Assembly (NCBI RefSeq): GCF_006376685.1
Contig: NZ_VEWL01000009.1
Span: 1 to 64,000 of the forward strand
DNA: 64,000 bases
Origin: Ochrobactrum teleogrylli
GTDB taxonomy: Bacteria; Pseudomonadota; Alphaproteobacteria; Rhizobiales; Rhizobiaceae
Direction of reading: 5' to 3'
In this document: piece by piece, positions 1 to 64,000 of the stretch
How the letters are laid out: every line of letters begins with the position of its first letter
Numbering within the stretch: the first letter of the stretch is position 1
Made by a program: the position numbers and the translations under genes
Notes under the pieces: model-generated
The model's database searches: none
What the model saw: the letters and a program-made list of their open reading frames with translations, nothing else
What the model was told of the DNA's origin: nothing

Positions 1-70
1 CGAAAGCTCGCAACCATTCTTAACACCATCCTGCGAAGGCGAACTCCTTGGACCTCTCAACAACACGGTT

Positions 71-144
71 GCTGAGGAGGCCCGTAGGGCCGTCTCGAAG
101 GATCGCCCTTCGAGGCTGCGCTTCGCTCCGCACCTCAGGGTGAG
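71..144. repeat. Structured intergenic palindromic repeat, copy A
   Basis: A compact structured element without a gene. It contains a perfect hairpin at 79-91 (ggccc/gggcc, 3-nt loop) and a second at 94-114 (ctcgaagg/ccttcgag), and is bounded by ctgagg at 72 and cctcag at 133-138. A related element lies at 44522-44598, where the first hairpin has different bases that still pair. That suggests a dispersed mobile or RNA-structured repeat. The rest of 1-328 holds no convincing gene. Confidence 0.6.
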
Positions 145-328
145 GGGTGTGGCGCTTGATAAAGAGGTCAGAAGAGCGGCGATAAAAAAGGCGCGCTGGG
201 TGATTGAGATTCTGGTGATGACGAGACGAAAATGGTGTTTCTCGAGAACCGGAGCGGAGTGTACTTTAGGGTACATGAGCACCGGAAGCGAAGAGAAGCG
301 CCATTTGCAGGCCGTCAGCGCCTGAATA

Positions 329-1357
329 TCATTCGCCCCGGGGCCAGGTATCCGACAACCGATACCCCCCGGGAAACGGATCGCTCGGATCGAGCATCAG
401 CTGCGCGGTGCCGGTCACCCATGCGCGACCGGAAATGATCGGGCTGATGGCGGGCTTGCCGCCAAGTTCCAGCGCTCTGTCCAACCGGCAATGAAATTCC
501 GTACCCAGTACGGATTTGCCGATGAAGCGCTCGCCCACTTTCATCTGGCCCTTGGCGTGCAGCACAGCCATTCGCGCCGAACATCCCGTCCCGGTCGGCG
601 AGCGGTCCAGCTTGGCCGGACGGATAGCTACCGTGTTCACGCCGGTCAGCACATCGCCGTCGCGCGTGACCGGCTCGGTGATCTGGCAAAACGAAATGTG
701 GTTCCAGTCCTTTTCCGGGTGACGAAAACCGAGTTGCTCATTGGCGGCCTTGGTGATCCTCACGCCGATCTCTGCCAGTTCCCGCGCCTGACCCGGCTCG
801 ATCTTCATGCCGATCTCAGCCGCATCGATAATGACAAAGCTGTCGCCACCATAGGCCGTATCGACGGTGAGGGTGCCTAGTCCTTCGACTTCAAGCGCAG
901 CATCCAGCCGGTCCGCGAAAGACGGCACGTTGCGCACGCTGATACGCTCGGCCTTGCCGTTGCGACACTCCGCTTCCACCTCGATAAGCCCGCCCGGCGC
1001 TTCCAGCACCATGCGCGTTACCGGTTCCTGCATCGGGATGATGCCGCTATCAAGCAGCACTGTTGAAACGCAGATCGAGTTCGAACCCGACATGGGCGGC
1101 GTATCGGCAGGTTCCATGATGATGAAGCCCATCTGCGCGCGCGGATCTTTCGGCGGCACCAGCAGATTGACATGACGAAACACCCCGCCGCGCGGTTCGT
1201 TCAGCACGAAATTGCGCAAGCTCTCGTCGCTGGCGATGAAACGCGACTGTTCCCACACTGTTTCGCCCGGAGGCGGCGCGACACCACCGACGATGACATC
1301 GCCGACTTCGCCCTCCGCATGACAGCCGACGATATGGATGACCTTGGTGCTGCGCAT
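329..1357 (-). CDS. Proline racemase-family protein (hydroxyproline epimerase/dehydratase-like)
   Basis: A 342-aa protein of the proline racemase superfamily, full length for the family (about 310-350 aa). The two active-site segments are recognisable: MSGSNSI around residues 89-95 and DRSPTGTG around 251-258. In proline racemase and 4-hydroxyproline epimerase both positions are Cys; in trans-3-hydroxy-L-proline dehydratase the second is Thr. Here the first is Ser90 and the second Thr255, so a two-Cys racemase mechanism is excluded. The family suggests hydroxyproline metabolism, but the reaction is open. No other proline-catabolism gene is adjacent. Cytoplasmic; no signal peptide. Confidence 0.8.
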
Positions 1358-1827
1358 GGGAACCTCGCAAAATACAACACGTATATTCCTATCCAGACGC
1401 TGTGCCGGTCAATCATTTATCGGACGATGGATGGCTCATTCGCGACAGTTTTGAAAACTGGTTTCGAGGCATGCCGCGAAGTTGGAATTTACTTCCCAAG
1501 ATGTGTTGCTCTTTTAAGCGGGTCTGATATCCATGTGCTGCTAAATTGTGCAGATCGATGCGCAACCCGCTTGGCTCCGGATCAGTTTCAGGAACATGCA
1601 AAACGTTCCCCATTGAAATTGAACAACCCGAAAAGCTGGGGCGCCGTTGTTTTGAAAAGCAACGCGCGGCTCTTAGCCGGCATGGGACGGTCGATGATCG
1701 TATCGCGACGCCACTCTCTCCTCAGATTGACCCGGTCTCTGAGTCTTTGATGTCTCGGCGCGTGGTTTTCAGGTTTTGAATTGTCCGGCGGAGTGACGGC
1801 TCCCCGGATGATTCAGGGGAGTGGAAT
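1358..1827. other. Intergenic region between divergent genes
   Basis: About 470 bases between the racemase-family gene (minus) and the MATE gene (plus). Short open frames exist on both strands, but none has a ribosome site plus a recognisable protein. It presumably carries the two divergent promoters. I see no clear repeat or RNA gene in it. Confidence 0.4.
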
Positions 1828-3240
1828 GTGAGCAGTACAACCAATGCGGGCTTTCATGAGCCCAATCAGAACAGCGTTCAACGCTGGGGCAGGGAACTTT
1901 CGGCGGCGCTGAAGCTCGGCTGGCCGCTGATCCTGACCAATGTTTCGCAAGCCGCATTGACGGCAACCGACGTGATCTTCATCGGGCGTCTCGGCAAGGA
2001 TACGCTCGCCTCGGCGTTGCTCGCCACGAGCTTCTACCACACGCTGGTCATCTTCTCGATGGGGCTGGTTTCGGCGGTCATGCCGATGATCGCCATCGCG
2101 CTTGGCAAGAACCGCCATTCGGTGCGCGATGTGCGCCGCACGGTCCGTCAGGGCTTCTGGACGGCGATCATCATATCGATCCCGATCTGGGTCGTGCTGT
2201 GGCATTGCGAGGAGATATTCCTGTTCCTCGGCCAGCAGCCGGATATTGCCGCACGCTCGACCGATTTCATGCACACGCTGCAATGGGCGCTGTTGCCCTA
2301 TCTGTTCTACATCGTGCTGCGCTCGTTCTTCGCGGCGATGGAAAAGCCCATGTGGACGCTGCTGATTGCAGGTGCTGCGATCGGCTTCAACGCGCTTGCC
2401 GGATGGACGCTGATCTTCGGTCATTTCGGCTTTCCGCGCATGGAGTTGCATGGCGCAGGTATCGCGACGACGCTTTCCAGCCTGATGATGTTTCTCGGCA
2501 TGGCGGTGATCGCGCTGCGTCATCGCCGCTTCCGGCGCTATCACCTGTTCGGTCGCTTCTGGCGTCCCGACTGGCCGCGTCTGCGCGAGCTGTGGCGCAT
2601 TGGCTTTCCGATGGCGCTGACCTTCGTGTTCGAAACCTCGATCTTCTATGCGGCGGTGGTCATGATGGGCCGGATCAGCCCGACCGCCATGGCGGCGCAT
2701 GCGGTGGCGATCCAGATCGCATCGCTGAGTTTCATGGTGCCGCTCGGTTTCGGGCAGGTGGCGACCGTGCGGGTGGGGCGTGCTTATGGCGCGGGTAATC
2801 CCAAAGCTGTCGCTTATGCTGGCTGGAGCGCCTATGCGCTCGGCGTCGGCTTCATGATGATCATGGGCCTTCTGATGATCCTGATCCCGCGTCTGTTCAT
2901 CGGCGTGTTTCTCGATCTGCACGATCCGGAAAATCTGCCCGTGATGGAACTGGCCGTCAGCTTTCTTGCGCTGGCCGCCCTGTTTCAGACGGTCGATGGC
3001 GCGCAAGCGGTCGCCGCGGGCATGTTGCGCGGCATGCGCGACACGCGCGTTCCGATGTTTCTGGCGCTGCTTGGCTATTGGGGCGTCGGCCTGCCGCTTG
3101 GCGCGCTGCTCGCCTTCAAGGTCGGCATGGGCGGTCAGGGCATTTGGCTCGGCCTTGCCGCAGGGCTTGGCATCGTTGCGGTGATGATGACCCTACGCTG
3201 GCGCAGGCATCTGGCCCATATTTCCAGAACACTGGCATAA
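1828..3240 (+). CDS. norM: MATE-family multidrug efflux transporter (NorM-like)
   Basis: A 470-aa integral membrane protein with about twelve hydrophobic segments, the size and pattern of MATE cation/drug antiporters such as NorM. These export cationic drugs and dyes from the cytoplasm using a Na+ or H+ gradient. It begins at GTG 1828, preceded by a GGGGAG ribosome site at about 1815-1820. The N-terminal segment (LKLGWPLILTNVSQAAL) and the second half (RIGFPMALTFVFETSIFYAAV) show the two-fold repeat typical of MATE. It stands alone. The symbol is by family resemblance; the substrate cannot be read from sequence. Confidence 0.85.
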   Translation: MSSTTNAGFHEPNQNSVQRWGRELSAALKLGWPLILTNVSQAALTATDVIFIGRLGKDTLASALLATSFYHTLVIFSMGLVSAVMPMIAIALGKNRHSVRDVRRTVRQGFWTAIIISIPIWVVLWHCEEIFLFLGQQPDIAARSTDFMHTLQWALLPYLFYIVLRSFFAAMEKPMWTLLIAGAAIGFNALAGWTLIFGHFGFPRMELHGAGIATTLSSLMMFLGMAVIALRHRRFRRYHLFGRFWRPDWPRLRELWRIGFPMALTFVFETSIFYAAVVMMGRISPTAMAAHAVAIQIASLSFMVPLGFGQVATVRVGRAYGAGNPKAVAYAGWSAYALGVGFMMIMGLLMILIPRLFIGVFLDLHDPENLPVMELAVSFLALAALFQTVDGAQAVAAGMLRGMRDTRVPMFLALLGYWGVGLPLGALLAFKVGMGGQGIWLGLAAGLGIVAVMMTLRWRRHLAHISRTLA

Positions 3241-3247
3241 AACAAAA

Positions 3248-3277
3248 ATGCCGCACGGCCTGAAGGTCGTGCGGCAT
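3248..3277 (-). terminator. Rho-independent terminator, shared by convergent genes
   Basis: A 13-bp stem (3248-3260 with 3265-3277, one G-U pair) with loop tgaa. Read on the minus strand it is followed by TTTTTGTTTT, so it works best for the ialB-like gene. It may also end the MATE transcript. Confidence 0.8.
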
Positions 3278-3326
3278 AGTTGCATGCTGCGGATATCATA
3301 CCGTATCCGCGTTCTCGCTTTTGCGA

Positions 3327-3848
3327 TTACTTCGTCAGAGCAATAATGCGATCAAGCGCGCTGCCGAAACCCTTCAGGGAAATCTTGAAGGCGACCGGCT
3401 GGCTTGGGCTGAGCGCCGTCGCGGTCACGTTGATATTGGCACCCGCCTTGATGGCCGCAACCTGTTTGGGGTCGAAGCTGACCGGTGCAAGGCAACCCTG
3501 CGGAAGGCAGGTGGAAAATGCCAGATTCGGACCAGCGGCCTCATCAACCTTGATGGTTGCGCCTTTGCCGATATCAAGGCCGAACGGCATCAGGATGACG
3601 CCGTCGACCTTTCCGCCCGCCACATTGCGCAGCTCGACGGTCAAGACGCGCTGGCCGGTCTGAGAGCTGTTCTGTTCCTGGCGGATAGCACAGACGGACG
3701 CCTCCTTCGACGTCTGGCAGGAGACGGTCCAGTCCTGATAGGTTTCCTGCAAGGTGCTTGCGCCGCCCGGAAGGGGGGCTGCAAAAGCAGGCGTTGCGAG
3801 AAGTGCTGCCAGCGTGCAAGCAAGGCCGAGCGCGCGATGGTTTTTCAT
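3327..3848 (-). CDS. ialB: Invasion-associated locus B (IalB) family protein
   Basis: A 173-aa secreted protein. Residues 1-23 form a signal peptide (MKNH basic start, [17 protein letters not shown] core, cleavage after AFA). The mature part fits the IalB family, named after a Bartonella protein linked to erythrocyte invasion and widespread in Rhizobiales. It contains the characteristic YQDWTVSCQ motif near residue 36 and paired cysteines ([17 protein letters not shown]) that could form disulfides. The role in free-living species is not known. It is monocistronic, ended by the hairpin at 3248-3277. The start is preceded by GAGAG. Confidence 0.82.
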
Positions 3849-4060
3849 AAATATATTTCTCTCTAAAAAACAATCATCCGAAGCCTGCTGCTCAAAAGAG
3901 GCGGCTTTGGAGATTTATTGAGCATAAATCAGCAGGGCGTTCAACTGCAATCCCATCAAAATATCTTGTTTGCTCGAATAATCTTAAAAGGTTATCGAAG
4001 TCTAATATAGTCTTCACTGCAACGTTTGCTTGAAAATAGCGGGTTGGGCGTTGCAGTGAG

Positions 4061-4092
4061 CAGGTATCCAGCCAGCTTTGGCCGGATACCTG
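4061..4092 (-). terminator. Hairpin downstream of the ureidoglycine aminohydrolase gene
   Basis: A perfect 9-bp stem, caggtatcc (4061-4069) with ggatacctg (4084-4092), extended by gcc/ggc inside. It starts 14 bases past the stop codon of the upstream minus-strand gene. There is no strong U-tract, so it may protect the 3' end rather than terminate. Confidence 0.5.
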
Positions 4093-4105
4093 TTGCGGTT
4101 TTCGC

Positions 4106-4927
4106 TTATCGCGACAGTTTCATATGGCGGTTCACATCCTTGTAAAGCAGATAGCGGAACTTGCCTGGACCGCCTGCATAGCAGGCCTGCGGGCAGAAAG
4201 CGCGCAGCCACATGAAATCACCGGCTTCCACTTCCACCCAGTCCTGATTGAGCCGGTAGACCGCCTTGCCTTCCAGCACATAGAGGCCGTGCTCCATGAC
4301 ATGGGTTTCGGCAAAGGGGATCACGCCGCCCGGTTCTAGCGTCACGATGGTGACATGCATGTCGTGGCGCAGATCGTTCGGATCGACAAAGCGCGTCGTT
4401 GCCCAAACGCCATTGGTGTCGGGCATGGGCGAGGGGGCGATGTCGTTTTCGTTGAGGAAGAGCGGCTCCGGCACATCAAGCCCGTCCACATAGTCATAGG
4501 CCTTGCGGACCCAGTGGAAACGTGCGGTCGCGCTGGCCGTGTTGCGCAGGCTCCAGCCGCTTTTCGGCGGCAGATAGGCATAGCCGCCTTCGGTCAGCGT
4601 GTGGGTCTTGCCCGCGACGGTGACGGTGACTTCGCCTTCGACCACGAACAACACGCCTTGCGCTGTGTCGTCAAGCTCGGCACGGTCGCTGCCGCCGCCG
4701 GGCTGCACTTCCATGATATATTGCGAGAAGGTTTCGGCAAAACCCGACATTGGGCGGGCGATCACCCATAGACGCGTCTTTTCCCAGAAAGGCAGGAAGC
4801 TCGTCACGATATCGCTGAACGTGCCTTTCGGAATAACCGCATAGGCTTCCGTGAACATGGCGCGGTCGGTCAGAAGCTGCGTCTGCGGTGGCAACCCACC
4901 GGTCGGTGCGAAATAAGTGCGGGTCAT
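4106..4927 (-). CDS. allE: (S)-ureidoglycine aminohydrolase
   Basis: A 273-aa bicupin that releases ammonia from (S)-ureidoglycine to give (S)-ureidoglycolate, a late step of purine nitrogen recovery. The C-terminal cupin carries the Mn-binding signature ETHVMEH followed by GLYVLEGKAVYRLN, and the end shows WLRAFCPQACYAGG. Both are hallmarks of the E. coli YlbA/AllE family. The N-terminal cupin spans about residues 60-145. It lies 13 bases downstream of the PuuE-UraD fusion gene and is very likely co-transcribed with it. The allantoate amidohydrolase that would supply its substrate is not in the window. No signal peptide, so cytosolic. Confidence 0.92.
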   Translation of the reverse strand: MTRTYFAPTGGLPPQTQLLTDRAMFTEAYAVIPKGTFSDIVTSFLPFWEKTRLWVIARPMSGFAETFSQYIMEVQPGGGSDRAELDDTAQGVLFVVEGEVTVTVAGKTHTLTEGGYAYLPPKSGWSLRNTASATARFHWVRKAYDYVDGLDVPEPLFLNENDIAPSPMPDTNGVWATTRFVDPNDLRHDMHVTIVTLEPGGVIPFAETHVMEHGLYVLEGKAVYRLNQDWVEVEAGDFMWLRAFCPQACYAGGPGKFRYLLYKDVNRHMKLSR

Positions 4928-4940
4928 TGTCTGTTCCTGA

Positions 4941-6368
4941 TCAATAAAGCGTTTCTGGCAGAATATCTTTCAGCCGGAGAAGGGCGATGCGCTCGACCTG
5001 CGCGCAAGCGGTGGCGAACTCCGTCTCGCGGTCATTGGCGACGCGGCGCTGGAACGTGCCGAGGATTTCCTGTTTGTTGCGTCCCTTCACGGCAATGATG
5101 AAGGGAAAGCCGAATTTCTGCGTATAGGCGTCGTTCAGTTCGGTGAAAGTCTGCTTTTCCGCATCGGTCAGTGCATCGAGACCGGCACCGGCCTGTTCGG
5201 CGGTGGATTCCGCCGTCAGGCGTTTGGCCTGCGCCAGCTTGCCGGCGAGATCCGGGTGGGCATTCAAAACGCCAAGCCGCTCCTCGGGCGAGGCGGCGCG
5301 GAAGATTCTCGTCATCGCAGCGGCAAGACCGGAGGCCGTGTCCTCAGCGGCACCGAAGCCGGCATCATAGGCGCGCTCGGCGATCCACGGCGAATGCTCG
5401 AAAATGCTGCCGTAACGGGCGACGAAATCGGCTTTGCTGGCTTGGGATGGCACTACATCGGCCACTTTTGGCTTATGGTGTTCGTGCCAGTGATTGGCAA
5501 TGTCGATGCGCTTGGCAACCCAGACCTTGTCGTGGCTCTGGACATAGTCGAGGAAACGTTCAAGGGCGGCTGCGCGACCCGGACGTCCGACCAGACGGCA
5601 ATGCAGGCCGATGGACAGCATCTTGGGCGCGCCTTCTGCGCCTTCGCGGTAGAGCACGTCGAAGGCGTCCTTCAGATAGGTGTAGAACTGGTCACCGGAA
5701 TTGAAGCCTTGCGGCGTTGCAAAACGCATGTCGTTGGCATCGAGCGTATAGGGCACAATCAGATGCGGGCCTTTCGGGCCCTTGACCCAATAGGGCAGCT
5801 CGTCCGCATAGGAATCGGCTGAATAGACGAAGCCGCCTTCTTCCATCACCAGTTTCAGCGTGTTGTCGGACGGCTTGCCCTGATAAATGCCGAGCGGACG
5901 CGAGCCGGTGACTTCGGTGTGCAGGCGCACGGCTTCGCGGATATGCTCGCGCTCCACTTCTTCCGGCACGTCCTTGTATTCCCACCAGCGCAAGCCGTGG
6001 CTGGCGATTTCCCAGTCGGCTTCCTTCATGGCAGCGACTGCTTCGGGATTGCGCGCCATGGCCAGCGTCACGCCATAGACAGTGACGGGCATGTTGCGCC
6101 GCGTGAAGGCGCGCCACAGACGCCAGAAACCGGAACGCGCACCGTATTCGTAGATGGATTCCATGTTCAGGTTACGCTGGCCGTTCCAGGCCTGTGCACC
6201 GACGATTTCCGACAGCAGGCATTCCGAGGATGCATCGCCGTCGAGAATGCAGTTTTCCGCACCCTCTTCATAATTGACCACGAATTGGACGGCTATATTG
6301 GCCCCGCCGGGCCAGCGCGGATCTGGCGTGTTGCGGCCATAGCCGATCAGATTACGTGGATAGCTCAT
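4941..6368 (-). CDS. puuE-uraD: Allantoinase (PuuE) / OHCU decarboxylase (UraD) fusion
   Basis: A bifunctional protein of 475 aa. Residues 1 to about 305 match PuuE, the polysaccharide-deacetylase-like, metal-independent allantoinase (SYPRNLIGYG start, VQFVVNYEEGAEN, EIASHGLRWW). Residues from about 315 to the end match 2-oxo-4-hydroxy-4-carboxy-5-ureidoimidazoline decarboxylase (NAHPDLAGKLA with the catalytic His, then FGFPFIIAVKGR). It thus joins consecutive steps from OHCU through allantoin to allantoate. The ATG at 6368 is preferred over ATG 6377 because GGAAGGGG lies 9 bases upstream of it, whereas it abuts 6377. The gene is divergent from uraH, which makes its substrate. Confidence 0.92.
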   Translation of the reverse strand: MSYPRNLIGYGRNTPDPRWPGGANIAVQFVVNYEEGAENCILDGDASSECLLSEIVGAQAWNGQRNLNMESIYEYGARSGFWRLWRAFTRRNMPVTVYGVTLAMARNPEAVAAMKEADWEIASHGLRWWEYKDVPEEVEREHIREAVRLHTEVTGSRPLGIYQGKPSDNTLKLVMEEGGFVYSADSYADELPYWVKGPKGPHLIVPYTLDANDMRFATPQGFNSGDQFYTYLKDAFDVLYREGAEGAPKMLSIGLHCRLVGRPGRAAALERFLDYVQSHDKVWVAKRIDIANHWHEHHKPKVADVVPSQASKADFVARYGSIFEHSPWIAERAYDAGFGAAEDTASGLAAAMTRIFRAASPEERLGVLNAHPDLAGKLAQAKRLTAESTAEQAGAGLDALTDAEKQTFTELNDAYTQKFGFPFIIAVKGRNKQEILGTFQRRVANDRETEFATACAQVERIALLRLKDILPETLY

Positions 6369-6664
6369 GCCATACATCCCCTTCCAAACATCCCTTTGGG
6401 TTCTGTTATTTGGTCCATGATAATAAAGATTTACGCGCTGAATTCCCCTTCAAAATTTTGAAAGACATCCAATGAGAAAGCTCTTTCTTAATGCCGCATA
6501 AGGCGGAATACTTCACGATGGGAACAAAAGCGGGAACGCCGCCGGTCTGCCATAAAAATGTGCTTTCATTGCAAAAACAGCACTGGCAAACCGAGTAAAA
6601 TCAGCGACTTGCGGCGGTTCGGCTGTTAATGGCCGGAGAATCACGCAAGCGGTCAGGAGTGCAA
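6369..6664. promoter_or_regulatory. Divergent promoter region, puuE-uraD / uraH
   Basis: About 300 bases between the head-to-head urate pathway genes, more AT-rich than the flanking genes, with no plausible gene. It should hold both promoters. An imperfect inverted repeat, gtgct...agcac, lies at about 6561-6584. The uraH ribosome site AGGAG is at 6655-6659. Confidence 0.4.
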
Positions 6665-7042
6665 ATGGGTCAGGGACATCACGGCGATGAGGGCAGAACA
6701 GGTCGGTTGACGACACATGTTCTCGATACGGTCAGCGGCAAGCCTGCTGCGGGATTGCGTATCGAATTGCGCCGGATCGAGAATCACACGCCGCACAGCG
6801 TCAAGGAAATCCGCACCAATCAGGACGGGCGCAGCGGTGAGCCGCTGCTGGCCAATGGCGACCTGCAACGCGGCTCCTATGAGCTCCTGTTTCATGTCGG
6901 CGAATATTTTGGCAAGGACGAAGACGGCGTGCCGTTCCTTGACGTGGTGCCGTTGCGCTTTGGTGTTTCCGATGAAAAGGCGCATTATCATGTGCCGCTT
7001 CTGGTTTCGCCTTTTTCCTATTCGACCTATCGCGGGAGCTGA
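6665..7042 (+). CDS. uraH: 5-hydroxyisourate hydrolase
   Basis: A 125-aa transthyretin-related protein that hydrolyses 5-hydroxyisourate to OHCU in the urate pathway. It has the family's N-terminal signature RLTTHVLDTVSGKPA (catalytic His near residue 18), a central RTNQDGR stretch, and the diagnostic C-terminal tetrapeptide YRGS. The start at 6665 has AGGAG five bases upstream; the in-frame ATG at 6629 has none and was rejected. The gene ends 5 bases before xdhA, so it leads the operon uraH-xdhA-xdhB-xdhC. Confidence 0.94.
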   Translation: MGQGHHGDEGRTGRLTTHVLDTVSGKPAAGLRIELRRIENHTPHSVKEIRTNQDGRSGEPLLANGDLQRGSYELLFHVGEYFGKDEDGVPFLDVVPLRFGVSDEKAHYHVPLLVSPFSYSTYRGS

Positions 7043-7047
7043 GCAGG

Positions 7048-8529
7048 ATGGTTCAGTCTGTGAGAAACAGAATACGTTTTCTTCTCAATGGCGAACGGGT
7101 TGAACTCGACCGGGTTTCGCCAACGGAAACGCTGCTCGATTATCTGCGTCTGGCCTGCAAGCTGCGCGGCACCAAGGAAGGCTGCGCCGAAGGCGATTGC
7201 GGCGCCTGCACGGTGCTGGTGGGCAAGATCGCGGGCAGCGAACTGGTTTATGAAAGCGTCAATGCCTGCATTCGTTTCGTCGGTTCGCTGGATGGCTGCC
7301 ATGTGGTGACGGTCGAGCATCTGCGCGGTGCCGATGGCGGTCTGCATCCGGTGCAAAAAGCGATGATCGACTTCCACGGCTCGCAATGCGGCTTCTGCAC
7401 GCCGGGTTTTGTCATGTCGCTTTACGGGCTGTGGATGCGCAATCCCAAGCCCGCCGATCCGGCTATCGAAAAGGCGCTGCAAGGCAATCTTTGCCGCTGC
7501 ACGGGCTATGAGGCGATCATTCGTGCGGCGCGCGCCATTTCCGATTACGGCAATACGGCGGAAGACCCGCTCGCCGCCGAACGCGCCCATGTGTTCGCAC
7601 AGCTGAATTCCATGCGCGACGGTTCGCGGGTCGAAGTCGGCGATGGCAAGGACCGTCTGGTCGTGCCTGCCGATCTCGACGATTTTGCCGCACTGCTGGC
7701 CAATGAACCGAAGGCGACCGTGGTGGCCGGTTCCACCGATGTGGGCCTCTGGGTCACAAAAATGATGCGCGATATTTCTCCGGTCGTCTTTATCGGCCAT
7801 CTGACCGAATTGCGGGCGATCACCGAGGACAACAATGTCGTCACCATTGGCGCGGGCGTGACCTATACGGAGGCCTTCGCCTTCCTTGCCAAGCGCATTC
7901 CGCAGCTTGGGCAACTCATCAACCGCATCGGTGGCGAGCAAGTGCGTAATATGGGCACGATCGGCGGTAATATCGCCAATGGTTCGCCCATCGGCGACAC
8001 CCCACCGCCGCTGATCGCGCTCAACGCAAGGCTGACGCTGCGCAAGGGCGATAGCCGCCGCACCATTCCGCTGGAAGATTTCTTCATCGCCTATGGCAAG
8101 CAGGATCGTCAGCCCGGCGAGTTCGTCGAGGCGGTGCATGTGCCGGTTCCGGAGGCAGGCAATCTCTTTGCGATCTACAAGGTGTCCAAGCGTTTCGAGG
8201 AAGATATTACCGCAGCGCTGGGCGCATTCCACATGGCGCTCGATGCGGCAGGCAAGGTCGCTTCCATTCGCATCGCCTATGGCGGCATGGCGGCAACGCC
8301 GAAACGCGCCTTTGCCGTGGAAGCCGCACTTCTGGGCCAGCCATGGAGCGAAGATACAGTGGAGGCCGCAATCGGTGCCTATGAGCAGGATTACCAGCCC
8401 TTGAGCGATATGCGCGCCACGGCGGATTATCGTCTGATGGTCTCGAAGAATTTATTGCGCCGCTTCTATGCCGAAACGCAAGGGCAAGCCGAACCCTTGC
8501 GCGCTCAGCATATCGAAGAAGCGGTCTGA
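7048..8529 (+). CDS. xdhA: Xanthine dehydrogenase, small subunit (FeS/FAD)
   Basis: A 493-aa electron-transfer subunit of xanthine dehydrogenase. The N-terminal plant-type [2Fe-2S] cluster is ligated by Cys46, Cys51, Cys54 and Cys74 (CAEGDCGAC). The second cluster uses CGFC at 114-117 and CRC at 149-151. From about residue 200 an FAD-binding domain follows (VVAGSTDVGLW, then IGGNIANGSPIGD). With XdhB it oxidises hypoxanthine and xanthine to urate, passing electrons to NAD+. It starts 5 bases after uraH and is followed by xdhB after 11 bases. Confidence 0.96.
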   Translation: MVQSVRNRIRFLLNGERVELDRVSPTETLLDYLRLACKLRGTKEGCAEGDCGACTVLVGKIAGSELVYESVNACIRFVGSLDGCHVVTVEHLRGADGGLHPVQKAMIDFHGSQCGFCTPGFVMSLYGLWMRNPKPADPAIEKALQGNLCRCTGYEAIIRAARAISDYGNTAEDPLAAERAHVFAQLNSMRDGSRVEVGDGKDRLVVPADLDDFAALLANEPKATVVAGSTDVGLWVTKMMRDISPVVFIGHLTELRAITEDNNVVTIGAGVTYTEAFAFLAKRIPQLGQLINRIGGEQVRNMGTIGGNIANGSPIGDTPPPLIALNARLTLRKGDSRRTIPLEDFFIAYGKQDRQPGEFVEAVHVPVPEAGNLFAIYKVSKRFEEDITAALGAFHMALDAAGKVASIRIAYGGMAATPKRAFAVEAALLGQPWSEDTVEAAIGAYEQDYQPLSDMRATADYRLMVSKNLLRRFYAETQGQAEPLRAQHIEEAV

Positions 8530-8540
8530 AGGAGGCAGGC

Positions 8541-10898
8541 ATGAACAAACATCCTGCAAGCACGATCAAGGCCGCCGCTATCAGGGGCGGTGTCGCCACC
8601 GACCAGAAGCACGATTCCGCGCATAAGCATGTGACGGGCGAGGCGGTCTATATCGACGATATTCCCGAACCCGAAGGCACGCTGCATGTCGGCGTCGGCC
8701 TTGCGACGGTGGCCCATGCCAATATCAAGTCTATCGACCTTGCCGCTGTGCGCGCTGCACCCGGTGTGGTCGATGTGCTGACTTATCGCGACATTCCCGG
8801 CGAAAACGACGTTTCGCCATCGGGCATGCATGACGATCCAATCTTCGCAGTCGATACGGTGCAGTTTCACGGCCAGCCGATCTTTGCCGTGATCGGTCGC
8901 ACCCGCGATCAGGCCCGCCGCGCCGCGCGTCTGGCCAAGGTCGAATATGAGGAAATGCCGGGCCTGTTTTCCATTGCCGGTCTCGATGGCGCGAAAGACC
9001 GTCTGGTCTTCACGCCGCTGACGCTCAATCGCGGCGATGCCCGCAAGGCCATCGACGAGGCCCCGCGCAAGGTGAAGGGCCGCATGATGGTCGGCGGTCA
9101 GGACCATTTCTATCTTGAGGGCCAGGCATCGCTGGCCGTTCCCGGCGAGGATGACGACGTCACCATCTATTGCTCCACGCAGGGGCCGAGCGAAACGCAG
9201 CATCTGGTCGCCCATGCGCTGGGCGTGCCGAGCCATGCGGTCACGGTTGAAGTGCGCCGCATGGGCGGCGGCTTCGGTGGCAAGGAAACGCAGGCCAATC
9301 AATGGGCCGCTATTGCCGCTATCGCCGCCAAGAAGCACAAGCGCGCGGTGAAAATCCGTCTCGACCGCGACGAGGACATGACCGCCACGGGCAAGCGTCA
9401 TGATTTCATGATCGATTACGAGGTGGGCTTCGACGACGAAGGCAATATTCTGGGCGTCGATTATATGTTCGCGCTCAATGCCGGTTTTTCCGCCGACCTT
9501 TCGGGACCGGTCGGCGACCGGGCGCTGTTTCATTGCGACAATGCCTATTTCTTTCCGGCAGTGCATGCGCAATCCGCGCCGCTTTATACCAATACCGTGT
9601 CCAACACGGCGTTTCGCGGTTTTGGCGGCCCGCAGGGCATGGTCGGTGCCGAACGTGTCATCGAGGAAGTGGCCTTTGCGGTTGGCAAGGACCCGCTCGA
9701 TATCCGCAAGCTCAATTTCTACGACGCGATGGGTACCGAGGGTGGCGCTCGTAACGTCACACCCTATCACCAGAAGGTGGAAGACTGCATCATCCAGCGC
9801 ATTGTCGCGGAACTGGAAGAGAGCGCCGATTACGCTGCGCGCCGTGAGGCTATCCGTGAATTCAACGCCAAGAGCCGCACCGTGAAGCGCGGCATGGCGC
9901 TGACGCCGGTGAAATTCGGCATTTCCTTCACCAAGACCGAGTCCAATCAGGCGGGTGCGCTGGTGCATGTCTATAATGACGGCTCGGTGCATATGAACCA
10001 TGGCGGCACCGAAATGGGGCAGGGGCTCCATATGAAGGTGGCGCAGGTCGTGGCGGAAGAATTCCAGATCGACATCGACCGGGTGAAGATCACCGCGACC
10101 ACCACCGCCAAGGTTCCGAACACGGCACCCACGGCCGCATCGTCCGGTGCCGATCTCAATGGCATGGCGGCGCAGGATGCCGCACGCCAGATCAAGAAGC
10201 GGCTGATCCGTTTTGCCGCACAGCAGCATCAGGTGCCGGAAGAACAGGTTGTCTTCCTGCCCAACCGCATTCGCGTCGGCAATCAGGAGATCAGCTTTAA
10301 TGAGCTGGTGAAACAGGCCTATATCGGGCGCGTGCAGCTTTCCGCCGCCGGGCACTACAAGACGCCGAAAATCCACTGGGACCGGGCGAAGGGCAAGGGT
10401 CATGCCTTCTATTATTACGCCTATGGCGCGGCCTGTTCGGAAGTCTCGGTCGATACGCTGACCGGCGAATATGTGGTGGAACGCACCGATATTCTTCACG
10501 ATACCGGACGCTCGCTCAACCGCGTGATCGATATCGGACAGGTGGAAGGCGGCTTTGTGCAGGGCATGGGCTGGCTCACCACCGAGGAACTTGTCTGGGA
10601 CGATAAGGGGCGGCTTCGCACCCATGCGCCGTCCACCTACAAGATCCCGCTGGCGTCCGACCGGCCCAAGATTTTCAATGTCGCGCTGACCGACTGGTCG
10701 GAAGCCTATGAGCCGACCATCCATCGCTCGAAAGCGGTGGGCGAGCCGCCGCTGCCGCACGGCATGTCGGTGCTTTATGCGCTGTCGGATGCGGTAGCGA
10801 GCGTTGCCGACCACAAGATCAGCCCGCGTCTCGATGCGCCAGCCACGCCTGAGCGTGTGCTGATGGCTATCGAGCGGTTGCGCGCGCAAAAGGGGTAA
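8541..10898 (+). CDS. xdhB: Xanthine dehydrogenase, molybdopterin-binding subunit
   Basis: A 785-aa catalytic subunit carrying the molybdenum cofactor, the usual length for bacterial XdhB. Recognisable parts are the N-terminal aldehyde oxidase/xanthine dehydrogenase hammerhead region, RRMGGGFGGKE near residue 240, NTAFRGFGGPQG, and the C-terminal KAVGEPPL, whose Glu735 corresponds to the conserved base that activates the Mo-OH. GGAGG stands just before ATG 8541. It produces urate for PuuD. The complement of this gene is also open over a long stretch, an effect of GC-rich codon use. Confidence 0.96.
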   Translation: MNKHPASTIKAAAIRGGVATDQKHDSAHKHVTGEAVYIDDIPEPEGTLHVGVGLATVAHANIKSIDLAAVRAAPGVVDVLTYRDIPGENDVSPSGMHDDPIFAVDTVQFHGQPIFAVIGRTRDQARRAARLAKVEYEEMPGLFSIAGLDGAKDRLVFTPLTLNRGDARKAIDEAPRKVKGRMMVGGQDHFYLEGQASLAVPGEDDDVTIYCSTQGPSETQHLVAHALGVPSHAVTVEVRRMGGGFGGKETQANQWAAIAAIAAKKHKRAVKIRLDRDEDMTATGKRHDFMIDYEVGFDDEGNILGVDYMFALNAGFSADLSGPVGDRALFHCDNAYFFPAVHAQSAPLYTNTVSNTAFRGFGGPQGMVGAERVIEEVAFAVGKDPLDIRKLNFYDAMGTEGGARNVTPYHQKVEDCIIQRIVAELEESADYAARREAIREFNAKSRTVKRGMALTPVKFGISFTKTESNQAGALVHVYNDGSVHMNHGGTEMGQGLHMKVAQVVAEEFQIDIDRVKITATTTAKVPNTAPTAASSGADLNGMAAQDAARQIKKRLIRFAAQQHQVPEEQVVFLPNRIRVGNQEISFNELVKQAYIGRVQLSAAGHYKTPKIHWDRAKGKGHAFYYYAYGAACSEVSVDTLTGEYVVERTDILHDTGRSLNRVIDIGQVEGGFVQGMGWLTTEELVWDDKGRLRTHAPSTYKIPLASDRPKIFNVALTDWSEAYEPTIHRSKAVGEPPLPHGMSVLYALSDAVASVADHKISPRLDAPATPERVLMAIERLRAQKG

Positions 10899-10902
10899 CA
10901 CC

Positions 10903-11745
10903 ATGAGCCGCGGCACGCTGGGCAGGCGGGACGATATAAGGGCATTCCTGAACCGTCGCCACGACAGCGTGCTGGTGGAGGTGGCGGATGTGAAGGGCTC
11001 TGCGCCCCGCGATGCCGGGGCATGGATGCTCGTCGCCCGCGATATGATCTTCCGCACCATCGGCGGCGGACAGCTCGAATATATGGCCATCGACCACGCC
11101 CGGAAAATACTCGCTGGCGGTCGCGATTCTCCGATGGATGTGCCTTTGGGCCCCGAAATCGGCCAATGCTGCGGCGGGCGCGTGGCCCTGAATTTCAGGC
11201 GCGTCAATCGCGGCCTTGCGGATGAACTGGTCGGCAAGATCGATGCGGAAATCGCCACCCGCCCGCATGTCTATGTCTTCGGCGCGGGCCATGTCGGCGA
11301 TGCGCTGGCCTATGCGCTTTCGCTGACGCCGGTGCGGGTGGTGCTGGTGGATACGCGCGAGGCGGAGCTTATGGCTGTTGACGCGCCGGGCGTCGAAACC
11401 TGCCTCGCGGCCATGCCGGAACAGGTGGTGCGTTCCGCGCCGCCTAGCAGTGCGTTCATCATACTGACGCATGATCATGCGCTTGATTTTCTGATCGCCG
11501 CCGAGGCGCTGCAACGTCGCGATGCGGTCTATGTCGGTATGATCGGCTCGAAGACGAAGAAGGCGACTTTCAAAAATTGGTTGAACCGCGAATTCGGCAG
11601 CGACGAGTTGTTTGAAGAGCTCATCTGCCCGGTCGGCGGTGCGGTCGTGAAGGACAAACGGCCGGAAGTCATTGCAGCCCTTGCGGCGGCCGAAGTGCTG
11701 ACCGCCGTTTTGTGTGTCAATTATTCCAAGGCGCTGAGATGCTGA
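10903..11745 (+). CDS. xdhC: Xanthine dehydrogenase accessory protein XdhC
   Basis: A 280-aa chaperone that binds and sulfurates molybdenum cofactor and delivers it to XdhB. It shows the N-terminal VEVADVKGSAPRDAGAWMLV with GGGQLEY, and a Rossmann-type segment YVFGAGHVGDALAYAL in the middle. It starts 4 bases after xdhB with AGGGG upstream. Residues from about 243 onward (11629-11713) are repeated almost exactly at 13537-13621. The final residues after that repeat (CVNYSKALRC) differ from the tail of the second copy. The present 3' end may therefore have been rebuilt when foreign DNA entered at this point. Confidence 0.93.
   Translation: MSRGTLGRRDDIRAFLNRRHDSVLVEVADVKGSAPRDAGAWMLVARDMIFRTIGGGQLEYMAIDHARKILAGGRDSPMDVPLGPEIGQCCGGRVALNFRRVNRGLADELVGKIDAEIATRPHVYVFGAGHVGDALAYALSLTPVRVVLVDTREAELMAVDAPGVETCLAAMPEQVVRSAPPSSAFIILTHDHALDFLIAAEALQRRDAVYVGMIGSKTKKATFKNWLNREFGSDELFEELICPVGGAVVKDKRPEVIAALAAAEVLTAVLCVNYSKALRC
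11629..11713 (+). repeat. 85-bp direct repeat, copy 1 (3' end of xdhC)
   Basis: Identical at 82 of 85 positions to 13537-13621, by reading the two stretches side by side. It encodes the XdhC segment from about VGGAVVKDKRPEV to LTAVL. The two copies lie 1.9 kb apart in the same orientation and mark the left side of the AT-richer insert. Confidence 0.9.
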
Positions 11746-11782
11746 CGCATTACGCCTAGTGATCTGATTCCAACATTTGCAT

Positions 11783-13264
11783 CTACCGCGCGGGCTCAAC
11801 CAAGCCATCATATCCGTTATCGTTGAGCCAGCCACCCGTAAAGCCGGCTCGCTTCAATCCGTCGCGAATATAACTGCTCTTTTTCATCGTGTCCCATATC
11901 AGGCGGCTGTAATAATTTTCAATCATGAGCACAATCGGTCCCTGATCAATACCAATATATTGATAACCCACCCATCCATTTACATATGGAGACTTGTTTA
12001 CGGTGAGGTTGAAAGCGTCGAAGAAGCCATATTTACCATAAACAGGCCTGTTTCCAACGTTTATATTCTTCATATGTTTTAATGTGGGAATGACAATATC
12101 TGGTGCAAATGCGATGGAGCCACCTGCTGCCGTAGGCGCAATCGTACCATCGTCAGAAACGATGGTGCCGCCGGCATCTGTATAAGCATCCGCAGGATTG
12201 ATAACGCCCAGACGCCCGGCGCCACGGGCAGTATAGCCGAAATAGCGCTTTCCCTGTGCGTCCCAGTAAGGTTCGCCACCAGAATCATTGGCAGGGCCAT
12301 CGCATGCTGTGAGCCCCCACACATTTTCGCCATATCCCTTGAAACCCAGTGGATTGGCGACCGCATAGGCTTGCTGATGATAGGTCGCACGGCAGCTGTT
12401 CTCGAAATAGTCCAGCCCGTTTTCTTTGTTCCAGTCGTCCTGGATGCCTTTAAAATCAAGCCAGATATGGCTGTATTGGTGGCCAAACATGGGCGCGAAA
12501 CGAAGCAGGGTTTTGTCCTGATAAGAGCATATTTGCCGGTAATAATTACTGGTCCATCCCTCTTTCCATGCAGACGGTGGAAGCGAAAATGTAGGCGCGC
12601 CCAGTGCAAGGATATATAATATCATTGCTTCATTATAGCCGAGCCACGGGGCTGACACAAAAGAGCCCCCCGATTCCGGCAGCCAGCCCATGGCAATTGT
12701 CTTTTTGTCGGCTCCACCCCGCATCCAGCTCCAGTTTACTTTTGAATAGATCTGACCGGAGAGGTTGCGAATAGCTTTCTCTAGCGGGTCAGAAGGGTTG
12801 GAATAGTAGGCTTGAGCAAACAGCGCCCCTGCAAGCAGCAAAGCGGTATCAATGGATGATAATTCGCAGGTGTTATAACGGGTGCCGCTGTCCTTGTGCA
12901 GGAAATGGTAGAAAAATCCATTGTAACCCGTGAAGCCGCTCGTCCCGTCGCCCTGAGGTGCGGTGGCAAAAAAATGAAGGGTATTATACGTTCGTTCTGC
13001 GGCCTCATGACGAGCAATATATCCGCGCTCGACACCGACAGCGTAGGCTGTAAGGGCAAAACCCGTGGCTGCGATGCTTGTGAAATCCTGATCGAGATGC
13101 CCTTCCGAATTGCGATCGGGGATAAGGCCGTGGGGACTATTTTGCCCGCTCTCCCAGAACCATTGGAAGGTGCGCTTCTGGATGTCTTCAATTATTGGGT
13201 CGCGATTTGAAGCATCAGGTGAAATATTTTCTCTCAAAAAAATAATTCCTTGAAATTTATTCAC
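11783..13264 (-). CDS. Glycoamylase/GH144-like glucan hydrolase
   Basis: A protein of up to 493 aa of the 'glycoamylase' family (Pfam PF10091), which contains GH144 endo-beta-1,2-glucanases. Family features are RTFQWFWESGQ near the N-terminus, HGLIPDRN, SIAATGFALTAYAVG, GFFYHFLHKDSG, ELSSIDTALLLAG and SWIRGG-like WSWMRGGADKKTIAMGWLPESG. The start is uncertain: GTG 13264 has a weak site, while a TTG at 13237 has AAGGA at good spacing. No signal peptide is evident, so it would be intracellular unless the start is wrong. It sits antisense in the insert between xdhC and lysR, and base composition is lower in GC than its neighbours. Substrate is inferred only from the family. Confidence 0.8.
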   Translation of the reverse strand: MNKFQGIIFLRENISPDASNRDPIIEDIQKRTFQWFWESGQNSPHGLIPDRNSEGHLDQDFTSIAATGFALTAYAVGVERGYIARHEAAERTYNTLHFFATAPQGDGTSGFTGYNGFFYHFLHKDSGTRYNTCELSSIDTALLLAGALFAQAYYSNPSDPLEKAIRNLSGQIYSKVNWSWMRGGADKKTIAMGWLPESGGSFVSAPWLGYNEAMILYILALGAPTFSLPPSAWKEGWTSNYYRQICSYQDKTLLRFAPMFGHQYSHIWLDFKGIQDDWNKENGLDYFENSCRATYHQQAYAVANPLGFKGYGENVWGLTACDGPANDSGGEPYWDAQGKRYFGYTARGAGRLGVINPADAYTDAGGTIVSDDGTIAPTAAGGSIAFAPDIVIPTLKHMKNINVGNRPVYGKYGFFDAFNLTVNKSPYVNGWVGYQYIGIDQGPIVLMIENYYSRLIWDTMKKSSYIRDGLKRAGFTGGWLNDNGYDGLVEPAR

Positions 13265-13536
13265 ATTTTCTCTGAACCGTTGGATTTACGGGTTGATACT
13301 CATGGAATTTTTAAAATGAGTATTGTGTAAAATGTATTATTTTGAATTTATATTTCAAATATATTTGAAAGCTTTATCCGATTAATTGTCAATTCGAATA
13401 GTGTGGTCCCTTATTGTTGCGTGGATTAGATACTCTTGCCGCTTTGATGGCCGTTACTATCACGGGATTTATGGTTCATCATCCAGAACAGGAGATTTTG
13501 AACGGGCGCGGCCCCCGATAGTATGGAGCGGCTCCG
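13265..13536. other. AT-rich intergenic region upstream of the glycoamylase-like gene
   Basis: Strongly AT-rich (especially 13300-13400), holding the likely promoter of the minus-strand glycoamylase-like gene. I see no gene. GC rises again from about 13500, approaching the xdhC fragment. Confidence 0.5.
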
Positions 13537-13652
13537 CCGGTCGGCGGTGCGGTCTTGAAGGACAAACGGCCGGTGGTCATTGCAGCCCTTGCGGCGGCCG
13601 AAGTGCTGACCGCCGTTTTGTACAAACAAGTGAAGCGTCGTGAACTTATGTA
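13537..13652 (+). pseudogene. xdhC 3'-end fragment (85-bp repeat copy 2 plus tail)
   Basis: 13537-13621 repeats the xdhC 3' end with three differences (Val to Leu and Glu to Val in translation). Reading continues in the xdhC frame as YKQVKRRELM and stops at TAA 13650-13652. It has no start codon or upstream xdhC sequence, so it is a remnant. It could be the original xdhC tail, displaced when the glycoamylase-like gene was inserted, or a duplicate left by recombination. Its stop overlaps the end of the minus-strand gene at 13646. Confidence 0.85.
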
Positions 13653-14788
13653 ACCATAAACGGTGTTACAATTCCTGATGTTTCGCCAAATATACTCGTT
13701 ACATCAATTTGTGCGAGGTAGGTGCCTTTAGCAAGGGCTGGATCTATTACAAATGAGCACTGTCGTCTTTCTGGGGCTGCATCAGAGTTCGTCCATAGCG
13801 GTTTGCTCGCTGTAGTATTTTCGTATATAGTTATAGAATAGCTTAATTGAGGTGGTTTTTGGCTGTCTATTTTCCAAATTGCTGATATATTTCCATCTTT
13901 ATTGTAGGATACGCTAAACTCCAGCATTCCGCACGGGCCTGCAGGTTTCGGTTTTGTACTGCTTATTTTTAGCGGGGCACTAAATGTGCTGGACGTATTA
14001 GAGAAAGGTGGAACTTCGGTACTCATTGTAATGGCTGTTTGCTGAAAAGCAGTTTCTGCGCTCCATAAGTTGCCGCAATCTCCTGGCGTAACCGATACAG
14101 TATTTGATTTATACCACCCCGTTCCCGAGCGCCACGCAAAGTACTGTCCAAAAGAGCCGCTATAGTGGGCCGCTGGGCTGTTATTGCGTTCTAGAAAGCC
14201 TGTGGGCTTCATTGAATGAACGTCGTCTCCCGGAAAGAGGATGTCGACGCAAGGAAACGTCACAGTCAGATAATGAAACCATGTGTCTTTTTGGTAGTCA
14301 TACATGAAAAACCCAACATGGGTGACCTTTTCTCCAGGTTTGTACCATCGTCTGATCACGCTGGCGTACCAGGTGCCGGGAGCCCATGGCATTACACCGG
14401 TGGATGCGTTGCTGATTCGAATTCCGCCACCCGCATCGTCGTCAAAATAAGTTATGTCATTTCCCGGGTCCGAATATTCAATAACGACATCCGAAATTTT
14501 ATTTGATGAGTTATCTGAAGTATTTTGAATTACAATCAAATTATTATAAGGGCTTTTCCCGCGAGGATCTATCGAGTATCGAATACCTAATGATCCTTTG
14601 AATTCGTTTATAATGAAGCTTCTACATGCCATATATACGCTTAGTCCAATTGAACCGTATTGTGCATATTGCTCGCCATAAACCAAATCATAAAAAGTAT
14701 TAAAACCAGATTCAGCGAAAACCACAGGGCCATGTAATGATAAATTAGATTTTTCTTGATCGCTTTTCGAAGAAATTTGGTTACTCAT
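13646..14788 (-). CDS. Orphan DUF3472-like beta-sandwich protein
   Basis: A 380-aa protein, clearly AT-richer than the rest of the window. The middle (APGTWYASVIRRWYKPGEKVTHVGFFMYDYQKDTWFHY split over about residues 155-192) resembles the DUF3472 family, whose members occur with polysaccharide-acting proteins. The C-terminal 100 residues (SVSYNKDGNISAIWKI, then SYSITIYENTTASKPLWT) look like an Ig/fibronectin-type beta-sandwich. No signal peptide. ATG 14788 is chosen because GGGG lies 5-8 bases upstream; GTG 14800 is the alternative. The function is unknown and the family call tentative. It shares the insert with the glycoamylase-like gene and codon use suggests transfer. Confidence 0.6.
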   Translation of the reverse strand: MSNQISSKSDQEKSNLSLHGPVVFAESGFNTFYDLVYGEQYAQYGSIGLSVYMACRSFIINEFKGSLGIRYSIDPRGKSPYNNLIVIQNTSDNSSNKISDVVIEYSDPGNDITYFDDDAGGGIRISNASTGVMPWAPGTWYASVIRRWYKPGEKVTHVGFFMYDYQKDTWFHYLTVTFPCVDILFPGDDVHSMKPTGFLERNNSPAAHYSGSFGQYFAWRSGTGWYKSNTVSVTPGDCGNLWSAETAFQQTAITMSTEVPPFSNTSSTFSAPLKISSTKPKPAGPCGMLEFSVSYNKDGNISAIWKIDSQKPPQLSYSITIYENTTASKPLWTNSDAAPERRQCSFVIDPALAKGTYLAQIDVTSIFGETSGIVTPFMVT

Positions 14789-14879
14789 TTTATACCCCAC
14801 AAATTAGAAAAACAGTGTCTCCTTTTTCGAGTTATTTGATAACTGACTGTCGTTACAGGACGGCCTATTTGGGACTCTC

Positions 14880-15794
14880 TTAAGCCAGCGCTTCCCGTAT
14901 CAGCCGCTGGCAGCGCTCCGTCATGAAATCGATGATCAGACGCACCTTCGGGTCCTGAAAACGCTTGTGCGGATAGATCGCCGCAAGCTGGATCGGTGCT
15001 GGCGGCGTGCTTTCGAGGAGCGGCACCAGTCGTCCGTCGCGGAGATATTCCTTCACCTCGAACAGCGGCTTGTTGATGATGCCGCGCCCGCCCAGCGCCC
15101 ATTGCGTCAATACGTCGCCATCATCGGAGTCATACGGCCCGGTGACTTCGAATTTGCGAAGACCTTCCGATGTTTGCAGCGACCAGTAATATTCCTTCGA
15201 CCCCGGAAAACGCAGCAGCAAACAGTCATGCGTGTCGCCCAGCAGCTCTTCCGGTGATTGCGGAACTCCATGTTTTTCAAGATATTGCGGGGCGGCGCAG
15301 ATCACGCGCTCACAATTCAGGATGCCGCGCATGCGCAAGTTGGAGTTTTCCAGAACACCGAGTTTGAAGGCGACATCCACGCTTTCGCTCATAATGTCGA
15401 TCTCGTGGTCAGATAGTCGCAGGCGCACTTCGATATCCGGATATTTGTCGTGAAACTCCGGAATGCCCGACGCGATGAGCCTGCGGCCAAGCCCCAAAGG
15501 CGCGGTGATGCGAATCGATCCCTTGGGATTTTTCGCAAGTTCCGCGACGGCTGCTTCCGCCTCATCGACCGCTTCGAGGATTTTCAAAGCGCCGTCATAG
15601 AATATGCGGCCATGCTCGGTCGGCGTCAGCTTGCGCGTGGTACGGTTGAAGAGCCGGACGCCAAGATGCTTCTCCAACTCCTTGATTCGATTACTCGCAA
15701 CCGCCGGAGAGGCGCGCTGGTCGCGCCCGGCGGCAGAAAGATTTCCCAATTCGACAACGCGCACGAAAACGCGCAGATTATCAAGATAAGACAT
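14880..15794 (-). CDS. LysR-family transcriptional regulator
   Basis: A 304-aa LysR-type regulator. Residues 1-60 form the winged helix-turn-helix (DNLRVFVRVVELGNLSAAGRD, then RLFNRTTRKLTPTEHGR). The rest is the periplasmic-binding-protein-like effector domain (GSIRITAPLGLGRRL). It begins at ATG 15794 with GGAGG nine bases upstream; the open frame extends further 5' but without support. It is divergent from puuD (124-bp gap), so it probably controls urate oxidation and itself. The effector is unknown; urate or a related purine is a reasonable guess. Confidence 0.88.
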   Translation of the reverse strand: MSYLDNLRVFVRVVELGNLSAAGRDQRASPAVASNRIKELEKHLGVRLFNRTTRKLTPTEHGRIFYDGALKILEAVDEAEAAVAELAKNPKGSIRITAPLGLGRRLIASGIPEFHDKYPDIEVRLRLSDHEIDIMSESVDVAFKLGVLENSNLRMRGILNCERVICAAPQYLEKHGVPQSPEELLGDTHDCLLLRFPGSKEYYWSLQTSEGLRKFEVTGPYDSDDGDVLTQWALGGRGIINKPLFEVKEYLRDGRLVPLLESTPPAPIQLAAIYPHKRFQDPKVRLIIDFMTERCQRLIREALA

Positions 15795-15887
15795 GCGTCC
15801 CCTCCACGATTGTCTAGTTTTTTTTGAAAGTGATGGTCGTGTTGTGACGTTCCCTCGGACGCAAAGCTTTGGCACATAATGAGATAA

Positions 15888-15911
15888 CGAACAATGGGGC
15901 GAACAATGGGA
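15888..15911 (+). repeat. Abutting 12-bp tandem repeat before puuD
   Basis: The unit cgaacaatggg(g/a) occurs twice back to back, the second ending 7 bases before the puuD ATG. The second copy contains the GGGAG that serves as ribosome site. It may be an accidental duplication of the translation-initiation region. Confidence 0.7.
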
Positions 15912-15918
15912 GTGCCTG

Positions 15919-17154
15919 ATGTATGATTTTGCCGTAGCCTGGGACTGGCTGGGCTTCGCAGCGCGGTGGCTGCATGTCATTACCGCGATTGCGTGGATCG
16001 GCTCGTCTTTCTACTTCATCGCGCTTGATCTCGGTCTGCGCCAGCGTCCCGGCTTGCCGGTTGGTGCGCATGGCGAGGAATGGCAGGTCCATGGCGGTGG
16101 TTTCTATCACATCCAGAAATATCTGGTTGCGCCAGCCGAAATGCCGGAACATCTCACCTGGTTCAAATGGGAATCCTATGCCACCTGGCTGTCGGGCTTC
16201 ACGCTGCTCTGCATCGTCTATTACACGGGTGCCGATCTCTATCTGATCGATCCGAATGTGCTCGACGTGTCTGTTCCGGTCGCCATCGCGATTTCCATCG
16301 CCTCGCTGGCCTTTGGCTGGGTCGCCTATAACACCATCTGCAAGCTGATGCTGGGCAAGAGCGATACGCTTCTGATGGTCATGCTCTATGCGGTGCTGGT
16401 GTTCGTGGCCTGGGGCTATACGCATCTGTTCACCAGCCGCGCGGCCTTCCTGCATCTGGGCGCTTTCACGGCGACGATCATGTCGGCCAACGTGTTCATG
16501 ATCATCATCCCGAACCAGAAAATCGTGGTGGCCGATCTCATCGCCGGTCGCAAGCCCGATCCGAAATATGGCAAGATCGCCAAGCAGCGCTCGACGCATA
16601 ACAATTATCTGACGCTGCCGGTGCTGTTCCTGATGCTGTCGAACCACAATCCGCTGGCTTTCGGCACGCAGTATAACTGGATTATCGCCTCGCTGGTGTT
16701 CCTGATGGGTGTTACGATCCGCCACTGGTTCAACACCCAGCATGCCCGCAAGGGCAAGCCGACATGGACCTGGCTGGTGACGGTCATCCTGTTCATCATC
16801 ATCATGTGGCTTTCCACCGCACCGAAGATTCTGACCGGCCAGCCGGAAGAACAGAAGGTTTCGGCCTTGCAGGAAAGCTTCATCTCGGACCCGCACTTTG
16901 GCAAAGTGCGGGATACCGTTTTGGGACGCTGCGCCATGTGTCACGCGGCGGAGCCGGGTTGGGAAGGCATGATCACGCCGCCGAAGGGCGTGACGCTTGA
17001 AACGGATCGGGAAATCGCCGCCCATGCGCGTGAAATCTATTTGCAGGCCGGTCGCTCCCATGCCATGCCGCCCGCCAATGTGACCGGAGTGACCGACCAG
17101 GAGCGCCAGCTTCTCGCCTCCTGGTATGAATCCGCTACTGCTGGAGCAAAGTAA
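15919..17154 (+). CDS. puuD: Membrane urate oxidase PuuD with cytochrome c domain
   Basis: A 411-aa protein of the PuuD type, which oxidises urate to 5-hydroxyisourate and passes electrons to the respiratory chain rather than to O2 directly. The N-terminal part has about eight membrane segments (WLHVITAIAWIGSSFYFIALD; HGGGFYHIQKY is a family motif). The C-terminus is a c-type cytochrome with heme motif CAMCH at 338-342 and a likely Met ligand in SHAMPP near 383. It is followed within 2 bases by guaD. It replaces the soluble uricase and links purine catabolism to energy metabolism. Confidence 0.93.
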   Translation: MYDFAVAWDWLGFAARWLHVITAIAWIGSSFYFIALDLGLRQRPGLPVGAHGEEWQVHGGGFYHIQKYLVAPAEMPEHLTWFKWESYATWLSGFTLLCIVYYTGADLYLIDPNVLDVSVPVAIAISIASLAFGWVAYNTICKLMLGKSDTLLMVMLYAVLVFVAWGYTHLFTSRAAFLHLGAFTATIMSANVFMIIIPNQKIVVADLIAGRKPDPKYGKIAKQRSTHNNYLTLPVLFLMLSNHNPLAFGTQYNWIIASLVFLMGVTIRHWFNTQHARKGKPTWTWLVTVILFIIIMWLSTAPKILTGQPEEQKVSALQESFISDPHFGKVRDTVLGRCAMCHAAEPGWEGMITPPKGVTLETDREIAAHAREIYLQAGRSHAMPPANVTGVTDQERQLLASWYESATAGAK

Positions 17155-17156
17155 CA

Positions 17157-18461
17157 ATGACCAGACTTCTCATCCGTGGCCGCGTGCTGACCTTTCGCGA
17201 TGAGCCGCAAAGTCTCGATGACAGCGCTTCCTATCGCTATATCGAAGATGGCGCCATTTTGGTCGAAGACGGACGCATTGTGCGCCTTGGGGAGTATGCG
17301 CAAGTTAGCGCGGAAGCGGGCAGCGATGTGAAGCTGGCCGATCATCGTCCGCATCTGATCCTGCCGGGCTTCATCGATACGCATATCCATTATCCGCAGA
17401 CCCAGGTGGTCGCGTCCTATGCCGCCAATCTTCTGGAATGGCTCAATACCTATACATTCGTGGCCGAACAAAAATTCGCCGATGAGCAGCACGCGGAATT
17501 CATCGCCGAGCGTTTTCTGGACGAGCTGATCCGCCATGGCACCACCACCGCTGTCGCTTATTGCTCGGTGCATCCGCAAAGCGTCGACGCCTATTTCCGC
17601 GCTTCGCAGCATCGCAACATGCGTATGCTGGGCGGCAAGGTGATGATGGATCGCAATGCGCCGCCCGCCTTGTGTGATACGGCGCAATCCGGCTACGACG
17701 ACAGCAAGGCGCTGATTGCCCGCTGGCACGGCAAGGACCGGCTCGACTATGTGATCACGCCACGCTTCGCCATTACCTCGACCCCGGAACAGCTCGAAGC
17801 CAGTCAGGCGCTGGCCCGCGAACATCCCGAATGCTTCATACAGACACATCTGTCGGAGAACCACGACGAGATCGAATTCACCAAGTCGCTTTACCCGGAT
17901 GCGCCGGATTATCTCGGCATTTACGAGCATTACGGCCTTTTGGGAAACAAGACGCTGCTTGGCCATTCCATCCATCTGGAAGAGCGCGAAGTGGGCGTGA
18001 TGGCGGAAACCGGCTCGGTGGCGGTGTTCTGCCCGACCTCGAACCTGTTTCTCGGTTCCGGCCTGTTCGACCGTGATCGCCTGAAGGCGTCGGGCGTGCG
18101 CATGGCTGTGGCAACCGATGTCGGCGGCGGCACCAGCTTTTCCATGCTGCGCACCATGGACGAGGGCTACAAGATCTTGCAGCTGCGCGAACAGCGCCTG
18201 AACCCGTTCCAGTCCTTCTACATGATGACGCTTGGCAATGCTCGGGCGCTGTCGATGGAAGACAAGATCGGCACGCTGGAGGAAGGCACCGAAGCCGATA
18301 TCGTGGTGCTTGATTCAGCCGCCACATCGCCGATGCGTCTGCGCATGGCGGCAGGCGCAACGCTGGAACAGGAGCTGTTCCTGCTGCAAACGGTCGGCGA
18401 CGACCGCGCCATTGTCGAGACCTATGTGGCGGGGAAGCCGCTCAAGGCGGAACTCGCCTGA
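17157..18461 (+). CDS. guaD: Guanine deaminase
   Basis: A 434-aa amidohydrolase that deaminates guanine to xanthine, feeding XdhAB. It shows the metal-binding GFIDTHIHYPQTQ near residue 75, YCSVHPQS, QTHLSENHDEI and LGHSIHLEERE, then ATDVGGGTSFSMLRTMDEGYK with the conserved Asp, in the order expected for the family. Length is typical. Its ATG lies 2 bases after the puuD stop, so translation is likely coupled. A terminator follows at 18485. Confidence 0.94.
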   Translation: MTRLLIRGRVLTFRDEPQSLDDSASYRYIEDGAILVEDGRIVRLGEYAQVSAEAGSDVKLADHRPHLILPGFIDTHIHYPQTQVVASYAANLLEWLNTYTFVAEQKFADEQHAEFIAERFLDELIRHGTTTAVAYCSVHPQSVDAYFRASQHRNMRMLGGKVMMDRNAPPALCDTAQSGYDDSKALIARWHGKDRLDYVITPRFAITSTPEQLEASQALAREHPECFIQTHLSENHDEIEFTKSLYPDAPDYLGIYEHYGLLGNKTLLGHSIHLEEREVGVMAETGSVAVFCPTSNLFLGSGLFDRDRLKASGVRMAVATDVGGGTSFSMLRTMDEGYKILQLREQRLNPFQSFYMMTLGNARALSMEDKIGTLEEGTEADIVVLDSAATSPMRLRMAAGATLEQELFLLQTVGDDRAIVETYVAGKPLKAELA

Positions 18462-18484
18462 TCTACCAATCCTTGGAGGAGGAT

Positions 18485-18524
18485 GGCCCGCGGCGGAGCG
18501 ATCTGCTGCGGGCCCTTTTGTTTT
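18485..18524 (+). terminator. Rho-independent terminator after guaD
   Basis: An 11-bp GC-rich stem, 18485-18495 with 18504-18514 (two G-U pairs), followed by cttttgtttt. It ends the puuD-guaD transcript and also faces the 3' end of the convergent iclR gene. Confidence 0.85.
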
Positions 18525-19341
18525 AAAGCTCTTCCGGCCGCTTGCCGCCAATGGCGCGGGTCAGCTGATCGGCGGTCGCGCGGATGAGTGGCCCCAGCTC
18601 TTCGAGCTTCTTCTTGGGCAGGCGCACGGCGGGACCAGAGATGGAAATGCCCGCAATCCCCTCGCCATATTCGTTGAAAATCGGGGCGGCGATGCAGCAC
18701 ATGCCGAGCGTGTGTTCCTCGTCATCGATGGACCAGGCGCGCATGCGTGTCGCCTGAATGTCTTTCAAAAGCGCGGGCAGGTTGTCGAGCGTGCGCTGGG
18801 TGAAGTGCTCCAGCGCTTTTCCTGAAAGCGCGCGGGCGATTTCGCCATCCGACCAGGTCGACAGAATTGCTTTGCCGATGCCCGATGCGTGGATCGGTCC
18901 GCGCCGTCCGGGACGAAAGAAGGCCCGCATCGGCGCATGGCTTTCAATCTGCGAGATGAACACCACATCGCCGTCGTCCTCGACGCCGATATTCGCGGTC
19001 TCGCCGCTCGTCTCCATGAGTTGCTTCAGATAGGGGCGCGCCAGCGTGCCCAGCTTGCGGAAGCGGCGAAAGGCATTGCCGATTTCAAACGCCTTGACAC
19101 CGATGGTCCAGTCGCCGCTTTCCAGATCGTGCGAAACCATGCCGTGATTGGCAAGCGAGGATAACAGCCGGTGCACGGTGGAAGGTGCCATGCCGCTCGC
19201 ATCGGCGAGATCGGTCAGGGTTGAGCCATCATTCTCGGCGATCAGCGCCAGAAGTTTCAGGCTGCGGTCCAGAACCTGCACGGACGAGGGCGCTGCATTA
19301 TCCGCCGCCTTGCGGCCCCGCTTTGCCTTGGCCTGTTCCAT
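18523..19341 (-). CDS. IclR-family transcriptional regulator
   Basis: A 272-aa IclR-type regulator. After a basic, disordered start (EQAKAKRGRKAAD) a winged helix-turn-helix covers about residues 22-85 (VQVLDRSLKLLALIAE, then ASGMAPSTVHRLLSSLANHGMV), followed by the effector-binding GAF-like domain (HASGIGKAILS, then GMCCIAAPIFNEYGEGIAGISISGP). ATG 19341 has GGAGG 7 bases upstream; the longer open frame to 19959 runs antisense into gcl and is rejected. It is divergent from gcl, hence a likely regulator of the gcl-hyi-glxR-glycerate kinase operon, as AllR is in E. coli, where glyoxylate is the effector. Confidence 0.88.
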   Translation of the reverse strand: MEQAKAKRGRKAADNAAPSSVQVLDRSLKLLALIAENDGSTLTDLADASGMAPSTVHRLLSSLANHGMVSHDLESGDWTIGVKAFEIGNAFRRFRKLGTLARPYLKQLMETSGETANIGVEDDGDVVFISQIESHAPMRAFFRPGRRGPIHASGIGKAILSTWSDGEIARALSGKALEHFTQRTLDNLPALLKDIQATRMRAWSIDDEEHTLGMCCIAAPIFNEYGEGIAGISISGPAVRLPKKKLEELGPLIRATADQLTRAIGGKRPEEL

Positions 19342-19435
19342 CTGCCCGCCTCCGATTCTGCTGTGATCATTCACTATCCTATTGCTGCACCGGCGAAAAG
19401 GGCCGCCGATTATCTCCATTCCGTTGAAAATCTTT

Positions 19436-19490
19436 ATTTCCATATAATGGTATGCATTTCCATTTTTTGAAAATAGGATTTGTAAATGGA
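19436..19490. promoter_or_regulatory. Candidate IclR-type operator upstream of gcl
   Basis: Two direct copies of ATTTCCAT (19436-19443 and 19456-19463) lie exactly 20 bases apart, two helical turns, and an inverted ATGGA stands at 19486-19490. IclR-family sites often contain TTTCC/GGAAA half-sites, so this is a plausible binding region for the divergent regulator. Unproven. Confidence 0.45.
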
Positions 19491-19515
19491 GAATAATTCC
19501 ATAGGAGGATTGGCC

Positions 19516-21300
19516 ATGGCCAGAATGCGTGCAGTCGATGCAGCCGTGCTTGTGCTGGAGAGGGAAGGGATTAGTTGCGCTTTCGGCGTGCCGGGCGCGG
19601 CTATCAATCCATTTTATTCGGCGATGAAAGCGCGCGGTTCGATCCGCCATATCCTGGCGCGTCACGTCGAGGGCGCTTCGCATATGGCCGAAGGCTATAC
19701 GCGGGCAAAGCATGGCAATATCGGCCTGTGCATCGGCACCTCCGGCCCGGCGGGCACGGATATGATCACCGGCCTTTATTCCGCTTCCGCCGATTCCATT
19801 CCCATCCTCTGCGTCACAGGGCAAGCCCCCCGCGCCCGGCTCGACAAGGAGGACTTTCAGGCAGTCGATATCGCCAAGATCGCGGCCCCGGTCACCAAAT
19901 GGGCGGTCACGGTCATGGAGCCTGCACTGGTGCCTTTTGTTTTTCAGAAGGCGTTTCATGTCATGCGGTCAGGCCGTCCCGGTCCGGTGCTGATCGATCT
20001 GCCGATTGATGTGCAGATGGCCGAAATAGAGTTCGACATCGACACCTATCAGCCGATGGAAGCCTATAAGCCAGCGGCCACGCGGGCGCAGGCCGAAAAG
20101 GCGATTGCCATGCTGAACGCGGCAGAACGTCCGCTGATCGTTGCTGGCGGCGGCATCATCAATGCCGATGCATCGGATTTGCTGGTCGAATTCGCCGAGA
20201 TCACCGGCATTCCGGTCATCCCGACCCTGATGGGCTGGGGCGTCATCCCGGACGATCACCGTCTGATGGCGGGCATGTGCGGCCTCCAGACCTCGCATCG
20301 CTACGGCAATGCCAATCTGCTGGCCTCCGATGCGGTCATCGGCATCGGCAATCGCTGGGCCAACCGCCACACCGGCAATGTCGATACCTATAAGAAGGAT
20401 CGCACCTTCATCCATGTCGATATCGAGCCGACGCAGATCGGGCGCGTCTTTGCGCCGGATTTCGGCATCGTGTCCGATGCGGGCAAGGCGCTGAAGCAGT
20501 TGCTCGACGTTGCGACCGAATGGAAGGCGGCAGGCAGGCTGCGCGACTGGTCCGGCTGGGCCAAGGAATGCGAGGGCCGCAAGCGCACCATGCTGCGCAA
20601 GACGCATTTCGACCAGACGCCGCTGAAACCCCAGCGGGTCTATGAGGAGATGAACAAGGCTTTCGGGCGTGACACCTGCTATGTCACCACCATAGGCCTC
20701 AGCCAGATCGCGGGCGCGCAGTTCCTGCATGTCTACCGCCCGCGCAACTGGATCAATTGCGGTCAGGCCGGTCCGCTCGGCTGGACCCTGCCTGCGGCTT
20801 TGGGCGTCCGCGCCACCGATCCCGACCGGCCTATCGTGGCGCTGTCGGGCGACTATGACTTCCAGTTCATGATCGAGGAACTGGCGGTCGGCGCGCAGCA
20901 CAAACTGCCCTACATCCATGTCGTCGTGAACAATTCCTATCTCGGCCTGATCCGTCAGGCGCAGCGCGGCTTCAATATGGATTTCGAAGTCAGCCTTGCC
21001 TTCGACAACATCAACGCGTCCGGCGATGCGGAAAAGGGCTATGGCGTCGACCATGTGGCGGTTGCCGAAGGTCTCGGCTGCAAGGCAATCCGGGTGCGCA
21101 GTCCCAACCAGTTTGCGGAAAGTTTCGAACAGGCCAAGGCCTTGATGCAGGAGCATCAGGTGCCGGTCGTGATGGAATTCATTCTGGAACGCGTCACCAA
21201 TATTTCCATGGGAGCCGACATCGATCAGGTGGTCGAATTCGAGGAACTTGCCGAACGCGGCGAGGATGCGCCGACAGCCATCGCGGCATTATTGGATTAA
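19516..21300 (+). CDS. gcl: Glyoxylate carboligase (tartronate-semialdehyde synthase)
   Basis: A 594-aa thiamin-diphosphate enzyme that condenses two glyoxylates to tartronate semialdehyde and CO2. It starts [10 protein letters not shown] like E. coli Gcl. Val51 in RHVEGASH takes the place of the Glu found in nearly all other ThDP enzymes, a peculiarity of this family. The ThDP-binding segment GDYDFQF and the pyruvate-oxidase-like FAD fold region ([26 protein letters not shown]) are visible. ATG 19516 is chosen because AGGAGG lies 7 bases upstream; the frame is open from 19486. It heads the operon gcl-hyi-glxR-glycerate kinase. Confidence 0.96.
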
Positions 21301-21317
21301 TCTCGGAGGAGGCAGAA

Positions 21318-22112
21318 ATGCCAAGATTTGCAGCCAATCTTACCATGCTTTTCACCGAAGCGCCGTTCATGGATCGCTTCGCGCTGGCCGCCAAGGCGGG
21401 GTTCACAGGTGTCGAATATCTGTTCCCCTACGAGTTCAACCGGCATGAGCTGAAAGCAGCGCTGACCCGCCACAATCTGGCGCAGGTGCTGCACAATCTG
21501 CCCGCCGGCAACTGGGCAGGCGGCGAGCGCGGTATCGCCGTCTTGCCAGATCGTGTGGATGAGTTCCGGCGCGGCGTGGCGGATGCCATCGATTACGCCA
21601 CGACGCTCAACTGCTCGCAGGTCAACTGCCTTGCCGGGATCGCGCCGCAGGGCATCGATCCGGACGCGCTGCGGGCCACCTTTGTCGGCAATCTGCGGCT
21701 GGCGGCGAAGGAACTGGGAAAGCACGGCATCCGCCTGCTGATCGAGCCGATCAACCATTACGACATTCCCGGTTTCTATCTGAACACTGTGGAACAGGCG
21801 GTTTCGATCATCGACGAGGTAGGCAGCAACAACCTGTTCATTCAGTACGACCTTTATCACCAGCAGCGCACGCGCGGCGAACTCGTCGCGACCTATGAGC
21901 GCTACAAGCCGCTGATCGCGCATGTGCAGCTTGCCGACAATCCGGGGCGCAACGAGCCCGGCACCGGCGAGATCCATTATCCGAACGTCTTCGAAGCGCT
22001 GAAGGCGGCTGGCTACAAGGGCTGGATCGGCTGCGAATACAAGCCGAAGACCACCACCGAAGACGGTCTCGGTTGGTTCCAACAATACGATGCCGAGCGT
22101 CTCAGCGCATAA
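21318..22112 (+). CDS. hyi: Hydroxypyruvate isomerase
   Basis: A 264-aa TIM-barrel isomerase of the Hyi family, interconverting hydroxypyruvate and tartronate semialdehyde. Typical segments are MPRFAANLTMLFTE at the start, HNLPAGNWAGGERGIA, LLIEPINHYDIPGFYLN (with metal-ligand Glu) and GEIHYPNVFEAL, GCEYKP near the end. It lies 17 bases after gcl with GGAGG before the ATG, in the standard gcl-hyi-glxR order. Cytosolic. Confidence 0.95.
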   Translation: MPRFAANLTMLFTEAPFMDRFALAAKAGFTGVEYLFPYEFNRHELKAALTRHNLAQVLHNLPAGNWAGGERGIAVLPDRVDEFRRGVADAIDYATTLNCSQVNCLAGIAPQGIDPDALRATFVGNLRLAAKELGKHGIRLLIEPINHYDIPGFYLNTVEQAVSIIDEVGSNNLFIQYDLYHQQRTRGELVATYERYKPLIAHVQLADNPGRNEPGTGEIHYPNVFEALKAAGYKGWIGCEYKPKTTTEDGLGWFQQYDAERLSA

Positions 22113-22131
22113 CTGCATAGGGAGATAGAGA

Positions 22132-23016
22132 ATGGCCAAGATCGGCTTTATCGGACTGGGGATCATGGGCAAGCCGATGGCGCAGCATTTGCAAAATGCA
22201 GACCACCAGCTTTTCACCTCGAAGCATAGCCAGCCGCCGCACAAGGACCTGCTGGATGCGGGGTTGACGGTTCTCGATACGCCCAAGGCGGTGGCTGCGG
22301 AATGCGAGACGACCATACTCATGCTGCCGGATACGCCGCAGGTGGCCGAAGTCCTTTTCGGGGAAAACGGCGCGGCGGAAGGTCTGGGCAAGGGCAAGAC
22401 GCTGATCGACATGAGTTCGATTTCGCCCATCGAGACCAAGGAATTTGCGAAAAAAGTCCGCGCCACGGGTGCGGAATATATCGATGCGCCGGTTTCGGGC
22501 GGCGAGGTGGGCGCGAAGAACGCCAGCCTCTCCATCATGGCGGGCGGCGCGCAGGCAAGCTTTGATGCGGCGCTGCCGCTTCTCAAGCTCATGGGCAAGA
22601 ACATCACGCTGGTCGGCGATTGTGGCGATGGCCAGACCACCAAGGTCGCCAATCAGATCATCGTGGCGCTCAACATCGAAGCGGTCGCCGAAGCGCTGGT
22701 CTTTGCATCGAAGGCCGGCGCCGATCCGGCCAAGGTGCGCGAAGCGCTGATGGGCGGTTTTGCTTCGTCGCGCATTCTCGAAGTGCATGGCGAGCGCATG
22801 ATCAAGCGCACCTTCGATCCTGGTTTCCGCATTGCCTTGCATCAGAAAGACCTCAATCTGGCGCTTCAGGGCGCGAAGGCCTTGGGCGTCTCGCTGCCCA
22901 ACACGGCCATGGCGCAGGAGCTGTTCAATTCCTGCGCGGCGCATGGTGATGACGGGCTCGACCATTCCGGTCTGGTGCGCGCGCTGGAACGGATGGCCAA
23001 TCACGAGGTCGCCTGA
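22132..23016 (+). CDS. glxR: 2-hydroxy-3-oxopropionate (tartronate semialdehyde) reductase
   Basis: A 294-aa beta-hydroxyacid dehydrogenase that reduces tartronate semialdehyde to D-glycerate with NAD(P)H. It has the Rossmann motif GFIGLGIMGKPMA at residues 4-16, the substrate-binding DAPVSGGEVGA near residue 120, and the catalytic-lysine segment GDGQTTKVANQ near 165-175. It lies 19 bases after hyi with a GGAG ribosome site. Confidence 0.95.
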   Translation: MAKIGFIGLGIMGKPMAQHLQNADHQLFTSKHSQPPHKDLLDAGLTVLDTPKAVAAECETTILMLPDTPQVAEVLFGENGAAEGLGKGKTLIDMSSISPIETKEFAKKVRATGAEYIDAPVSGGEVGAKNASLSIMAGGAQASFDAALPLLKLMGKNITLVGDCGDGQTTKVANQIIVALNIEAVAEALVFASKAGADPAKVREALMGGFASSRILEVHGERMIKRTFDPGFRIALHQKDLNLALQGAKALGVSLPNTAMAQELFNSCAAHGDDGLDHSGLVRALERMANHEVA

Positions 23017-23150
23017 GCTTCGGGCATGACCTTTTCTCTGGAGGGGAGAAGGTGGAGCTGGCCGCTTTGGAGGAGGTGGCCGGCTCCATTGATTTTATGT
23101 GCGCGGCACGAAATAGTGCTGCCAAACCAATAATCAAAATCGGGAATCTC

Positions 23151-24434
23151 ATGACTGCCCCAAGCGCCATCACCGATCCGAAGAAGTTTTTGACCAGCCT
23201 TTTCGATGCGGCTGTTGCCGCAGCCGATCCGGAACTGGTGATACGGGCAAACCTGCCCGCGAAGCCCAAGGGCCGCACGATCGTCATCGGCGCGGGCAAA
23301 GGTTCCGCGCAGATGGCGGCGGCTTTCGAAAGGGCGTGGGACGGCCCGATTGAGGGTCTTGTGGTGACACGCTATGGCTATGACACGCCCTGCGAACGCA
23401 TCGAGATTATCGAGGCGGCGCATCCGGTTCCAGATGATGCCGGGCTTGTGGCATCCAAGCGCCTGTTCGAAGCCGTATCGGGCCTCACGGAAGACGATCT
23501 CGTGGTGGCGCTGATATCAGGCGGCGGCTCGGCACTGCTGCCATCACCGCCGGAAGGGCTGACGCTGCAAGACGAAATTGCCGTCAACAAGGCCTTGCTG
23601 GCGTCGGGCGCGCCGATCTCGGCCATGAATGCCGTGCGCAAGCATCTTTCGACCATCAAGGGCGGACGCCTTGCCGCCGCCGCCCATCCAGCCAAAGTTT
23701 TCTCGCTGGTGGTCTCGGATATTCCGGGCGACAATCCGGCCTTCGTGGCTTCCGGCCCGACTGTGCCGGACCAAACCAGCCGCGACGATGCGCTGAAGAT
23801 AATCGAACGCTACCGGCTCGACTTGCCGGAGGCTGCGCTCAAGCATATTCGCGGCGAAGGGGCGTATGCGCCAAAGCCGGACGACGCGGTTTTCGCGCAA
23901 AACGAAGTGCGGGTGATTGCATCTGCCGCCGTATCGCTGGAAGCGGCAGCGAAAGAGGCTGCCCGCCACGGTGTTGAAGCGGTGATCCTGTCGGACGCCA
24001 TGGAAGGGGAAGCGCGCGAGGTGGCGCATGTCCATGCGGCAATTGCGCGGGAGGTGGCCGAACGCGACCGCCCGTTCAAGAAACCGGTGGTCATTCTGTC
24101 CGGGGGCGAAACCACCGTCACCATTCGCGGCAAGGGTGGCAAGGGTGGGCGCAACAGCGAATTCCTGCTGTCCTTCGCGCTCGATATCGACGGCTATGGC
24201 AATATCCATGCGCTGGCCGCTGACACGGATGGCATTGACGGTTCGGAGGACAATGCGGGTGCTTTCGCCGATGGCAGCACGGTGTCGCGTCTGCAAAAGG
24301 CGGGCGAGGATGGTGCGGCGCGCCTCAACAACAACGATGCCTGGACGGCGTTTGACGCCATCGGCGATCTGTTCATACCGGGTCCGACCGGCACGAATGT
24401 CAACGATCTGCGCGCGATTCTTGTGACGGCCTAG
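23151..24434 (+). CDS. ttuD: Glycerate 2-kinase (MOFRL family)
   Basis: A 427-aa class II glycerate kinase of the GckA/TtuD/MOFRL type, which phosphorylates D-glycerate, usually to 2-phosphoglycerate, completing the glyoxylate route into glycolysis. Seen are IVIGAGKGSAQMAAAFE near residue 42, ALISGGGSALLPSPPEG, NAVRKHLSTIKGGRLA and VILSGGETTVTIRGKGGKGGRNSEF. ATG 23151 is used; the frame is open from 23052 but that part is unlike the family. The gap to glxR is 134 bases, so it may have extra control. Its last 35 bases overlap the convergent ccoS gene. The alternative symbol glxK is also in use. Confidence 0.9.
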   Translation: MTAPSAITDPKKFLTSLFDAAVAAADPELVIRANLPAKPKGRTIVIGAGKGSAQMAAAFERAWDGPIEGLVVTRYGYDTPCERIEIIEAAHPVPDDAGLVASKRLFEAVSGLTEDDLVVALISGGGSALLPSPPEGLTLQDEIAVNKALLASGAPISAMNAVRKHLSTIKGGRLAAAAHPAKVFSLVVSDIPGDNPAFVASGPTVPDQTSRDDALKIIERYRLDLPEAALKHIRGEGAYAPKPDDAVFAQNEVRVIASAAVSLEAAAKEAARHGVEAVILSDAMEGEAREVAHVHAAIAREVAERDRPFKKPVVILSGGETTVTIRGKGGKGGRNSEFLLSFALDIDGYGNIHALAADTDGIDGSEDNAGAFADGSTVSRLQKAGEDGAARLNNNDAWTAFDAIGDLFIPGPTGTNVNDLRAILVTA

Positions 24435-24573
24435 CGTCGTCGTCTAAGAGAATACGACTAGCCGCGCCATCAAGATCCTCATACTGGCCGTTTTTCAGCG
24501 ACCAGAGAAAGGCGGCAAGCCCCACCGCACCCATAAGCAGCGCAACGGGAATGAGAAAGAGAAGCCCGCTCAT
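24400..24573 (-). CDS. ccoS: Cytochrome cbb3 oxidase maturation protein CcoS/FixS
   Basis: A 57-aa protein. It starts MSGLLFLIPVALLMGAVGLA with one membrane helix followed by FLWSLKNGQYEDLDGAA, which is the CcoS signature. It is needed, with CcoI, for heme/copper assembly of cbb3 oxidase. ATG 24573 overlaps the ccoI stop by four bases (ATGA). The gene continues 35 bases into the opposite strand of the glycerate kinase gene. It is the last gene of ccoNOQPGHIS. Confidence 0.9.
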   Translation of the reverse strand: MSGLLFLIPVALLMGAVGLAAFLWSLKNGQYEDLDGAASRILLDDDARPSQESRADR

Positions 24574-26828
24574 TTATGCGCTTCCTTGACCACGGTAACC
24601 GGCGCGGCTCGTGTCTGCGCCTGTTGTTTCTGCTTTCCGGCTTTCAGCCGCAGTGCATTGCTGACGACGACGATGGACGACAGCGACATGGAAAGTGCTG
24701 CCACGAGCGGCGTGACATATCCGAAGATCGCAATCGGCACGGCGATGATATTATAGCCGATGGACAGCGCGAAATTCTGGCTGATCAGCCGGCCAGCCTC
24801 CTTCGAGACGGCGAGGGCCAGCGGCACGGCGGCGAGGCTTGTCCGCAGGAACACGAAGTCGGCGGCATTGCGCCCGATATCGGCTGCAGTTGCAGGCGCC
24901 ATGGAAACATGGGCCGCGACGAGGGCGGGCGCATCGTTGAGACCATCGCCCACCATCAGCACCTTGCGGCCTTCGCCGGAAAGCTCCTGTACAAGCCGGG
25001 ATTTGTCGGCGGGCAGCACTGCGCCGCGATAATCATCGACGCCGAGATAATCCGCGAGTTGTCTGACGGCGGGCAACCGGTCGCCGGAAATAATGGCGAG
25101 CTTCAACCCATCCTTTTTCAGCGCGGCGATGGCAGCGGCTGCGTCTTCGCGCGGGCTGTCCTCGAAACGGAAGGTTTCAACCAGCATACCGTCGATGGAA
25201 AGGCAGGTTTCCGGGCCGTTTGCGGCGGTTGCATCGGCCATGCCGCCCACCCATTCGGATTTGCCGAGACGAAAGAGCTTGCCGTCGATTTCCGCCTCGA
25301 TACCCGAACCGGAAAATTCCTCGATCCGGGTGAAGGCGCTCATCGGGCCCTGACCGGAAAACTGCGCCAACGCCCGCGACAGCGGATGGCGGGAATAGAG
25401 CGACAGTTCGGCGGCGATTTCCAGATAGCGCGCATTGACGCTTTCAACGCCGATCAGTCGCGGCTGGCCGAGCGTGAGCGTGCCGGTCTTGTCGAAAATC
25501 GCCGTGTCGATCTCGGCCATGCGCTCCATGGCGGAGCCGTCCTTGATCATGATGCCGTTCTCGAACAGGCGGCGCGCCGCAACCACCTGCACAATCGGCA
25601 CCGCCAGCGCCAGCGCGCATGGGCAGGTGATGATCAGCGTGCAGATGGCGATATAGATCGAGCGATACCAGTCGCCACCCGTGTAGACCAGCCAGCCTGT
25701 GAATGCGAGGAAGGCAATCGTGTGCACCATCGGCACATAGAGTTCCGAGGCGCGGTCGGCGAGGCGGCGATAATAGGCGCGTCCGCTCTCGGCCACATCC
25801 ATCAGGCGCACCATTTCGGCAAGGAAGGAATCTTTCGCTTCCGCCGTCGCCCGGATGATGAGCGGCGTGGAGAGGTTCAGCGTACCGGCGCGAATATCTG
25901 AACCGGGGCCGACCGGCACCGCATCGCTTTCGCCCGATGCAATGGCGCAATCGAGTTCGGAGCGGCCTTCCTCAATTCTGGCATCCACCGGCACACGCTC
26001 GCCCGCCGCCAGAATGATGCGCATGCCGGGGCGGATTTCATTGACGGGCAGATAGTTCCGCTCGCCATTATCGCCGATCACCACCGCGCCGCGACTGCCA
26101 AGCTGCGCCAGTCCGCGCACGGCGGAGCGGGCGCGGGCGCGCATCATGTAATCCAGCGTGCGACCGATCAGCAGGAAGAACAGAAGCGTCACGGAGGCAT
26201 CGAAATAGGCATGATGACCGTGGTTCATGGTCTCATAGATACTCATCGCAAAAGCGAGCGAAATGGCGAGCGCTATCGGCACATCCATGTTCACTCGCCT
26301 GTTGCGCAGCGCATTCCAAGCGGAAACATAGAAGATACGGCCCGAGAAGATCAGCGTCGGCAGGGCGATGAGGCCAGAGACCCAGTGGAACAGATCGCGG
26401 GTTGCCGCATCCGCGCCCGACCAGACGGCGACGGAAAGCAGCATGACATTGCTGGAGGCAAAAGCCGCAACGCCAAGCGCGATCAGAAGGCGCGTGAAGG
26501 CGGGGTCCTTCTCCTGCGCCATGTCGAAAATATGCGCTTCATAGCCGAGCTTCCGCAGCGGATCGACGACATTGGGCGGCGTTTCGCCGTCCTTCCAGCG
26601 GATCGCGACCCGGCGCGCCGTCAGGTTGACGCGCACATAGGCAACGCCCGCAATCTGGCCCAGCGAATCTTCGATGGTCTTGATGCACAGGCCGCAGTGA
26701 ACGCCCGGCACCGAGAGGTCGAGTTGCCGCAGCCCGTCGCCAAGCGCGCGGCTGGCGAGCTGCATTTCATCCGGAGAAACACGCTGGATGACGGTCGCGA
26801 TCTGTGCATTCTCGACGCAGCAGCTCAT
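24570..26828 (-). CDS. ccoI: Copper-transporting P-type ATPase for cbb3 oxidase
   Basis: A 752-aa P1B-type ATPase (FixI/CcoI) that moves copper across the inner membrane for cbb3 oxidase assembly. Residues 35-100 form a heavy-metal-binding domain with CGLC at 45-48; membrane segments follow. The transport motif CPC (ITCPCALALAVP), the phosphorylation site DKTGTLT and MVGDGLNDAPAL are all present. ATG 26828 overlaps the ccoH stop (ATGA); the frame is open further upstream but inside ccoH. Confidence 0.95.
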   Translation of the reverse strand: MSCCVENAQIATVIQRVSPDEMQLASRALGDGLRQLDLSVPGVHCGLCIKTIEDSLGQIAGVAYVRVNLTARRVAIRWKDGETPPNVVDPLRKLGYEAHIFDMAQEKDPAFTRLLIALGVAAFASSNVMLLSVAVWSGADAATRDLFHWVSGLIALPTLIFSGRIFYVSAWNALRNRRVNMDVPIALAISLAFAMSIYETMNHGHHAYFDASVTLLFFLLIGRTLDYMMRARARSAVRGLAQLGSRGAVVIGDNGERNYLPVNEIRPGMRIILAAGERVPVDARIEEGRSELDCAIASGESDAVPVGPGSDIRAGTLNLSTPLIIRATAEAKDSFLAEMVRLMDVAESGRAYYRRLADRASELYVPMVHTIAFLAFTGWLVYTGGDWYRSIYIAICTLIITCPCALALAVPIVQVVAARRLFENGIMIKDGSAMERMAEIDTAIFDKTGTLTLGQPRLIGVESVNARYLEIAAELSLYSRHPLSRALAQFSGQGPMSAFTRIEEFSGSGIEAEIDGKLFRLGKSEWVGGMADATAANGPETCLSIDGMLVETFRFEDSPREDAAAAIAALKKDGLKLAIISGDRLPAVRQLADYLGVDDYRGAVLPADKSRLVQELSGEGRKVLMVGDGLNDAPALVAAHVSMAPATAADIGRNAADFVFLRTSLAAVPLALAVSKEAGRLISQNFALSIGYNIIAVPIAIFGYVTPLVAALSMSLSSIVVVSNALRLKAGKQKQQAQTRAAPVTVVKEAHK

Positions 26829-27340
26829 AGCATTTTGCCGTTTTTGATCAGGACACGGATGATGTGGCGATACGGGTCTTCCAGACCGGCATCGGCATTG
26901 ATTTCCATGACCCATGCGCCATCGGTAAGCGCGATGCTGGCGCCGAGCACACCTGCTTCGTCGCCAGCGGTGAGCGCGGCCTTGGTATCGTTCACATCGC
27001 CCACCGGACGCTTGAACTCCACGGTACCGCCAGTCACTGCAACCGGCTGGCCGTTGCGGTCGAGCAGACGATAGGTCAGCACGCCATTTTCATAAGACGG
27101 TTTCGACTGCCATTGCAGAGCGGCCTGCTGCTTGCCGGTCTCGGCCTTTTCGTTGAACTCCTGGCTTGCGACGTAGGAATTGGCGACGACCAGCCCGCTC
27201 CAGCTGTTGATGGCGAAATAGGCCATCGTCACATTGACGGCGATGATCACCCCGAAGAACGCCACCATGATGCCCAGCATGTGCCAGCCGGTGAAAGTGC
27301 CCGACGAATTTGCGGATGCTGTCTTGGTTTCTGCCGACAT
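26825..27340 (-). CDS. ccoH: FixH/CcoH cbb3 oxidase assembly protein
   Basis: A 171-aa protein with one N-terminal membrane helix (residues about 22-45, MLGIMVAFFGVIIAVNVTMAYFA) and a periplasmic FixH domain (SWSGLVVANSYVASQEFN, a family hallmark). It helps assemble or stabilise cbb3 oxidase. It overlaps ccoG by one base (TAATG) and ccoI by four, so the three are translationally coupled. Confidence 0.94.
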   Translation of the reverse strand: MSAETKTASANSSGTFTGWHMLGIMVAFFGVIIAVNVTMAYFAINSWSGLVVANSYVASQEFNEKAETGKQQAALQWQSKPSYENGVLTYRLLDRNGQPVAVTGGTVEFKRPVGDVNDTKAALTAGDEAGVLGASIALTDGAWVMEINADAGLEDPYRHIIRVLIKNGKML

Positions 27341-28890
27341 TATCGTCCCTCCGGAGCCATGAAGGTTGCCTTGTAGCGGGCGTGTTCCGCGCCGTCCGCA
27401 TCGCGCACTTCGATTTCATAATCCTGGCGGTGATCGGTGATGGCGCTGTGCGGCAGGGTCACGAAGACGCGCAATGTCTTCAGCCGGTCGGGTTCGACGG
27501 GCACGGCATAATTGCCGTCTACGTCTGCCGTCTCGTCCTGTACGGTCAGGGTCGCGCCGGGCAGACCTTCGATGGAAAGCCGGAAGGTGCGCGGCGTCGG
27601 GATCATGTTCAGAAGCTTGACGGTATAGCCGTTGCGGATTGAACCGTCGGACAGAAGCACATATTGCGGGTTGCGATCATGCAGGACATTGATGCCGATG
27701 CGCTGGCGCATCGACAGCGAAATGACCAGCGTGAGGCCGATCAGCGCCCAGACGATGAAATAGAACAGGCTGCGCGGACGCAGCACCTTGCCCCACGACA
27801 GGTTCTGCACCTTGTCGGAAAAGCGGTTCGGCGCATCATAAACCCGCGCTGGGGTGATGGGCATCGTTCCGTTGTCGGTCGCAAGCGCCATATTGGCGTT
27901 GTAATCGGCCAGTGTCGCATAGGAGATAAGCCCGCGCGCCTTGCCGACCTTGTCCATAACGGAATTGCAGGCATCGATGCATAGCGCGCAGGTGATGCAT
28001 TCAAGCTGCTGGCCGTCGCGAATGTCGATACCCATCGGGCAGGCGGCGACACACGCATTGCAATCCACGCAGTCACCGACGGCTTCCCCGGTGGCGATTG
28101 CCTTCTTGGCATGGCGCGAACGCGGCTCGCCGCGCCAGTCATTATAGGTGACGGTCAGCGAATTCTCGTCCAGCATCGCGGCCTGAATGCGCGGCCATGG
28201 GCACATATAGGTGCAGACCTGCTCGCGCATCAGCCCGCCCAGCACATAGGTGGTGGCGGTGAGAATGGCGACGGTGAAATAGGCGACGGGCGCCGCCTGT
28301 CCGCTCACGAAGTCGAGGAGCAATTTCGGCGCATCGGCGAAATAGAAAATCCACGCGCCGCCGGTCAGCACCCCGATCAAAAGCCAGATCGAATGTTTCG
28401 CCACCCGCTTCCAGATCTTGTCGAAAGTCCATGGCCCCTTGTCGAGCTTCATGCGGGCGTTGCGGTCGCCTTCGATGGCGCGTTCCACCACGAGATAGAG
28501 ATCGACCCAGACGGTCTGCGGGCAGGTATAGCCGCACCATGCGCGGCCTGCGACGGATGTGACCAGAAACAGGCCGAGGCCCGCCATGATGAGCAGGCCC
28601 GCGACGTAATAGAATTCCTGCGGCCAGATTTCGATGAAGAAGAAATAGAAGCGGCGATTGGCGAGGTCGATCAGCACGGCCTGATCGGGCGCATAAGGCC
28701 CGCGATCCCAGCGCAACCACGGCGTGAGATAATAGATGCCCAGCGTGATGAGCATGACGAGCCATTTGAAGCGCCGGAACTCACCGCGAACACGCTTCGG
28801 AAAAATCTTGACCCGCGCCGCATAGAGCGATTGCCGGGTCTTGGGGGAATTCACTGCCTGAACGTCGATGCGTTCGACCTGCTCTGACAT
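27340..28890 (-). CDS. ccoG: CcoG/FixG ferredoxin-type cbb3 assembly protein
   Basis: A 516-aa membrane ferredoxin that reduces copper for cbb3 oxidase maturation. It has several membrane segments and two 4Fe-4S motifs: CVDCNACVAACP and CITCALCIDACN near the middle. A C-terminal Ig-like domain follows (FRLSIEGLPGATLTV). ATG 28890 has GGAG upstream; the further open frame is not supported. The gap to ccoP contains a long inverted repeat. Confidence 0.95.
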   Translation of the reverse strand: MSEQVERIDVQAVNSPKTRQSLYAARVKIFPKRVRGEFRRFKWLVMLITLGIYYLTPWLRWDRGPYAPDQAVLIDLANRRFYFFFIEIWPQEFYYVAGLLIMAGLGLFLVTSVAGRAWCGYTCPQTVWVDLYLVVERAIEGDRNARMKLDKGPWTFDKIWKRVAKHSIWLLIGVLTGGAWIFYFADAPKLLLDFVSGQAAPVAYFTVAILTATTYVLGGLMREQVCTYMCPWPRIQAAMLDENSLTVTYNDWRGEPRSRHAKKAIATGEAVGDCVDCNACVAACPMGIDIRDGQQLECITCALCIDACNSVMDKVGKARGLISYATLADYNANMALATDNGTMPITPARVYDAPNRFSDKVQNLSWGKVLRPRSLFYFIVWALIGLTLVISLSMRQRIGINVLHDRNPQYVLLSDGSIRNGYTVKLLNMIPTPRTFRLSIEGLPGATLTVQDETADVDGNYAVPVEPDRLKTLRVFVTLPHSAITDHRQDYEIEVRDADGAEHARYKATFMAPEGR

Positions 28891-28915
28891 TTTATGCTCC
28901 TTGAGAGGAGAAGGG

Positions 28916-29007
28916 AGTAGGGGAATAGGGGAGTAAGGGAGTATGAAAAAAAGGGGAGCGACGTTGCGGGCCTTCACAACCAAAACATACTCCCCTATTC
29001 CCCTACT
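28916..29007. repeat. Inverted repeat between ccoP and ccoG
   Basis: A purine-rich arm (28916-28935, with related repeats to 28944) is perfectly complementary over 20 bases to a pyrimidine-rich arm at 28988-29007; the loop is about 52 bases. The arms are built from variants of ggggaata/ggggagta. It could form a hairpin in the ccoP-ccoG mRNA and set the oxidase-subunit to assembly-factor ratio, or be a dispersed repeat. Confidence 0.85.
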
Positions 29008-29024
29008 GCCTTACTCCCCTCTCT

Positions 29025-29888
29025 TCATTCTCCCCCGCCCAGCGAGTGCACGAATATCGCCAGCTGCTTGACGGTCGTGTCGCCGAGGCGCGGTTCCCAT
29101 GCGGGCATGACGCCGTGTTTGGGGTGCGAGACCTGACGGATGATCGCGTCTTCGCCGGAACCGTAGAACCAGATCGCATCGGTCAGGTTCGGCGCGCCGA
29201 ATTCGCGGCTGCCCTTGGCGTCGGCACCGTGACAGACGGCGCAGTTTTCGGCGAAGACTTTCTGGCCTGCCGGGACCATCGACGGGTCATGCGGCGTGCC
29301 GGTCAGGCTCACCACATAGGCCGCCACATCGCGAACTTGCTGCGGTTCCAGAATGTCGGCATAGGCAGGCATTTCGGAAGTCCGCGTATCCGCGTCGTCC
29401 TTCGAGCGGACACCATGACGGATGGTCGTCAGAATTTCGTCGATGGAACCGCCCCACAGCCAGTCATCGTCGTTGAGGTTCGGATAGCCGGGCGCGCCCT
29501 GCGCGCCGGAGCCGTGGCACTGCACGCAATTGACGCGGAAGGCAGCCGCGCCGCCTGCAACGGCGAACTGGCGCAGATTTTCATCGGCCAGAATCTCGTG
29601 CACATCCTTGGTCTTGATCTGGTCGAGAATGCCCTGTTTTTCTGCCACCACCTGGCGCATGTCTTCCTGCAACGCGCCGCGGCTCGACCATTGGGTCAGC
29701 CCCGCAGTCGAGCTGGAAATCAGTGGCCATGCCGGATAGGCGATGGTGTAGCCGATGGCGAACAGGATGGTGGCGTAGAAGGTCCACAGCCACCAGCGCG
29801 GCATCGGATTGTCGAGTTCGCGGATGCCGTCCCATTCATGGCCGGTGGTGGAAACACCGCTGACGTCGTCAATATGCTTATCAGTCAT
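29025..29888 (-). CDS. ccoP: cbb3-type cytochrome c oxidase subunit III
   Basis: A 287-aa membrane-anchored diheme cytochrome c that feeds electrons to CcoN. One membrane helix lies at residues about 33-55 (WWLWTFYATILFAIGYTIAY) and heme motifs CVQCH at 121-125 and CAVCH at 216-220. The typical N-terminus HEWDGIRELDNPMPRWW is present. ATG 29888 overlaps the ccoQ stop by 8 bases and has AAGGA 9 bases upstream; ATG 29897 abuts that site and is less likely. Confidence 0.95.
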   Translation of the reverse strand: MTDKHIDDVSGVSTTGHEWDGIRELDNPMPRWWLWTFYATILFAIGYTIAYPAWPLISSSTAGLTQWSSRGALQEDMRQVVAEKQGILDQIKTKDVHEILADENLRQFAVAGGAAAFRVNCVQCHGSGAQGAPGYPNLNDDDWLWGGSIDEILTTIRHGVRSKDDADTRTSEMPAYADILEPQQVRDVAAYVVSLTGTPHDPSMVPAGQKVFAENCAVCHGADAKGSREFGAPNLTDAIWFYGSGEDAIIRQVSHPKHGVMPAWEPRLGDTTVKQLAIFVHSLGGGE

Positions 29889-30039
29889 TTGCGTCATCCT
29901 TGAACGGAATGGCTTTCACCTCGTCGGCGATCTTCTTGCTGCCGGGACGGAAGACATAGAAGACGGTGATAACGAAGAAGACCGTCATGCCGAGCAGGCC
30001 CCAGCTGTCGGCGAAGTGGCGCATGGCGTTGTAATCCAT
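29881..30039 (-). CDS. ccoQ: cbb3 oxidase subunit CcoQ/FixQ
   Basis: A 52-aa protein with one membrane helix (LLGMTVFFVITVFYVF, residues about 15-30) and the CcoQ-type start MDYNAMRHFADSWG. It stabilises the cbb3 complex. It lies 9 bases after ccoO, preceded by GGAG, and overlaps ccoP by 8 bases. Confidence 0.92.
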   Translation of the reverse strand: MDYNAMRHFADSWGLLGMTVFFVITVFYVFRPGSKKIADEVKAIPFKDDAND

Positions 30040-30048
30040 GGGAAGCTC

Positions 30049-30780
30049 CTATCGCGCTTTGGGGGATTGATCGTAGGTCGAGAAATCGACCAGCGTGCCG
30101 AGCATCTGGAGATAGGCGACGAGTGCATCCATCTCGGTCAAAGCAGCCGGGTTGCCGTCGAAATCGCCAAGTTTTGCTTTCGGATAGCGGGCTTCGACGC
30201 CGGATGTATCCGCTTCGGGATCGGCCTGTGCCTTCAGGTCGGCCAGCGCATTGTCGATCATGTCCTGCGTATAGGGTACGCCCACCGCGACATTGGCCTT
30301 GAGATCGGCGGCAATGGTGTCGGCGCTGAGCGGCGTATCCTTCAGGAAGCCATAGCCCGGCATGACCGATTCCGGCACCACGTCGCGCGGGCGGATCAGG
30401 TGCTGGACGTGCCATTCGTTGGAATAGCGGCCACCGACGCGGGCGAGGTCTGGCCCCGTGCGCTTGGAACCCCACTGGAACGAGTGGTCATACATGGATT
30501 CCGCCGCAAGGCTGTAATGCCCGTAGCGTTCCACCTCGTCGCGGAAGGGGCGGATCATCTGGCTGTGGCACAGATAGCACCCCTCTCGCACATAGATATT
30601 GCGCCCCGCAAGCTCGAGCGGTGAATAGGGTCGCATCCCTTCCACCTTCTCGATGGTGTTTTCGAGATAGAACAGCGGCGCGATTTCCACGATGCCGCCA
30701 ATCAGCACCACGGTCAGCGATCCAACCAGCAGCAGCGTTGCGTTCTTTTCGATTACGGCATGTTTTTTCAGAAAGGACAT
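30049..30780 (-). CDS. ccoO: cbb3-type cytochrome c oxidase subunit II
   Basis: A 243-aa monoheme cytochrome c with one N-terminal membrane anchor (residues about 14-38) and the heme motif CYLCH at 68-72 followed by SQMIRPF, diagnostic of CcoO. It also shows [33 protein letters not shown], split over about residues 84-117. It transfers electrons from CcoP to CcoN. It follows ccoN by 13 bases. Confidence 0.96.
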
Positions 30781-30793
30781 GTGTGTTCGATCC

Positions 30794-32422
30794 TTATTCC
30801 GCAGGCTGCATCGCTGATGTCGGCTTGGCCGGTGTTACGCCGGCAATCGGCGCTTCATCGCGCAGATTTCCGCGAATGGTCTGATAGACGTTCCAGGCCA
30901 TGACGAGACCGCCCGTGAGGTAGAGCAGGCCGCCAGTCATGCGGATGACGTAGTAAGGGAACATCGCGGCGACCGTTTCTGCGAAGGAATAGACGAGGAA
31001 ACCCTGGTCGTCGTATTCGCGCCACATCAGGCCCTGCTGGATACCCGCAACCCACATGGCGGCGGCGTAGAGCACGATGCCGAGAATAGCGAGCCAGAAG
31101 TGCCAGTTGACCATGCGCACCGAATAGAGGCGTTCGCGGTTCCACAACTTCGGAGCCAGATAATAGATTGCGCCGAAGGTGATCATGCCGTTCCAGCCAA
31201 GCGCGCCGGAATGGACGTGCCCGATGGTCCAGTCGGTATAGTGCGACAGCGAATTGACCGCCTTGATCGACATCAGCGGACCTTCGAAGGTCGCCATGCC
31301 GTAGAAGGCGATGGCCGCCACCATCATGCGGATGATCGGATCGGTGCGGATCTTGTCCCATGCGCCCGAAAGCGTCATCAGGCCGTTGATCATGCCGCCC
31401 CAGGACGGCATCCACAGCATGATCGAGAACACCATGCCCAGTGTCTGCGCCCAGTCGGGCAGGGCGGTATAGTGCAGGTGGTGCGGACCAGCCCAGATAT
31501 AGAGGAAGATCAGCGACCAGAAGTGGATGATTGACAGGCGGTAGGAATAGACTGGACGGTTCGCCTGCTTCGGCACGAAATAATACATCATGCCGAGGAA
31601 CGAGGTGGTGAGGAAGAAGCCGACGGCATTGTGGCCGTACCACCATTGCGTCAGCGCATCCTGAACGCCCGAGAAGGCGGAATAGCTCTTGGTGCCAAGG
31701 AAGGAGACCGGCACGGCAAGGTTATTCACGATATGCAGCATGGCGATGGTGATAATGAAGCCAAGGAAGAACCAGTTGGCCACATAGATATGCGGCTCCT
31801 TGCGCTTCAGGACCGTGCCGAGGAACACGACCAGATAGGCGACCCAGACGATGGTGAGCCAGAGGTCCACATACCATTCCGGCTCGGCATATTCGCGGCT
31901 CTGGGTGATGCCGAGCAGATAGCCGGTGGCGGCCATGACGATGAAAAGCTGGTAGCCCCAGAACACGAACCAGGCCAGATCGCCGCCGAACAGACGGGCG
32001 CGGCAGGTGCGCTGCACCACATAGAAGGATGTGGTGATGAGCGCGGTGCCGCAGAAGGCGAAGATGACGGCGGAAGTGTGCAGTGGGCGCACCCGACCGA
32101 AGTTCAGCCATGGTTCCAGATTGAGATCCGGGAAAGCCAACTGGGCTGCGATAACGACGCCGACGAGGAAGCCGACAACGCCCCAGAACACCGTGGCGAT
32201 CACGCCGTAGCGGATCGGGCCATCCATATAGACGGACTGGTCCGTCTTTTTCGGCGTCAGACCGTAATCGGCATTGCGCATCAGAAGAATGGTGAAAATG
32301 GCGAGCACGACAAACAGAATCCACATATGGGTTCTGAACAGCTCGTCATGGGAAAATCCGGCCAGAAGCACGGCAAAAAGCGCTCCCAGACCGGATAGGA
32401 CTGTTCCAGCGGCGTAGTTCAT
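30794..32422 (-). CDS. ccoN: cbb3-type cytochrome c oxidase subunit I
   Basis: A 542-aa catalytic subunit of the high-affinity cbb3 terminal oxidase, a proton-pumping heme-copper oxidase used at low oxygen. It has about twelve membrane helices, heme-ligand segments [14 protein letters not shown] and [19 protein letters not shown], and the CuB region [16 protein letters not shown] 32422 has GAGGGG upstream; the frame is open to 32512 but that would overlap the FixK box. It is the first gene of ccoNOQPGHIS. Confidence 0.97.
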
Positions 32423-32511
32423 GAAATCCCCTCGCAGCGCGTAACGAAGACCGCCCGTCAGGGGCAGTTGTAGCGACAGGATGTCTATCTGCGCTCGGTG
32501 GCGTGCTGTCA

Positions 32512-32525
32512 TTGATCCTAATCAA
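32512..32525 (-). promoter_or_regulatory. FixK/FNR box (anaerobox) of the cco operon
   Basis: TTGATCCTAATCAA matches the consensus TTGAT-N4-ATCAA perfectly. It lies about 90 bases upstream of the ccoN start, right for a class II activator site near -40. It predicts induction under low oxygen by FixK/FnrN-type regulators. Confidence 0.88.
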
Positions 32526-32560
32526 CGACGATTTTCTAGGGAGGGAAGTGGTCCCGGAGC

Positions 32561-33913
32561 TTATGTCACCGGGACGATCATAGAGGCGCGAAGACCACCA
32601 TCGGAACGGTTGACCAGAGCAAAACTGCCGCCCATGCGCGTCACCGCCATGTGCACGATGGCAAGCCCAAGGCCGCTGCCATTATCCTGCCGGTGCTTGC
32701 CACGGAAGAAGCGTTCCGTCACATGCGGCATTTCATTGTCGGGAATGCCGGGGCCGCTGTCTTCGACGGTGAGGGTGAGGCGGTCGTCCGCGACGGTAAA
32801 GCCGCAGCGCACGAAGCCATCCACCGGGGAATGCAGCACGGCGTTTTCGATCAGGTTGCGCGCGGCAAGCGTGAAGAGATGTGGGAACGGCATCTGCACA
32901 AGCGGCATCCCCTCCAGCAATTCGATGGCGACGCCGCGCTGCGCGCCGAGCATGCGCATATCGGTGGCGATGGTGTGCAGAAGCTTGCAGGCCGGTTCCG
33001 GCACTGGTGTCTCGGCTTCGTCGCTGGTTTCAAGCGCCGCGAGATCGAGCAGCTGACCGACCAGCCTGCTGGTTCGGTCCACGCCCGCCGCAATCTGGCG
33101 CACCGCATTGGCGCGCACGGCTTTGTCCTTCGCGCTTTCGGCGATTTGCGCCTGCGTCTTCAGTCCGGCGAGCGGCGTCTTCAGCTCATGGGCGGCGAAG
33201 ATCGCGAAGTTGCGCTCGCGCTCGCGCGCTTCCTCGACGCGGTGGAACAGCCCGTTCAACGCCGTCACGACAGGGGCTATTTCTTTGGGCAGATTGTCTT
33301 CCGGCAGCGGGCGTAAATCCTGTGCCTGTCGCTTCGACAGAACGGAGGCAAGGCTGCTCAACGGGTTGAGCCCGCGCCGCACGCAAAGCCAGATCATGCC
33401 TGCCAGCAGCGGTAGTACCAGAAGGGCAGGCACGGCCAGCCCCGTCACCACCGTGCGCACCAGCCTTTCACGGACATAGAGACTGTCGCCAACCATGACG
33501 CGCAGACCGAGCTGCGTGTTTTCAACCGCAAAGACCCGCCAGCGCTCGCCGTCGACAACGGTGTTGGAAAAGCCGTTCGCCACATTGGTCAGCCGTGTGA
33601 TGGGCGCGCTTTCCGAGCGCCCGACCAGCTTGCCGTCCAGCGCCCAGATCTGGCAGAAAAGCTGCCGGTCATAGTCGGAAAATTCCGGCATGGGTTTTAG
33701 CGAAAGCTGGCCGCCATCGCCGTTCGGGCCGACTTCGACACGGTGATCGCTCAATAGTGAATTGACCATGCGCGCGGCTTCCATCAGACGCGCATCCAGA
33801 ACCTTTTCCAGTTGCGCCTGCGTGGTGATGTGAATCCACACCACCGCAACCAGCCAGACGATACAGGTCACGCCGATCAGAATGCCGGTCAGACGGCCAC
33901 GGATCGAATTCAT
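32561..33913 (-). CDS. Two-component sensor histidine kinase (QseC-like)
   Basis: A 450-aa membrane sensor kinase. Two helices (about 10-30 and 155-177) enclose a periplasmic sensor domain of about 125 residues. A HAMP-like linker follows, then the phosphorylated His242 in FAAHELKTPLAG, and the ATP-binding domain (LIENAVLHSPVDG; VEDSGPGIPDNE; GSGLGLAIV). It overlaps its response regulator by four bases (ATGA). The sensor domain resembles QseC/PmrB-type kinases in layout only; the signal is unknown. Confidence 0.92.
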   Translation of the reverse strand: MNSIRGRLTGILIGVTCIVWLVAVVWIHITTQAQLEKVLDARLMEAARMVNSLLSDHRVEVGPNGDGGQLSLKPMPEFSDYDRQLFCQIWALDGKLVGRSESAPITRLTNVANGFSNTVVDGERWRVFAVENTQLGLRVMVGDSLYVRERLVRTVVTGLAVPALLVLPLLAGMIWLCVRRGLNPLSSLASVLSKRQAQDLRPLPEDNLPKEIAPVVTALNGLFHRVEEARERERNFAIFAAHELKTPLAGLKTQAQIAESAKDKAVRANAVRQIAAGVDRTSRLVGQLLDLAALETSDEAETPVPEPACKLLHTIATDMRMLGAQRGVAIELLEGMPLVQMPFPHLFTLAARNLIENAVLHSPVDGFVRCGFTVADDRLTLTVEDSGPGIPDNEMPHVTERFFRGKHRQDNGSGLGLAIVHMAVTRMGGSFALVNRSDGGLRASMIVPVT

Positions 33914-34575
33914 GCGCAGGCTCCCGCCAGACGATAGCCGACCCCGCGCACCGTCTCGATGAAATCGGAGCCGAGCTTGGACCGCAGGTGGTGGACATGG
34001 ACCTCCACCGCATTGCTCTCTACTTCCTCCTGCCAGCCATAAAGCGCTTCTTCCAGCGACGATTTCGAAAGCGTCGCATTGGGGCGCTCCATCAGGGCGC
34101 GCAGGATCGAGAATTCGCGCCGCGTCAGCCGCAGCGGTTCGCCGTTAAAACGCGCCGACATTTCCGCCGGATCAAGCTCGACGCCGCGCCATTCCAGCAC
34201 GGCATTGGCGCGACCGGCACCGCGCCGCGCAACAGCGCGCACCCGGGCGGCCAGTTCATGCAGATCGAACGGCTTGCCGACATAATCGTCGGCACCGGCG
34301 TCCAGCCCGGCAATGCGTTCCGGCACCTGATCGCGGGCGGTCAGAAGCAGCACCGGCGTATCGTCGCGTCCGCGCCGCATGGTTTTGAGAATGTCGAGGC
34401 CGGACCCGTCCGGCAGCATGAGATCGAGCACGACAGCATTGTAATTCTGCGCGGCGAGGGCTGCTTCCGCATCGCCACAGGTCGAGACCGCATCCACGGT
34501 GAAACCGGCAATGCCAAGACCGACGGACAGGCCGTCGAGCAGGATTGCATCATCTTCAACCACCAGAATGCGCAT
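33910..34575 (-). CDS. OmpR-family response regulator
   Basis: A 221-aa response regulator with receiver domain (acidic pocket EDD at 7-9, phosphoacceptor Asp51, Lys near 101) and a C-terminal winged-helix DNA-binding domain (LRLTRREFSILRALM; VEVHVHHLRSKLG; VRGVGYRL). AGGAAG precedes ATG 34575. It is divergent from dsbD, separated by about 140 bases, so the dsbD cluster is its most obvious candidate target. Confidence 0.93.
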   Translation of the reverse strand: MRILVVEDDAILLDGLSVGLGIAGFTVDAVSTCGDAEAALAAQNYNAVVLDLMLPDGSGLDILKTMRRGRDDTPVLLLTARDQVPERIAGLDAGADDYVGKPFDLHELAARVRAVARRGAGRANAVLEWRGVELDPAEMSARFNGEPLRLTRREFSILRALMERPNATLSKSSLEEALYGWQEEVESNAVEVHVHHLRSKLGSDFIETVRGVGYRLAGACA

Positions 34576-34717
34576 TGGTCTTCCTGTTTTCGCCTTGTTT
34601 GTCGTTTTAAACCGCCCCGGCTTGTCGGCAACCCAGCTTAAGGCTGCCTTAAGGTGGCGGCGTCATTCGCCTTTTACAGCATAATCAATTTTCTACGAAT
34701 CAGTTCGGAAAACCGGA

Positions 34718-36520
34718 ATGCGTCTTTCTGCGAGCCTTGCGTGTTTGGCTCTCCTGATCTTCACGGCGTGCTCGTCCGCCTTTGCCGCAGGCCCCTTGCC
34801 GGTGAACGAAGCCTTTCGTCTCGGCGTGACGAAAGATGCCGACGGACGCCTCGTGCTTGGCTGGACCATTGCCGAAGGCTATTATCTCTATCGCGATCAT
34901 ATTGCCGCGAAGGACGACAAGGGCAATGCGCTCGATGTCGAGACACAGCCCGGCATTGCCAAGGACGATCCGAATTTCGGCAGGCTTGAAGTCTATTATC
35001 GCTATGCCAGCGCCAGCGTGAACGCGCAAACCGCGCCGATGGAAATCACCTATCAGGGCTGTCAGGAAGACGGCATCTGCTACCGGCCTGAAACGCGGAC
35101 GGTCGATCCGGTGACGCTGGCGGTTTCCAGCCAGATGGGAAATCTGGCGAAATCATTCGGGCAGAGTTCGGCCTTCACGCAAGCCGCGGTCCCGCCGACC
35201 CCTGGCGCACAAAGCAAGGCCTTTGCGCTCGCGCCGGAAAAGGGCATGGTCGAAAACCTGCTGGCTGAGGGCGGCACGGGCTTTGTTATCGCGGCATTTC
35301 TGGCTTTCGGGGTGCTGCTGGCCTTCACGCCTTGTGTCTTCCCGATCTATCCCATCGTTGCCGGAACACTGGCGCGCGAAGGTGAAAAGCTGACGGCAAA
35401 ACGCGGCTTCGCCCTTTCCTCCGTCTATGTGGTCAGTCTGGCTTTGGGCTTCGCGCTGGTGGGGGCGATCGCTGGCTGGTCGGGGCAGAACCTGCAAATG
35501 GTCCTGCAATCGAAATGGACAGCGCTTGCTCTGGCCGGGCTGTTCACGCTTTTGGCCCTGTCGATGTTCGGCCTGTTCCAGATCCAGCTTCCCAGCCAGT
35601 GGGTGAGCGCGGTTTCCGCGCAGACTGGCCAGCGCACAGGCTCCAAGCGCTCCGCCGCCATACTCGGCTTTTCGTCGGTGCTGATCGTCGGTCCTTGCGT
35701 GACCGCACCACTGGCGGGCGCGCTTCTCTATATTGCACAGACGGCCAATATCGCGCTGGGTGCGGGGGCCCTTTTTGCGCTCGGCATCGGCAAGGGCCTG
35801 CCGTTGATCGCTTTCGCGACCCTTGGCGCGGGCACCTTGCCGCGCGCAGGCGCATGGATGGAAACCGTGAAGCAGATTTTCGGCTTAGGTTTTCTGGCAA
35901 CCGCCATCTTCATGGCCGCGCCGCTTCTGCCGTCAGGCGTGGACATGGCGCTTTGGGCGATGCTACTGTTCGGCGTGGCAAGTTTTGCCTTTCTCAAAGT
36001 GCCGGGGCACAGCGTGGTGGCCCGCACGATTGGCGCGGCGGCCTTCGTCTACGCAACCATTCTGATGCTCGGTCTTGCCTCGGGCGGCAGAGATCCGTTG
36101 CAACCGCTGGCCGCATTCGCTAACCGTGGCGACAACCAGAATAGGACCGAGCTGCGATTCGCGCCGGTCGATACGGTTTCTTCCCTTCAGGAGAAGCTTG
36201 CGACAGTGGAAGGCTCGCGCCCGACACTGGTCTATTTCACGGCGGATTGGTGCGTGAGTTGCTCCACCGTGGAAAAACGTGTGTTGCCGGATGCCGATGT
36301 GAAGAAAAGCCTGAACGGCTATCAGCTCATCAAGGCTGATATTTCCGATCTCACCAGTGGCAATGCCGACCTGATGGCGAAGCTGAAAGTGGCTGGCCCG
36401 CCGACGATGATTTTCTTCGACAAGGCAAGCCGCGAGCGGGAGGGGACGAGACTGGTGGGCGATGTCACGTCTGCCACCATTGCCCGGTCGGTTGGTCTCA
36501 CAGCCGATGGCCGGATGTAA
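34718..36520 (+). CDS. dsbD: Thiol:disulfide interchange protein DsbD
   Basis: A 600-aa protein carrying electrons from cytoplasmic thioredoxin to periplasmic thiol proteins. In order: a signal peptide (1-24), an N-terminal DsbD-alpha domain (YYLYRDHI; YQGCQEDGICYRPE with two cysteines), about eight membrane helices with the redox pair in FTPCVFPI and IVGPCVTAPLAG, and a C-terminal thioredoxin domain with WCVSC. Length and order are those of full DsbD. It leads dsbD-ldt-dsbA. Confidence 0.94.
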   Translation: MRLSASLACLALLIFTACSSAFAAGPLPVNEAFRLGVTKDADGRLVLGWTIAEGYYLYRDHIAAKDDKGNALDVETQPGIAKDDPNFGRLEVYYRYASASVNAQTAPMEITYQGCQEDGICYRPETRTVDPVTLAVSSQMGNLAKSFGQSSAFTQAAVPPTPGAQSKAFALAPEKGMVENLLAEGGTGFVIAAFLAFGVLLAFTPCVFPIYPIVAGTLAREGEKLTAKRGFALSSVYVVSLALGFALVGAIAGWSGQNLQMVLQSKWTALALAGLFTLLALSMFGLFQIQLPSQWVSAVSAQTGQRTGSKRSAAILGFSSVLIVGPCVTAPLAGALLYIAQTANIALGAGALFALGIGKGLPLIAFATLGAGTLPRAGAWMETVKQIFGLGFLATAIFMAAPLLPSGVDMALWAMLLFGVASFAFLKVPGHSVVARTIGAAAFVYATILMLGLASGGRDPLQPLAAFANRGDNQNRTELRFAPVDTVSSLQEKLATVEGSRPTLVYFTADWCVSCSTVEKRVLPDADVKKSLNGYQLIKADISDLTSGNADLMAKLKVAGPPTMIFFDKASREREGTRLVGDVTSATIARSVGLTADGRM

Positions 36521-36541
36521 TTGCAGAAACAAGGATTGAAG

Positions 36542-37357
36542 ATGATGCCGGGGGCTTGGACTATTATGAAACGCGGGGACGATAGATATCGTATTGCAGC
36601 GCGACTGTTGCGCATTGCCACTGTCGCTGCGCTGCCACTGGCGGCAGCCGCCTGCACGACCACTTCCGCCGAGCAGCCGGTCGCGGTTGTTATGCCCGCG
36701 CCGATGGTTCAGCCGGTGGTGGTTGAGCCGCAACCGGTGCAAGTCGCAGCCGTTGCGGAACCGGAAGTACAGACGGCGCGTAGCGAATATGAAGTGATGT
36801 ATGGTGCCGTCACCGACGGAAAGAACTTCATTCCCGCGCTCGACGTGAACAAGATTGCCGAGCGCAACCTGCGCAAGCAGGTCGATTACGCGACCGACCA
36901 TCCGGTCGGCACCATCATTGTCGATCCCTATGCGCGCTATCTTTATCTCGTGCAGCCGGGCGGTAAGGCCATGCGCTATTCGGTCGGTGTTGGCCGCGCC
37001 GGACTGACCTTCAAGGGCGAAGCCAAGGTCGCCTATAAGTCGCAATGGCCGCGCTGGACCCCGACCGCCAATATGATCAAGCGCAATCCCGATCATTACG
37101 CGAAATATGCCAATGGTCTGGAAGGCGGCATTCGCAATCCGCTTGGCGCCCGCGCGCTCTATCTCTATCGCGACGGCAAGGACACGCTCTACCGCATCCA
37201 TGGCACCAACGAACCGTGGTCGGTCGGCAAGGCGGCGTCCTCGGGCTGTATCCGCCTTTTCAATCAGGACATTCTCGATCTCTACAAGCGCGCCCCGACG
37301 GGCGCCCGCGTTGTGGTGCTCGACAAGTCGCAATCCGGTACGGGAGTGAGTTCATGA
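36542..37357 (+). CDS. L,D-transpeptidase lipoprotein (YkuD domain)
   Basis: A 271-aa cell-wall enzyme. The N-terminus has a lipobox LAAAAC, so it should be a lipoprotein in the outer or inner membrane. A proline/valine-rich linker follows, then the YkuD domain from about residue 115 (GTIIVDPYARYLYLV) with the catalytic motif HGTNEPWSVGKAASSGCIRL; the nucleophile is about Cys236. It would make 3-3 peptidoglycan crosslinks or attach proteins to peptidoglycan. ATG 36542 is taken because AAGGA precedes it; ATG 36566 is possible. Its stop overlaps the dsbA-like start (ATGA). Confidence 0.9.
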   Translation: MMPGAWTIMKRGDDRYRIAARLLRIATVAALPLAAAACTTTSAEQPVAVVMPAPMVQPVVVEPQPVQVAAVAEPEVQTARSEYEVMYGAVTDGKNFIPALDVNKIAERNLRKQVDYATDHPVGTIIVDPYARYLYLVQPGGKAMRYSVGVGRAGLTFKGEAKVAYKSQWPRWTPTANMIKRNPDHYAKYANGLEGGIRNPLGARALYLYRDGKDTLYRIHGTNEPWSVGKAASSGCIRLFNQDILDLYKRAPTGARVVVLDKSQSGTGVSS

Positions 37358-37968
37358 TAAATCGTCGTCAGATGCTGGCTGTTTCAGCCGGAACCGTTGC
37401 GACGCTCGGCCTTTCGGGCGTGCAAGGTTTGGCACAGGCCGTTCCGACCGTGGCCGAGGTTCTCTACGACACCGAAATCCCGGTTCTCGGCAACCCGAAT
37501 GGCAATGTCACCATCGTCGAATATTTCGACTATCAGTGCCCCTATTGCAAAAAGGGCCATGGCGAACTGATGCGCGTCGTCAAGGATGACGGCAATGTGC
37601 GATTGGTGCTGAAGGACTGGATCATCTTTGGCGAAACGTCAGCCTATGCGGCGCGGCTTGTTCTGGCGGCGGAAAAATCCGGTAATTACGCCAAGGCGAT
37701 GGAAGCCATGATGGCCACGCCGGGCCGTCTGACCAAGGAACAGGTCGATGCAGCCTTGAAGAAGGCTGGTCTGGACGCGGCCAAGCTTCAGGCGGCCTAT
37801 AAGGCGGATTCCAAGCGCATCAACAACATACTCGAGCGCAACATGAATCAGGGCGAAGCGTTTAATTTCAGCGGCACCCCGTCTTTCGTCATCGGCACCA
37901 AGCTCTATGGCGGGGTCATGAAGCAGCAGGAACTGATCGCAGCTATCGCGGATGCGCGTAAAGCGTGA
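37354..37968 (+). CDS. DsbA-family thiol:disulfide oxidoreductase
   Basis: A 204-aa periplasmic thioredoxin-fold protein with active site CPYC in YFDYQCPYCKKGH near residues 63-66 and the cis-Pro loop SGTPSFVIG. The N-terminus MINRRQMLAVSAG resembles a Tat signal (paired Arg plus hydrophobic stretch, cleavage near AQA). It may act with DsbD as a disulfide isomerase/reductase or serve as an oxidant; the sequence resembles the DsbA/BdbD/ScsC group. It overlaps the upstream transpeptidase gene by four bases. Confidence 0.9.
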   Translation: MINRRQMLAVSAGTVATLGLSGVQGLAQAVPTVAEVLYDTEIPVLGNPNGNVTIVEYFDYQCPYCKKGHGELMRVVKDDGNVRLVLKDWIIFGETSAYAARLVLAAEKSGNYAKAMEAMMATPGRLTKEQVDAALKKAGLDAAKLQAAYKADSKRINNILERNMNQGEAFNFSGTPSFVIGTKLYGGVMKQQELIAAIADARKA

Positions 37969-38049
37969 TGCGAATTTGAAAGCAAGCAGCGGAGTGTGAG
38001 CGCCCTTGTAAGCTTCTATGTCTGGTTCATATAAAGAAGGAACACGGAC

Positions 38050-39135
38050 ATGAACCTTATGACACTCGCAAAGCACGATCCCGATGAAAGCCGTTGGCAG
38101 AAGGTGCTCGGACGCGACAAGGCGTCGGACGGCGCCTTCGTTTATGCCGTGCGCACCACTGGCGTTTATTGTCGCCCGTCCTGCCCGTCGCGGCGAGGAA
38201 AGCGCGAAAACGTGCAGTTTTTCGACCGCTGTGAGGATGCGGAGCGGGCAGGCTTTCGCCCCTGCCTGCGCTGCAAGCCGCATCTGACCGAAACGCTCGC
38301 GACGCAGAATAATGCGCGCCATGCCGAAATTGTAGCCGCTGCCTGCCGCTATATCGAGGCGGCGGAAGAAGTGCCTTCTCTGGAGGAAATCGCAGATGCG
38401 GTGAAGACCAGCCCCGCGCATTTCCACCGCATTTTCAAAGCCTTCACCGGGCTGACGCCAAAAGCCTATGCCGATGCGCATCGCGCCCGCAAAATGCGTG
38501 TGGCGCTCGACGCGCCGGAAATCCGCGTCACCGATGCAATTTATGATGCGGGTTACAATTCCAGCAGCCGCTTCTACGAAGCCTCAGACCGGATTCTCGG
38601 AATGACGCCAAAGGCTTACCGGCAGGGCGGCAAGGATGCCGACATTCGTTTCGCCATTGGCCAATCGGCGCTTGGCGCAGTGCTTGTGGCGGCGAGCGAC
38701 AAGGGCGTCTGCGCCATTTTAATGGGCGACGACCCGGAAGACCTGATCCGCGATCTGGAAAAGCGCTTTCCAAGAGCCAATCTCATCGGGGCCGACCGCG
38801 ACTTCGAGGACATGATCGCGCAGGTGGTCGGCTTTGTCGAAGCGCCGGGCATTGGTCTCGATCTGCCGCTCGATCTGCGCGGCACGGCATTCCAGCAGCG
38901 TGTCTGGCAGGCCTTGCGGGAAATTCCGGCAGGAAAAACAGCAAGCTATACGGATATTGCCGAACGGATCGGCGCGCCGAAAGCCGTTCGCGCTGTTGCG
39001 CAGGCCTGCGCCGCCAACAAGATCGCCGTCGCGGTGCCCTGCCATCGTGTCGTGCGCAATGATGGCGGACTGTCCGGCTATCGCTGGGGTGTCGAGCGCA
39101 AGCGCGACCTCCTGAAGCGGGAGCGTGAAGCATGA
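38050..39135 (+). CDS. ada: Ada, bifunctional DNA methyl repair protein and activator
   Basis: A 361-aa protein of the full Ada type. The N-terminal zinc domain carries Cys41 in VYCRPSC (the acceptor of methylphosphotriesters) and RPCLRC as zinc ligands. An AraC-type helix-turn-helix covers about residues 100-190 (SLEEIADAVKTSPAHFHRIFK; GYNSSSRFYE). The C-terminal O6-methylguanine methyltransferase has AVPCHRVVRNDGGLSGYRWG with the acceptor Cys. Methylated Ada activates its regulon. It overlaps the next gene by four bases. Confidence 0.95.
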   Translation: MNLMTLAKHDPDESRWQKVLGRDKASDGAFVYAVRTTGVYCRPSCPSRRGKRENVQFFDRCEDAERAGFRPCLRCKPHLTETLATQNNARHAEIVAAACRYIEAAEEVPSLEEIADAVKTSPAHFHRIFKAFTGLTPKAYADAHRARKMRVALDAPEIRVTDAIYDAGYNSSSRFYEASDRILGMTPKAYRQGGKDADIRFAIGQSALGAVLVAASDKGVCAILMGDDPEDLIRDLEKRFPRANLIGADRDFEDMIAQVVGFVEAPGIGLDLPLDLRGTAFQQRVWQALREIPAGKTASYTDIAERIGAPKAVRAVAQACAANKIAVAVPCHRVVRNDGGLSGYRWGVERKRDLLKREREA

Positions 39136-39854
39136 GTGGCGATCACGAAACGGCGGCGGCAAAAGTCGCCGCTTATGACTGGGAGAAGATCGGCGCCGAA
39201 CTCGACACATTCGGTACGGCTATTCTCCCGAAACTCCTCTCAGATAGCGAATGCCACAATTTTGCCACGAAATGGCATGATTCCGCCGTATTTCGCACCA
39301 CCATTTCCATGGCGCGGCACGGTTTTGGGCGCGGCGAATACAAATATTACGCCTATCCGCTGCCTGCCTTAATTGCGGGCCTGCGCGAAAATCTCTATCC
39401 GCAGCTCGCGCCCATCGCCAATGCGTGGAGCCGGAGAATGGGCAGCGACATCCGTTATCCGCCGACCCATGACGCCTTTCTGGAAGGCTGCCACGCAGCC
39501 GGTCAGTTACGCCCGACGCCGCTTCTCCTGCAATATGGCGAGGGGGATTATAATTGTTTGCATCAGGACCTTTATGGCGACATCGCCTTTCCGTTACAGG
39601 TGGCTATCCTCCTGTCAAAGCCGGGCGAGGATTTTTCGGGCGGCGAATTCGTGCTCACAGAGCAACGCCCGCGCATGCAGAGCAGGGCAGAAGTGGTGCC
39701 GCTTCAACAGGGCGATGCGGTGATCTTCGCCGTCAATGACCGCCCGGTACAGGGCACGCGCGGCGACTACCGGGTCAAGATGCGGCACGGCGTCAGCCGT
39801 ATCCGCTCCGGTATGCGACATACGCTGGGCATAATCTTTCACGATGCGCGATAG
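39132..39854 (+). CDS. 2-oxoglutarate/Fe(II)-dependent oxygenase
   Basis: A 240-aa protein of the prolyl-4-hydroxylase/2OG-Fe(II) oxygenase superfamily. The iron motif is HQD in CLHQDLYGDIAFPLQ, with the distal His in RVKMRHGVSR and 2OG-binding Arg nearby; GGEFVLTEQRPR is another family segment. It is translationally coupled to ada (ATGA), so it probably belongs to the alkylation response as a companion or substitute for AlkB, although it lacks the AlkB NxYxxGxxxxxxHxD arrangement in full. Function is inferred from context. Confidence 0.85.
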   Translation: MSGDHETAAAKVAAYDWEKIGAELDTFGTAILPKLLSDSECHNFATKWHDSAVFRTTISMARHGFGRGEYKYYAYPLPALIAGLRENLYPQLAPIANAWSRRMGSDIRYPPTHDAFLEGCHAAGQLRPTPLLLQYGEGDYNCLHQDLYGDIAFPLQVAILLSKPGEDFSGGEFVLTEQRPRMQSRAEVVPLQQGDAVIFAVNDRPVQGTRGDYRVKMRHGVSRIRSGMRHTLGIIFHDAR

Positions 39855-39923
39855 GACGACATAAGGGGTTGAACCGAAACGCGTATTAGCCTTTGATCGC
39901 GCAATGGATTGAAGGAGTCGACC

Positions 39924-40274
39924 ATGAGCGTGACCATTTACGGTATCAAAAACTGCGACACCATGAAGAAGGCGCGCACATGGCTGGAGGACCATGGCAT
40001 CGACTATGGTTTTCACGATTACAAGAAGGAAGGGCTGGATGCGGCAACGCTCGACCGTTTCCTCAAAACCGTCGCATGGGAACAGCTTCTGAACCGCGCT
40101 GGCACGACCTTCCGCAAATTGCCCGAAGATGTACGCCAGAGTGTCGATGCCGCCCAGGCGCGGGCGCTGATGCTGGAACAGCCCTCCATGGTCAAGCGCC
40201 CGGTGCTCGACAGGGACGGCGTGCTGACGGTTGGTTTCAAGCCGGATCAGTATGAGGCGTTCTTCAAGGCTTGA
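39924..40274 (+). CDS. ArsC/Spx-family protein (YffB type)
   Basis: A 116-aa thioredoxin-fold protein of the ArsC family. It starts MSVTIYGIKNCDTMKKAR with the single redox Cys near residue 11 and shows NRAGTTFRKLP and PSMVKRPVLDRDG, typical of the YffB/Spx branch rather than a proven arsenate reductase. The start has AAGGAG at 8 bases. Role unknown; glutathione-dependent reductase activity has been proposed for the family. Confidence 0.9.
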   Translation: MSVTIYGIKNCDTMKKARTWLEDHGIDYGFHDYKKEGLDAATLDRFLKTVAWEQLLNRAGTTFRKLPEDVRQSVDAAQARALMLEQPSMVKRPVLDRDGVLTVGFKPDQYEAFFKA

Positions 40275-40333
40275 GCTGCCGGGCTTCTGCCATAAGTATC
40301 TGCGGATAGGCCTGCCCAAGCGGAGAAAACCCC

Positions 40334-41386
40334 ATGCATCAGCGCGTGAACAAGGTTGTCCAGCAATGGTCGGTGAGCTGGCGCGATGCGTTGATTGCTT
40401 CCATTGGTGGGGCGGTGGCGTGGCTGATCTGCCAGTGGCTTCTCGGTCAGCCAAGGCCGGTCTTCGCCATGGTCACGGCGGTGATCTGCCTTGCGCCCAA
40501 CCTGCCAAACCACGGCAAGCAGGCCATTGGCGTCATGGTCGGCGTGACGACAGGGGTAGCCGCGGGAGAATTGTCGCTGCTGCTGCCGGAAACCGTTCTC
40601 GTCGCGCATATGGCGGTGGTGACCTTCATCGCCATGGTGCTGGCAACCTCGTTCGGCATGGCGCCGGCAATTGCCATCCAATCCGGTGTTTCGGCCATTC
40701 TGGTGCTCGCCATGGGGCCGCAGGTGGCGGGTGTGACGCGCCTGATCGACGTTCTGGTGGGCGCAGGTGTCGGGCTTCTGTTCAGCCAGATCTTGCTGAC
40801 ACCGGACCCGGCGCGGCTGATCGACCGGGCGGCGCGGGGCCTGCTGGACCGGCTGGCCAACGGGTTGAAACAGGCGGCTATCGCGCTCGACAAGGAGGAC
40901 GCGGCACGCGCCCAAAACGCAATCAACCAGTTCACCTCCGCGCATCGCGCGGTAATCGCGTTGGGTGACGGCATTGCGCTTGCGCGCAGCAATGCGCGCT
41001 GGTCGTTGCGCGGGCGGCTGGCGGCGCGCGAAGTGACAGAAATGGCCGGGCGTTATGACCGTCGCGGCATTCGTCTTTATGCTTCAGCGCTCTTGTTTGG
41101 CGAAGCGCTGGGTAATGCGTTGCGCAAGAAGGAAGCGCCTCCGCCGCCATGGGTTAGCGAGGCGTTGCAGATCATCATCGCCAATTGTTCGCTGGATGAA
41201 GGCGTGGCGCCGCAGCGCATTCCGCCCGTGCCGAAGGAAATTCCCTTCGGCTGGCGCGATTGCGTGCACCGGCTGGAATCGGTGCAGGATACGCTGCTGC
41301 ACTTCCTCCATGCCGGGGTTCCGGACAGCGTGCCGGTCGGGCCAAAGGACACGAAGCGCGTCCTGAGCGATGAAGCTGCGCGTTAG
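40334..41386 (+). CDS. FUSC-family membrane protein
   Basis: A 350-aa protein with about five or six membrane helices in the first half (ALIASIGGAVAWLICQWL; VMVGVTTGVAAGELSLLL) and a soluble helical second half. It fits the FUSC/aromatic acid exporter family. It starts at ATG 40334 with GGAG upstream. The exported substrate cannot be assigned. It sits 60 bases after the ArsC-like gene and may be in its operon. Confidence 0.78.
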   Translation: MHQRVNKVVQQWSVSWRDALIASIGGAVAWLICQWLLGQPRPVFAMVTAVICLAPNLPNHGKQAIGVMVGVTTGVAAGELSLLLPETVLVAHMAVVTFIAMVLATSFGMAPAIAIQSGVSAILVLAMGPQVAGVTRLIDVLVGAGVGLLFSQILLTPDPARLIDRAARGLLDRLANGLKQAAIALDKEDAARAQNAINQFTSAHRAVIALGDGIALARSNARWSLRGRLAAREVTEMAGRYDRRGIRLYASALLFGEALGNALRKKEAPPPPWVSEALQIIIANCSLDEGVAPQRIPPVPKEIPFGWRDCVHRLESVQDTLLHFLHAGVPDSVPVGPKDTKRVLSDEAAR

Positions 41387-41425
41387 AGCGCGTTTCTATC
41401 TGATACGGTCAGGTCGAAATGGGTA

Positions 41426-41641
41426 CTAGTCCCATGGATGTGATCGTGGTCGATTGAGTTCGATTTGGGCCCGTATCGAACCCGCTTCGGCGGCGAGTTG
41501 CCTTTGCCGTTGGATCGCTTCGTTTTCAATGGCGGAAACTCCATTGTTCCTGGGAGAAAGAGAAGAAGCATCATATGTTCTGTCCCCTGCGCATCCCGTA
41601 AGTGCACTTAACAATAATAAAATACAGATTTTTGTCTTCAT
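41426..41641 (-). CDS. Small putative lipoprotein
   Basis: A 71-aa protein starting at ATG 41641, with a short signal (MKTKICILLLLSA) and lipobox LTGC, so a lipid-anchored protein of about 55 mature residues rich in Gln, Arg and Glu (ENEAIQRQRQLAAEAGSIRAQ, likely a helix). I do not recognise it. The ribosome site is weak and the region AT-richer than the neighbours. TTG 41650 is an alternative start. Confidence 0.65.
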   Translation of the reverse strand: MKTKICILLLLSALTGCAGDRTYDASSLSPRNNGVSAIENEAIQRQRQLAAEAGSIRAQIELNRPRSHPWD

Positions 41642-41905
41642 TTTATTCAACTGCCATTTATGATAAATAAGTAAAAATAATATTTTTATGAAATATTGCG
41701 CTATTTTATAGATTTATTTGGCGGAATTGTGTCAAATATTATGAAGTAATCTATGTGACGCTCCATGGGCGCGTTTGTTCTGCTAGGGCTGGCGCCAGCT
41801 ACCAGCTGATCATTGCTGGCTATTGTTGATAGCTACCATCAGAAAAATTCAATTGTGTGCCCGCGCTTGAGGGGTATTTTGCCGTGCATGATCCAGTGCT
41901 CTACC

Positions 41906-41919
41906 AGCACTGCAGTGCT
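41906..41919. promoter_or_regulatory. 14-bp perfect palindrome upstream of the MFS gene
   Basis: AGCACTGCAGTGCT is fully symmetric and lies 46 bases upstream of the MFS ATG. It looks like an operator for a dimeric regulator. The rest of 41642-41964 is intergenic, AT-rich in its first half, with short partial repeats (gctaccagctgatc at about 41800) and no gene. Confidence 0.5.
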
Positions 41920-41964
41920 AAGTCGAACTTCCTTAAGTCTGCTTTCTCCCGTTCGGATTTTTCA

Positions 41965-43140
41965 ATGTCATCCTCCCCCAATACCGCTCAACACCAGACG
42001 GCGATCCGTTATGCGCTGGGCGGTTTTCTCGCCATGGCCTCCGCAATGGGGATCGGGCGTTTCATCTATACGCCGATCCTGCCGGGCATGATGGCTGATC
42101 TCAGCTTCAACGCCGCCGATGCGGGCTTCATCGCTTCCGCCAACTATATCGGCTATCTGCTCGGCGCTGTTGCCGCAGGCTATGGCTGGTCGGCAGGCAT
42201 AGAGCGCGCCAGCGTGATCACCGGCCTGATCATCAGCGCCGCACTTTGCGCCGCCATGGCACTGTTCGACGGCGTCTGGATGTTTGCCGCGATCCGCTTT
42301 GCCGCCGGTTTCGCCAGCGCCGTGACCATGATCCTCTGCACGGCCATCGTGCTCAGCCATGTGACTGCCGCCGAGCGCAACGGGCTTGGCGCGTTGCATT
42401 TCGGCGGCGTGGGCAGCGGTATCGCCATATCGGCGGTGCTGGTGGCGGCCATCCGCTTTTCCGGCCTCGGCTGGCGTGCGGACTGGATCGGCGCGGCCTT
42501 GCTCACGCTGGTCATGCTGGCGGCAGTGGTCTTTCTGGTGCGCGAGGGACCACGCGGCAACGGCGGCAACACGCGTGAACCTGCTTTGCCGAAAAGCTTC
42601 GCCTTCAACGCGCTGGCGCTCGCCTATGGCATTTTCGGCTTCGGTTATGTCATCACCGCCACCTTTCTGATCGCCATCGTGCGCGCCAATGATGGCGGGC
42701 CCCTGATGGAAGCAGCCGTGTGGATCGTCACCGGCCTCACCGCCGCGCCGTCGATCTGGCTGTGGTCTCCGGCGGCGAAGAAGTTCGGCCTGTTCAATGC
42801 CTTCGCGCTGACGGCGCTACTGGAAGCCATCGGTGTCGCCGCAAGCGTAGTCATCGCCCCGCCTGTCGGTCCGCTGGTCGGCGGTGCGCTTCTCGGCATG
42901 ACCTTCATGGCGCTGACTGCTTTCGGTCTCCAGATCGCGCGGGTTCTGGCTCCCGCCTCGCCGAAGCGGGCGTTGGCGCGCATGACCGTATCGTTCAGCC
43001 TCGGGCAGATTGTCGGGCCACTGGTCGCCGGTTACATGGCGCAGCGTTCCGGCTCCTTCACCTCGGCCAGCCTTGCCGCCGCCTTCTCGCTGGTGGCAGT
43101 CGCCGTCATTGGCGTGCTGGCCGGTCAAAAGGCCAAGTAG
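41965..43140 (+). CDS. MFS transporter, YbfB/YjiJ family
   Basis: A 391-aa major facilitator with about twelve membrane helices. The start region [31 protein letters not shown] (in two stretches) is typical of the YbfB/YjiJ group of uncharacterised transporters. ATG 41965 is chosen since helix 1 follows directly; the open frame reaches GTG 41857, but that part lacks family resemblance and contains a palindrome. Substrate unknown. Confidence 0.85.
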
Positions 43141-43219
43141 AACTGCAAAATTGGGAATCTAAAAAAGGTTTCTGTCAAAATCTTACAAACATTTAACTGG
43201 CAAAGGCGCTGCGAGAAGC

Positions 43220-43248
43220 ATTCTATGGGGGCGATAACCCCATAGAAT
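43220..43248 (+). promoter_or_regulatory. Perfect hairpin in the bacA leader
   Basis: An 11-bp perfect inverted repeat (attctatgggg/ccccatagaat) with 7-base loop, ending 13 bases before the bacA start. It has no U-tract, so it is not a simple terminator for the upstream gene. It may affect bacA translation or act as a protein-binding site. Confidence 0.7.
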
Positions 43249-43261
43249 CGGGACCGCTTTC

Positions 43262-44512
43262 GTGTTCGTATCTTTTTTCCCCCGCCCAAAACTGTTTTTT
43301 CCATCTGTCGTTCTTTGGAGCCTGCTGGCTGTGTTCGGCTGGTATATGGGGGGCGAAAATCTCGGGCGTCTTTTCGGCCTGCCGCCCGCCGCGCCGGACG
43401 CCGCGCCGATCATCGGCGCAAGCCTTTTCTGGTCTGCGCCGTTTCTCTGGTTCTACATTTATTTCGCCGTGGCGACCTTTGCGTTTTACGCTTTCTGGGC
43501 GCTGTTTTCACCGCATCCATGGCAGCGCTGGTCGATCCTCGGTTCGGCACTGATCCTGTTCACGACCTATTTTTCGGTGCAGGTGAGTGTTGCGGTGAAC
43601 GCCTGGTACGGACCATTCTACGACATGGTGCAGAAGGCGCTGTCGACGCCGGGTTCGGTGACAGCCGCCGATTTTTACTGGGGGATGGTGGAATTCGCTG
43701 GCATCGCCTTCATCGCGGTCACGGTGAGCGTGCTCAGCCTGTTCTTCGTCAGCCATTATATCTTCCGATGGCGCACGGCGATGAACAATTACTATATGAG
43801 CCACTGGCCGCGGTTGCGTCATATCGAAGGCGCCGCGCAGCGCGTGCAGGAAGACACGATGCGGTTCTCCTCTACGCTGGAACAGCTGGGCGTCAACCTA
43901 GTGAAATCCGTGATGACGCTGATCGCCTTTCTGCCGGTCCTGTTCACCTTTTCGGAAAAGGTCAATGAACTGCCGATCATCGGCGCTATTCCGCATGCGC
44001 TTGTCTGGGCGGCCGTTTTGTGGGCCGCCTTCGGCACCGGTTTTCTGGCGCTGGTCGGCATCAAGTTGCCGGGGCTGGAGTTCAACAATCAGCGCGTGGA
44101 AGCAGCCTATCGTAAGGAGCTGGTCTATGGTGAGGATCACGAAGACCGCGCCGCGCCGGTGACGATGCAGGAACTGTTCCGCAATGTCCGGCATAATTAT
44201 TTCCGGCTTTATTTCCACTACGTCTATTTCAACGTCGCCCGCATCTTCTACATTCAGGCAGATAATATTTTCCCGACGCTGATCCTCATTCCGTCCATCG
44301 TCGCGGGCAAGCTGACCCTGGGCCTGATGAACCAGATCTTGAACGTCTTCGATCAGGTGCGCGGCTCGTTCCAGTATCTGGTCAATTCCTGGACGACAAT
44401 CATCGAGCTTCTGTCGATCTACAAGCGCCTTCGCGCCTTCGAGGCGACCATCCATGGCGAGCAGCTGCCGACGCTGGATCGCGAAAATCTCGAGGCGCCG
44501 CAGGGCGTTTAG
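43262..44512 (+). CDS. bacA: BacA, SbmA/BacA-family peptide importer
   Basis: A 416-aa inner-membrane protein of the SbmA/BacA family (PF05992). In Rhizobium and Brucella BacA takes up antimicrobial peptides and affects very-long-chain fatty acids of lipid A; it is needed for chronic host infection. Visible features are eight or so helices and motifs [29 protein letters not shown] (about residues 178-206, in two halves), and [19 protein letters not shown] near the end. It starts with GTG 43262; no nearer ATG exists. It is monocistronic, and a perfect hairpin precedes the start. Confidence 0.95.
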
Positions 44513-44521
44513 GGAAGGGCA

Positions 44522-44598
44522 CCAACACCCTCATGCTAAAGAGCGCCAACACCCTCATGCTGAGGAGGCGCGTCAGCGCCGTCTCGAAGCACGAGGGT
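44522..44598. repeat. Structured intergenic repeat, copy B
   Basis: A 16-bp direct repeat (ccaacaccctcatgct at 44522 and 44546) leads into a structured part: hairpin ggcgc-gtca-gcgcc at 44567-44580 and outer pair accctc (44551-44556) with gagggt (44593-44598). It shares ctgaggagg...cgtctcgaag with the element at 71-144. The changed hairpin still pairs. Confidence 0.7.
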
Positions 44599-44613
44599 TT
44601 GGAAAAACGCCGG

Positions 44614-45621
44614 TTACGACCGGTTCTGAATGTTCGAGCCGGTGTTCTTGTCGAGGCTGTTCAGATAATCGCCATAGGTGGTGCATTTGACGTCGGCCTT
44701 AGTGCAGACTTCCGAAACAAGGCGCTCCATGGCGCGCCAGTATGCGCCGTCATTCATCAGCACGAAATGGAAGCCAAGCTGCAAGGGAATGCGCTCGCCG
44801 TCATATTGCTTGTCGAAGGCGGCGCGAAACGCCTTATAGGCGCGCTCTTCGAACGCTGCCGACTGGTCAGGTATTTCCTTAGCCTTGGAATGGCGGACAT
44901 AGAGATTGTAATCCATGCCGACGATCGGTCGCTTTGACGGGCCTTCCGGGATCAGCGGCAGACCGAAAGATGCGAATTGACCGGCGATCTGCGGCAGTTC
45001 CGGCCCGCGTGTGACGGATGATGCCTGATAGCGGAAGCCATTGGCCTTGAGTGCGTCCTGCACCGGCTTCGAAGCGGCGAGATAGGGCGCGCGAAAGCCG
45101 TTGATGCCGTTGAGAGCGAGGTTGCGCCAGCCTTCCGGCTCGCCGTCTATGCCATTATTTTTGTAGGCGTCGGCGACGATGCGGCGAAACGCGCCGATTT
45201 CCTTGTTCCAGTCGGCGGTGGACCAGCTCGTGCCGTCGAAATGGCCGCAGCCGTGGCTGGCGATCTCGTTGCCCTCCAGATGCGCCTGCCAGATATTGCC
45301 AAGCCGGGTCACGACTTCATCGCGGGTCTGGGCAAAGCCGACATTGGATACGCCCGCCTTTTTGTGCGGCGGCTGATAGCTGGCGCGGTCCTTGCGGGTC
45401 ATCAGAAAGACGCAGGACAGGAAATAAGTGAAACGAGCGTTGTTTTTCTTCGCAAGCTCGCGCGAGCGCGTCCAAAGCGCATTGTCATGCGCGCCGTCGA
45501 AGGAAATCAGCACATATTGCGTTTTGCTGGCCGTTGTTTCCGGTGATGTGGCCCCGGCAGGCGCACAAAAAGCCGCCGAGAGGGAAAGAGCGAGGAGAGT
45601 TTTGGGGAAGAAAACGCGCAT
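44614..45621 (-). CDS. Polysaccharide deacetylase-like secreted protein
   Basis: A protein of about 335 aa with a signal peptide (MRVFFPKTLLALSLSAAFCAPAGA). It then shows the deacetylase fold with YVLISFDGAHDN in the place of the NodB TFDDG motif and IASHGCGHFDG as the metal-binding HxxxH, followed by GFRAPYLAAS. These fit carbohydrate esterase family 4-like hydrolases, but the catalytic Asp pair is not classical, so the substrate is open. Start at ATG 45621 or 45627. It is convergent with bacA. Confidence 0.82.
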   Translation of the reverse strand: MRVFFPKTLLALSLSAAFCAPAGATSPETTASKTQYVLISFDGAHDNALWTRSRELAKKNNARFTYFLSCVFLMTRKDRASYQPPHKKAGVSNVGFAQTRDEVVTRLGNIWQAHLEGNEIASHGCGHFDGTSWSTADWNKEIGAFRRIVADAYKNNGIDGEPEGWRNLALNGINGFRAPYLAASKPVQDALKANGFRYQASSVTRGPELPQIAGQFASFGLPLIPEGPSKRPIVGMDYNLYVRHSKAKEIPDQSAAFEERAYKAFRAAFDKQYDGERIPLQLGFHFVLMNDGAYWRAMERLVSEVCTKADVKCTTYGDYLNSLDKNTGSNIQNRS

Positions 45622-45829
45622 TGCCATCAAATACCGGGAAAATCCAAGGCCGGGAAGGGGCCAGTGACCCGGCTATCCCTTGAATATGGCGAAGGTCGGA
45701 CCGAAATTCACTTTTACGCAGGGCTCAATATGCTTATTTCGCGGACGGGTCTTACATATGGCGACAATTCCGACTAAAAGCGCCAGAACAGCTATTTCGT
45801 AAATCAGATTCAAGAACAATGGCAGGTCC

Positions 45830-46501
45830 ATGGCAGACGACAGTTTCATTCGCGAGGTAAACGAGGAACTCCGTTCGGAACGGGCGAAGCAGGTCTGGAA
45901 GAATTTCGGCCCGATCGTGATCGGTGCTGCCGTTGCAATCGTTCTGGGCACTGCCGGCTGGGTCGGCTACCAGCACTGGACCGACAGCAAGGCCTCTGCT
46001 TCCGGCGACAAGTTCCTTGCGGCGCTTGACCTTGCATCGGCAGGCAAGAACGATGAAGCGCTTGCTGCGCTCGACGATCTGGAAAAGACTGGCTACGGGT
46101 CTTATCCGGTTTTGGCGCGCCTGCGTGCGGCCTCCGTCCTTGCCAGCAAGGGCGATGCGGCTGGCGCCGTGAAGGCGTTTGACGATATCGCTGCCGACAA
46201 TGCCGTGCCGGGTGCGCTGCGCGATGTGGCGCGTTTGCGGGCGGGTTATCTGCTGGTCGATAGCGGTTCTTATGACGATGTCGCCAAGCGGGTTGAAACC
46301 CTGTCTGCCGATGGCAATTCGATGCGCTCCAGCGCGCGCGAAGCCCTTGGCCTCGCAGCCTGGAAGGCCGAACGTTTCGACGATGCGGCCAAATTGTTCA
46401 AGCAGATCGCCGATGACGGTATGGCGCAGGCCAATATCCGTCAGCGCGCCAATACGATGCTGGACCTGATGCGCAGCGCAGGCGTTGCGGCACAAAGTTA
46501 A
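45830..46501 (+). CDS. YfgM-like membrane-anchored TPR protein
   Basis: A 223-aa protein with one membrane helix (residues about 27-47, FGPIVIGAAVAIVLGTAGWVGYQHW) and a periplasmic TPR domain (COG2976/YfgM type) thought to assist folding at the translocon. The N-terminus DSFIREVNEELRSERAKQVWKNFGP is typical for the alphaproteobacterial form. It lies 64 bases before der, as usual, but bamB, often found between them, is missing. Confidence 0.87.
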   Translation: MADDSFIREVNEELRSERAKQVWKNFGPIVIGAAVAIVLGTAGWVGYQHWTDSKASASGDKFLAALDLASAGKNDEALAALDDLEKTGYGSYPVLARLRAASVLASKGDAAGAVKAFDDIAADNAVPGALRDVARLRAGYLLVDSGSYDDVAKRVETLSADGNSMRSSAREALGLAAWKAERFDDAAKLFKQIADDGMAQANIRQRANTMLDLMRSAGVAAQS

Positions 46502-46565
46502 ACAAAGGCTACCTTCGGGGCTGGTCTTGAACCGGCCCTGTTTCTTTCTGGAGTAATTTTCGTTC

Positions 46566-48017
46566 ATGGGTTTCACTCTCGCTATCGTCGGGCGTCCCAA
46601 TGTCGGCAAGTCCACGCTGTTCAATCGTCTCGTCGGCCGCAAGCTGGCGCTGGTGGACGACCTGCCGGGCGTCACGCGCGACAGGCGCATCCATGACGCC
46701 AAGCTCTACGACCTCAAGTTTCAGGTGATCGACACGGCTGGTCTCGAAGAGGCCGCCAATGACTCGCTGGAAGCGCGCATGCGCGCCCAGACGGAAGCCG
46801 CCATCAGCGAAGCCGATGCGGTTCTGTTCGTGGTCGATGCCAAGAACGGCCTGACGCCTGCCGACAACACCTTTGCTGAACTGGTGCGCCGGTCCGGCAA
46901 GCCCGTGGTGCTGGTGGCCAACAAGGCCGAAGCGCGCGGCGCGCAGTCGGGCCTTTACGATGCCTTCCAGCTTGGTCTCGGCGAACCGTGCCCGATTTCC
47001 GCCGAGCACGGTCAGGGCATGCCCGACCTGCGCGACGCCATTGTCGAACTTCTGGGCGAAGAACGCGTCTTCGCCGACGAAAAAGAAGCGGAAGCCGCTG
47101 ACGAAGTCTTCACGCCAAAGGCGGTCGGCGAGCTGATCGGCGACGATATTGAAGATCCGGATGAGGAAGTCATCCCTGCCTATGATGCGACCAAGCCGCT
47201 GCGCATTGCCATTGTCGGACGCCCGAATGCGGGCAAGTCCACGATGATTAACACCATGCTCGGCGAAGACCGCCTGCTGACTGGCCCGGAAGCGGGTATC
47301 ACCCGTGACTCGATCTCGGTCGATTGGGAATGGCACGGTCGCAAGATCAAGCTGTTCGACACTGCCGGTCTGCGTCGCAAGTCGCGCGTGCAGGAAAAGC
47401 TGGAAAAGCTTTCGGTTGCCGATGGCCTGCGCGCCATCCGCTTTGCCGAGGTGGTGATCATCGTGCTCGATGCGACGATCCCCTTTGAAAAGCAGGATTT
47501 GCAGATCGCCGATCTCATCATCCGTGAAGGTCGTGCGCCGGTCATCGCCTTCAACAAGTGGGACCTGATCGAAGACCGTCAGATGGTTCTAGCCGATCTT
47601 TACGAAAAGACCGCCCGTCTTCTGCCGCAGGTGCGCGGGCTGCGCGCCGTGCCGATTTCCGGTGAGCGCGGACAGGGTCTGGACAAGCTCATGGAAAATG
47701 TCGTGAAGACCCATGAGATCTGGAACCGCCGCATTTCGACGGGCCGCCTCAATCGCTGGCTGGAAGGCGTGATCGCCCATCAGCCGCCGCCAGCTGTTTC
47801 TGGTCGCCGCCTGAAGGTGAAGTATATGACGCAGGTGAAGACCCGCCCGCCGGGCTTCGTCGTCTCCTGCTCGCGTCCCGACGCGATGCCGCAATCCTAT
47901 GTGCGCTATCTGGTCAACGGCCTGCGCGAAACCTTCGATATGCCGGGCGTGCCGATCCGCCTTGCGCTGCGCACCTCGGACAATCCGTTCGCGGGCCGCG
48001 CCAAGAAGAAGCGATAA
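46566..48017 (+). CDS. der: Ribosome assembly GTPase Der (EngA)
   Basis: A 483-aa essential GTPase with two tandem G domains: GRPNVGKST at about 8-16 and GRPNAGKST at about 219-227, each with switch DTAG and (N/T)KxD motifs (VANKAEA, FNKWDL), and a C-terminal KH-like domain ([25 protein letters not shown], in parts). It matures the 50S subunit. A strong terminator follows. Confidence 0.97.
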
Positions 48018-48026
48018 GCATCATGT

Positions 48027-48056
48027 AAAAAAGCCCGGAGTGATCCGGGCTTTTTT
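48027..48056 (+). terminator. Rho-independent terminator after der
   Basis: A 13-bp perfect stem (48027-48039 with 48044-48056), loop gtga, with an A-tract before and a T-tract after; works for der (+) and also for the convergent relE gene (-). Confidence 0.95.
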
Positions 48057-48058
48057 CG

Positions 48059-48349
48059 TCATTCTGCATCACGTTTTGCGGCGTCCTTATAAACTGCGGC
48101 GCGATCCCGCTTCCCGACCGCTATCACAATGATAATAAGTTGTTGGTCGCGGACCTCGTAAACAAGCCTGTATCCGACACCCCGCAGCTTGATCTTGTAA
48201 CGATCTGTCGCGCCTGAAAGTTTTGCGGAGGGGACATGCGGGTTCGCGCAGCGCTCGGCGAGTTTTTTCTTGAACTGTTCCCGCGTGTTGCTGTCGAGTT
48301 TGCGCCATTCCTTGAGTGCAACTTCTACAAACCCGAGTTCATAGATCAT
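48059..48349 (-). CDS. relE: RelE-family toxin
   Basis: A 96-aa mRNA interferase-type toxin. It matches RelE: MIYELGFVEVALKEWRKLD start, KKKLAERCANPHVP, SGATDRYKIKLRGVGYRLVYEVRD with the catalytic Arg residues. It lies downstream of and overlaps its antitoxin by 11 bases. In the cell it cleaves mRNA in the ribosome when the antitoxin is degraded. Confidence 0.93.
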   Translation of the reverse strand: MIYELGFVEVALKEWRKLDSNTREQFKKKLAERCANPHVPSAKLSGATDRYKIKLRGVGYRLVYEVRDQQLIIIVIAVGKRDRAAVYKDAAKRDAE

Positions 48350-48587
48350 CCAGCGCGACTTTCACGACGGGATCATCACGCCGCGCATCGGCGATGGCGT
48401 TCAGTTCCGCATCTTCCAGACGTTCCATCATGGCTTCATAGGCGCGCGCCGGAACACAGTAAAAAGCCGGTTCATTGCGGTTGAGGATCGCGACCGGCGC
48501 ACCTTCTCCTGCGGCCACTGTACCCATGGGGTTTTTCTTCAGTTCCGAAACGCTGGCCGTCATTTCCGCCAGAACAATATGTGCCAT
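48339..48587 (-). CDS. relB: Phd/YefM-family antitoxin of the RelE toxin
   Basis: An 82-aa antitoxin. Its N-terminal half (EMTASVSELKKNPMGTVAAGEGAPVAILNRNEPAFYCVPARAYEAM, in parts) is Phd/YefM-like rather than classic RelB. The acidic C-terminus (DAELNAIADARRDDPVVKVALDDL) would wrap the toxin. It should bind DNA upstream and repress the pair. Confidence 0.9.
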   Translation of the reverse strand: MAHIVLAEMTASVSELKKNPMGTVAAGEGAPVAILNRNEPAFYCVPARAYEAMMERLEDAELNAIADARRDDPVVKVALDDL

Positions 48588-48740
48588 GTCGATTTTCTCC
48601 GACCTGTTGGTGATCCTTTAAATAGCACTCTTAAAAGCTCTTTTCAATGTCAGCCAACTTTCACCTCATCGACGCCTTGAGTAACCTGCCTTGGTCTGCT
48701 AATCCGCCCGCTCCCCGATTTTCTCCCAAAAGGTGCAGCG

Positions 48741-50057
48741 ATGACGAAGGCTATTGAGAGCCCATTTGATGGCGTGACATTAGGCATCGATTTCGGCACC
48801 ACCAACACGGTTCTGTCGGTTGCAAGCCCCGATGGCACGGCGGCTGTGCTGAGCGTCGTCAAGGATGGCGCCGAAGTTACTGGCTATCGCTCGATCCTCT
48901 GTTTCTGGCAGGATCGCGAAACCGGCGAGCGCACGGTGGAGAGCGGCCCATGGGCGATGGACGCTTTTGTCAACGCGCCGCATTCGACGCGCATGTTGCA
49001 ATCCTTCAAGACCTTTGCGGCGTCCAAATCCTTCACCGACACGCCGGTTTTTGGCAAGCGGTTCAAGTTCGAGGATATTCTGACGACATTCCTCGAAACG
49101 GTTGCCGCGCGCCTCGGCGACAGGTTGCCGCCAAAGGGCAACCGCGTGGTGGTCGGGCGTCCGGTTATTTTTGCAGGCGGCTCGCCGGACGAGCAGCTGG
49201 CCATGCAGCGCTACGAAAAGGCGTTTCGCGCCTTTGGCTTCACCGACATTCACTATGTCTATGAACCGGTCGCGGCGGCTTATTTCTATGCGCAGGAATT
49301 GAAGGCGGATTCGACTGTTCTGGTGGCTGACTTTGGCGGCGGCACGAGCGATTTTTCTATCGTGCGCTTCGAAGTGGGCAAGGGCGGTCTTTCCTTCACG
49401 CCGATGAGCCAGACCGGTCTTGGCATTGCGGGAGATACATTCGACTACCGCATCATCGATAATGCGGTTTCGCCGTTGCTCGGCAAGGGCACGGAGTACA
49501 AGTCCTTCGGCAAGCGCCTGACCATGCCGAACCATTATTACGCAAATTTCGCGCGCTGGAACACGCTGTTCCTGATGAACTCGCCCGCGACGATCCGCGA
49601 CCTGACCGAGCTTGCCAAGCAGGCGGTCGAGCCGGAAGCGCTGGAGCATTTCATCAATCTGATTGAGAATGATTACGGCTACGAAATCTATCGCGCCGTT
49701 TCGAACCTGAAGGTTCGCCTCTCATCCGAGCGCATCGCGGAACTGCATTTCAAGGCGGACGATTTTGAAATTCGTTCGGATATCACCCGTAACGATTTTG
49801 AAAACTGGATCGCCGAGGATGTGCGCCAGATCGAACAGTCGGTTGACGAAGCCGTGGAAAAGGCCGGACTGCAATCCGGTAATATCGACCGCGTTTTCCT
49901 GACGGGCGGCACGTCCTTCGTGCCGGCCATCCGCACCGCATTCGAAAGCCGTTTTCCCGATGCGGCGGTGACCAGCTCCAACCAGTTCGATTCGATTGCC
50001 ACGGGTCTGGCGCTGATCGGACAGGACGCCGATATCGACCGCTGGTCGGTGAAGTGA
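48741..50057 (+). CDS. Hsp70-family protein (YegD-like)
   Basis: A 438-aa protein with the Hsp70 ATPase fold: LGIDFGTTNTVLSV at about residue 12, VYEPVAAAYFYAQE, VADFGGGTSDFS and RVFLTGGTSFVPAIR. It lacks the substrate-binding and lid domains of DnaK, like E. coli YegD. It thus has no clear chaperone client region; function unknown. ATG 48741 has AGG upstream. Not linked to dnaJ or grpE. Confidence 0.88.
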   Translation: MTKAIESPFDGVTLGIDFGTTNTVLSVASPDGTAAVLSVVKDGAEVTGYRSILCFWQDRETGERTVESGPWAMDAFVNAPHSTRMLQSFKTFAASKSFTDTPVFGKRFKFEDILTTFLETVAARLGDRLPPKGNRVVVGRPVIFAGGSPDEQLAMQRYEKAFRAFGFTDIHYVYEPVAAAYFYAQELKADSTVLVADFGGGTSDFSIVRFEVGKGGLSFTPMSQTGLGIAGDTFDYRIIDNAVSPLLGKGTEYKSFGKRLTMPNHYYANFARWNTLFLMNSPATIRDLTELAKQAVEPEALEHFINLIENDYGYEIYRAVSNLKVRLSSERIAELHFKADDFEIRSDITRNDFENWIAEDVRQIEQSVDEAVEKAGLQSGNIDRVFLTGGTSFVPAIRTAFESRFPDAAVTSSNQFDSIATGLALIGQDADIDRWSVK

Positions 50058-50063
50058 TGGCCA

Positions 50064-50090
50064 AAGGCGCTCTGTTCTGACGAGCGCCTT
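50064..50090. terminator. Hairpin between convergent genes
   Basis: A 9-bp perfect stem (aaggcgctc/gagcgcctt) directly after the Hsp70-like gene and at the end of the convergent gene at 50089. It has no U-tract, so termination strength is uncertain. Confidence 0.5.
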
Positions 50091-50514
50091 AGGATCCTGT
50101 CGCCGTATCGGCAAAACAGCTGGCAATCTTTGCATTCGCGCCAAGCTTTTTGGCCCATTTGACCAGATCCGGCACTTCACTCCTGTCGGCCATGCCGCCC
50201 CAGACGTCTTTAAGCTGCGGTGTCTTGCCTGAAAGGTTGAAGAAGAAATAGCCGGGGTCGGCGACCGGAACATCGGCATAAACGACTGCCCAGTCACCGC
50301 TTTGCATGAAACTGTCGATTTTGACCGCAGTTGGTTTCACCTTTTTGCGAAGGCTTTTGGCAATCAGGGCCGAGTAATTAGACCGCTGTTGCTTGGTCAA
50401 GCTCGTGGTAACCCCATCGCAGGGCGATTTGGCGAAGGCGCTCCCCGGCGATGCCAGAAACGCCATTGCGATGAAACCATTGATGCAGGCCGTCTTGAAG
50501 ATTGCGGTCATCAT
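50089..50514 (-). CDS. Hypothetical secreted protein
   Basis: A 141-aa protein with a clear signal peptide (ACINGFIAMAFLASPGSAFA, cleavage before KSPCDG). The mature part has two Cys (SPCDGV near the start, ASCFADT at the end) that may pair, and the segment SGDWAVVYADVPVADPGYFFFN. I do not recognise the family. It is monocistronic and convergent with the Hsp70-like gene. Confidence 0.75.
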   Translation of the reverse strand: MMTAIFKTACINGFIAMAFLASPGSAFAKSPCDGVTTSLTKQQRSNYSALIAKSLRKKVKPTAVKIDSFMQSGDWAVVYADVPVADPGYFFFNLSGKTPQLKDVWGGMADRSEVPDLVKWAKKLGANAKIASCFADTATGS

Positions 50515-50689
50515 TCCCCTCCGAACGATTGCTGTCGTTCAGGGAGCATAGCCGGATTATTCGTGAGCAGTAAGAGCCTGCTCCAAAAGTCGCCCTGTGT
50601 GGCTGCAAATGGCAATTTTCTCCTTACGGTACTCGAAAATCTCCATTTTCGCACACACATGCCGCTTTTTGCTTCAGGCTCTAAGAGAT

Positions 50690-51232
50690 TTACGGCAGGA
50701 TTTCGATCGGGGTGCCGTTTGGCGCTCTTGCCCAAATGTCGCGCATTTCCGCGTCGGTGACGGCAATGCAGCCATCGGTCCAGTCCCACAGACGATGCAC
50801 GGACGCCAGCCAGCCCCAGCCATTCGGCAGGCCGTGGATCATGATATTGCCACCCGGCGCATAACCGCCCGCCGCGGCTGCCTGTTTGTCGTCTTCGTTC
50901 GGGTAGGAAATATGCAGGCTCAGATGCGCCATGGAACGCGGGTTGCGCCAGTCGATGACATATTGTCCTTCGGGTGTCTTCTCGTCGCCCTCGCGCTGCT
51001 TGTGGCCGTCATCGCCATTGCTGCCGAGCGATATGCGATAGGTGCCAATGGGCTGGCCCTGGCGGAGCAGGATCATCTGGCGGCTGGCCTTTTCAACCCG
51101 GATTGCATCGGCCTGCTGTTCTGTCGGGGCAGAGACGGGCGGCTCGACAAAGCTGACCCGCGCCATGACCTTGGTATAGCCAAACAACGCAACAGCAATG
51201 AGCACGACGGCGGCGAGGGTTTTCTTGATCAT
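50690..51232 (-). CDS. L,D-transpeptidase family protein (YafK-like)
   Basis: A 180-aa periplasmic protein with N-terminal membrane/signal segment (KKTLAAVVLIAVALFGYTKVMA) and a YkuD domain: IRVEKASRQMILLRQGQ, EGDEKTPEGQYVIDWRNP, then the active-site pattern IMIHGLPNGWGWL and DWTDGCIAVTDAEM, with the nucleophilic Cys in DGCIAV. It resembles YafK/DpaA, an enzyme that may cut or form peptidoglycan links. It is divergent from the SleB-like gene. Confidence 0.88.
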   Translation of the reverse strand: MIKKTLAAVVLIAVALFGYTKVMARVSFVEPPVSAPTEQQADAIRVEKASRQMILLRQGQPIGTYRISLGSNGDDGHKQREGDEKTPEGQYVIDWRNPRSMAHLSLHISYPNEDDKQAAAAGGYAPGGNIMIHGLPNGWGWLASVHRLWDWTDGCIAVTDAEMRDIWARAPNGTPIEILP

Positions 51233-51362
51233 AGGGCTGCTCTGATCGTGAGGAGGTATTCTTGTGCGGGCATTTTAAATGAGATGGTTTATTATCCCAC
51301 CCGATCTGTTTTGACCATTGCCACTCAAAAACGCAATGAAAACAATCGCTGGGCGGACAGTG

Positions 51363-51377
51363 TTAATTCAAAATTAA
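51363..51377. promoter_or_regulatory. CtrA-like box upstream of the cell wall hydrolase gene
   Basis: A perfect TTAA-N7-TTAA (TTAATTCAAAATTAA), the CtrA consensus of alphaproteobacteria, 150 bases before the SleB-like start and 131 from the YafK-like start. It may place either wall enzyme under cell-cycle control. Confidence 0.6.
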
Positions 51378-51526
51378 TCAATATTTTCAAAGGGTAAACA
51401 AGACATCGTTAACGATCCATCAAGGTTAATACTCCATTATCGGCTTCGTTAAGCACATCCCGAAAAGCGTGAAACGGCTTCGGAACCTGTGCGCGAGAAC
51501 TGAAGTCTGTGTGAGTGGAGTGTGCG

Positions 51527-52816
51527 GTGCGTCTTGTGTCGATACGAGCGCTGTTTGGCCGACGGAAGGCCGTTGCCGAGCCGGTATGGCATTATCCTGT
51601 CACGGGCTATTGCCCGGAGGATGGTCGCTATTATGCCGTGCGCGCAAAACCGCGTCACATCGCCCGCAAGCCGCAGCGTCTGATCCCGCTGGTGCTCACA
51701 GCCTTCGCCTATCTCTTCAATTCCAATGCGATTGCCTTTCAGGATATGGCGAGCCTCGTGCCGTCTGCCGATCTCGGCACGCATCGCTGGACGGCTTTTG
51801 TCGCCAAGGCTCCCGTTGGTTCGGTGCATCAGGCGGAAATGCCCTTTGTCGATGCAACGACCGTCACCGGCAGCATCGCCACCAACGGCATCGAAGTGCC
51901 GGGCATCGGTCGTGTAGCGCTTTCGGGCGGCAAGAAGACCGCGAAGCTTGGGCCGGATGATCCCAACCCGGACGAAAACCGCATCAACCGCGCCGACAAG
52001 ACGGGCCGTCTGGTCTCGGTGCAGCCAAAGGCGCCTGCCAAGGCGTTCACCGCGGGCAGCATGTTCGACAAGATCAGCATGATCACCCGCCCGCCGGAAA
52101 AGACCGACACCAAGATGGCCTTTTCCAGCAAGCTTGAAGGCAAGGAAATCGGCATCACCATGGCCTTCCATGCCGTGAAGCCGCCAAAGCCGCGCGCAGA
52201 AATGCCGGTGCAACTGGCCAAGCTGATCAACAATGACCAGCCGGATGTGCTGGCCCTGGGTTATGCACCGTCTGCGCCTGATTATGGAAAAACATCTCCG
52301 TTTGAGAGTATCCTGAAACCAGATCCGAGCGAGGGGCGTTTCGTCCCGCCCATCGGACAGGAAGATCACGACTGGGCGGCAACTCCGTTGCCGCCTTCGG
52401 CATTTAGCAAGGGCGAACAGAAGTGCCTCGCCGAAGCCGTTTATTACGAGGCGCGTGGCGAAACGGTCAAAGGGCAGGTGGCTGTGGCGCAGGTCGTGCT
52501 CAACCGCGTGCGCAACCCGGCCTATCCGGGCACCATTTGCGGTGTCGTCTATCAGAACCGCGATTGGCTGAATGCCTGCCAGTTCTCCTTTGCCTGCGAC
52601 GGGCAGAAACATCGTGTTACCGAGATGCCGCAATGGCGCATGGCGCAACAGGTGGCGAAGACGGTGTCGTCCGGTCAGATATGGCTGCCGGAAGTCGGCT
52701 CGGCCACGCATTATCATGCAACCTATGTGAAGCCCTTCTGGGCACCCACCATGAAGAAGCTGACCAAGATCGGCCTTCATGTGTTCTACCGCACCTATGG
52801 CGGCGGGTGGAGCTGA
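51527..52816 (+). CDS. SleB-type cell wall hydrolase
   Basis: A 429-aa protein with an N-terminal hydrophobic segment (LIPLVLTAFAYLFNSNAIA, residues about 47-66), a long low-complexity middle and a C-terminal Hydrolase_2 (SleB) domain from about residue 300 (KCLAEAVYYEARGETVKGQVAVAQVVLNRV in parts, with the catalytic Glu; YQNRDWLNACQFSFACDG). It likely cleaves peptidoglycan during growth or division. GTG 51527 is chosen because GGAG lies 7 bases upstream; GTG 51515 is an alternative. A CtrA-like box lies upstream. Confidence 0.88.
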   Translation: MRLVSIRALFGRRKAVAEPVWHYPVTGYCPEDGRYYAVRAKPRHIARKPQRLIPLVLTAFAYLFNSNAIAFQDMASLVPSADLGTHRWTAFVAKAPVGSVHQAEMPFVDATTVTGSIATNGIEVPGIGRVALSGGKKTAKLGPDDPNPDENRINRADKTGRLVSVQPKAPAKAFTAGSMFDKISMITRPPEKTDTKMAFSSKLEGKEIGITMAFHAVKPPKPRAEMPVQLAKLINNDQPDVLALGYAPSAPDYGKTSPFESILKPDPSEGRFVPPIGQEDHDWAATPLPPSAFSKGEQKCLAEAVYYEARGETVKGQVAVAQVVLNRVRNPAYPGTICGVVYQNRDWLNACQFSFACDGQKHRVTEMPQWRMAQQVAKTVSSGQIWLPEVGSATHYHATYVKPFWAPTMKKLTKIGLHVFYRTYGGGWS

Positions 52817-52818
52817 CA

Positions 52819-52905
52819 AGCATTTCCAGCAAAAGTGTGAAGCGGTTTTACGTACGGAAATGCGTAGGGAAGAAAGCATTTCCAGCAAAAGTGTGAAGCC
52901 CCTCC
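52819..52905. repeat. Paired dispersed repeats after the SleB-like gene
   Basis: A 25-bp unit, agcatttccagcaaaagtg and following bases, occurs at 52819-52843 and exactly at 52875-52899. The first copy continues to form an 8-bp stem, gcatttcc with ggaaatgc at 52857-52864. This is the form of the palindromic repeats scattered through Rhizobiales genomes. Confidence 0.8.
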
Positions 52906-53233
52906 GAGGCGGACAGCCCGCTGGACTGCCCACTGATACAGCTTTGATCTATCCGGTATCCACCGGCAAAGGCCCGCTTTAGCAGAACTTGCTGCGGCTT
53001 CGATTTCATAAAATATGCGCGAATAAATGTCTGGCGTATCGATCTGGCCCGCCTGCGTGTAACTATTCTTATTATCTAAATTAGATATATATAAATATAA
53101 TTATAGTTACTTAAAATATAACTTTATTAGAATATATAAATGAATATTTTGCAATATAGACATGATATTTTAAAATACATATAAGATAGGAATCATCGGA
53201 ATTGTTCATCATTTTTTTGATGTGTGAGGGGTA
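52906..53233. other. Very AT-rich intergenic region before the HAF autotransporter
   Basis: About 330 bases with no gene. 53065-53190 is the most AT-rich stretch of the window (runs of atat/taaaat), suggesting promoter DNA and binding by H-NS-like or MucR-type silencers. The ribosome site GAGGGG is at 53226-53231. Confidence 0.5.
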
Positions 53234-55534
53234 ATGAAAGTTTTAAATAAGCATTTGGCGTATTTGCTTATTAGCACATCGTCTTTATTAGGCGGTGCAC
53301 ATATTGCAATGGCGCAGCAGCTGGAGTTTGATCCTAACCCTGCACCCACTTTGGTTGAGGGGGCTGGCTGAGTTAGGTCTTTGGCCAGTGGCGTTTCTGC
53401 TGACGGCAGTGTGATTTTCGGGTCTGTTACGGCTACGAATGGCGGCGTTAGTGCTGCTGCAGCCTGGGATAGCAAAACTGGAAATCTGACTGTCCTTCAA
53501 AATTTGGCTGGGTTGCAAGGTCATCCGTATAGTGCACATGGTGTGTCTGCTGATGGGCAGGTTATTATTGGCAACGCGTTCGATGCTCAAAATGTGCAGC
53601 ACCCTCTGGTGTGGTTGAATGAAACGTCGACGCCAATGGGGCTTGGCGTTCTCCATGCCAATAGTACGGCCGTCGCCAATGCAATTTCGGCCGACGGAAC
53701 GACGATCGTCGGATCCTCGAACAGTAATGGTGCTTCGAACAGCGGTCATGCCGTTCTTTGGTCGCGCGCTAACGGTGCCTATTCGATCCTTGATCTTGGA
53801 ACCTTGGGTGGCCTTACTTCCTACGCGGCTGCCGTTTCCCACGATGGATCGGTGATTGTCGGTTGGGCAAATACGGGTCTGGAACAGAAACATGCTGCGG
53901 CATGGTATGACGGAGTTGCGACTGCGGTCGATCTGGAGACTTTAGGTGGCGCTACCTCCAGCGCTAGTGGCTTGTCTGCGGATGGGACGGTGATCGTCGG
54001 ATCGTCGGAACTGGCTGGTGGAGATCAACACGCGGCAGCATGGTACGGCAAAGGCAACGGCGCTACCGACCTGGGTGTTTTGAATGGTGGTACGATCTCT
54101 TTTGCTCGTGCTGTGTCCGCTGATGGCAGCGTCATCATCGGGGCGTCAACGTATTCACCAACAGCTGATACCCATGCCGTAGCGTGGTATAATCAAGGGA
54201 CAACACCGACCGATCTGGGCACTTTAGGGGGCAAGACTTCTGACGCAACTGCCGTTTCAGCGAATGGAGGGGTGATCGTTGGCCATGCGGCGAACGAGAG
54301 CAATGCAATCCACGCTGTGGTTTGGATTGGCGATGCGGCATCGCCGACGGACCTCGGGACTTTGGGGGGCAAGTATTCCTATACGAGCGGCGTCTCTGCC
54401 GATGGGACCGTGATCGCCGGTTACTCTCTGAACGATAATGGTGTTGCGCATGCCGCGCTCTGGAAACTGGTGACGGTAACGCCGCCCGATCCTGAGCCGA
54501 ACCCAACTCCGACCCCTGATCCGGATCCGAACGGGAATGGGCAGCCGACACCAGCACCCGAACCAACGCCCACGCCTGTCGGCATCGATGTCACCAATAC
54601 GGTGCAGACGGTTGCCGCACTTGCCAATGACACCTTCTCGGTCGTCGGCTCGCAAGGCGCCATTGTTGGCCGGCTGATGGGCGGCAGCAGCAGCGGTCAG
54701 GGCTTCAACGACTTCTCCGGCGCCGGTCTCGGTATGGCGCGGGGTGGCGAAAGCTGGTACGGCATCTATTCCGACGTTGGCCGCGCTGGCGACAGCAAGG
54801 ATGTGCTCGGCTGGATGACGCTCGGTCACGCCTTCACCGATAATTTCTCGGCAGGCGCAACCATTGCCCATACGTTCTGGCAGGACATGCCGGACAATTT
54901 CGACCGCACCAACAATAATCTCGGCGGCGGTATCTATGCGCAGTGGAAAGACCGCACCGAGAGCGGAACCTGGTATATGCGTGGTTCGGCTGCGATCAAT
55001 CGCTATGATGTCGAGCGGACGCGTCAGGTGCTGGGCTATACCGAACCGGGCAGCGGTGACAGCACCGTCAATGGTTGGGGCGTACAGCTGGAAGCAGGGC
55101 AGTCGTTTGATCTCGGCAACAAGGCATCGTTCGGTTATTACGGCGGCTTGAACTATACCGACCTGAAAATGGACGGCTATACCGAATCCGGCGCTCATTT
55201 CCCATTCACCTATTCGGATGTGAAGTCACAGCGCACGACGGCCTATCTCGGTCTCAATTACGGCATGGCGCTGACCGACAAGGTCAACTGGTCCGTCAAT
55301 GCCGAGATCGAGCAGGATTTGTCGCACAAGGACCCGAGCGTAATCGCCAGCGCCGACTATATCGGCTCGTTCAAGTTCGATTCCGATGCGGCGCATACAC
55401 GCGGCAGCCTGTCGACCACGGTTTCCTATGCGTTCAGCGATGCCGTCAGCATCGGCGTGACGCCTTATGTAAACCGCACGGTCAACAAGGATACGGCCTT
55501 CGGCGCGATCATCGGCCTTTCCGGCAAGTTTTAA
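53234..55534 (+). pseudogene. HAF-repeat autotransporter interrupted by an in-frame TGA
   Basis: ATG 53234 with GAGGGG opens a signal peptide (KVLNKHLAYLLISTSSLLGG, then AHIAMAQQ) and 45 residues of protein, then TGA at 53369-53371. The same frame continues without another stop to 55534. The downstream 721 codons contain eight HAF-type repeats ((G/A)xSADGxVIxG), a Pro/Thr-rich linker, and a complete autotransporter beta-barrel ending in Phe (GLSGKF). Alignment with its own repeats suggests the TGA replaces a Gly codon (GGA to TGA). An internal start at 53381 would lack an export signal. The product would be a surface adhesin if the stop were read through or reverted. Confidence 0.85.
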
Positions 55535-55635
55535 GCTTTGCCGGGCAAGGAACGGTTCTGCATGGCATGAAGCGTTAGAGCCGACGGCAGATCGGCTTCG
55601 ACGTGACGTTTAGCGAAACTGTCACCATGAAAACA

Positions 55636-55669
55636 AACAGGCGGGAGAGGGCAACCTCTTCCGCCTGTT
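55636..55669. terminator. Long hairpin after the HAF autotransporter
   Basis: A 15-bp stem (55636-55650 with 55655-55669, one G-U) with loop gcaa. On the minus strand it is followed by TGTTTGTTTT. It ends transcripts in this interval; the rest of 55535-56072 holds no supported gene. Confidence 0.7.
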
Positions 55670-56072
55670 GCGTTGCGCCAGTTCTTGCCCAACTCCCCTT
55701 GCCTGTGTTTCGCTGCTCGACAGCAAGCACTTGGCGCAGTGCGCTCTCACGCGAATCCAGGGCGAGTTTGATCGTTGATCGCGGCGGAAACCGGATGGCT
55801 GAAGCAGGGCCTGCGTTTCATTTGCGCTGGAGCCGCTCCGGCTGCGATACGCTGGGGATAGTGGCAACGAAAAAGTGAAGGATTCGCGCCACATTCTTGG
55901 ACTTTGGGCGGAAAATGAGTCGCACCATTAGCTATCCAATTGTTTTTTATGAATAAAAAACCTTCTGGAGCAGTGGCTTCACCGCCTTGACTAGCGGGCG
56001 GGGTGTCAATATGTTGCGCGCAACTTGGAAATGGGGTTTTGAACCTGCCTTTCTTGAAAAAAGGAGCTGCCA

Positions 56073-56471
56073 ATGGCACGGGGAATTGAGCCCGAAAAGC
56101 CATCCGGTGCTGTCAAGGATGGGCAAGGGCAACCTGCTTCCGGGGAGCTGGATCAGCGTTTGAACCGTCTTGAGGCCGAATTGGTCAAGAAAGGCATGTT
56201 CAAAAAGCCAGCTTCCGAGGAGGAGCGGTCGGAGACGGCAAGTTCGGTCGCGCAGGCCATGAAGCTTTCCAGCGAGTTTATCGCTGGGATCGTGGTGGGT
56301 GCGGTGCTTGGCTGGTTCATCGATCGTATCGCCGGCACGTCGCCTTGGGGATTGATCGTATTTCTCCTACTGGGCTTCGCAGCGGGTGTCCTCAATGTGC
56401 TTCGTTCCGTAGGTTATGTCGCCGATCAAGGCGGCATTAAGACTAACGCGGAAAAGAGTGACAGGAAATAA
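56073..56471 (+). CDS. atpI: ATP synthase protein I
   Basis: A 132-aa small membrane protein of the AtpI/AtpZ family with two helices near the C-terminus (ELIAGIVVGAVLGWFIDRI-like SSEFIAGIVVGAVLGWFID, then WGLIVFLLLGFAAGVLNVLR). It assists assembly of the c ring or Mg/Ca transport. First gene of the F0 operon, preceding atpB by about 110 bases. The N-terminal half is charged and flexible. Confidence 0.88.
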   Translation: MARGIEPEKPSGAVKDGQGQPASGELDQRLNRLEAELVKKGMFKKPASEEERSETASSVAQAMKLSSEFIAGIVVGAVLGWFIDRIAGTSPWGLIVFLLLGFAAGVLNVLRSVGYVADQGGIKTNAEKSDRK

Positions 56472-56585
56472 GACTTGGCGGACTTTACGGTAAAGTTCGT
56501 TCAAGTGTAAGTGATAAGCGGGCCGGATGCATGTCGGGCCCCGAGACTAAATCGCCTTCGGGCAGGGAAGACAGACGAGGTTAAG

Positions 56586-57335
56586 GTGGCGAACGATCCG
56601 ATCCATCAGTTCCAGATTTCTCGGTGGATTCCCATCGATGTAGGCGGCGTTGACCTGTCGTTCACGAATGTTTCGGCTTTCATGGTCGCAACCGTCGTGG
56701 TCGCTTCGGGCTTCCTTTATCTGACGTCGTCGGGTCGCGGTCTTATCCCGACCCGTCTGCAGTCGGTTTCGGAAATGGCCTATGAATTCGTGGCGACAAG
56801 CCTGCGGGATTCGGCTGGTTCGAAGGGTATGAAGTTCTTCCCCTTCGTCTTCTCGCTGTTCATGTTCGTGCTGGTCGCGAATTTCATCGGTCTCTTCCCG
56901 TATTTCTACACTGTCACCAGCCAGATCATCGTGACGTTCGCTCTCGCGTGCCTGGTCATCGGTACGGTCATCGTCTACGGTTTCTTCAAGCATGGTTTCG
57001 GCTTCCTCAAGCTGTTCGTGCCGAGCGGTGTTCCCGGCATCATCGTGCCGCTGGTTGTTGCCATTGAAATCATCTCGTTCCTGTCGCGTCCGATCAGCCT
57101 CTCGGTTCGTCTTTTTGCGAACATGCTTGCAGGCCACATCACGCTCAAGGTTTTTGCTGGCTTCGTTGTTTCGCTGGCCGCACTTGGGCCCATCGGCGTC
57201 GGCGGCGCGGTGCTGCCGCTCATCATGACGGTTGCGATCACCGCACTCGAATTCCTCGTAGCCTTCCTCCAGGCCTACGTGTTTACCGTTCTCACCTGCA
57301 TGTACATCAACGACGCAGTACATCCGGGACACTGA
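56586..57335 (+). CDS. atpB: ATP synthase F0 subunit a
   Basis: A 249-aa membrane subunit forming the proton half-channels next to the c ring. It has about six helices; the critical Arg is in [19 protein letters not shown] 56586 is used as start because GAGG lies 5 bases upstream and [11 protein letters not shown] matches the family start; the frame is open from 56511. Confidence 0.96.
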
Positions 57336-57403
57336 GTTCAAACCGGCGGGCGACCGCCAGAACTGAAATCCGCGCTTATATTTCAATCCAGAAGGAGCTT
57401 AAC

Positions 57404-57631
57404 ATGGAAGCGGAAGCAGCAAAGTACATCGGCGCCGGTCTCGCCTGTTTCGGTATGGCCGGTACGGCTCTCGGCCTCGGCAACATCTTCGGCCAATACC
57501 TCTCCGGCGCTCTGCGCAACCCGTCCGCTGCTGACAGCCAGTTCGGCCGTCTGGTGTTCGGTTTCGCCGTTACGGAAGCTCTGGGCATCTTCTCGCTGCT
57601 CATCGCGCTTCTGCTCCTCTTCGCCGTCTAA
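57404..57631 (+). CDS. atpE: ATP synthase F0 subunit c
   Basis: A 75-aa proteolipid of two helices. The first helix has the glycine-rich [11 protein letters not shown]; the second carries the proton-binding Glu in [13 protein letters not shown]. It forms the rotor ring. AAGGAG precedes the start. Unusually, 148 bases with a repeat separate it from the next gene. Confidence 0.97.
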
Positions 57632-57713
57632 TAAACGGTTCAAGAGTCTGGCCTGCCGCGATCTGTATCTTGAAATGCAGCGCGGCTGGCCTTTGCATAT
57701 GACGTTCGAGTAG

Positions 57714-57758
57714 GCATGATCCCGGAAGACGGGAACCGGTTTTCGGATCAGATCATGC
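57714..57758. repeat. Rhizobiales palindromic repeat inside the atp operon
   Basis: The element starts gcatgatc (57714-57721), ends gatcatgc (57751-57758), and its middle reads ccggaagacggg...ccggttttcgga, typical of a repeat family common between genes in Rhizobiales. It lies between atpE and the b' gene and would form a hairpin in the mRNA. Confidence 0.85.
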
Positions 57759-57779
57759 TCGATTTAAGGGGAAATCTGG

Positions 57780-58397
57780 ATGTTCGTGTCCACGGCGTTT
57801 GCCCAAACCGCCACCGAATCGCAACCGGCACCAGCTGCTGGTGAGCACGGCGCAGCTGATGCTGTGCACACCGAAACCGGGGTCGCGCAGGATGCCGGAC
57901 ACGGCAGCGGCGTATTCCCTCCGTTCGATTCCACCCACTACGCCTCGCAGCTTCTGTGGCTGGCGATCACGTTCGGTCTTTTCTATCTGTTCATGTCGCG
58001 CGTGGTTCTGCCGCGCATTGGCGGCGTGATCGAAACCCGTCGTGACCGTATCGCCCAGGATCTCGAGCAGGCTGCCCGTCTCAAGCAGGATGCCGATAAC
58101 GCCATCGTTGCTTATGAGCAGGAACTGGCCCAGGCCCGCACCAAGGCCGCTTCGATCGCCGAAGCTGCTCGCGAAAAAGGCAAGGGCGAAGCAGACGCCG
58201 AACGCGCTGCTGCCGAAGCCGCGCTGGAAGGCAAGCTCAAGGACGCCGAAGACCGCATCGCTGCGATCAAGGCCAAGGCCATGAGCGACGTCGGCACCAT
58301 CGCCGAGGAAACCACGGCTGAAATCGTCGAACAGCTTCTGGGCACCAAGGCCGACAAGGCTTCGGTAACAGCCGCTGTCAAGGCCGTGAACGCCTGA
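57780..58397 (+). CDS. atpG: ATP synthase F0 subunit b'
   Basis: A 205-aa peripheral-stalk subunit. After a 55-residue Ala/Gly/His-rich N-terminus comes one membrane helix ([23 protein letters not shown]) and a long Ala/Glu/Lys-rich coiled coil. Photosynthetic and alphaproteobacteria have two b-type subunits; this is b'. The gene name atpF2 or atpG is used variably. AAGGGG precedes the start. Confidence 0.93.
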
Positions 58398-58407
58398 GGA
58401 GAGGACA

Positions 58408-58887
58408 ATGGACGCTACATTTTGGGCACTTGTTGGCCTCATCATCTTCCTGGCGATCCTCGCCTATCTGAAAGTTCCAGCCATGGTTGGTCGTTCGCTC
58501 GATGAGCGTGCCGATCATATCAAGAAGGAACTGGAAGAAGCCCGTACGCTGCGTGAAGAAGCACAGCAACTTCTGGCCGAGTACCATCGCAAGCGCAAGG
58601 AAGCCGAAAAGGAAGCAGGCGATATCGTCGCCGCTGCCGAACGCGAAGCCAAGGCTCTTCTCGAAGACGCCAAGCGTGCGACTGAAGAATATGTGGCCCG
58701 CCGTAACAAGCTGGCTGAACAGAAGATCGCAACCGCTGAAGTCGACGCTATAAATGCTGTCCGCGCTTCGGCTGTCGATCTCGCCGTTGCTGCCGCTGGC
58801 AAGCTTGTCGCAGACAAGGTTGACACCAAGGTTTCAGGCGGTCTGTTCAAGGACGCACTGGTTCAGGTCAAATCGAACATGAACTAA
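58408..58887 (+). CDS. atpF: ATP synthase F0 subunit b
   Basis: A 159-aa peripheral-stalk subunit with an N-terminal helix (FWALVGLIIFLAILAYLKVPAM) and a long coiled coil of alternating charged residues. It pairs with b' and holds F1 to F0. It starts 10 bases after b' and is the last gene; F1 genes are elsewhere, as usual in this class. Confidence 0.94.
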   Translation: MDATFWALVGLIIFLAILAYLKVPAMVGRSLDERADHIKKELEEARTLREEAQQLLAEYHRKRKEAEKEAGDIVAAAEREAKALLEDAKRATEEYVARRNKLAEQKIATAEVDAINAVRASAVDLAVAAAGKLVADKVDTKVSGGLFKDALVQVKSNMN

Positions 58888-58912
58888 GGTTCTCGCGACC
58901 TTTTGAGTTTTG

Positions 58913-58938
58913 AAATGCCGCCTGAAAGGGCGGCATTT
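58913..58938 (+). terminator. Rho-independent terminator of the F0 operon
   Basis: A 10-bp stem (aaatgccgcc/ggcggcattt) with loop tgaaag followed by ttgtttt. Confidence 0.92.
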
Positions 58939-59230
58939 TTGTTTTAATAAGGCCTCGGAGAGGGTGCGCCAATTCGGCGGTGCATACCAATGGAATGGAT
59001 GAGCCATTCAGGGACATGCCGAGTATTCGAAAAGAATGGAGCTACCGGGGGCGATGGATGACATAACCGGCGCGATCTGGTTGATCGCCGCCAGCGGCGC
59101 CTCATAATCCACTAGGATTCGATCGGTGCAGCTTCCGGTTTTGCGCTCGCATCTTTTTGGATCGAGCCGGATAAGGGCTCATTCCGGCGGACTGATTTCC
59201 GTTCAGGCGTTTCGCATCTACACGATGCGC
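58939..59230. other. Intergenic region between the F0 operon and rnhB
   Basis: About 290 bases that contain no gene I can support; short open frames on the plus strand lack ribosome sites and resemblance. Confidence 0.5.
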
Positions 59231-59899
59231 TTAAGTGTGAGGCTCAAAGCGTCCCTTGATCGGTGCGAAAGTGTAACGGTGCAGGCCGGGGATAGGGCCG
59301 TCGCTTTCAATGGCGGCGCGGTGACGGGCGGTTGCATAGCCTGCATGCACTTCCATGCCGTAGACCGTGTGAACGCTGCCTGCGCGCTCCATCATGCGAT
59401 CCCGCGTCACTTTGGCGACGATGGAAGCCGCAGCAATCGATACGGAGCGCTGATCGCCCTTCACGAGGGCAGAACCGGGGCAGGGCAGGCCAGGTGGTAC
59501 ATCGCGCCCATCGATCAATGCGTGGCATGGCTGTAAGATCAGCCCGTGTACGGCGCGACGCATGGCTTCCAAAGCAGCTTTCCGAATATCGCTGACATCG
59601 ATGCTGCGGGCGCTGAGACTTGCAACAGAGACGCTTATGGCCTTCGCCAGAATAGTCTCATAGAGCGCATCGCGCTTGGCTGCATTGAGACGTTTGGAAT
59701 CGTCTAGCCCGTCGGGAACGTCGCTTGCGTCCAGCAGCACGGCGGCAGCTACGACCGGCCCGGCCAGAGGCCCGCGCCCCGCTTCATCGATGCCGACAAT
59801 ATGGCGAAGCCCACGCGCCAGCAGCCTCGCTTCTTCAGAGAAGTCGGGCACGAGCGGAATGTCGAACAGAAGAGGAGAATCAGAAGCCGTGCTTTTCAT
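59231..59899 (-). CDS. rnhB: Ribonuclease HII
   Basis: A 222-aa enzyme removing ribonucleotides from DNA and RNA-DNA hybrids. The motif [20 protein letters not shown] (catalytic Asp-Glu) lies near residue 37; [24 protein letters not shown] and GYATARHR follow in family order. Length is usual. Single gene. Confidence 0.96.
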
Positions 59900-60023
59900 G
59901 AATTCGGAATATATTTGCCAATGCTGGCCAGACTTTAAGGGCGCGCAGCTTTCGAGGCAACGCCAATTCCGGATTATTGTCGTGAGAAGGAGAGACTGCC
60001 GTGAAGTTTCTATTCAAAGTGAG

Positions 60024-60052
60024 AGAACGCTGACCGGAAAGGCCAGCGTTCT
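60024..60052 (-). terminator. Terminator-like hairpin after the large autotransporter
   Basis: A 9-bp stem (agaacgctg/cagcgttct) extended by cc/gg inside, 17 bases past the autotransporter stop on the minus strand; the U-tract is weak. Confidence 0.6.
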
Positions 60053-60069
60053 ATTTCAATCAAGCGGTC

Positions 60070-63000
60070 TCACCACCGGACTTTGAAGCCCACCGATCCT
60101 TTGACGGTGTAACTATCGCCAAGACGGTTGAGAGGCGAGTTAAGAGAGCCTTCGCCATAGATGGCATAGCGCTCGCTCGCCCAGCTATAGGTACCGCCGC
60201 CACCAATGCCGCCCCACGTGCGGCTGTTTGCGGTATCGAAGGTTACATCCGCCACCTTGAAGCGCATATCGCCGAGGAAGTCCTGGTAGAGATTGACGAT
60301 GCCGTAAATATTGGCAAGGTTGAACGTGCCGTCTGCCCCGTACCATGTGTTTCTGTAATCCGCAGAAAGGCCAAGGCGCCCCCGTAAACTGTCGCCGTCA
60401 TGCAGCGATACATCCGCGCCCCAGATATCGTTGAAGCTGTTGAAAGAAACAGACGACCACATCAGCTGTATCTGCGGGGTTAGCGACCAATGGTCGTTCA
60501 GCCCGAAACGTTTGCCTGTTTCGATGGAGAGGGCATAACCGAAGCCCTTTCGACTATCGGCAATGTCGGAGCTGGACGTGCTGGAAGACAGATCGCTATC
60601 GTACCAAGTGGCCTGTGCCTGACCATCGGCATAAAAGCCGCTGTCGCCGTACCATGTTAGCGCCGTGCCGAGTGACCATCCCTGCATTTGTATCGAGCCA
60701 TCACCATAGATCGATGAAATGTTGGAATGCGACGTGCCATATTGACCAGTGATACTGCCGACCAATTTACCCAGGTGGTTTTCGTAGAATTGTCCGTCGA
60801 CCCCGGCCTGTAATTGGAACACATTTACATTCACACTTGTTGCCGTTGCGGAGGTTGCCGGTTCGAAGTGATTATGCGCGCCTTCAATGCGTCCCCACAC
60901 CGTGCGGTTTGATGCAGCATCCTGCCTATCATAGAGCCGCGCAGAGCTAGTCTGGCTAGATTTGCGGTCCGGTTTTGCAGCGGTTTCATTGGCGTCTGAC
61001 CAATAGCGATTGCCGGTGCGCTGTTGCAACGTCGGCAGACTGTTGAGCGCCTGCATTGCTTGGATCATGCCTTCATAGACGGGAATGGCAGGGCCGTATC
61101 TTGGCCCGGGACCATCTTTCAATTCGCTGCGCAGATACCAGTCACCGTCGCCTGGCGTGCTTACGCCGCCCTTATGCAGCGTATAGGCAAAGGCACCGGC
61201 AACGATTGCTTTTTCTCCGTCCCAAGTCGTATAGTCTCCGTTCAGACTGAAATTGCCATTCGATTGGCCGACAATGTCGACGACCTTGATGCCCTCCACC
61301 GTTTGTTCTCCCGTCCCGCCACGGTTGATGAACCTGAGGCTAGTGGAGCCTGCCGTGTCCCCTAGAACTTTGAGCATATCCGTCTTTGAACCATCACCCT
61401 GCAGAACGACGTTCATCAGCAACGAACCGTCCGCGCCGATGTAATTGCCGTTTACAGTGATTGTGGTTCCCCCGGTCCCGCCGAAGCGAACAGCGCCGCT
61501 ATTCGTCAAACCAGCAACTTTCGTTTCGAAGCCGCCGAAAGCCAGCACTGCGTCTTGTCCGACCATATAAACGGCGGTTTGGCTGAAAGCTCTGCTCTGC
61601 CCTTGAAAGAGTGTACCATCGTTGACGACTGCGTTTCCTGTATAACTGTTCGGGCCAGTGAGCGTGAAGATGCCGGTGCCATTCTTGATCAGATCGCCAT
61701 TTCCCGAAATGTTTCCAGAGAAGGTCGTATCAAAATTCTGGTCGAGGGAGAGCGCAGCATTCCGAAGAGTAACATTGCCGCTACCGGTAAGCCCGCCGAC
61801 CGTGGTATTGAACCCGTCCAGATCGGCCATGGCACCGGCCTGTACATTCAGAAGTCCCGCACCAAATGCGTGATTCACAATGCCTGCACGGGCGGTTCCC
61901 TGGGCGACCGTCAGACCGCCAGTAAAGTTGTTGTCGCCTTTGAAAACGGTGACACCGCTTCCATTCTGCAGGACAGCACCGTCGCCGCTGATCTGGCCGT
62001 TAAAGTCTGTTTCGTCGGAGCGATTGAATGCGAGAGTGCCATAATCATAGATGTTACTTTCCACCACGACGTCGCCGAGAATGCTTCCCGTTGTGCCGCC
62101 ATCACCGAGTTGCACGATGCCCTGGCTGATCGTCGTGACTCCTGTATAAGTATTGTTCCCGGTCAGGATCAGTGTACCTAAGTCGGTTTTCTTGAAGCCC
62201 TGTGTCCCGCGTAGCTCGCTGGCCACGGTGGCGATCATGGAGTCACTTGCCGAGCTGCTATTACCGACGCGTATAACGGGAGTGGTGTTGGTGTCGACGA
62301 GGGTGATGTGTTGGTCGACAAGCCTGTAACCGCCAACCGAGAATACCAGTCCCTTAGTTCTGATATCGCCCGGATTATTGTCTACCTTGACAGTACCGGC
62401 ACTCCCCTCGAACATAGCGTAGTTTCCATTGTCCCAGGGACCGTTTGGCGCGCCAACCTTCGTTGTCCAGTTGTTGTTAATTGTATCCCAGGTTCCGTCA
62501 CCACCATCAACCTGGTTGTTATTATGCTTGGCAGGATCGCCGCCGTCCCAGTAGTTGAGGCTGGCTATAGTGCCACCAAAAAGCAGATCGACCTGATGTT
62601 GGGTGCTGGCATCAATTGACAATAGCTGTGGATCAATGTGGGTGGGCACCGTGCCGATCGTCATTATATTATCGGTGAGATTGCCGCCATAATCGAACAG
62701 GCGATAACGCCCCGGTCCGAAAGCGCCCAAATCCTCGATATTTAAAACGCCGTCGAGCGTAAGATCCTGTCGGACGTCGAAAAGGGCGGAAAAATTCGTT
62801 GCTGGACCAAGCTTTACATTCACATTCGTTGCATTTGAAAGCATCAGGTCGCTTCTGAATGTGAACACATAGCCCTGTTGTCCGTTGAACGTGGCGTTGT
62901 CGCTGGTTGTTGTATCGCCGACAATCGTGCCTTTGCCAGCCAGGGTGGTTCCGCTGCTGGCGGCTACAGTTCCGCCTAATACGGCATTGTCCTCGATCCA

Positions 63001-64000
63001 CAGCGAGCCGACATTCAAGAGTGTCTGACCATTGAAGCTGGAACTATCTGCGTTGAAGGACAATTGGTCTGTTCCATTTTGCTCAATCGTGCCGGATCCC
63101 GTCAAAACACTCCCGAAGACGATCTCGTTGCTTCTTTTGAAGACGAGTGTGGCGTTGGTGTCGATCTGTACGGGAAGATCAGCCAAAGCCCCGTGTACAC
63201 TATCGTTTCCTAGTTGCAGCACGCCGGTTCCTGTAATGGCCACATTGCCTAGATTGTTGACGTCACCAGTGAAAATCTGGGTGCCGCCAGCAACTTCCAG
63301 GCCACTCTTGGTTTGAATCTGTCCCGCATATTCGTCGCTTTGTGCATTTGTTATAACCAATTTGGCATTACTGCGGGGCTCGCTCTCCGCACACGTCTCC
63401 TCTCCCGGTGCCAGTTGTCCGCAATCATCAATCAAGCCCCGCCCAGAGCCGGCAAGTCCTTGAATTTTGAATATTGAACCCGTCGCCAGATTGCCAAGAT
63501 TTAACATGGCGCGAAGGTGCTGTTGGGTATCGGGCGTGCCAATCGTGATTTTGCTAGAGTTCTGGAGATCTCCGGCCAAACCCATGACAAGGCGACCTTC
63601 TATGATCGTCCACGGGGCGGCACTTTCCTGAGCATTGTCGACTGTCCACCAGCTTGCCCCGGTCTTTTCGAGACGTTCAATGCCGTAAAAAGGGGTATCG
63701 GTTACAGTTGTTGAACTGTAGGTTCCGCTAACCAGCTTGGACAGATCAAATGTGCTGGGATGGTTCTCGCTGTCCGCTCGCATGCCACCGAGTACGATTC
63801 CATTATTTGTGCCGGTAGAGTTTAGAATTCCCTCTATCGACGTATTTGGATGCAGTTCAATTGTATTGTTGTCTCCGTGCATCAAAACCAGTTGCTCACT
63901 GGCGCTCAATGGGACCCCCTGGGAATTCGGTGACTGACTGATAGATGAGGCCATGTCGTTTGTGGTCAGGGTCAGGCGGTTACCATTGCCTCGAAAATAA
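60070..64000 (-). CDS. Large autotransporter adhesin (5' end outside the window)
   Basis: At least 1310 codons. The frame has no stop up to the right edge; reading upstream of Met 63954 continues as ...YFRGNGNRLTLTTND, so that Met is internal and the gene is partial. The passenger consists of beta-helical autotransporter-associated strand repeats (LTGNNTYTGVTTISQG, FKGDNNFTGGLTVAQG, LTGPNSYTGNAVVNDG). The C-terminal 280 residues form an autotransporter barrel (RTVWGRIEGAHNHFEP start; ending GSVGFKVRW). It should be exported by type V secretion and cover or be shed from the surface, with adhesion the likely role. Confidence 0.88.
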   Translation of the reverse strand, partial: YFRGNGNRLTLTTNDMASSISQSPNSQGVPLSASEQLVLMHGDNNTIELHPNTSIEGILNSTGTNNGIVLGGMRADSENHPSTFDLSKLVSGTYSSTTVTDTPFYGIERLEKTGASWWTVDNAQESAAPWTIIEGRLVMGLAGDLQNSSKITIGTPDTQQHLRAMLNLGNLATGSIFKIQGLAGSGRGLIDDCGQLAPGEETCAESEPRSNAKLVITNAQSDEYAGQIQTKSGLEVAGGTQIFTGDVNNLGNVAITGTGVLQLGNDSVHGALADLPVQIDTNATLVFKRSNEIVFGSVLTGSGTIEQNGTDQLSFNADSSSFNGQTLLNVGSLWIEDNAVLGGTVAASSGTTLAGKGTIVGDTTTSDNATFNGQQGYVFTFRSDLMLSNATNVNVKLGPATNFSALFDVRQDLTLDGVLNIEDLGAFGPGRYRLFDYGGNLTDNIMTIGTVPTHIDPQLLSIDASTQHQVDLLFGGTIASLNYWDGGDPAKHNNNQVDGGDGTWDTINNNWTTKVGAPNGPWDNGNYAMFEGSAGTVKVDNNPGDIRTKGLVFSVGGYRLVDQHITLVDTNTTPVIRVGNSSSASDSMIATVASELRGTQGFKKTDLGTLILTGNNTYTGVTTISQGIVQLGDGGTTGSILGDVVVESNIYDYGTLAFNRSDETDFNGQISGDGAVLQNGSGVTVFKGDNNFTGGLTVAQGTARAGIVNHAFGAGLLNVQAGAMADLDGFNTTVGGLTGSGNVTLRNAALSLDQNFDTTFSGNISGNGDLIKNGTGIFTLTGPNSYTGNAVVNDGTLFQGQSRAFSQTAVYMVGQDAVLAFGGFETKVAGLTNSGAVRFGGTGGTTITVNGNYIGADGSLLMNVVLQGDGSKTDMLKVLGDTAGSTSLRFINRGGTGEQTVEGIKVVDIVGQSNGNFSLNGDYTTWDGEKAIVAGAFAYTLHKGGVSTPGDGDWYLRSELKDGPGPRYGPAIPVYEGMIQAMQALNSLPTLQQRTGNRYWSDANETAAKPDRKSSQTSSARLYDRQDAASNRTVWGRIEGAHNHFEPATSATATSVNVNVFQLQAGVDGQFYENHLGKLVGSITGQYGTSHSNISSIYGDGSIQMQGWSLGTALTWYGDSGFYADGQAQATWYDSDLSSSTSSSDIADSRKGFGYALSIETGKRFGLNDHWSLTPQIQLMWSSVSFNSFNDIWGADVSLHDGDSLRGRLGLSADYRNTWYGADGTFNLANIYGIVNLYQDFLGDMRFKVADVTFDTANSRTWGGIGGGGTYSWASERYAIYGEGSLNSPLNRLGDSYTVKGSVGFKVRW

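What the first reader, a model, noticed from the sequence alone, without database searches (positions are those of the whole stretch)
53234..55534. Autotransporter with an opal stop right after the signal-peptide region
A ribosome site, start codon, signal peptide and 45 codons are followed by TGA at 53369, then 721 further open codons in the same frame with eight repeats and an intact barrel. Apart from this stop the frame looks fully maintained, so the mutation is either very recent or the stop is read through or switched. The TGA sits where its internal repeats have Gly, one base change away.
Basis: partly seen in the sequence, partly recalled or inferred. Interest (0 to 1): 0.75.

Follow-up and report, generated by a model that had tools for sequence, protein, structure and literature searches.

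The report
Autotransporter gene broken by early stop
A surface-protein gene in a bacterium of the Brucella/Ochrobactrum genus carries a stop codon just after its export signal while the rest looks undamaged; the most likely reading is an ordinary, recently inactivated gene, with nothing found to support read-through or a switch.

Summary
ATG 53234, a signal-peptide-like start and 45 codons are followed by TGA 53369-53371, then 720 open codons in the same frame: eight HAF-type repeats, a proline-rich linker and an autotransporter barrel. Orthologs at the same locus in two species are open throughout and start at the matching ATG. No in-frame start in the 250 codons after the stop begins a signal-peptide-like segment (0 of 15). 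The second piece shows purifying selection and no second lesion, so the stop is young or an assembly error. Read-through was tested: the genome does encode selenocysteine machinery, but Rfam finds its SECIS element after the formate dehydrogenase TGA (84.1 bits) and none here. A switch was tested: no second copy of the segment, and both pieces share one frame, so slippage cannot toggle it. Broken autotransporters are documented in this genus (PMC8111173). Verdict: a recent nonsense pseudogene, or strain-level loss, of a HAF-repeat autotransporter. Low interest. Reads and same-species strains were not available.

The parts
53148..53199 (+). AT-rich upstream block, perhaps the promoter region, recognisably conserved in both orthologs
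   Evidence: aligned with L008 and L009; sigma-70-like matches in 52700-53500 are no more than shuffles give (2 found, mean 1.8)
53226..53231 (+). ribosome-binding site GAGGGG
   Evidence: GAGGG conserved in both orthologs
53234..53371 (+). first piece: 45 codons with a signal-peptide-like start, ending in TGA
   Evidence: start matched in L008 and L009
53369..53371 (+). in-frame TGA stop
   Evidence: no stop inside the frame of L008 or L009
53372..55534 (+). second piece: 720 open codons in the same frame, ending in TAA
53390..54430 (+). stretch with eight HAF-type repeats (passenger)
   Evidence: TIGR02913, 125.9 bits, 6 stretches passing on their own; eight signatures starting at 53396, 53546, 53687, 53837, 53975, 54116, 54257 and 54395; four 71-nt DNA copies
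54470..54577 (+). proline-rich linker
   Evidence: translation; start position
54836..55459 (+). autotransporter beta-domain match (the protein runs on to 55531)
   Evidence: PF03797, 78.7 bits, residues 486-693 of the ORF that starts at 53381

Best explanation
The gene is a HAF-repeat type Va autotransporter inactivated recently by a nonsense mutation 45 codons in. Its ribosome site and upstream block look intact, so translation should start, make a 45-residue peptide and stop (inferred). The second piece has no export signal of its own that I could find, so any product from re-initiation would stay in the cytoplasm and could not reach the outer membrane (inferred from how type Va autotransporters are exported). 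The gene is patchy in the genus and an open paralog remains elsewhere in the genome, so losing it is probably tolerated or strain-level (inferred).
For: Stop and frames. Syntenic orthologs in Ochrobactrum sp. RH2CCR150 and Brucella haematophila, open for 759 and 763 codons with the matching start. Purifying selection on the second piece and no further lesion. No signal-like start in its first 250 codons (0 of 15 candidates). Empty site between hydrolase and atp genes in 32 of 35 genus genomes: match coordinates, recounted. Open paralog of 794 codons at G000:C14. Other HAF copies in the genus are broken independently (an in-frame TAA in the barrel of the G016 copy, a frame change in one G028 copy), so 3 of 22 copies counting this one. 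The copies were grouped by hand from the rows, one contig fragment (G023:C295) was dropped, and for copies not re-read only the open-frame and stop columns were used. The bma autotransporters of Brucella are often pseudogenes, including by stops near the N-terminus: PMC8111173 (abstract, passages and section 19).
Against: The absence of a second lesion and the near-normal dN/dS would also fit an assembly or sequencing error, or a gene still in use in other cells or strains. The window is one genome; no reads and no second strain of the species were available.
Confidence: 0.75

Rival explanations
1. A base-calling or assembly error in a 43-contig draft; the gene is in fact intact.
For: One isolated lesion in an otherwise clean frame.
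Against: Seven neighbouring genes compared with L003 or L004 align without an internal stop: cell-wall hydrolase, L,D-transpeptidase, ATP synthase A chain, RNase HII, and three that I name from their order only (atpI, atpF', atpF) (family names). Rows with stops were, apart from this gene, overlapping or antisense frames that I judge non-coding. Completeness 99.99%, contamination 0.09%. All this is weak evidence about a single base.
Confidence: 0.15
2. A polymorphic or reversible on/off state kept in the population, with the stop present in some cells or strains.
For: Brucella strains differ in which bma copies are functional (PMC8111173, section 19). HAF copies occur as paralogs.
Against: No second copy of 53180-53560 in the genome to act as donor. 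Both pieces are in one frame, so slippage in the G5 tract at 53359-53363 cannot toggle the stop.
Confidence: 0.06
3. The stop is decoded, either as selenocysteine or by low-level misreading by tRNA-Trp, so that a little full-length protein is made.
For: The genome encodes tRNA-Sec (73.4 bits; anticodon TCA), SelB (433.5 bits) and a formate dehydrogenase with an internal TGA.
Against: No SECIS among the Rfam matches up to E 10 over 53300-53560, while the control formate dehydrogenase gives SECIS_3 at 84.1 bits. The 40, 45 and 50 nt from the stop fold no better than shuffles (z +0.50, +0.44, +0.46); the control gives -0.40, -2.42 and -2.12. Neither ortholog has a cysteine at or next to the aligned place. 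In the 47 tRNA matches plus tRNA-Sec, the only UCA anticodon is that of tRNA-Sec. Misreading by tRNA-Trp cannot be tested here.
Confidence: 0.03

Closest known systems
HAF-repeat autotransporters of Ochrobactrum/Brucella (orthologs L003/L009 and L004/L008)
   Same: same locus between the cell-wall hydrolase and the atp genes, same start, repeats, linker and barrel; second piece 71-76% identical in protein
   Different: the orthologs are open throughout; the window copy has an in-frame stop after codon 45
bmaA, bmaB and bmaC type Va autotransporter pseudogenes of Brucella (PMC8111173)
   Same: type Va autotransporter split by a stop, including cases where an N-terminal stop separates signal peptide and barrel (section 19)
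   Different: the bma passengers carry PATR repeats, this one HAF repeats; different locus and species

Membership tests
type Va autotransporter | C-terminal beta-domain | tested here: met
   PF03797, 78.7 bits against a cut-off of 26
type Va autotransporter | N-terminal Sec signal peptide | tested here: met
   first piece: basic start, hydrophobic core, AMA before QQ (by hydropathy and eye; no signal-peptide program was run); similar start in both orthologs
type Va autotransporter | signal peptide and barrel in one polypeptide | tested here: not met
   TGA at 53369 separates them; by the criterion of PMC8111173 (passage of its section 7) this counts as a pseudogene
HAF repeat protein (TIGR02913) | HAF repeats | tested here: met
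   125.9 bits against a cut-off of 22.65
selenoprotein | Sec decoding machinery in the genome | tested here: met
   tRNA-Sec and SelB over their cut-offs, tRNA-SeC by ARAGORN
selenoprotein | SECIS element at the TGA | tested here: not met
   no SECIS among Rfam matches up to E 10; positive control SECIS_3 84.1 bits at the formate dehydrogenase TGA; fold z +0.44 against -2.42 for the control at 45 nt
selenoprotein | Cys or Sec at the place in homologs | tested here: not met
   no Cys at or next to the aligned place in L008 or L009; in L009 a small indel makes the exact counterpart ambiguous
phase-variable (contingency) gene | reversible element such as a slipping repeat or donor cassette | tested here: not met
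   both pieces in one frame and only a G5 tract nearby; no second copy of 53180-53560 in the genome
nonsense pseudogene | stop absent from open orthologs at the same locus | tested here: met
   (two orthologs)
nonsense pseudogene | no full-length product is made | not testable with these tools
   needs proteomics

The most novel reading that the evidence does not exclude
The TGA is a kept, leaky stop that sets a very low or occasional level of a surface autotransporter. The selection seen on the second piece would then reflect continued use rather than a young mutation.
Probability: 0.04. Interest if true: 0.6.

Novelty: new member of a known kind. Interest (0 to 1): 0.15.

Why it matters
It adds one more case, with a HAF-repeat passenger instead of a PATR one, to the known pattern that this genus loses surface autotransporters by small lesions. 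It would matter more only if the stop turned out to be kept and decoded, which the evidence here does not favour.

Tried and rejected
Selenocysteine read-through: considered seriously once tRNA-Sec and SelB were found in the genome, then rejected because Rfam finds a SECIS at the genome's formate dehydrogenase TGA and none here. The folding test agrees at 45 and 50 nt but not at 40 nt, where the control too is unremarkable (z -0.40); of 71 windows along this gene the lowest z was -2.98, so z alone would be weak evidence. A first version of the fold control took the wrong strand and is not used. Suppressor tRNA: all 47 RF00005 matches listed were read by ARAGORN, and none besides tRNA-Sec has UCA; no tRNA labelled Ile was among them, so the list is incomplete.

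Gene-conversion donor: no second match to 53180-53560. Slippage switch: excluded by frame. Internal start with its own signal: 0 of 15 candidates in the first 250 codons of the second piece.

Close relatives on plasmids: none by megablast; by tblastn 23 records, all below 60% identity and none covering 80% (15 of 23 listed). Viral contigs: none confirmed. Literature: 'HAF repeat' with and without 'autotransporter' gave the same single paper, seen in the listing only; autotransporter with nonsense, readthrough and stop codon gave one paper on surface display, listing only; further searches (17 papers; 8; 8 of 25 listed). By title and start of abstract, none of those listed is on this locus. The structure prediction was not accepted at that time and was not tried again, so the fold of passenger and barrel is untested.

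Full report
What is there. On the + strand a start at ATG 53234, behind GAGGGG at 53226-53231, opens a 45-codon frame that ends in TGA 53369-53371. The same frame then stays open for 720 codons to TAA 55532-55534. The first piece looks like a signal peptide with its cleavage site (by hydropathy and eye). The second piece has eight repeat signatures (TIGR02913 HAF_rpt 125.9 bits), a proline-rich linker and a Pfam PF03797 autotransporter barrel.

Where it is. The window is part of contig C43 of a 4.76-Mb draft, 99.99% complete. Its genus in the search includes G007 and G005, whose contigs have the same lengths as the named contigs of Brucella haematophila CCUG 38531 and Ochrobactrum sp. RH2CCR150. 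That this genus includes control-listed Brucella is recalled taxonomy.

Orthologs. Both of those species carry the gene at the same place, between a cell-wall hydrolase and the atp genes (hydrolase and ATP synthase A chain named, atpI from gene order only). Both are open, for 763 and 759 codons, and start at the matching ATG with a similar signal peptide. In L008 the place of the stop aligns to a sense codon. In L009 a small indel lies there and the frame is open. The upstream AT-rich block and the GAGGG are recognisably conserved. Of 35 genomes of the genus, 16 have some match to the second piece. By the match coordinates, recounted, 32 of 35 have only 23 to 203 bases between the hydrolase match and the atp match, and 3 of 35 carry the gene there. 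Two of the four genomes most similar to the window over the atp genes (G024, G028) lack it.

Selection and age. From residue 402 of the second piece on (the barrel part), dN/dS is 0.068 and 0.092 between window and orthologs and 0.047 between the orthologs. For the passenger it is 0.41, 0.46 and 0.48. By three-point branches with bootstrap, the window branch in the barrel is 0.095 (0.057-0.152), against 0.034 (0.010-0.070) for L008 and 0.081 (0.012-0.238) for L009. Over the whole second piece it is 0.254 (0.185-0.343), against 0.259 and 0.401. So there is at most a slight excess in the barrel, and no sign of long neutral drift. Under neutrality, the chance of no other lesion in 720 codons falls to 5% at about 0.013 to 0.053 substitutions per site, depending on assumed indel rates. 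The window branch has dS of 0.36 to 0.39. The stop is therefore young relative to the species split, or is not real.

Can it still work? No start codon in the first 250 codons after the stop begins a segment with a basic N-terminus and a hydrophobic core (0 of 15). Selenocysteine decoding had to be considered, since the genome has tRNA-Sec, SelB and a formate dehydrogenase with an internal TGA, all on contig C34. At that control TGA Rfam gives SECIS_3 with 84.1 bits (gathering 63). At the window's stop the same kind of search gives no SECIS up to E 10. Folding points the same way at 45 nt (control z -2.42, 13 of 500 shuffles as good; window z +0.44, 331 of 500) and 50 nt (-2.12 and +0.46), but at 40 nt the control is unremarkable too (-0.40 and +0.50), and other windows of this gene reach z -2.98 (window also). 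All 47 listed tRNA matches were read, and only tRNA-Sec has anticodon UCA. Low-level misreading by tRNA-Trp cannot be tested here. A reversible switch lacks a mechanism: there is no second copy of the segment, and both pieces are in one frame, so slippage cannot connect them.

Comparison with what is known. Bialer et al. 2021 (PMC8111173; abstract, passages and section 19 seen) call an autotransporter locus a pseudogene when signal peptide and barrel are not in one ORF. They report such losses in bmaA, bmaB and bmaC across Brucella strains, including stops near the N-terminus (bmaB of B. melitensis 16M, bmaA of B. abortus C68). PMC2743711 (passages only) tabulates genes broken by stops or frameshifts in Brucella. 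In the HAF family itself, two further copies in the genus are broken in other ways, so 3 of 22 copies in all (grouped by hand, one fragment dropped). The window copy fits this pattern.

Verdict. The most likely reading is a recent nonsense inactivation (0.75). An assembly error is the main rival (0.15). Polymorphic or reversible states (0.06) and decoding of the stop (0.03) are not excluded but have no positive support. What cannot be shown here is the state of the reads, the state in sister strains, and whether any protein is made.

Noticed in passing
60070-63954 (-): A second autotransporter frame, 1294 aa and open, with PATR repeats, a type 1 autochaperone domain and a barrel; it resembles the bma kind (comparison from memory).
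   Followed up: partly
52818-52948: A short interspersed repeat right behind the hydrolase gene, with at least three further matches in this genome and many in the genus (capped list); resembles the Bru-RS repeats of Brucella (name recalled).
   Followed up: no
G000:C34:220919-233380: Selenocysteine genes close together: tRNA-Sec, selB and a formate dehydrogenase with an in-frame TGA and a SECIS_3 element.
   Followed up: partly
L011 (G016:C3) and L026 (G028:C30): Two other HAF autotransporter copies in the genus are broken: an in-frame TAA in the barrel in one, a change of frame in the other.
   Followed up: partly
53372-55531: Third-position GC is 0.48-0.56 over 53372-54451 (passenger) and 0.69-0.77 from 54452 on (linker and barrel), as if the two parts had different histories.
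   Followed up: no
41357-41443: ARAGORN reports a tRNA of unknown type, but Rfam has no match at its gathering scores anywhere in the window; probably a false positive.
   Followed up: yes
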